A stretch of 17,078 bases of DNA from Prototheca cutis (Eukaryota; Chlorophyta; Trebouxiophyceae; Chlorellales; Chlorellaceae). The stretch covers positions 282,443 through 299,520 of the forward strand of contig BCIH01000012.1 of assembly GCA_002897115.2 (NCBI GenBank), given 5' to 3'. The position numbers were made by a program, and so were the translations under genes. The notes below the pieces were generated by a model. It saw nothing but the letters and a program-made list of their open reading frames with translations, ran no database searches and was not told the origin of the DNA. Positions 1 to 17,078 of the stretch are shown piece by piece; within the stretch, counting starts at the first letter, position 1; every line of letters begins with the position of its first letter.

Positions 1-3
1 CCC

Positions 4-53
4 CAGGTCAGGACCAGCCTTTCCCCCAGGTCAGGACCAGCCTTTCCCCAGGT
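4..53. repeat. 23-bp tandem repeat at window edge
   Basis: Two exact 23-bp copies (4-26 and 27-49) read CAGGTCAGGACCAGCCTTTC plus CCC, followed by the start of a third copy to 53. The array may continue beyond the window start. It overlaps the last codons and stop of the Fanzor-like remnant on the minus strand, so each unit re-encodes Gly-Lys-Gly-Trp-Ser followed by a stop. Confidence 0.85.
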
Positions 54-372
54 GGCGGATGTTGCACATACCATTAACGTCGCGGTTCCACGCCACGCCA
101 CAGCTCTGCCGCTTGCGGATCGCGTACTCGTTCCGGGCAGTGCTGCCGTTTGGATTGCGTGCAGTGCTGCTGCAGGACGGGCCACCGGAAGATCGGGTGG
201 CTGGAGCGCAACCACCAGAAGTACAAGCGGAAGAGCACGACCAGGCCAGACGCAGGTGCAGAGGCCCAGAAAGTGGTGGCGATGATGTTGCCTGTTGCTG
301 GCGAGCTTGATTCTGATCCCTAGATTGACCTGTCTTTGTATGTACAGTACTCCCCGTGATTCGACAAAACAA
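31..372 (-). pseudogene. C-terminal remnant of a Fanzor/TnpB-like nuclease
   Basis: The minus frame of 113 codons ends in a segment (about 55-132) containing RKRQSCGVAWNRDVNGMCNI. This resembles the second half of a TnpB/Fanzor zinc ribbon followed by RuvC-III (NRDxNxxxNI). The putative catalytic Asp codon is at 79-81. The complete Fanzor at 5274-8492 has the equivalent CGVVLNRDKNAARNI, so the match is internal to the window as well as to the family. Upstream in the frame (higher coordinates) I cannot identify RuvC-I, RuvC-II or a clean first cysteine pair, and the next 700 nt show no continuation. I read it as a decayed 3' end rather than a working gene. An exon whose upstream parts are too diverged to recognise is the alternative. 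Confidence 0.6.
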
Positions 373-1105
373 TGGGCAATCGAATGATGATGTGGAGGTA
401 CAAGACGAGATTTCCTCGCGGAATCAGCCCACCCAGCACCTGTTCTGGTGGGCTTAATCAATGGGCGACCCCACCTGAGCTCGGAGCTGGCGGCGCGTTT
501 GAAGAGTGCCAAGAGCCGCCGGCAGGGAAACCGACATAACTGCAGGGTCACAACTCCCATTTGTATCCCCTCCAATCGCCCACATCCTTCCATCATCTCG
601 ATTTCTGGGGTTGACAGGCGCTGTGAGGGCCTGCACGCGCGGCTTGGGGGCCCCCGTCACCGCAGCTGCGCAGTTCCCCAAGGTTAAAGGGCGATTGCCC
701 ACGAGCGTGCTCCTTCCTGGGCCTGCCCTGCTCGGAGACTGTGATCTTTGATGCGGAATAAACCTCCTCGCGCAGTCATACAAGGGAGTACTGCACGGGC
801 GCTGCACGGAAGGGTCCCCCTGGAGGCGATTGTGGGAAATCGGCGCATCACCGTTTTGTTCCTGCTGACAGGGGAGCACCCCCCCGAACGAGGACGCTAC
901 GCAGCCATCCCGGCCACAGATCGGCCTCAGTCAGGACACCCTCGGGTCACGCCTGATTCGGGAAATGGCATTGTTTGTGGTTTCTCCCTGTGGACAGGGG
1001 AGCACCTCCGCGAACTCCCCGCACGATGACGCTACACAAATACCTCTGGAAAAGACAACGGACATCACAAGCGGCTTCCTGGCACAGGAAGCGGGCGTGN
1101 CATGG
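373..1105. other. Intergenic region, no recognisable gene
   Basis: Reading frames up to about 140 codons occur on both strands, but none shows a domain or convincing protein composition. Visible structures are a hairpin at 426-454 (stem AGCCCACC/GGTGGGCT, 8 bp perfect, 13-nt loop) and an imperfect direct repeat, about 835-905 versus 961-1040, both containing GACAGGGGAGCACC and GACGCTAC. An N at 1100 marks a weak base call. Confidence 0.6.
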
Positions 1106-1128
1106 GGCGTCTTAGCTCAGCAGGGAGA
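1106..1128 (+). repeat. tRNA-Phe-like 5' fragment
   Basis: GGCGTCTTAGCTCAG followed by two changed bases and GGGAGA matches the 5' acceptor strand and D-arm of the tRNA-Phe gene at 8703-8775: 15 identical bases, 2 changed, 6 identical. The following bases cannot close the D-stem (GAAG instead of GAGC), and no anticodon arm or B-box follows, so it is not a functional tRNA. It lies antisense across the end of the minus-strand phosphatase-like frame and supplies that frame's TGA stop at 1117-1119. Confidence 0.6.
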
Positions 1129-4100
1129 AGTAGCATCCTGGAACGCCTTCACCTCGGCCNCGACGGTTTTCCACGCCTGACGCAGTGCATCCTTGGCCCG
1201 GGAACCTCGAGGCACGAGCTGCTCCANCGGNCTGNCCACGTTTGCACAGACGGCAGGGTCGCCTGGCTCGTACCGCCTCGCGAGCAGGAACACCGCGTGC
1301 CGGACCAGCAGCTCTGCCACCCGCAGGGCGCCCGCGTTCAGCGCTGTGCTCAGGGCGTCATCAAAGTGCAGGTCCCGCGTGGTGCCTGTGCGAGCGATGA
1401 TCTCCGCCCTGCAGCTGTCCCGGAGCACGTCGGGGGTGGCTGCACGCGGGAGCGAGAGGAGCTGCACCAGCAGGGCCATCACGTCCTCCTGGATCTGCCT
1501 GCCAGCGGCGCTCAGTCCTGCTGTCTGGAGCTCCCCGCACTTGCCGTCGCTGGGTAGCGATGGCGCCGCGCCGGCGGCGCCGGGGTTGCCGTGCGCCGGA
1601 CGGGAGGCGCCGGATCCGCCGCCCGCCCCATCGACGCTCACCGACTCGGTCTCTGCCGGCCGCGGGTCTGCCCCAGTCGACGCGGTCGACGGGCCGGGCA
1701 TTTGCACGGTTGGCGGGCGGCCGGCCTCGTCGCCGTGCGCCTCGCGAAACGACCCGTACCCGCCGAAGGCCTGGAGCGGCGCCAGCACGTCGTCCAGTCT
1801 CGCCGACAAGCGCCGAGCCTGCCATGCCGCCTCTTGCAGGGACCGGGGGTCCGCAGCATCGCCGTTCTCGTCCAATGCGGTGGACCGAACGACCTCGTGA
1901 TCCTCCAGGTCTCCCCAAGGAAGCCGCAGGCGCTCCGTGCGCAGGGCGCCGGACGCCGACATGCGCTTCAACACGTCGTCCACGCCCCTGCCGAACACCG
2001 CATCCAGGCGCGGCTCGGCGGCCACCAGGCGACGGAGTTCCCGCCGGCACGTCCCGATGACAACGCCCGCGGGGATTGCGTGCGCATCCCGCAGCATGGT
2101 CTGCAGCACCAGGGCCTTGTCAGGGCCCGGAGGTTTGGTGCCTTCACGGACCCCCTTTGCCGCCGGGGTCCTGGGTGCCCCCAGGTCCAGGGGCAGTTTC
2201 GCGATGTCGATCATGTGCAGGTGACCGAGTCGGCACTGCTCGTCGAGGTCGCTGACCGCCGCCTCCATGGTCACCACTCCAACACACGCGGCCTCGGGCA
2301 GCCGCATCAGGTGTCGGAACAGCGTCTGCCGGGGCGTCAGTTCTCGACCTTCGGGCGAAGGCCACACCACCGAATCCAACGCCAGCGCGGCGAACGCAAA
2401 CTCCCTCACAGCCCCCGACATCGCGGTCGTCAGCGTCCGAGGTGCCGCCCCTGGCCCCGTCATCGCCTGGACTCGGCCCGGCGGCGACGGCGCGCCGGGG
2501 AGCGGGCGCGGCGGCGGGGGCCCCAGGTCACGGGCCAGTTGTTGCCACCCCCCCAGTTCTTGGAGGACACGGCGCCAAGCAGTGTCGAGCGCCGCTCCGA
2601 TGTCGATACGCTGCCCCACTGGCTGGATGATCCTCACGATAACTGCGGGGTCTCCCAGCTCGTACCGGACTAGGTTCCCAAACACCGCGCTGGACATCGG
2701 CGGCGAGGCCTCCCGCAGCGCGCCCATCTGCACCGCGGCGTCGATGGCAGCGAAAACGCTTTGATGTCGCCGCAAGCGCCTGGTGGACTCCAAGGTCGCC
2801 GACGCCGGGCAGCAGACCGAATGCAGCGCAGCGCACCGCACCGTGTGCGGGCGTGGGAGCAGTTGGATCAGCAGGGTGACGACCTCCTCCTGCAGCCGCC
2901 GGCCAGCTTCGTGCAGGTGGGCATTCCGGTGCCACGGCACGGCCGGAGCGTGCAGCGGCTCGATTGGCGGTGGATCTTGCCTGCCAGCCCCATGCCCAGC
3001 GCCAGGCACTGGTCCCGAGTCGGTGCGGCTCGGTCGAAGTCCCAGCAACCTCTCCAACCGAGCTGTGAGCTCCTGCCGCTGCTGTGCGGTGTCAATGGTG
3101 TCCAGGGTGGCATCGGTTGCACCAGCCTCGGTGGGGCTGGCCAGTGGCACGGCCGGCGTGAGTAGCCGTGCGGTGTATTCGCCGCCGCTCGGCAGCCGCA
3201 ACCGCAGCGTCTCCTCCCGCACCGCGCCGGACGACACGAGCCGGTTCACAACCTGATCCACACCGTCAGCGAACAAATTCGACAGCACCTCTTGATGGCG
3301 CACCAGGTCGCAAAGCTCCGCCCGGCAAGCCCCGCCGCCTGTGTGCGTCACGAGCACAGCCGCGTCTAGGAGCACATCCCGCACCACCGACGCGTCTGCC
3401 GGGCCCACGGGGCTTCGTTCGCCCCCGTGGCGCCGGCCGGGAGCGCCGACTCGTGGGAGCAGCGACTGCACGTCCACCCCCCTTACGTGTACGTGCCGCA
3501 ATTGAAAGTCAAACGCGCCCACCGCAGCCTGTATGGCTGGCAGGCCAATCCGCGGTGCCAGGGGCAGCCGCATGAGGAGTTGGAGCAACGTCGGCTGGGC
3601 TGTGGGCTGCCGGCCGCCGGGTGCAGCCTGCGCCGCATTTCTGCGCGGCAACGCCCCATGCACAAACTCCCTCGCGACCTCGGTCACCGCGTCTGTGGGG
3701 TCCTGAGGAATCACCCGTCGGGGGACCGCCGGGGGCGCCAAACGGCCGGCTGTAGCGCCTCCAGGTGGCGGCTGGCCGCCCGAAGGAGCTCCTTCGGGCG
3801 GCGACCCGTCGCCAGGTTCGCCTTCTGTTGAGGGGCCCCGCGCGTCCGGCGGCAGGCAGACACGCGCCAGGCGGGCACTGATGTCTGCTGAACACTGTCG
3901 GAGGTCGGAGAGATGAGCGATTTCCAGAAGTGCATCCACGAGCTCCGGGATCGCACGATCGATGGCCCCGGAATCGCGCCGCCAAGCGGGCATGACGACC
4001 ACGTTGGCCTCCTCCCCGGGGGGGGCCTCGCGGGTCGAGCGATCCACAAGGAGCACGCTGTCCAACCGGGAAACATATCTAGCAAGTGGCTTGACGACGT

Positions 4101-4671
4101 CAGAGGAGTCGCCACCGGCCCGACTGGTCGCTGCGCCGGCGGTCCGGCCGGCCGTCGCAGCCGCGGGGACACGCCCGCCGCCAGCAGCGTGCGCCCCCCG
4201 TGCAACGCAATGCCGTCGCACGAGCACGACCTCAAGGGGCTGCTCTGGCGGGCTCCCCGGCGGGAGTATACCGGGGATGGCGTTCAGGCGGTCCAGGACA
4301 TCGACTAGGTACATCCTGACAACATCGAGCGGCCTGGAAGAGAAGATGCCAATGCGGTATGCCTGGGGCAACAAAAAAATGCGCTCCACCCCGGGGCGCA
4401 ACTCGATGCGGTACTGCTGCCCTGTGGCGTCCTGTATTCGCTCCAGCAGGACGCCGTCCAACTCAAACAGCACGATGGGCCGGTCGCCCGCAAGCGCACC
4501 CAGGCCATGCGGCCAGAGTGGCAGGACATACTGCGGTGCGAGGACAGAAGGGAGGCGTCGGCAATCAGGAATGCCGCACGACCAGGGGGACCCTGCCGGG
4601 AGCGCATACGGCATAGGGGCATAGGGGCATAGGGGCATAGGGGCATACAGCCACCGGTCAATGCTCCTCAT
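1117..4671 (-). CDS. FCP1/SCP-like (HAD) phosphatase-domain protein with two tandem C-terminal modules
   Basis: This is an uninterrupted 1184-codon frame. Residues about 65-240 resemble the FCP1/NIF (CTD phosphatase) HAD fold. A motif I-like PIVLFELDGVLL is followed by ELRPGVERIF, IGIFSSRP, VVKPLARYVSRLDSVLLVDRST, then an acidic-Pro stretch and an alpha-helical end. Known members use DxDx(T/V) in motif I; here the first Asp is Glu (codon 4462-4464), so phosphatase activity is doubtful. After a Pro/Gly-rich linker, two related modules of about 420 residues start near codons 332 and 753. They share VREFA/VHGAL, T-L-x(3)-LMRLP, DGV/RGVDxVLxRxxxSGA and GRxxQExVxxLLxQLL. I do not recognise the modules; the short helical blocks ending in GALR resemble winged helices only loosely. 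The first codons overlap an 8-bp repeat, and a CACCGCAG acceptor-like site near 4531 makes a spliced 5' end possible, so the start is uncertain. Ns at 1160, 1227, 1231 and 1235 leave codons undefined. Confidence 0.7.
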   Translation of the reverse strand: MRSIDRWLYAPMPLCPYAPMPYALPAGSPWSCGIPDCRRLPSVLAPQYVLPLWPHGLGALAGDRPIVLFELDGVLLERIQDATGQQYRIELRPGVERIFLLPQAYRIGIFSSRPLDVVRMYLVDVLDRLNAIPGILPPGSPPEQPLEVVLVRRHCVARGAHAAGGGRVPAAATAGRTAGAATSRAGGDSSDVVKPLARYVSRLDSVLLVDRSTREAPPGEEANVVVMPAWRRDSGAIDRAIPELVDALLEIAHLSDLRQCSADISARLARVCLPPDARGPSTEGEPGDGSPPEGAPSGGQPPPGGATAGRLAPPAVPRRVIPQDPTDAVTEVAREFVHGALPRRNAAQAAPGGRQPTAQPTLLQLLMRLPLAPRIGLPAIQAAVGAFDFQLRHVHVRGVDVQSLLPRVGAPGRRHGGERSPVGPADASVVRDVLLDAAVLVTHTGGGACRAELCDLVRHQEVLSNLFADGVDQVVNRLVSSGAVREETLRLRLPSGGEYTARLLTPAVPLASPTEAGATDATLDTIDTAQQRQELTARLERLLGLRPSRTDSGPVPGAGHGAGRQDPPPIEPLHAPAVPWHRNAHLHEAGRRLQEEVVTLLIQLLPRPHTVRCAALHSVCCPASATLESTRRLRRHQSVFAAIDAAVQMGALREASPPMSSAVFGNLVRYELGDPAVIVRIIQPVGQRIDIGAALDTAWRRVLQELGGWQQLARDLGPPPPRPLPGAPSPPGRVQAMTGPGAAPRTLTTAMSGAVREFAFAALALDSVVWPSPEGRELTPRQTLFRHLMRLPEAACVGVVTMEAAVSDLDEQCRLGHLHMIDIAKLPLDLGAPRTPAAKGVREGTKPPGPDKALVLQTMLRDAHAIPAGVVIGTCRRELRRLVAAEPRLDAVFGRGVDDVLKRMSASGALRTERLRLPWGDLEDHEVVRSTALDENGDAADPRSLQEAAWQARRLSARLDDVLAPLQAFGGYGSFREAHGDEAGRPPTVQMPGPSTASTGADPRPAETESVSVDGAGGGSGASRPAHGNPGAAGAAPSLPSDGKCGELQTAGLSAAGRQIQEDVMALLVQLLSLPRAATPDVLRDSCRAEIIARTGTTRDLHFDDALSTALNAGALRVAELLVRHAVFLLARRYEPGDPAVCANVXXPXEQLVPRGSRAKDALRQAWKTVXAEVKAFQDATSPC
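4612..4647. repeat. 8-bp tandem repeat (CATAGGGG)n
   Basis: Four exact CATAGGGG units (4612-4643) plus CATA. On the minus strand it reads CCCCTATG, so a candidate ATG recurs every 8 nt at the start of the phosphatase-like frame. Unit-number changes would shift the frame of any start upstream of it. Confidence 0.9.
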
Positions 4672-5273
4672 TCCTGGACTATTCCCATAGCGAGCCCGGA
4701 TGCGAGGCTGGTGTAGACTATCCTCCGGGATAGATCACCGGAATGTGCTGGCGGTTATGTCTCTCCAACAAGCACATACCTCGGTGGGCTGCCCGGTGAT
4801 GGCGCGCATAGGCGCCTGTGGTGTCGGGACCGCATTGCTACGCTCCAGGCCTGCACCCCTGACATTCGCCCAGCCATCATCGGCGATAAACTCCTCCTGG
4901 CCCTCTGCGAGTTCCGCGGGGTTGCCTTGGTCGGCGTCCATGGCAGTACGGGAGGACCCGCCACCGCGGACAGCCGGGATCGGTACGAAGCCCGGGCCTC
5001 AAGTTATCGCAGCGCGTGCGAGCACATCGACACCCCGCAAGCGGTGTCGGCCAATTGCAGAGCAATATAATGTATCCGTGCATTGCATTTGCATGCCAAA
5101 TGGGATTCCTAGGCGGCAATTGCATGGTCGCTTGACTGGTCACGTGGTGGTCGGGGTCTTGTCGGCACGACCGAGGCGATCGCCTCGGAAACCGGTCCGG
5201 AAGGGGCCTCGGCAACCAGAACAAGGGCTTGAACGTGCCAGACACACACCAGAATCAGTTTTCATCATCCACG
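4672..5273. promoter_or_regulatory. Divergent intergenic region with candidate promoter elements
   Basis: This 600-bp gap separates the minus-strand phosphatase-like gene from the plus-strand Fanzor and probably carries both promoters. On the Fanzor side there is CCAAT at 5051-5055, an AT-rich TATA-like ATATAAT around 5064-5070, a palindromic G-box CACGTG at 5141-5146 and an 18-bp palindrome at 5171-5188. G-boxes bind bZIP/bHLH factors in the green lineage; use here is inference. No convincing coding frame is seen. Confidence 0.4.
5171..5188. repeat. 18-bp perfect palindrome upstream of Fanzor
   Basis: CCGAGGCGATCGCCTCGG is its own reverse complement over 18 bp and ends 85 bp before the proposed Fanzor ATG. 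CCTCGG recurs at 5207-5212. It could be a dimer-binding operator, a cruciform, or part of an element end. Nothing in the sequence decides between these. Confidence 0.85.
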
Positions 5274-8200
5274 ATGCCGAAGCGCAAAAGAAAACTTTCG
5301 CCGAAGGGCAAAGCAAACGGTTCGGCGAACAGATGNAAGGGGGGGTCCGCGGACGCGTGCGGACGCCCCGCCACAGGCCCGGGAGTTGATGAAGTCGCAC
5401 CCACGGGTGGTGGCGGCGGCGGCCCCGGCGGCGACGGCGGCCCTCCCGAGGGAGGTGGCGGTGGGCCGGGCGGAGGCGGTGGGGCCCCGGGGGCCGCTTC
5501 ACCCCCGGGAGGGCGCCCCACCCCCGACGAGACGGTCCCACACGTGAACGCGGCCGGCACCTGTCGCACCACCAAGTGCGGGCTGCGTGACAGGGTGATG
5601 GGCTGCTATTATGCGGCGTTCACTCGTGTACTCAACGAAAAGGTGGAATTGCACACGGGAAACATGCACCTGGTCTCCCTTTTTGCGCTCCTCTTCACGC
5701 TGATCCACTTCCGTGAGGTTGATCTGGCGGAGCTGACCTCGTCGGAGATCTATTATGCGCTGCTGTACATGTTCGGGCAGAACAAGTACGGGGACGAGGG
5801 CCCGGACAACGAGAATGTGAGAGGCAAGTTGGCCAAGTTCATCGCGGGGAACTACCGATGGGTTGTGCGGCCGAAGCCTCACCAGCTACAAGATTGCCTC
5901 TACGCGGCAAGGAGGTACATGGCAGATGCCAACAAGCACATCAAGGACCACAAGCCGCTGGCCGCAAAAGCGGAGATGGCGGCAGCCATGAACGCATGCG
6001 GCATGCTCCAAGTCCACGCGGCCCGCATCGCTGCCAAGACATGGAATGCCATCGGAGACATGATCCGCCGCAACCGGGAGGCGGAGCGGGGCGCACAAGC
6101 CGGCCCCCCTCCCGGGGTCGGTGGCCTGGGGGACGCAGACGCCGACGAGGATGACCGCGACGAGGACCCCCCAGCCCGTTACCGCCACATCCGGCCGTTC
6201 GACTCCCAGGCGCTGGAGAGGATGATCCGGCAGATTGCCTCGGCACTTGGCCAGGACTGGGCCGGTATCGTCCCTGGCCTGGCTCAGGCCATCCGCGGTT
6301 GTGGCATGTATGTGCCGTCGCCGGTGACGGCTCCCATGACGCTCAACGAGCTTCCTGCCCGGGTGCGTGCGGCCTGGGCGACTGTCAGGGTTTGATTTGG
6401 TTTTGCCGGTGTGGGGCTCCGCGCATTCCCGATTCGGAGCAGGGGGCCGGTTGCAGGGCTCAGCACAGCCTGCTCCCACCGCAAACTGCCGCCGCTCCAC
6501 TCCCACAGGTCGGCGCCGCCGAGGCGGAAGCGGTTGCAATGCTGCCGGCCGAACGTCCTGCCCAGGTGTGTGTGTGGCCTGGGCGACTGGCGGGGTTTCT
6601 CTGGTTTGCCGGTGTGGAGCCACTGCGTTTGGGAGGGGCGTGATCCATGGGGCCTGAGTGCGTCACGGTGGCTTGAGGGTGCCACCCACCCGATTGGCGG
6701 GGCCAGCATGCCACGGACGTAACCGCACCCGCCGTCTTGCGACTGCACGACTGTTGCTTGATGCCCGCGTGATCTCTGCCCCCACCTCGCGCAGAACCCC
6801 CCCAACCAGGGCACGGGGAGCGGGCAAGTCGCCGTCCGAGTGCCAGCAGCGGCGCAACCCGGCCGGCGCAGTCGAAGGAGGGGGGGCAATCGGCGCCGCG
6901 GATGGAGCGGCGACTGGTGGGGCGCCCCCCCGCCTCGGGGCCCGGTGGAGATGACCATGCCCCCACGGCTCGACATGCTCGTGGCCGGCGATTCCAGCGG
7001 CGCGGTGCGTCTCGCGTACGAGCTGCGGGAGGCCTTTGAGAAGTGCAAGGAAGCAGGCCGGCCCGTGGCGCTGTCGGAGGCCGACTGGTGCGAGGTCAGC
7101 CGCCCGATCGCCGAAGCCGTGATGTGGCTGAGCTCGCAGCGAGACAAGCTGCGCCTCCTGTGCGAGGTCTCCAAGTTCCTGTGGGAGACGAGGCGGTTCA
7201 AGCAGGCGTTCACCGCGCTGCCGGTGTGCAAGTGGTCGGCGCGGCACATCACCATCGACACAAAGATCCTGTGGTACACGTGCCGGGAGGCGGGTATCCC
7301 CGTCGGCCCGCTGCCAGGCTTTCATGCCCAGGGGGTGGACGCCTGGCGAAGAGTGCTGAAGCTGGACGACGGCTGGTGCGAGCCGGGGGACTACCGCCCG
7401 GGGCGCACCAACAGACGGTTTCGAAGGTTTGCCAAGACCGACGGCGTGTCGCTGTGCCTTCTCTTCGACGTCCTGCGGCCGGCCGACGGCCAGGAGGCTG
7501 GCGGCGGCACGCAGCCGGCCGTCGCCGGCTTGTCCGAGGCCGTCAGGGAGGCCGCCAAAAGGAGACTGCTGAGCGGCGGCAGCATCCTGGGCATGGACCC
7601 CGGCCGCAAGGAGACCTGGACCTACAACGTTGACGACGTGGTGGGCCAGGACGGCGCGCTGTCCACCAGGCAGTTCGGCCACGAGGCGCACTACGGCAAC
7701 CATCGCTTCACCCACATCAAGCTCCTGCGCGACAACGGCCTGTGGCAGTTTGCCTGCAGGGTGCCGTCCCTCATGACCGGCCTGGCGCAGGGCGTGCGCG
7801 ACTACATCGCCTACATCTTCAGGCCCTTTGACGGCGATCGCTCGTGCTTCCAAGCCCTGCTCGACGTCACCTGCAGCACCGAGTGGAAGCGGGCCGCGTT
7901 CGACGTGCACATGAACAGATACAGAGCCATGGACGCCGCTATCAAGCGCATGGTCGACCACACCGGGCTCACGCCCCGGCAGCTGGTCGTCGCCATTGGC
8001 AACGCGAACTTCAGGCACAACTCACGCGGGCATCCACCGACCATCGGCTGGCGTCGCTGGGCCAAGCGCATGCGGGACATCCACGGGCTGCTGGTGATTC
8101 CTGTCAACGAATACAACACGTCGCAGGTGCTGCTGCGCTTGGGTGTGCGTGTGCGGGTGTCTTGTGGGATGCGAGCGTCGAGTGGGTGGGTTTAAGGCGC

Positions 8201-8492
8201 GCACGCAGCTGTGCACGCCAAAGAGTGCCCGCGGGCCATCGGTGACTCCCACCCCACCAGCCCCACACCGCAGGTTTGCTCGGCGTGCAATGCGGCACTG
8301 CGCCTGGGCGACTGCCCCACCGCCACGAACAAGCACTTTGTCCGGAAGTGCCAGAACGAGGCCTGCGGCGTCGTGCTGAACCGCGACAAGAACGCGGCGC
8401 GAAACATCTGCTACGTGGCCATGGGCCTGATCTTCAACAGAGTCCGGCCGGAGCCCTTCGACAAGCGGCTCCCGCCCCTGACCCGTGCCTGA
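5274..8492 (+). CDS. Fanzor, eukaryotic TnpB-like RNA-guided DNA endonuclease
   Basis: Spliced model: 5274-6362, optional 57-nt exon 6509-6565, 6951-8126, 8274-8492; all junctions are phase 0, giving about 827 or 846 residues. The ATG at 5274 opens with MPKRKRKLSPKGK, a strong nuclear localisation signal, then a Gly/Pro-rich linker with an N at 5336. The helical N-terminal region contains the LFALLFTLIHF and LQDCLY blocks. The third exon has the Fanzor signatures LPVCKWSARHITIDTKIL and RRFAKTDGVSLCLLF, then RuvC-I ILGMDPGRKET (Asp codon 7596-7598). The usual RuvC-II Glu position reads LVVAIGNANF, and the relocated Glu is in PVNEYNTSQ (codon 8109-8111). Splicing to the last exon joins this to VCSACNAAL and CQNEACG, completing a four-Cys zinc ribbon, then RuvC-III NRDKNAARNI (Asp 8385-8387). 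The family cuts DNA guided by a noncoding RNA, usually from the gene's 3' flank. All catalytic residues are present. The weakest part is the link between the first and third exons across 6363-6950. Confidence 0.85.
6320..6640 (+). repeat. Direct duplication spanning exon end and intron start in the Fanzor gene
   Basis: About 6339-6410 and 6540-6620 are related copies about 204 bp apart. Both carry CCTGCCC(G/A)GGTG, GGCCTGGGCGACTG, then a GGGTTT, TTTGCCGGTGTGG block. Each has a donor-like GGTG(C/T)GTG after CCTGCCC. The second copy is preceded by an acceptor CTCCCACAG (6500-6508), which defines a possible in-frame 57-nt exon. Either an exon end was duplicated into a new mini-exon, or the second copy is just intronic. 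Confidence 0.6.
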
Positions 8493-8522
8493 ACATTCAC
8501 ATGCATTTCACCACTGATCCAC

Positions 8523-8594
8523 CGAGCAGCTCGTCTGCTCGCTCGGCGCGTGCACCCGCGCCGGGGTTCCCTTTTTCCTGCATTCGCTGGGAAC
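8523..8594 (+). ncRNA. Candidate Fanzor guide RNA scaffold (three tandem hairpins)
   Basis: Starting 31 nt after the Fanzor stop there are three consecutive hairpins. One is CGAGCAG/CTGCTCG (8523-8529 with 8535-8541, 5-nt loop). The second is GGCGCG/CGCGCC (8545-8550 with 8557-8562, 6-nt loop). The third is GTTCCC/GGGAAC (8566-8571 with 8589-8594, 17-nt loop). Known Fanzor f/omega RNAs are transcribed from the 3' end and 3' flank of the nuclease gene. Position and structure fit; no expression, RNA end or guide segment can be read here. Alternative: ordinary 3'-UTR structure in GC-rich DNA. Confidence 0.4.
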
Positions 8595-8690
8595 TGGGAA
8601 ATTCTATGGGGGTACCGCCCGCCCGGTCTCTTAGATTGCAAGAGCAACCAGCGGGGGGTACTTCTGTAAGCCGGGAGAGAAAACTGATGC

Positions 8691-8695
8691 AAAAA
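8691..8695 (-). terminator. RNA polymerase III T-run terminator of tRNA-Phe
   Basis: AAAAA on the plus strand is TTTTT on the minus strand, 7 nt after the tRNA 3' end, the usual Pol III stop signal. Confidence 0.75.
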
Positions 8696-8702
8696 GAGTG
8701 AG

Positions 8703-8775
8703 TGGCGTCTCCGCGGATCGAACGCGGGACCTCAGCATCTTCAGTGCCGCGCTCTCCCATCTGAGCTAAGACGCC
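8703..8775 (-). tRNA. tRNA-Phe (anticodon GAA)
   Basis: The minus strand folds as a complete 73-nt cloverleaf. Acceptor GGCGTCT pairs with AGACGCC with discriminator A; D-stem GCTC pairs with GAGC. The anticodon stem CGGCA/TGCTG encloses loop CTGAAGA, giving anticodon GAA (Phe). T-arm CCGCG-TTCGATC-CGCGG is perfect. A-box (TAGCTCAGATGG) and B-box (GTTCGATCC) promoters are internal, there is no intron, and CCA is not encoded, all as in eukaryotic nuclear tRNAs. A T-run follows. It lies tail-to-tail between the Fanzor gene and the N-terminal Fanzor relative. Confidence 0.95.
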
Positions 8776-9005
8776 TACCCTGCGGCGCTCAGAGGGCCGC
8801 AGGTGCTCGTTGTGATGGTGGTGGCCTTTTTTTGAGGTATTTGACTCGCGTCGCTTCGGACGGCGATTTCTTCCGTGCCTGCCGGGGGGTCGGGCAGGTT
8901 TACGGTGCGACAGTTTCCGATCACGCCGCTGCACAGCAGCGTCGGCGGCACTCACGTTCTCTTCCGTGCCATCTGCCTGACATGCTGCTGCCGGGGGGTG
9001 CTTCG
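8776..9005. other. Spacer between tRNA-Phe and the Fanzor-like relative
   Basis: 230 bp with no recognised gene. A run of seven T at 8826-8832 and short GC-rich inverted pieces (for example TGCGGCGCTC and GGGCCGCA around 8780-8802) are all I see. On the minus strand this would be the 3' flank of the N-terminal Fanzor relative, but no zinc ribbon or RuvC motif is present in it. Confidence 0.5.
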
Positions 9006-10639
9006 TCACGCATGCTTCCCCAGGGCTGCGACGAGCTCCCAGATGCCTGGCAGGACCTTGCGCTGCTCCCGACTGTCCACCCCGCTGACTCCTGTCGCCA
9101 CCTCTGCTTGTCGCTCCCTGATCACCTCCGCAAAACTGCGGAACCACCGCAGCACGTCCGCATCGCCATTGCGGGTTTGTTGTGTTCCGTGTGGTCGTTT
9201 GCTGAGAAACACATGCCTCGGAATCAGATTGGCCATGGCTCAGCCTGCCGAGTTGGCGTCCGTCCGGCGGCCCCAGCCCGACGCATCCCAAACCCACATG
9301 CCCACCTTCCGTGGGGTGCGTGCGGTTTCCATCGACCAGGTCCCAGGCCTTGGGGACTGCGACGCACAGGGTTCCTGGGGTGTGTCGGGCAGGCCCCTCG
9401 TAGAGCGGGGCCGGCCGACGTTCGTCGGCGACGCCGCCCCGGTCCACATCCACCACCTGCTGTGCCGAGTCGAACTCGCAGCCGTAGAAGTGCACAGCCG
9501 CAGGAGCAGGCCCCCCAGGTCCTTCTCCGGACTGGCTGTCCGCCACGGCCGCTGCTTGATGTACTTGGATGCACCGGATTTGCGGGAAAATAGGCGTTGC
9601 GCAGAAGCTGCAGCAGCCGGTCGTACTTTGCCTGCTGCGTGGCGTCCATTCCCTCCACAGCCGCCTCCAGGCGCCCGAGCGCCTCCTTGATGCGCCTCGC
9701 GGGGCCGTTGACCTCCTGATCGCACGTCTCGCCGCGTCTCTTGCGATCCCAATGCTCCCTGCGGGCCCGCGCATCCAGCTCCTTCCGGCGGTCCTTGACG
9801 TTGAGGATCAGGTTCATGGTGCCCCGCACGTGCTCGCCAAAGTGCTTGCGAACGTTGGCCTCCACCGCCGCGCACTGTGTTTCCCCCCAGTACAGGGCAT
9901 CCTGCACGTCAAGGAGCACCCAGCTCGTCCACCACATGGTCTGGGCCATTGCATCTCAACCCATCACAGACACTAGGCGATCCTGCATTCAGCCCGCGAT
10001 GCAAGCAACACATGCAACCACAACTCAATCAGTCACCTGGTTCGGTGCGTGGTAGAACTGCCGCCGCTCGTACGCAGTCGCCTGCTGGAACATGGGCCAG
10101 GACCTCTCGAAACGGGCACGGAAGTACGTCGTTTCGGGGTTCCTTGTTTTCAACCTATGGTAGCTGACCATGTAAAGGAAGGCCTCGGAAAAGAACCTGG
10201 GACAGATGAACCGCGCTGCAAAGTCCGCACTGCCCGCCTCGTCCTCCTCCAGCAACACGAGTGCGGCGAAGAACGAGGCATGCTGCTTCACGGGATGCAT
10301 CTTTTGGGCATACTGCTTCACGGGACGATGGAACGGGCGCTTCCAGGTGGCCAGCACCGACGCCTTGGCGGTCCTAAAGACGCCCTTGAGCGCCTCCCGG
10401 CCGCGGCCCAAAAGTCGCGGTCCATCGACCTCGCAATCCTGCCTGCTGTGATAATGGGCAGATGGATTGGGCAGGGCGGCGTGAGGTCTCCCACCTTCGG
10501 CACCTTCGGTTGGGGGGTCGTTAGAATGCCAACGCGCACGGGACAGCACCGCCTTCCAGAACGGGAACTCACGAGCTGATGTCGACTTGCCTCTCCTATT
10601 CGTCCAGAAGACTGTGGAACCTGCGCTGCCAGGTCGCAC
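9006..10639 (-). pseudogene. Fanzor N-terminal-domain relative lacking RuvC
   Basis: Minus-strand pieces: 10639-10037, 9940 to about 9590, and 9199-9006. The first ends YHAPNQ at a CAG|GTGACT donor. The second starts after a GGCCCAG acceptor and reads LLDVQDALYWGETQ, then AAVEANVRKHFGEHV, then a basic stretch (RREHWDRKRR). The third follows TGTGTTTCTCAG and ends VLPGIWELVAALGKHA-stop. The same blocks, in the same order, occur in the first exon of the Fanzor at 5274: SFFAAL vs SLFALL, SEAFLYM vs SEIYYALLYM, VQDALY vs LQDCLY, PGI-LVAALG vs PGL-AQAIRG. Similarity is modest. The RuvC-I, zinc-ribbon and RuvC-III half is absent downstream. A 1-nt deletion near 10409 relative to the neighbouring copy shifts the frame. 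Exon phases at 9590/9199 do not close neatly. It is probably a degenerate or truncated copy; an autonomous N-domain protein is possible. Confidence 0.5.
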
Positions 10640-10934
10640 GCACTGACGCCTTGACGGTCGTCATGGCGCCCCTGGGCGTCTCCCGCTCGCTACCCCAAAA
10701 GTTGCGGGCCATTCGCTTTGCACCCGTTATTGTAATGGGTGCATGAAATAGGCAAGTCAGCGGGGAATCCCCATATGTTACACCGAGTTCCCACTGGCCG
10801 AACCCGCCTCGGGAAACCTGGTGTCGTGCCAGGGGGTCAATTTCCGGGACCTTTCTCCTTGCACGACCTGTCCTGCCTTTCAAAAAGGAACCCAACCAAT
10901 TCTCTGAGCCATGTGGCAAGGGAATGCGATCCAA
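10596..10934 (-). pseudogene. Partial tandem duplicate of the Fanzor-like N-terminal segment
   Basis: The minus frame (112 codons) contains TVKASVRATWQRRFH, paired with TAKASVLATWKRPFH about 280 bp away in the neighbouring relative. The nucleotide match covers about 10605-10745 versus 10325-10465, including CCCAAAAGT(C/T)GCGG. After this block the frame stops (LLDE-stop), while the neighbour continues into the Fanzor-like N-terminal region. This looks like an unequal tandem duplication. No function is inferred. Confidence 0.5.
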
Positions 10935-12490
10935 CAGGCATCTTGTTTGAAAAACATGCCCTTGCTGTGCAGGTGGGAGTCGACGGATCTCAGAAAGGTG
11001 TCGTCATTTTTGCCCTGCATGATAGACATTACCCCCCCCCCCCCCAAGCCAGATCAGCACAACAGAAAAAGCCAAAACGAAACATCGACTGTTTCAGGGA
11101 TGCAGATGGAAGAACACAATCCCTGTTGCAATTCATCCTACCTACAAGAACATGCGAGAGCAAAGCCGTATCTGCAGACACACCAGGCAGGCAGGCGCAA
11201 CTCCCACATGCATGCAGCAACCAAGCAGCTCCCACATCTGATCCATGCCTCCAGCGGCACAATGATCATCATACAGGAATGGAACATCCAATTCGGCTCG
11301 TGATCACCAGGAATGGTGTTTCGGTGCACAGCGTACTCTATTCTACAAGGAATTGGGGGCCCAGCGTCACAATGAATTCAGATCGCAGGGGGCCCCCAAA
11401 CTCACAGTGCCGATGCCCCACACCCACTTGATCGATGGGGACTTCAATGACTTCATCAGACCTCCGTACAGGGGTGCCCCACGTGGTAGGTAGGGAGCAC
11501 CACCTGAACTTGGATGGCATCTTCTCCGTCATTAAGAGCTGGCAGCCCAGGTTTTCCAGGTTCCAGGTGGTCCGCCTGCTTCCACGCCGCAACTCCGCAC
11601 CGTGTCAGACCAGCGGAACGCGCATCATCCACATGGAACGTGTGGAATCATGCGGTGCAACAGTTGAGACCCAACCAAACGGTGGCCCACTGTGGACCTG
11701 GAAGCTGGCTCCCAGACCGAGCTGCCAACGACCCATTGACTGCTCATTGCTTCCCATGATTCCACTGGGCACCATTTACTATGCGCATAGGCGTGGTTGG
11801 GAGGCTGTCTTTTGGAATCCCCCCAGAAAAAAAAGTGCTTGTTCGGGGACTGGGTCTGGCCAGGCTACTGCTACCCCCCCGGTTTTGTGAAGCACCTCCG
11901 CCGTCGTCGCCGACAAGGGCGGGCTGAGGCGGCATGCCTGCCGGGAAACCTCAACAATTGCAGATACACAGCACCAACTTGTGTAGTATGCCATATAAGG
12001 AGGCTTACTTTATTTATTTTTGAGGTTGACAACCACTGTGCGAATCTGAAAGCTCCGTCTAGATGGCGCAACCTCCGCCGGTCACCCTCGCGCGAACTTC
12101 GAAGAGTTACTGCCCGCAGGCATGTTCCGCTCTGGTGGGGAGCTGTTCGTGCACTGTTGTCTGGTGTCGAATAAGCATTGCTGTGGTGCGGGACAAGGGG
12201 TTTCGGCACGGGAGGGCTGGAACGGGAATTCATTGCCATTCCGTCTGCACAATCGACCCGGGGCCTGCCGCGTTGTGTTCGGGAGGGCTCCGTTAAGAAG
12301 CGCCACCAACTTCCGAAGACCGATCTGCATCGAGCGGCGGAATCCAGAGGTGTGTCGCTGGTAACCGCTCCCGTGAAGTGGTTTCGTTTTGTCGCAAGCG
12401 CACAGTGCTCGCAGGCCGAGGTTCGTTTTTACATCCGTGCCGTGCAGCGTTGAGGTTCCCCGGCTATCTGATCCAAGTCGTTGTGATCGC
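10935..12490. other. Long intergenic region with no recognised gene
   Basis: About 1.5 kb of lower-GC sequence whose frames (up to 230 codons on the plus strand) have no domain, codon bias or splice pattern that convinces me. It holds a run of 14 C at 11032-11045 followed by an A/C-rich tail, which resembles the 3' ends of the E3-ligase introns; a 10-bp inverted repeat (TTGGGGGCCC at 11353-11362, GGGCCCCCAA at 11390-11399); and the 5' flank of the E3-ligase gene. A TATA-like TTTATTTATTTTTG lies around 12009-12022. Confidence 0.5.
11353..11399. repeat. 10-bp inverted repeat with GC palindrome
   Basis: TTGGGGGCCC (11353-11362) and GGGCCCCCAA (11390-11399) are exact reverse complements separated by 27 nt. 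The right arm also forms the self-palindrome GGGGGCCCCC (11388-11397). Confidence 0.8.
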
Positions 12491-13776
12491 ATGGGCAGCG
12501 CACAGTCCGTCGAAAAGCGAATTGAAGACTGTTCCAAACGCAATGATCATCTCGAGTTGCGGGTAAGATTCTTGCATGCTGAAGGCTTTGCCGGTGTTTC
12601 GGTCGACTCGCGGTAGGGCTCGGGGCTGGGGCCCCCGCTTGCATGCCCTGCGCACCGGAGATTCGCGAGCCCCCTTCATGGTACCACCTGCACGCCCCTC
12701 TCCACGCATGCACAGGATCTTCTGAACGATATTCGAAGCAGGGATCCGAACTTTGAGCGCAACAAGGGCAGGTACTTGGATTTCTGCACTCCTGGTGGTG
12801 CCACGCCGCTGGTCCTAGCCTCACAGCGGGGATGCCTCCAAGCGGCGGAAGTGGTACGCGGCGTGGGCCCCTTGCCTCTGGGTGGTTTATTTGCACAGTG
12901 GCTTGTTGTTTCTCTGCACGTCTTCATGCTTGAATCAATTGCTGCCGCGGTCGCCAGGGGTCCCCCTCGCACATGGACCATGCCCCGTCCACATTCTTTA
13001 CCATGCACTCCAGTCAAAATCCCCCCCCCCCCCCCAAACACACACACAAAACACAAAACACGCACATACACAGCTCATCTCGGCGGGGGCAGATGTGCAG
13101 CAGGTCTGCCCGCAGCTGGAAGGCAACAGCGCGCTGCATGAGGCCGTGGCCCGGAAGCAAGATGCCATGGTGGACTCCCTCCTCCGGGCGGGGGCCAACC
13201 CCTTTGTGGAAAATGCCAAAGGCGAGTGATGAGTTGTTGAAATTTGTTGGAAGAGGGGAGCAGGACCGGAAGGTGGATTGAGACAACAACTTGCACACAC
13301 ACCCACAAGTACAGAAGCGGGGGGGAAAACCCCAAAACATCGCCGACGAAGCAGGTTTCACGGCGATGGACTTTGCGTGCGCCAAGAAGAACGTGACGGT
13401 GCTGCGTCGGCTGGAGCAGGGTGCCCCCTTCAAAGGCTGGCTCTATGTCAAGACCGCGACGTTTGCGGGCCTCACGCGCGAGTGGAAGCGGCGGTGGTGC
13501 GTGGTGTGCCACCGGTACCCCTACCCGCGCGGCCCGCCGCAGGGCCGCCTGATCCACGTCGTGTTTGTGGCGTACCGGGACACCTCTTCCGTCGGCCCCG
13601 CCTGCCGCGTCTGGCTGGACGGCGCGACGGCCGTGCCCATGCGCTCGACGGGCGCCGAGGCACGTCTGCGGGGCTCGGGCCCCGCGCAGGCCGCGCTCCG
13701 ACTCCACCCCCGGCATGAGGTGCCTGCGGGGGCCTACACCACGGGCTACGCAGGGCAACAGCTCACCATGTACCTC

Positions 13777-13827
<51 letters not shown>

Positions 13828-15547
13828 GGGGGGGGAGATTGTTGGGGCATGGGTCGGAATTGTTCGTTGTTTCCTTTCATGCACCGCTACTGCGTTTCTT
13901 TGTCCTATGCTGGGTCTGGCTCGTGTGATTGCCGGAAAGCTCCAATACCCTTCGCATCTCTCCCACCAAATCAAGCTGCAACGATGACATCATCCCCCCC
14001 CCACCCACCCCCTCCAGGCCTGATTTCGGGGACCAAAGCGCGCTGGATGCGTTTGCCTACTTTATCGCGCTGGTCAATAACCGGGGCGTGCCGCCGGCGT
14101 CGATGGGCACCACGCTGGCAGGCACGGGCGAAGGTCGCCTTGCCGACCGTCCGGGAGGTGAGGGTGTGTGGAGCGTGAAGACTGCGGGAATGGTATCCGG
14201 TTGGATGCGCTTTCTCGTGCTTGCTCTTCTGTACTCTTTTTTATGGGTGCATGTCGCAGTGTGGGTGCTGGCACACCCACCGACAGTCCACACACACATA
14301 TTTTCTTCCTCCTCAACACCCCCCCCCAAAACACAAACATATACAGAGATGGAGTGGTCTGCCCGGCCGGCGACTGATGAGGAGCTCGCGCGGCGTCTGC
14401 AGGCTGAGGAGGACTCGGCGTACGCCGCGCGGCTGGCCAGCGAGCAGCAGCTGGTCGCGCCGCCGACGTCGGCGCCGGGGTCGGCGACCAGTAGTGCCAG
14501 TGGGTGGGCGAGCACGTTTGGCCCCGGCGGCGTCCGGCCGCCGTCGATCCAGGGCTCCGGCGCATCGTTCTACCCGGCCATCGACTATGAGCGCCGACAC
14601 AACGACGCTTCGCCGGGGCGGCGGCCGTCGGTAAATTCTGTCGGCTCTGCTCCGTCCACGCTGGCGGGGCCGCTGGGCTCCTCTGCGCTCGTCGCGGCGG
14701 CGACTGCTGCTGGTGGTGGGTCGGGCACCGCGCCGTCCTCGTCGACACCGCCGCCGCCGGCGCCGGTGCTGCAGCAACCTGATGGCACGACTGCCGCGGC
14801 AGAGGCCTCGCCGCCGCTCATCTCCGTGGATGCCTCGCCGCCCCCCCAGAGCGGCGGCGGCGCCGACGGAAACTGGTGGACCATGTTTGCTTCCTCTCCC
14901 ACCGGCGTCCAGGCACCAGACGCCGCCGCCGGGCCAGCCACCGCGACGCCAGTGGCCGCTGCGCCGGCGACCGCTGCGAATGTCGGGCGACCGCCGACGG
15001 AGCAGTTGGCGACGGGGCCACCCCCACCGAGCACCGTGGCGGCCGCTGCCCTGCAGCCGCCGCCGCCGACGCCGCCGCCGACGGGCAGCGGGGGCGTCAG
15101 TGCCTCGGCCTCGGTTAGTGGAGGCGGCGAAGACGAAGAGGGCATCTGCGTGGTCTGCCTGGAGAACCCCGCAACCGCGGGCTTCCTGCACGGCGACTCG
15201 TGAGTGTTGGGGGGCTGCATTGCATTCCTTTGTGCCCCGTTTGTACTGCACAGCTTGGCAACTTTGCAGTCGGTGCAGGGGCATGACATGACACGACACG
15301 ACACGACACACAAGGGTGATGCATGCATGTATCGAGACCTATTCGTTGGCCCACACCAATACTGACGATGTAACTGCCCCCCCCAAACNCCCCCCCCCCC
15401 AAAAAATATAAATAAACACATAAATAATAATGCAGGGTGCACCGGTGCTGCTGCCGTGCGTGCGCGCAGCATCTCAAGGACTCGGGCGTTCGGCTGTGCC
15501 CCATGTGCCGCCAGCCCATCCAGAGCTTTGTCATGAACGTCTACTGA
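12491..15547 (+). CDS. XBAT34/35-like E3 ubiquitin ligase (ankyrin, PH-like, RING)
   Basis: Seven exons: 12491-12562, 12716-12853, 13074-13221, 13355-13778, 14018-14157, 14347-15199, 15436-15547; the spliced length of 1887 nt gives 628 residues with all phases closing. It starts MGSAQS, a consensus N-myristoylation signal. Ankyrin repeats at about 45-140 read GGATPLVLASQRG, LISAGADV, NSALHEAVARKQ, LLRAGANP and GFTAMDFACAKK. A PH-like domain follows (about 145-260: FKGWLYVKT, REWKRRWCVVC, VVFVAYRD). An acidic helix DEELARRLQAEEDSA is UIM-like. A Pro/Ala/Gly-rich linker leads to a RING at about 574-622. The RING is C2H2C4: CVVC, H-x4-H-x3-C-x2-C, CPMC. The order matches plant XBAT34/35-type ligases, which transfer ubiquitin from an E2 to targets bound by the ankyrin part. 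Substrate and location are unknown; membrane attachment is inferred from the myristoylation site. Confidence 0.8.
13021..13035 (+). repeat. C15 run near the 3' end of intron 2
   Basis: Fifteen C followed by an A/C-rich stretch ends at the CACATACACAG acceptor (exon from 13074). Comparable C-runs precede the acceptors of the later introns: 13994-14014 (interrupted), 14319-14327, and 15377-15400 with an N at 15389. They probably act as the polypyrimidine tract. Confidence 0.7.
13222..13354 (+). other. Predicted GC-AG intron in the E3-ligase gene
   Basis: The donor is AAAG|GCGAGT, close to the GC-donor consensus, and the acceptor is GAAGCAG. Using these two sites rejoins NAKG to FTAMDFACAKK in phase 1 and gives an unbroken ankyrin repeat. 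The nearby GT sites (13206, 13226) cannot reach an acceptor in the correct phase without breaking the repeat. Confidence 0.65.
13779..13835 (+). repeat. (GT)15(GA)9(G)9 compound microsatellite at a splice donor
   Basis: The repeat begins exactly after CTCAG at the exon 4 end, so the first GT of the microsatellite is the predicted 5' splice site of a 239-nt intron. The run is 30 nt GT, 18 nt GA, then 9 G. Confidence 0.9.
15286..15312 (+). repeat. Pentamer repeat (GACAC)n
   Basis: GACAT followed by four GACAC units and AC, inside the last intron of the E3-ligase gene. Confidence 0.85.
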
Positions 15548-15580
15548 GCAACGTCGAGCACCTGAGCAACATCGAGCACC
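15545..15580 (+). repeat. 18-bp tandem duplication carrying the stop codon
   Basis: TGAGCAACGTCGAGCACC (15545-15562) is followed directly by the same 18 bases with one change (G to A). The first TGA is the E3-ligase stop; the copy adds a second in-frame TGA. Confidence 0.85.
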
Positions 15581-16005
15581 GTTCCCAACGAACGTGTTGA
15601 CAAGAGATGCCTCTTGAAATCCCGTTGTACCTTCCCCCTTGTCTGTTTTCATGTTTCCTCTCGCTGCATGCTTGGTACCAGGGGCGAGGACCGGATCGGA
15701 CGCTCCACCCCCCATTCCCACTGCCAGCCTCACACCAGGGGCTCCCTCGTCCCAGTTCCATGTACGTGATGACTGGACGAGGCTTGCCGCCCCCAAACTC
15801 ACATCGTGCAGTGTTGAGTTGATGTAGAGTACAGAAACACGCCCTGGGGTGCGGTGGAGTGATGGCCAGCCCGCCCAGGCCGCGTGGCGCAAGTCTGGAA
15901 ACGAAATGTTCGGATAGAGAGAGAGGCGCGCCCTTCACTTCACGCGATGCCAGCCCAGGGCATTGAGCTGGTGGACGCTCAGTTGACACCCACATTCCAG
16001 TGCAG
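15581..16005. other. Convergent intergenic region
   Basis: 425 bp between the 3' ends of the E3-ligase gene and the DUF493-like gene. It should hold both 3' UTRs. I find no TGTAA (the green-algal polyadenylation motif) on either strand and no coding frame that looks real. Confidence 0.5.
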
Positions 16006-16544
16006 TCACAGGTAAAACTTGAGCCTGGTGTCGGTGCGCATGGCCCGAAACACGGCCAGGACTTGGTCTGGGTCTCGGACCGGTACCGGCCCGATGGAGA
16101 CTGCGACATACTTTCCTCCCGTCGACAGCCGTTGGCTGACGAGCGTCGGCGGCACGGGCTGCCCCAGCGTCGACTCCACGCACGCCGTCATGGCCTGCGC
16201 AAAGGCGCCACCGCCGCTGCCGATGGCCTTGAACAGCCGCGTGCCGGGGTATGTGTTCACCTGCGAGCGAGGCGTGGCGAGGAGGACAGACAGGTGTTGA
16301 CTTTGGCAATGCACCTGGATTCCTCGTGGGCTGGTCCGTGTGCTCAGCCGAGGTAACAAAAGCGTTCAGCACAGAATCAAGATCCCTGCACCCAGCATGC
16401 GGCCAGAAACCAGAGCATTCTAAAAACTGAGAGCAAGCCGCCAGCATACCTCGGCGTCCACCGCTCGCCACTTGGCCTCGTCGTCGAGTGCATTCAGGGA
16501 AGCCTGGGCCTTTCCTAGGGAAGCGCTATCAGCACTGGGCCCAT
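16006..16544 (-). CDS. DUF493/YbeD-like protein, C-terminal exons
   Basis: The last exon (16260-16006) reads VNTYPGTRLFKAIGSGGGAF, then SQRLSTGGKYVAVSI, DPDQVLAVFRAM and ends LKFYL-stop. These match the DUF493 (YbeD-like) fold: YP-x-FKxIG at the start, SxGGxYxSxxV in the middle and a short hydrophobic C-terminus. The preceding exon ends DEAKWRAVDAE at a GAG|GTATGC donor (exon edge 16450), with a 189-nt phase-0 intron ending CTCGCAG. The 5' limit of this second exon is uncertain. GCGCGCAG at 16545-16552 is one acceptor option; the frame is open further up to 16704, and first exons (perhaps with an organelle transit peptide, as in plant relatives) may lie beyond. The family is a small ferredoxin-like fold of unclear, possibly regulatory, role. 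Confidence 0.7.
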
Positions 16545-16859
16545 CTGCGCGACAATGCTCGACGGGATGCGCGAAAATAGGGCAAGATGTCAGGTCCATG
16601 TACACTGTGGGGGACTTTGCCCAACCGTCCTGGACGTCGGTGGGCTGGAGCAAGCTCCTCCTGGCCAATGAGCAGCATGAAGTTCCGATAATATCCATTT
16701 GCACACCCGATCACAGAGCCCATACCCACCTCGGCCGTCATGTTGCGCGAAGGATGGCCTTGCATGCAGTCTTCTACCATGCAAGGCAAAAATAACGCAA
16801 CCAGCTCAGCCAGCAACAGCGTCACATCACCCCGGGGGTTGCTGGGCATCACTGGCCGA

Positions 16860-17078
16860 AAATTTTCACACTCTGCAGGGCAATAGGAAGGTGGACCACC
16901 TCAATGACGGACCACCTCCAGGGCTGTTTTCCCTTTCCAGGGCAAGGAGCACTGGGATCGTTGCCCCGGGAAGGGAGCCCCCAGGGTTTCGACCCCCGGG
17001 GCTACTTTCCCTTTCCGGGGAAGGGAAGGAGCCCCGGGAGTTCCCACCCCCGTTGGAAGGCTATAACCTCCCAGGATG
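16860..17078. repeat. C/G-rich degenerate repeats at window end
   Basis: GACCACCTC and GGACCACCTCC repeat at about 16892-16920. TTTCCCTTTCC(A/G)GGG recurs at about 16929 and 17005, each followed by a purine-rich AAGGGA/AAGGAG stretch, then GAGCCCC(C/G). The pyrimidine/purine pairing gives imperfect hairpins. No coding frame is recognised. Confidence 0.5.

What the first reader, a model, noticed from the sequence alone, without database searches (positions are those of the whole stretch)
5274..8492. Intact, intron-bearing Fanzor nuclease in a probable green alga
The sequence directly shows an NLS, the Fanzor HITIDT and TDGVS blocks, RuvC-I (GMDPG), a four-Cys zinc ribbon and RuvC-III (NRDKNAARNI), with no stop or frameshift in the exons that carry them. 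Family knowledge: Fanzors are eukaryotic RNA-guided DNA endonucleases derived from TnpB. An apparently intact copy with its own 3' structured region is a candidate active system.
Basis: partly seen in the sequence, partly recalled or inferred. Interest (0 to 1): 0.85.

Follow-up and report, generated by a model that had tools for sequence, protein, structure and literature searches.

The report
Algal Fanzor nuclease with stripped-down copies
The window holds an apparently complete, intron-split gene for Fanzor, the eukaryotic relative of CRISPR nucleases, in what is probably a colourless green alga whose genome also carries many short transposon copies that keep only the tail of such a gene; it is a good new example of a known kind rather than something unheard of.

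The parts
5274..6362 (+). Fanzor exon 1 (363 codons; N-terminal basic NLS-like MPKRKRK; alternative end 6389)
   Evidence: open frame; homologous in frame to paralogues L012, L014, L015, L016 (35-41% aa) and weaker to L011 (29-33%); one N at 5336
6363..6794 (+). intron 1, GTGCGT...GCGCAG (alternative donor 6390 GTTTGA, same phase)
   Evidence: GTGCGT at the matching place in L011, L012, L014 and an acceptor CAG in L011, L012, L014, L016
6795..8126 (+). Fanzor exon 2 (444 codons): HITIDT and TDGVS blocks, RuvC-I, alternative Glu
   Evidence: P0002 E 2.4e-148; paralogues; alignment A3
7596..7598 (+). RuvC-I catalytic Asp (GMDPGR; D631 or D640)
   Evidence: the profile A3 aligns this motif with the DP motif of GtFz1 and SpuFz1
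8109..8111 (+). RuvC-II alternative Glu (VNEYNTSQ; E802 or E811)
8127..8273 (+). intron 2, GT...AG, 147 bases
   Evidence: NEYNTSQ | VCSACN junction matches L011 and L012 (GC-AG there) and is read through in P0002
8274..8492 (+). Fanzor exon 3 (72 codons + stop): zinc ribbon CX2C...CX4C, RuvC-III
   Evidence: PF07282 TNB E 5.1e-5, 23.8 bits, under the 26.3 cut-off; P0002 passes it with 33.4 bits
8385..8387 (+). RuvC-III catalytic Asp (LNRDK; D845 or D854)
8493..8624 (+). 3' tail, candidate omegaRNA scaffold and element right end (GGGGGTACCGCCCGCCC|GGTCTCTT)
   Evidence: fold of 8490-8624 z -2.43; right end placed by analogy to family A ...GTACCCCACC|; not shown by a target duplication
1117..4734 (-). 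divergent long open frame (1205 codons, contains N) with a weak NIF-phosphatase-like segment; possible partner gene of the element
   Evidence: PF03031 E 3.5e-4, 20.7 bits vs cut-off 21.8, on the 278-aa piece 3901-4734, nothing on the whole frame at 0.1; long relatives at C7 beside a Fanzor and at C9
29..799 (-). internally deleted family-A element: A left end joined to a Fanzor exon-3 fragment
   Evidence: blastn to locus s15: 799->186 = 1761-2358; 187->133 = 3188-3244; 146->29 = 6994-7112

Best explanation
The gene is a Fanzor1 RNA-guided DNA nuclease carried by (or descended from) a DNA transposon. Shown here: an open, spliceable Fanzor1 frame with the D/E/D active-site residues; relatives in the same genome as long elements with sharp right ends; many short derivatives that keep both ends plus Fanzor exon 3 or its last part, with ~9-bp target duplications. 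Inferred: the protein enters the nucleus, binds an omegaRNA made from the element's 3' tail with the adjoining host flank as guide, and cuts DNA that matches the flank, such as an empty insertion site, so that repair re-copies the element; an unknown transposase moves the families. That it is Fanzor1: about 0.97. That this copy still works this way: about 0.5.
Against: No target duplication or left end found for the window copy. dN/dS window vs A in exon 2 is 0.76-0.83 (3 pairs, simple counting method, variable linkers included), exon 3 0.54 and vs a B copy 0.67. Covariation in the A tail is not above shuffles (26 sequences, 90% mean identity). The A-short tail is hardly better conserved than the sequence just before it (0.884 vs 0.874, 45 pairs of 10 copies). 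The B tail folds worse than shuffles (z +2.06). Profile A1, made only of window, paralogue, B and P0002 rows, hits PpFz1 at only E 0.44, though mimivirus Fanzor2 at 2.8e-9. No MULE transposase match in the genome.
Confidence: 0.6

Rival explanations
1. The window copy is an intact-looking relic: a formerly mobile Fanzor whose element has lost its ends and whose protein is no longer expressed or guided.
For: No target duplication; over exon 2 its only close DNA match in the genome is the fragment on C7, L010 (84% over 414 bases); window-vs-A dN/dS 0.76-0.83; a duplicated splice-donor-like stretch inside intron 1 (read by eye).
Against: 879 codons in three exons without a stop, one codon unread; by base composition 444 random codons would stay open with probability about 8e-6 (frames chosen beforehand); all catalytic residues kept.
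Confidence: 0.25
2. The window Fanzor has been kept by the host or stands alone as a host gene, with a role other than element spread.
For: Single long copy of its type; no target duplication. PMC10432273 (passages) notes Fanzor loci that seem to lack inverted repeats.
Against: It keeps the divergent frame and collinear upstream sequence of the mobile family-A elements, so it looks like part of an element.
Confidence: 0.12
3. The short repeats are ordinary non-autonomous transposons that happened to keep or capture a Fanzor piece; exon 3 has no role and there is no guide RNA from them.
For: B exon 3: minor-base fractions 0.065/0.061/0.052 by codon position, 30 silent vs 60 replacement variants, 4 of 37 copies with a length that is a multiple of three and no stop; B tail z +2.06, one copy folded; A-short tail hardly better conserved than its neighbour.
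Against: Two separate families (A-short and B) both keep the Fanzor 3' end, and A-short shares the tail that folds well in full-length A copies, up to the element end. Ghost loci in Spizellomyces give working omegaRNAs (PMC10432273, passages).
Confidence: 0.45

Closest known systems
SpuFz1 elements and ghost loci of Spizellomyces punctatus (PMC10432273, passages read)
   Same: Fanzor1 with shifted Glu; Fanzor loci outnumbered by short loci that share the right end; no transposase found within the element's ends
   Different: SpuFz1 is a single frame, here two introns; here ~9-bp target duplications and a divergent partner frame; short copies here keep part of the coding sequence; omegaRNA not shown here
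MuDR-like Fanzor1 elements ROr-4, PBl-3, MCi-4 of fungi (PMC3627910, passages read)
   Same: 9-bp target duplications, no MuDR transposase carried
   Different: clear terminal inverted repeats there; here the ends match each other only 9-10 of 16 bases (4 B copies) and were not compared with a MuDR element; an alga rather than a fungus
CRe-1/2/3 Fanzor1 elements of Chlamydomonas reinhardtii (PMC3627910, passages read)
   Same: green-alga Fanzor1 (five exons in CRe-1); almost all derivatives keep the 3' end
   Different: Helitron2 ends and duplications of variable length there; here two-ended elements of near-constant length with ~9-bp duplications
Fanzor element of Auxenochlorella UTEX 250-A (PMC12633428, passages read)
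   Same: a Fanzor-coding element is called the most abundant repeat of a related alga

Membership tests
Fanzor1 | RuvC-I DPG motif, alternative Glu six residues before the zinc ribbon, RD in RuvC-III | tested here: met
   GMDPGR, VNEYNTSQVC, LNRDK in the exons; definition of DPG and the shifted Glu from PMC10711439 passages
Fanzor1 | sequence kinship to proven Fanzor1 proteins | tested here: met
   profile A3: GtFz1 2.8e-53, SpuFz1 2.4e-46, PpFz1 3.6e-29, through intermediate relatives; profile A1 without them gives PpFz1 0.44 and, best, mimivirus Fanzor2 2.8e-9
Fanzor1 | RuvC/TNB fold of Fanzor type | tested here: met
Fanzor1 | omegaRNA from the 3' end with flank-derived guide | tested here: inconclusive
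   window tail z -2.43, two A tails z -4.2/-5.0; covariation no better than shuffles
Fanzor1 | RNA-guided DNA cleavage | not testable with these tools
   needs biochemistry
Fanzor2 / IS607 | serine recombinase partner, short Fanzor2 protein | not tested
   no IS607 TnpA search was run; length (879 or 888 aa) and the best matches of profile A3 point to Fanzor1, the best match of profile A1 is a Fanzor2
MuDR-like DNA transposon | 9-bp target duplication | tested here: met
   short elements only: B, 17 of 32 scorable of 40 copies with at most 1 mismatch, 0.9% in 992 control pairings; A-short, 4 of 11 exact over 8-11 bases at the ends, 2 more with one mismatch by eye. Not found for the window copy
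MuDR-like DNA transposon | terminal inverted repeats | tested here: inconclusive
   B ends match 9-10 of 16 bases in 4 copies, little for GC-rich ends; A ends judged by eye only
MuDR-like DNA transposon | MULE transposase in the genome | tested here: not met
   PF10551: 0 matches; introns or other clades could hide one
Fanzor ghost loci | element ends and right-end omegaRNA region without a Fanzor gene | tested here: inconclusive
   A-short has both ends and the A tail but no RNA evidence; the B tail does not fold well

The most novel reading that the evidence does not exclude
The full element is a two-gene cassette: Fanzor1 plus a divergent, weakly NIF-phosphatase-like protein of over 1,000 aa that works with it (as mover or regulator), and it serves in trans a genome-wide set of ghost elements whose tails supply guides. 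The G found just before the B target duplication (15 of 20) would then be part of the nuclease's target-adjacent motif.
Probability: 0.15. Interest if true: 0.7.

Novelty: new member of a known kind. Interest (0 to 1): 0.45.

Why it matters
It points to a compact, 23-contig algal genome in which Fanzor, long siblings and short end-bearing copies coexist, so the open question of whether Fanzors maintain transposons in trans through ghost omegaRNAs can be put to a direct test with small-RNA sequencing. The divergent partner frame is a concrete lead on what else the autonomous element needs.

Tried and rejected
A first structure model of P0002 with 10 rows was poor (pLDDT 37.5) and was not searched. 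Covariation of the A tail: no support (the structure string was out of register in its last helix and was repeated). Coding constraint on B exon 3: rejected. Extra conservation of the A-short tail: not found (in the one pair of copies compared along the element, identity was 0.921, 0.825, 0.849 along the body and 0.865 in the tail). Target duplication for the window copy: none convincing among direct repeats of 8 or more bases; a copy of its right end on the other strand or elsewhere in the window: none. MULE transposase: none. Rfam at gathering thresholds: only the tRNA. A PDB sequence search with the divergent frame gave nothing credible (best E 0.012); whole-frame Pfam gave nothing at 0.1, only a 278-aa piece the weak NIF hit. 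NCBIfam gave only sub-threshold TnpB matches. The organism name is an inference: SBP-box matches (that the family is confined to the green lineage is recalled; control rings in 0 of 14 genomes), no LHC hits (its control rings only in a cyanobacterium), 19.9 Mb, and P. cutis 20.0 Mb in a table passage of PMC12633428. Rows dropped: 8 of 40 B copies had no scorable end and 12 of the other 32 had 3 or more mismatches; the base counts use the remaining 20, and a one-base shift of register in some rows is possible. One search was an earlier, poorer version of that count (17 of 40 rows, some placed inside the element) and is not used.

Full report
OBSERVATION. Exon 1 runs 5274-6362 (or 6389), exon 2 6795-8126, exon 3 8274-8492; all are multiples of three with no internal stop, giving 879 or 888 residues. 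Intron 2 (147 bases) separates NEYNTSQ from VCSACN; the same junction occurs in the family-A paralogues L011 and L012, there with a GC-AG intron, and is read through in the metagenome protein P0002. Intron 1 ends at 6794; its donor is most likely GTGCGT at 6363, the sequence at the matching place in L011, L012 and L014, with GTTTGA at 6390 as an in-phase alternative. One base of exon 1 (5336) is N.

THE GENOME AROUND IT. The window lies in a 19.9-Mb, 23-contig genome. Exon 2 as protein query gave 47 matching stretches. Ten loci have most of both halves of exon 2: the window, C12:583k, C2:2203k, C8:792k, C1:536k, C5:1143k, C6:534k, C3:1018k, C7:277k and C12:431k. Six of these (L011-L016, family A) are mostly 86-94% alike in DNA over long stretches and end at ...GTACCCCACC followed by unrelated flank; one of the six, L013, shows no exon 1. 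Exons 1 and 3 of the C3, C7 and C12:431k loci were not examined. dN/dS in exon 2 is 0.40-0.53 in four pairs among four of the A loci. One A locus is about 5.6 kb from left to right end.

SHORT ELEMENTS. The gene as DNA query rang in some thirty places over exon 3 alone. Of 12 such loci first examined (L017-L028), all 12 matched exon 3 only within about 4 kb. They are copies of a 1.5-kb repeat, B: 92 candidate places, 40 scored, 42 matching stretches at 40 places. These 40 loci aligned show abrupt ends; 37 of them were used for exon 3, the other three (L066-L068) lacking all or part of it. Seven of 32 scorable copies have an exact 9-base duplication and 17 of 32 at most one mismatch; when left and right flanks of different copies are paired, 0.9% of 992 pairings reach that. 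The B ends match each other as inverted repeats in only 9-10 of 16 bases (4 copies). B exon 3 is 83% identical in DNA to the window over 291 bases including the end of intron 2, and its reading is 90% identical to the end of P0002; a full-length B Fanzor was not seen among the matches in this genome. A second family, A-short, joins an A left end to the last part of exon 3 and the A tail: the A left end had 125 candidates, 40 scored, with 40 matches; the right end 101 candidates, 40 scored, with 40 matches. Eleven left-right pairs read off those lists are 1.80-1.89 kb long; a few others there are longer or shorter. An A right-end pattern (up to 2 mismatches) occurs 71 times against 3 for the reversed pattern, full-length and short copies together; a B right-end pattern 31 times against 0. 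Of 11 A-short copies, 4 show exact duplications of 8-11 bases at their ends (for example CGTTTGACC, CGTGATGGG) and 2 more do so with one mismatch by eye. The window itself contains an A-type deleted element at 29-799, minus strand.

ARE THE SHORT COPIES GUIDE SOURCES? For: two A tails fold very well (z -4.2 and -5.0) right up to the end that abuts the host flank. Against: 26 A tails show no covariation above shuffles; in ten short copies the tail is hardly better conserved than the sequence before it (0.884 vs 0.874); the B tail, one copy folded, folds worse than shuffles; B exon 3 shows no coding constraint. So ghost status by anatomy is plausible for A-short, weak for B, and unproven for both.

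PARTNER FRAME. A 1205-codon frame, 1117-4734 minus, faces away from the Fanzor. Its N-terminal piece scores 20.7 bits for NIF phosphatase against a cut-off of 21.8. Long relatives lie at C9 and at C7:280354-283806, the latter divergent from the C7 Fanzor; shorter related stretches lie upstream on the opposite strand at C12:586k, C8:789k, C5:1140k and C6:531k. With the window that is 6 of the 10 loci, 45 of 91 candidate places having been scored. Window 4147-4585 and 4760-4911 are collinear with family A. What it does is unknown; a role in movement or regulation is my inference.

MECHANISM. Shown: nuclease family, residues, element anatomy. Inferred from the Fanzor literature: nuclear import, omegaRNA from the tail, flank-derived guide, cutting of matching sites, retention of the element by repair. 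The mover is unknown; no MULE transposase match was found.

ORGANISM. SBP-box domains are present (10 matching stretches, best E 2.4e-30; control genomes 0 of 14), a family that I recall as confined to the green lineage; light-harvesting PF00504 is not found. With 19.9 Mb this suggests Prototheca, but the species is not established.

COMPARISON WITH PRINT. PMC10432273 (passages) describes 42 Fanzor loci and 134 ghost loci in Spizellomyces, with ghost omegaRNAs that work in human cells. PMC3627910 (passages) describes MuDR-like Fanzor elements with 9-bp duplications and Chlamydomonas families that keep their 3' ends. PMC10711439 (passages) defines DPG and the shifted Glu. PMC11423790 (passages) reports the three Fanzor1 structures. 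[quoted passage not shown] Searches 'Fanzor' (82 papers, 40 listed), 'Fanzor'+'non-autonomous' (3 papers), a TnpB/MITE/reRNA search (7 papers), 'Prototheca'+'Fanzor' (one work in two versions) and 'Prototheca'+'transposable elements'+'genome assembly' (12 papers, 11 listed) showed in their listings no detailed account of such elements in this group; most subscription papers are not in that library. Verdict: a new member of a known kind, with an unusual partner frame worth following.

Noticed in passing
8702-8775 (minus): tRNA-Phe (GAA) gene about 80 bases beyond the predicted right end of the Fanzor element.
   Followed up: no
29-799 (minus): Internally deleted family-A element with a Fanzor exon-3 remnant, near the far end of the intact Fanzor's partner frame.
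   Followed up: partly
6390-6620: Intron 1 contains a second, imperfect copy of the exon-1 end and its splice donor (CTGCCCAGGTGTGTG...), seen by eye.
   Followed up: no
16006-16365 (minus): DUF493 domain (PF04359, E 1.2e-15).
   Followed up: no
12819-15203 (plus): Probable multi-exon gene with an ankyrin repeat (PF00023, E 1.8e-5); a PH match is below cut-off and a RING-like end is only an impression, with no Pfam match.
   Followed up: no
C5:1142886-1144999 (L014): Family-A Fanzor with a 616-base internal duplication, copies 97.6% alike, inside exon 2.
   Followed up: no
C9:370849-382900: Several long frames related to the window's divergent frame on one strand within 12 kb, with no Fanzor exon-2 match listed on C9.
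   Followed up: no
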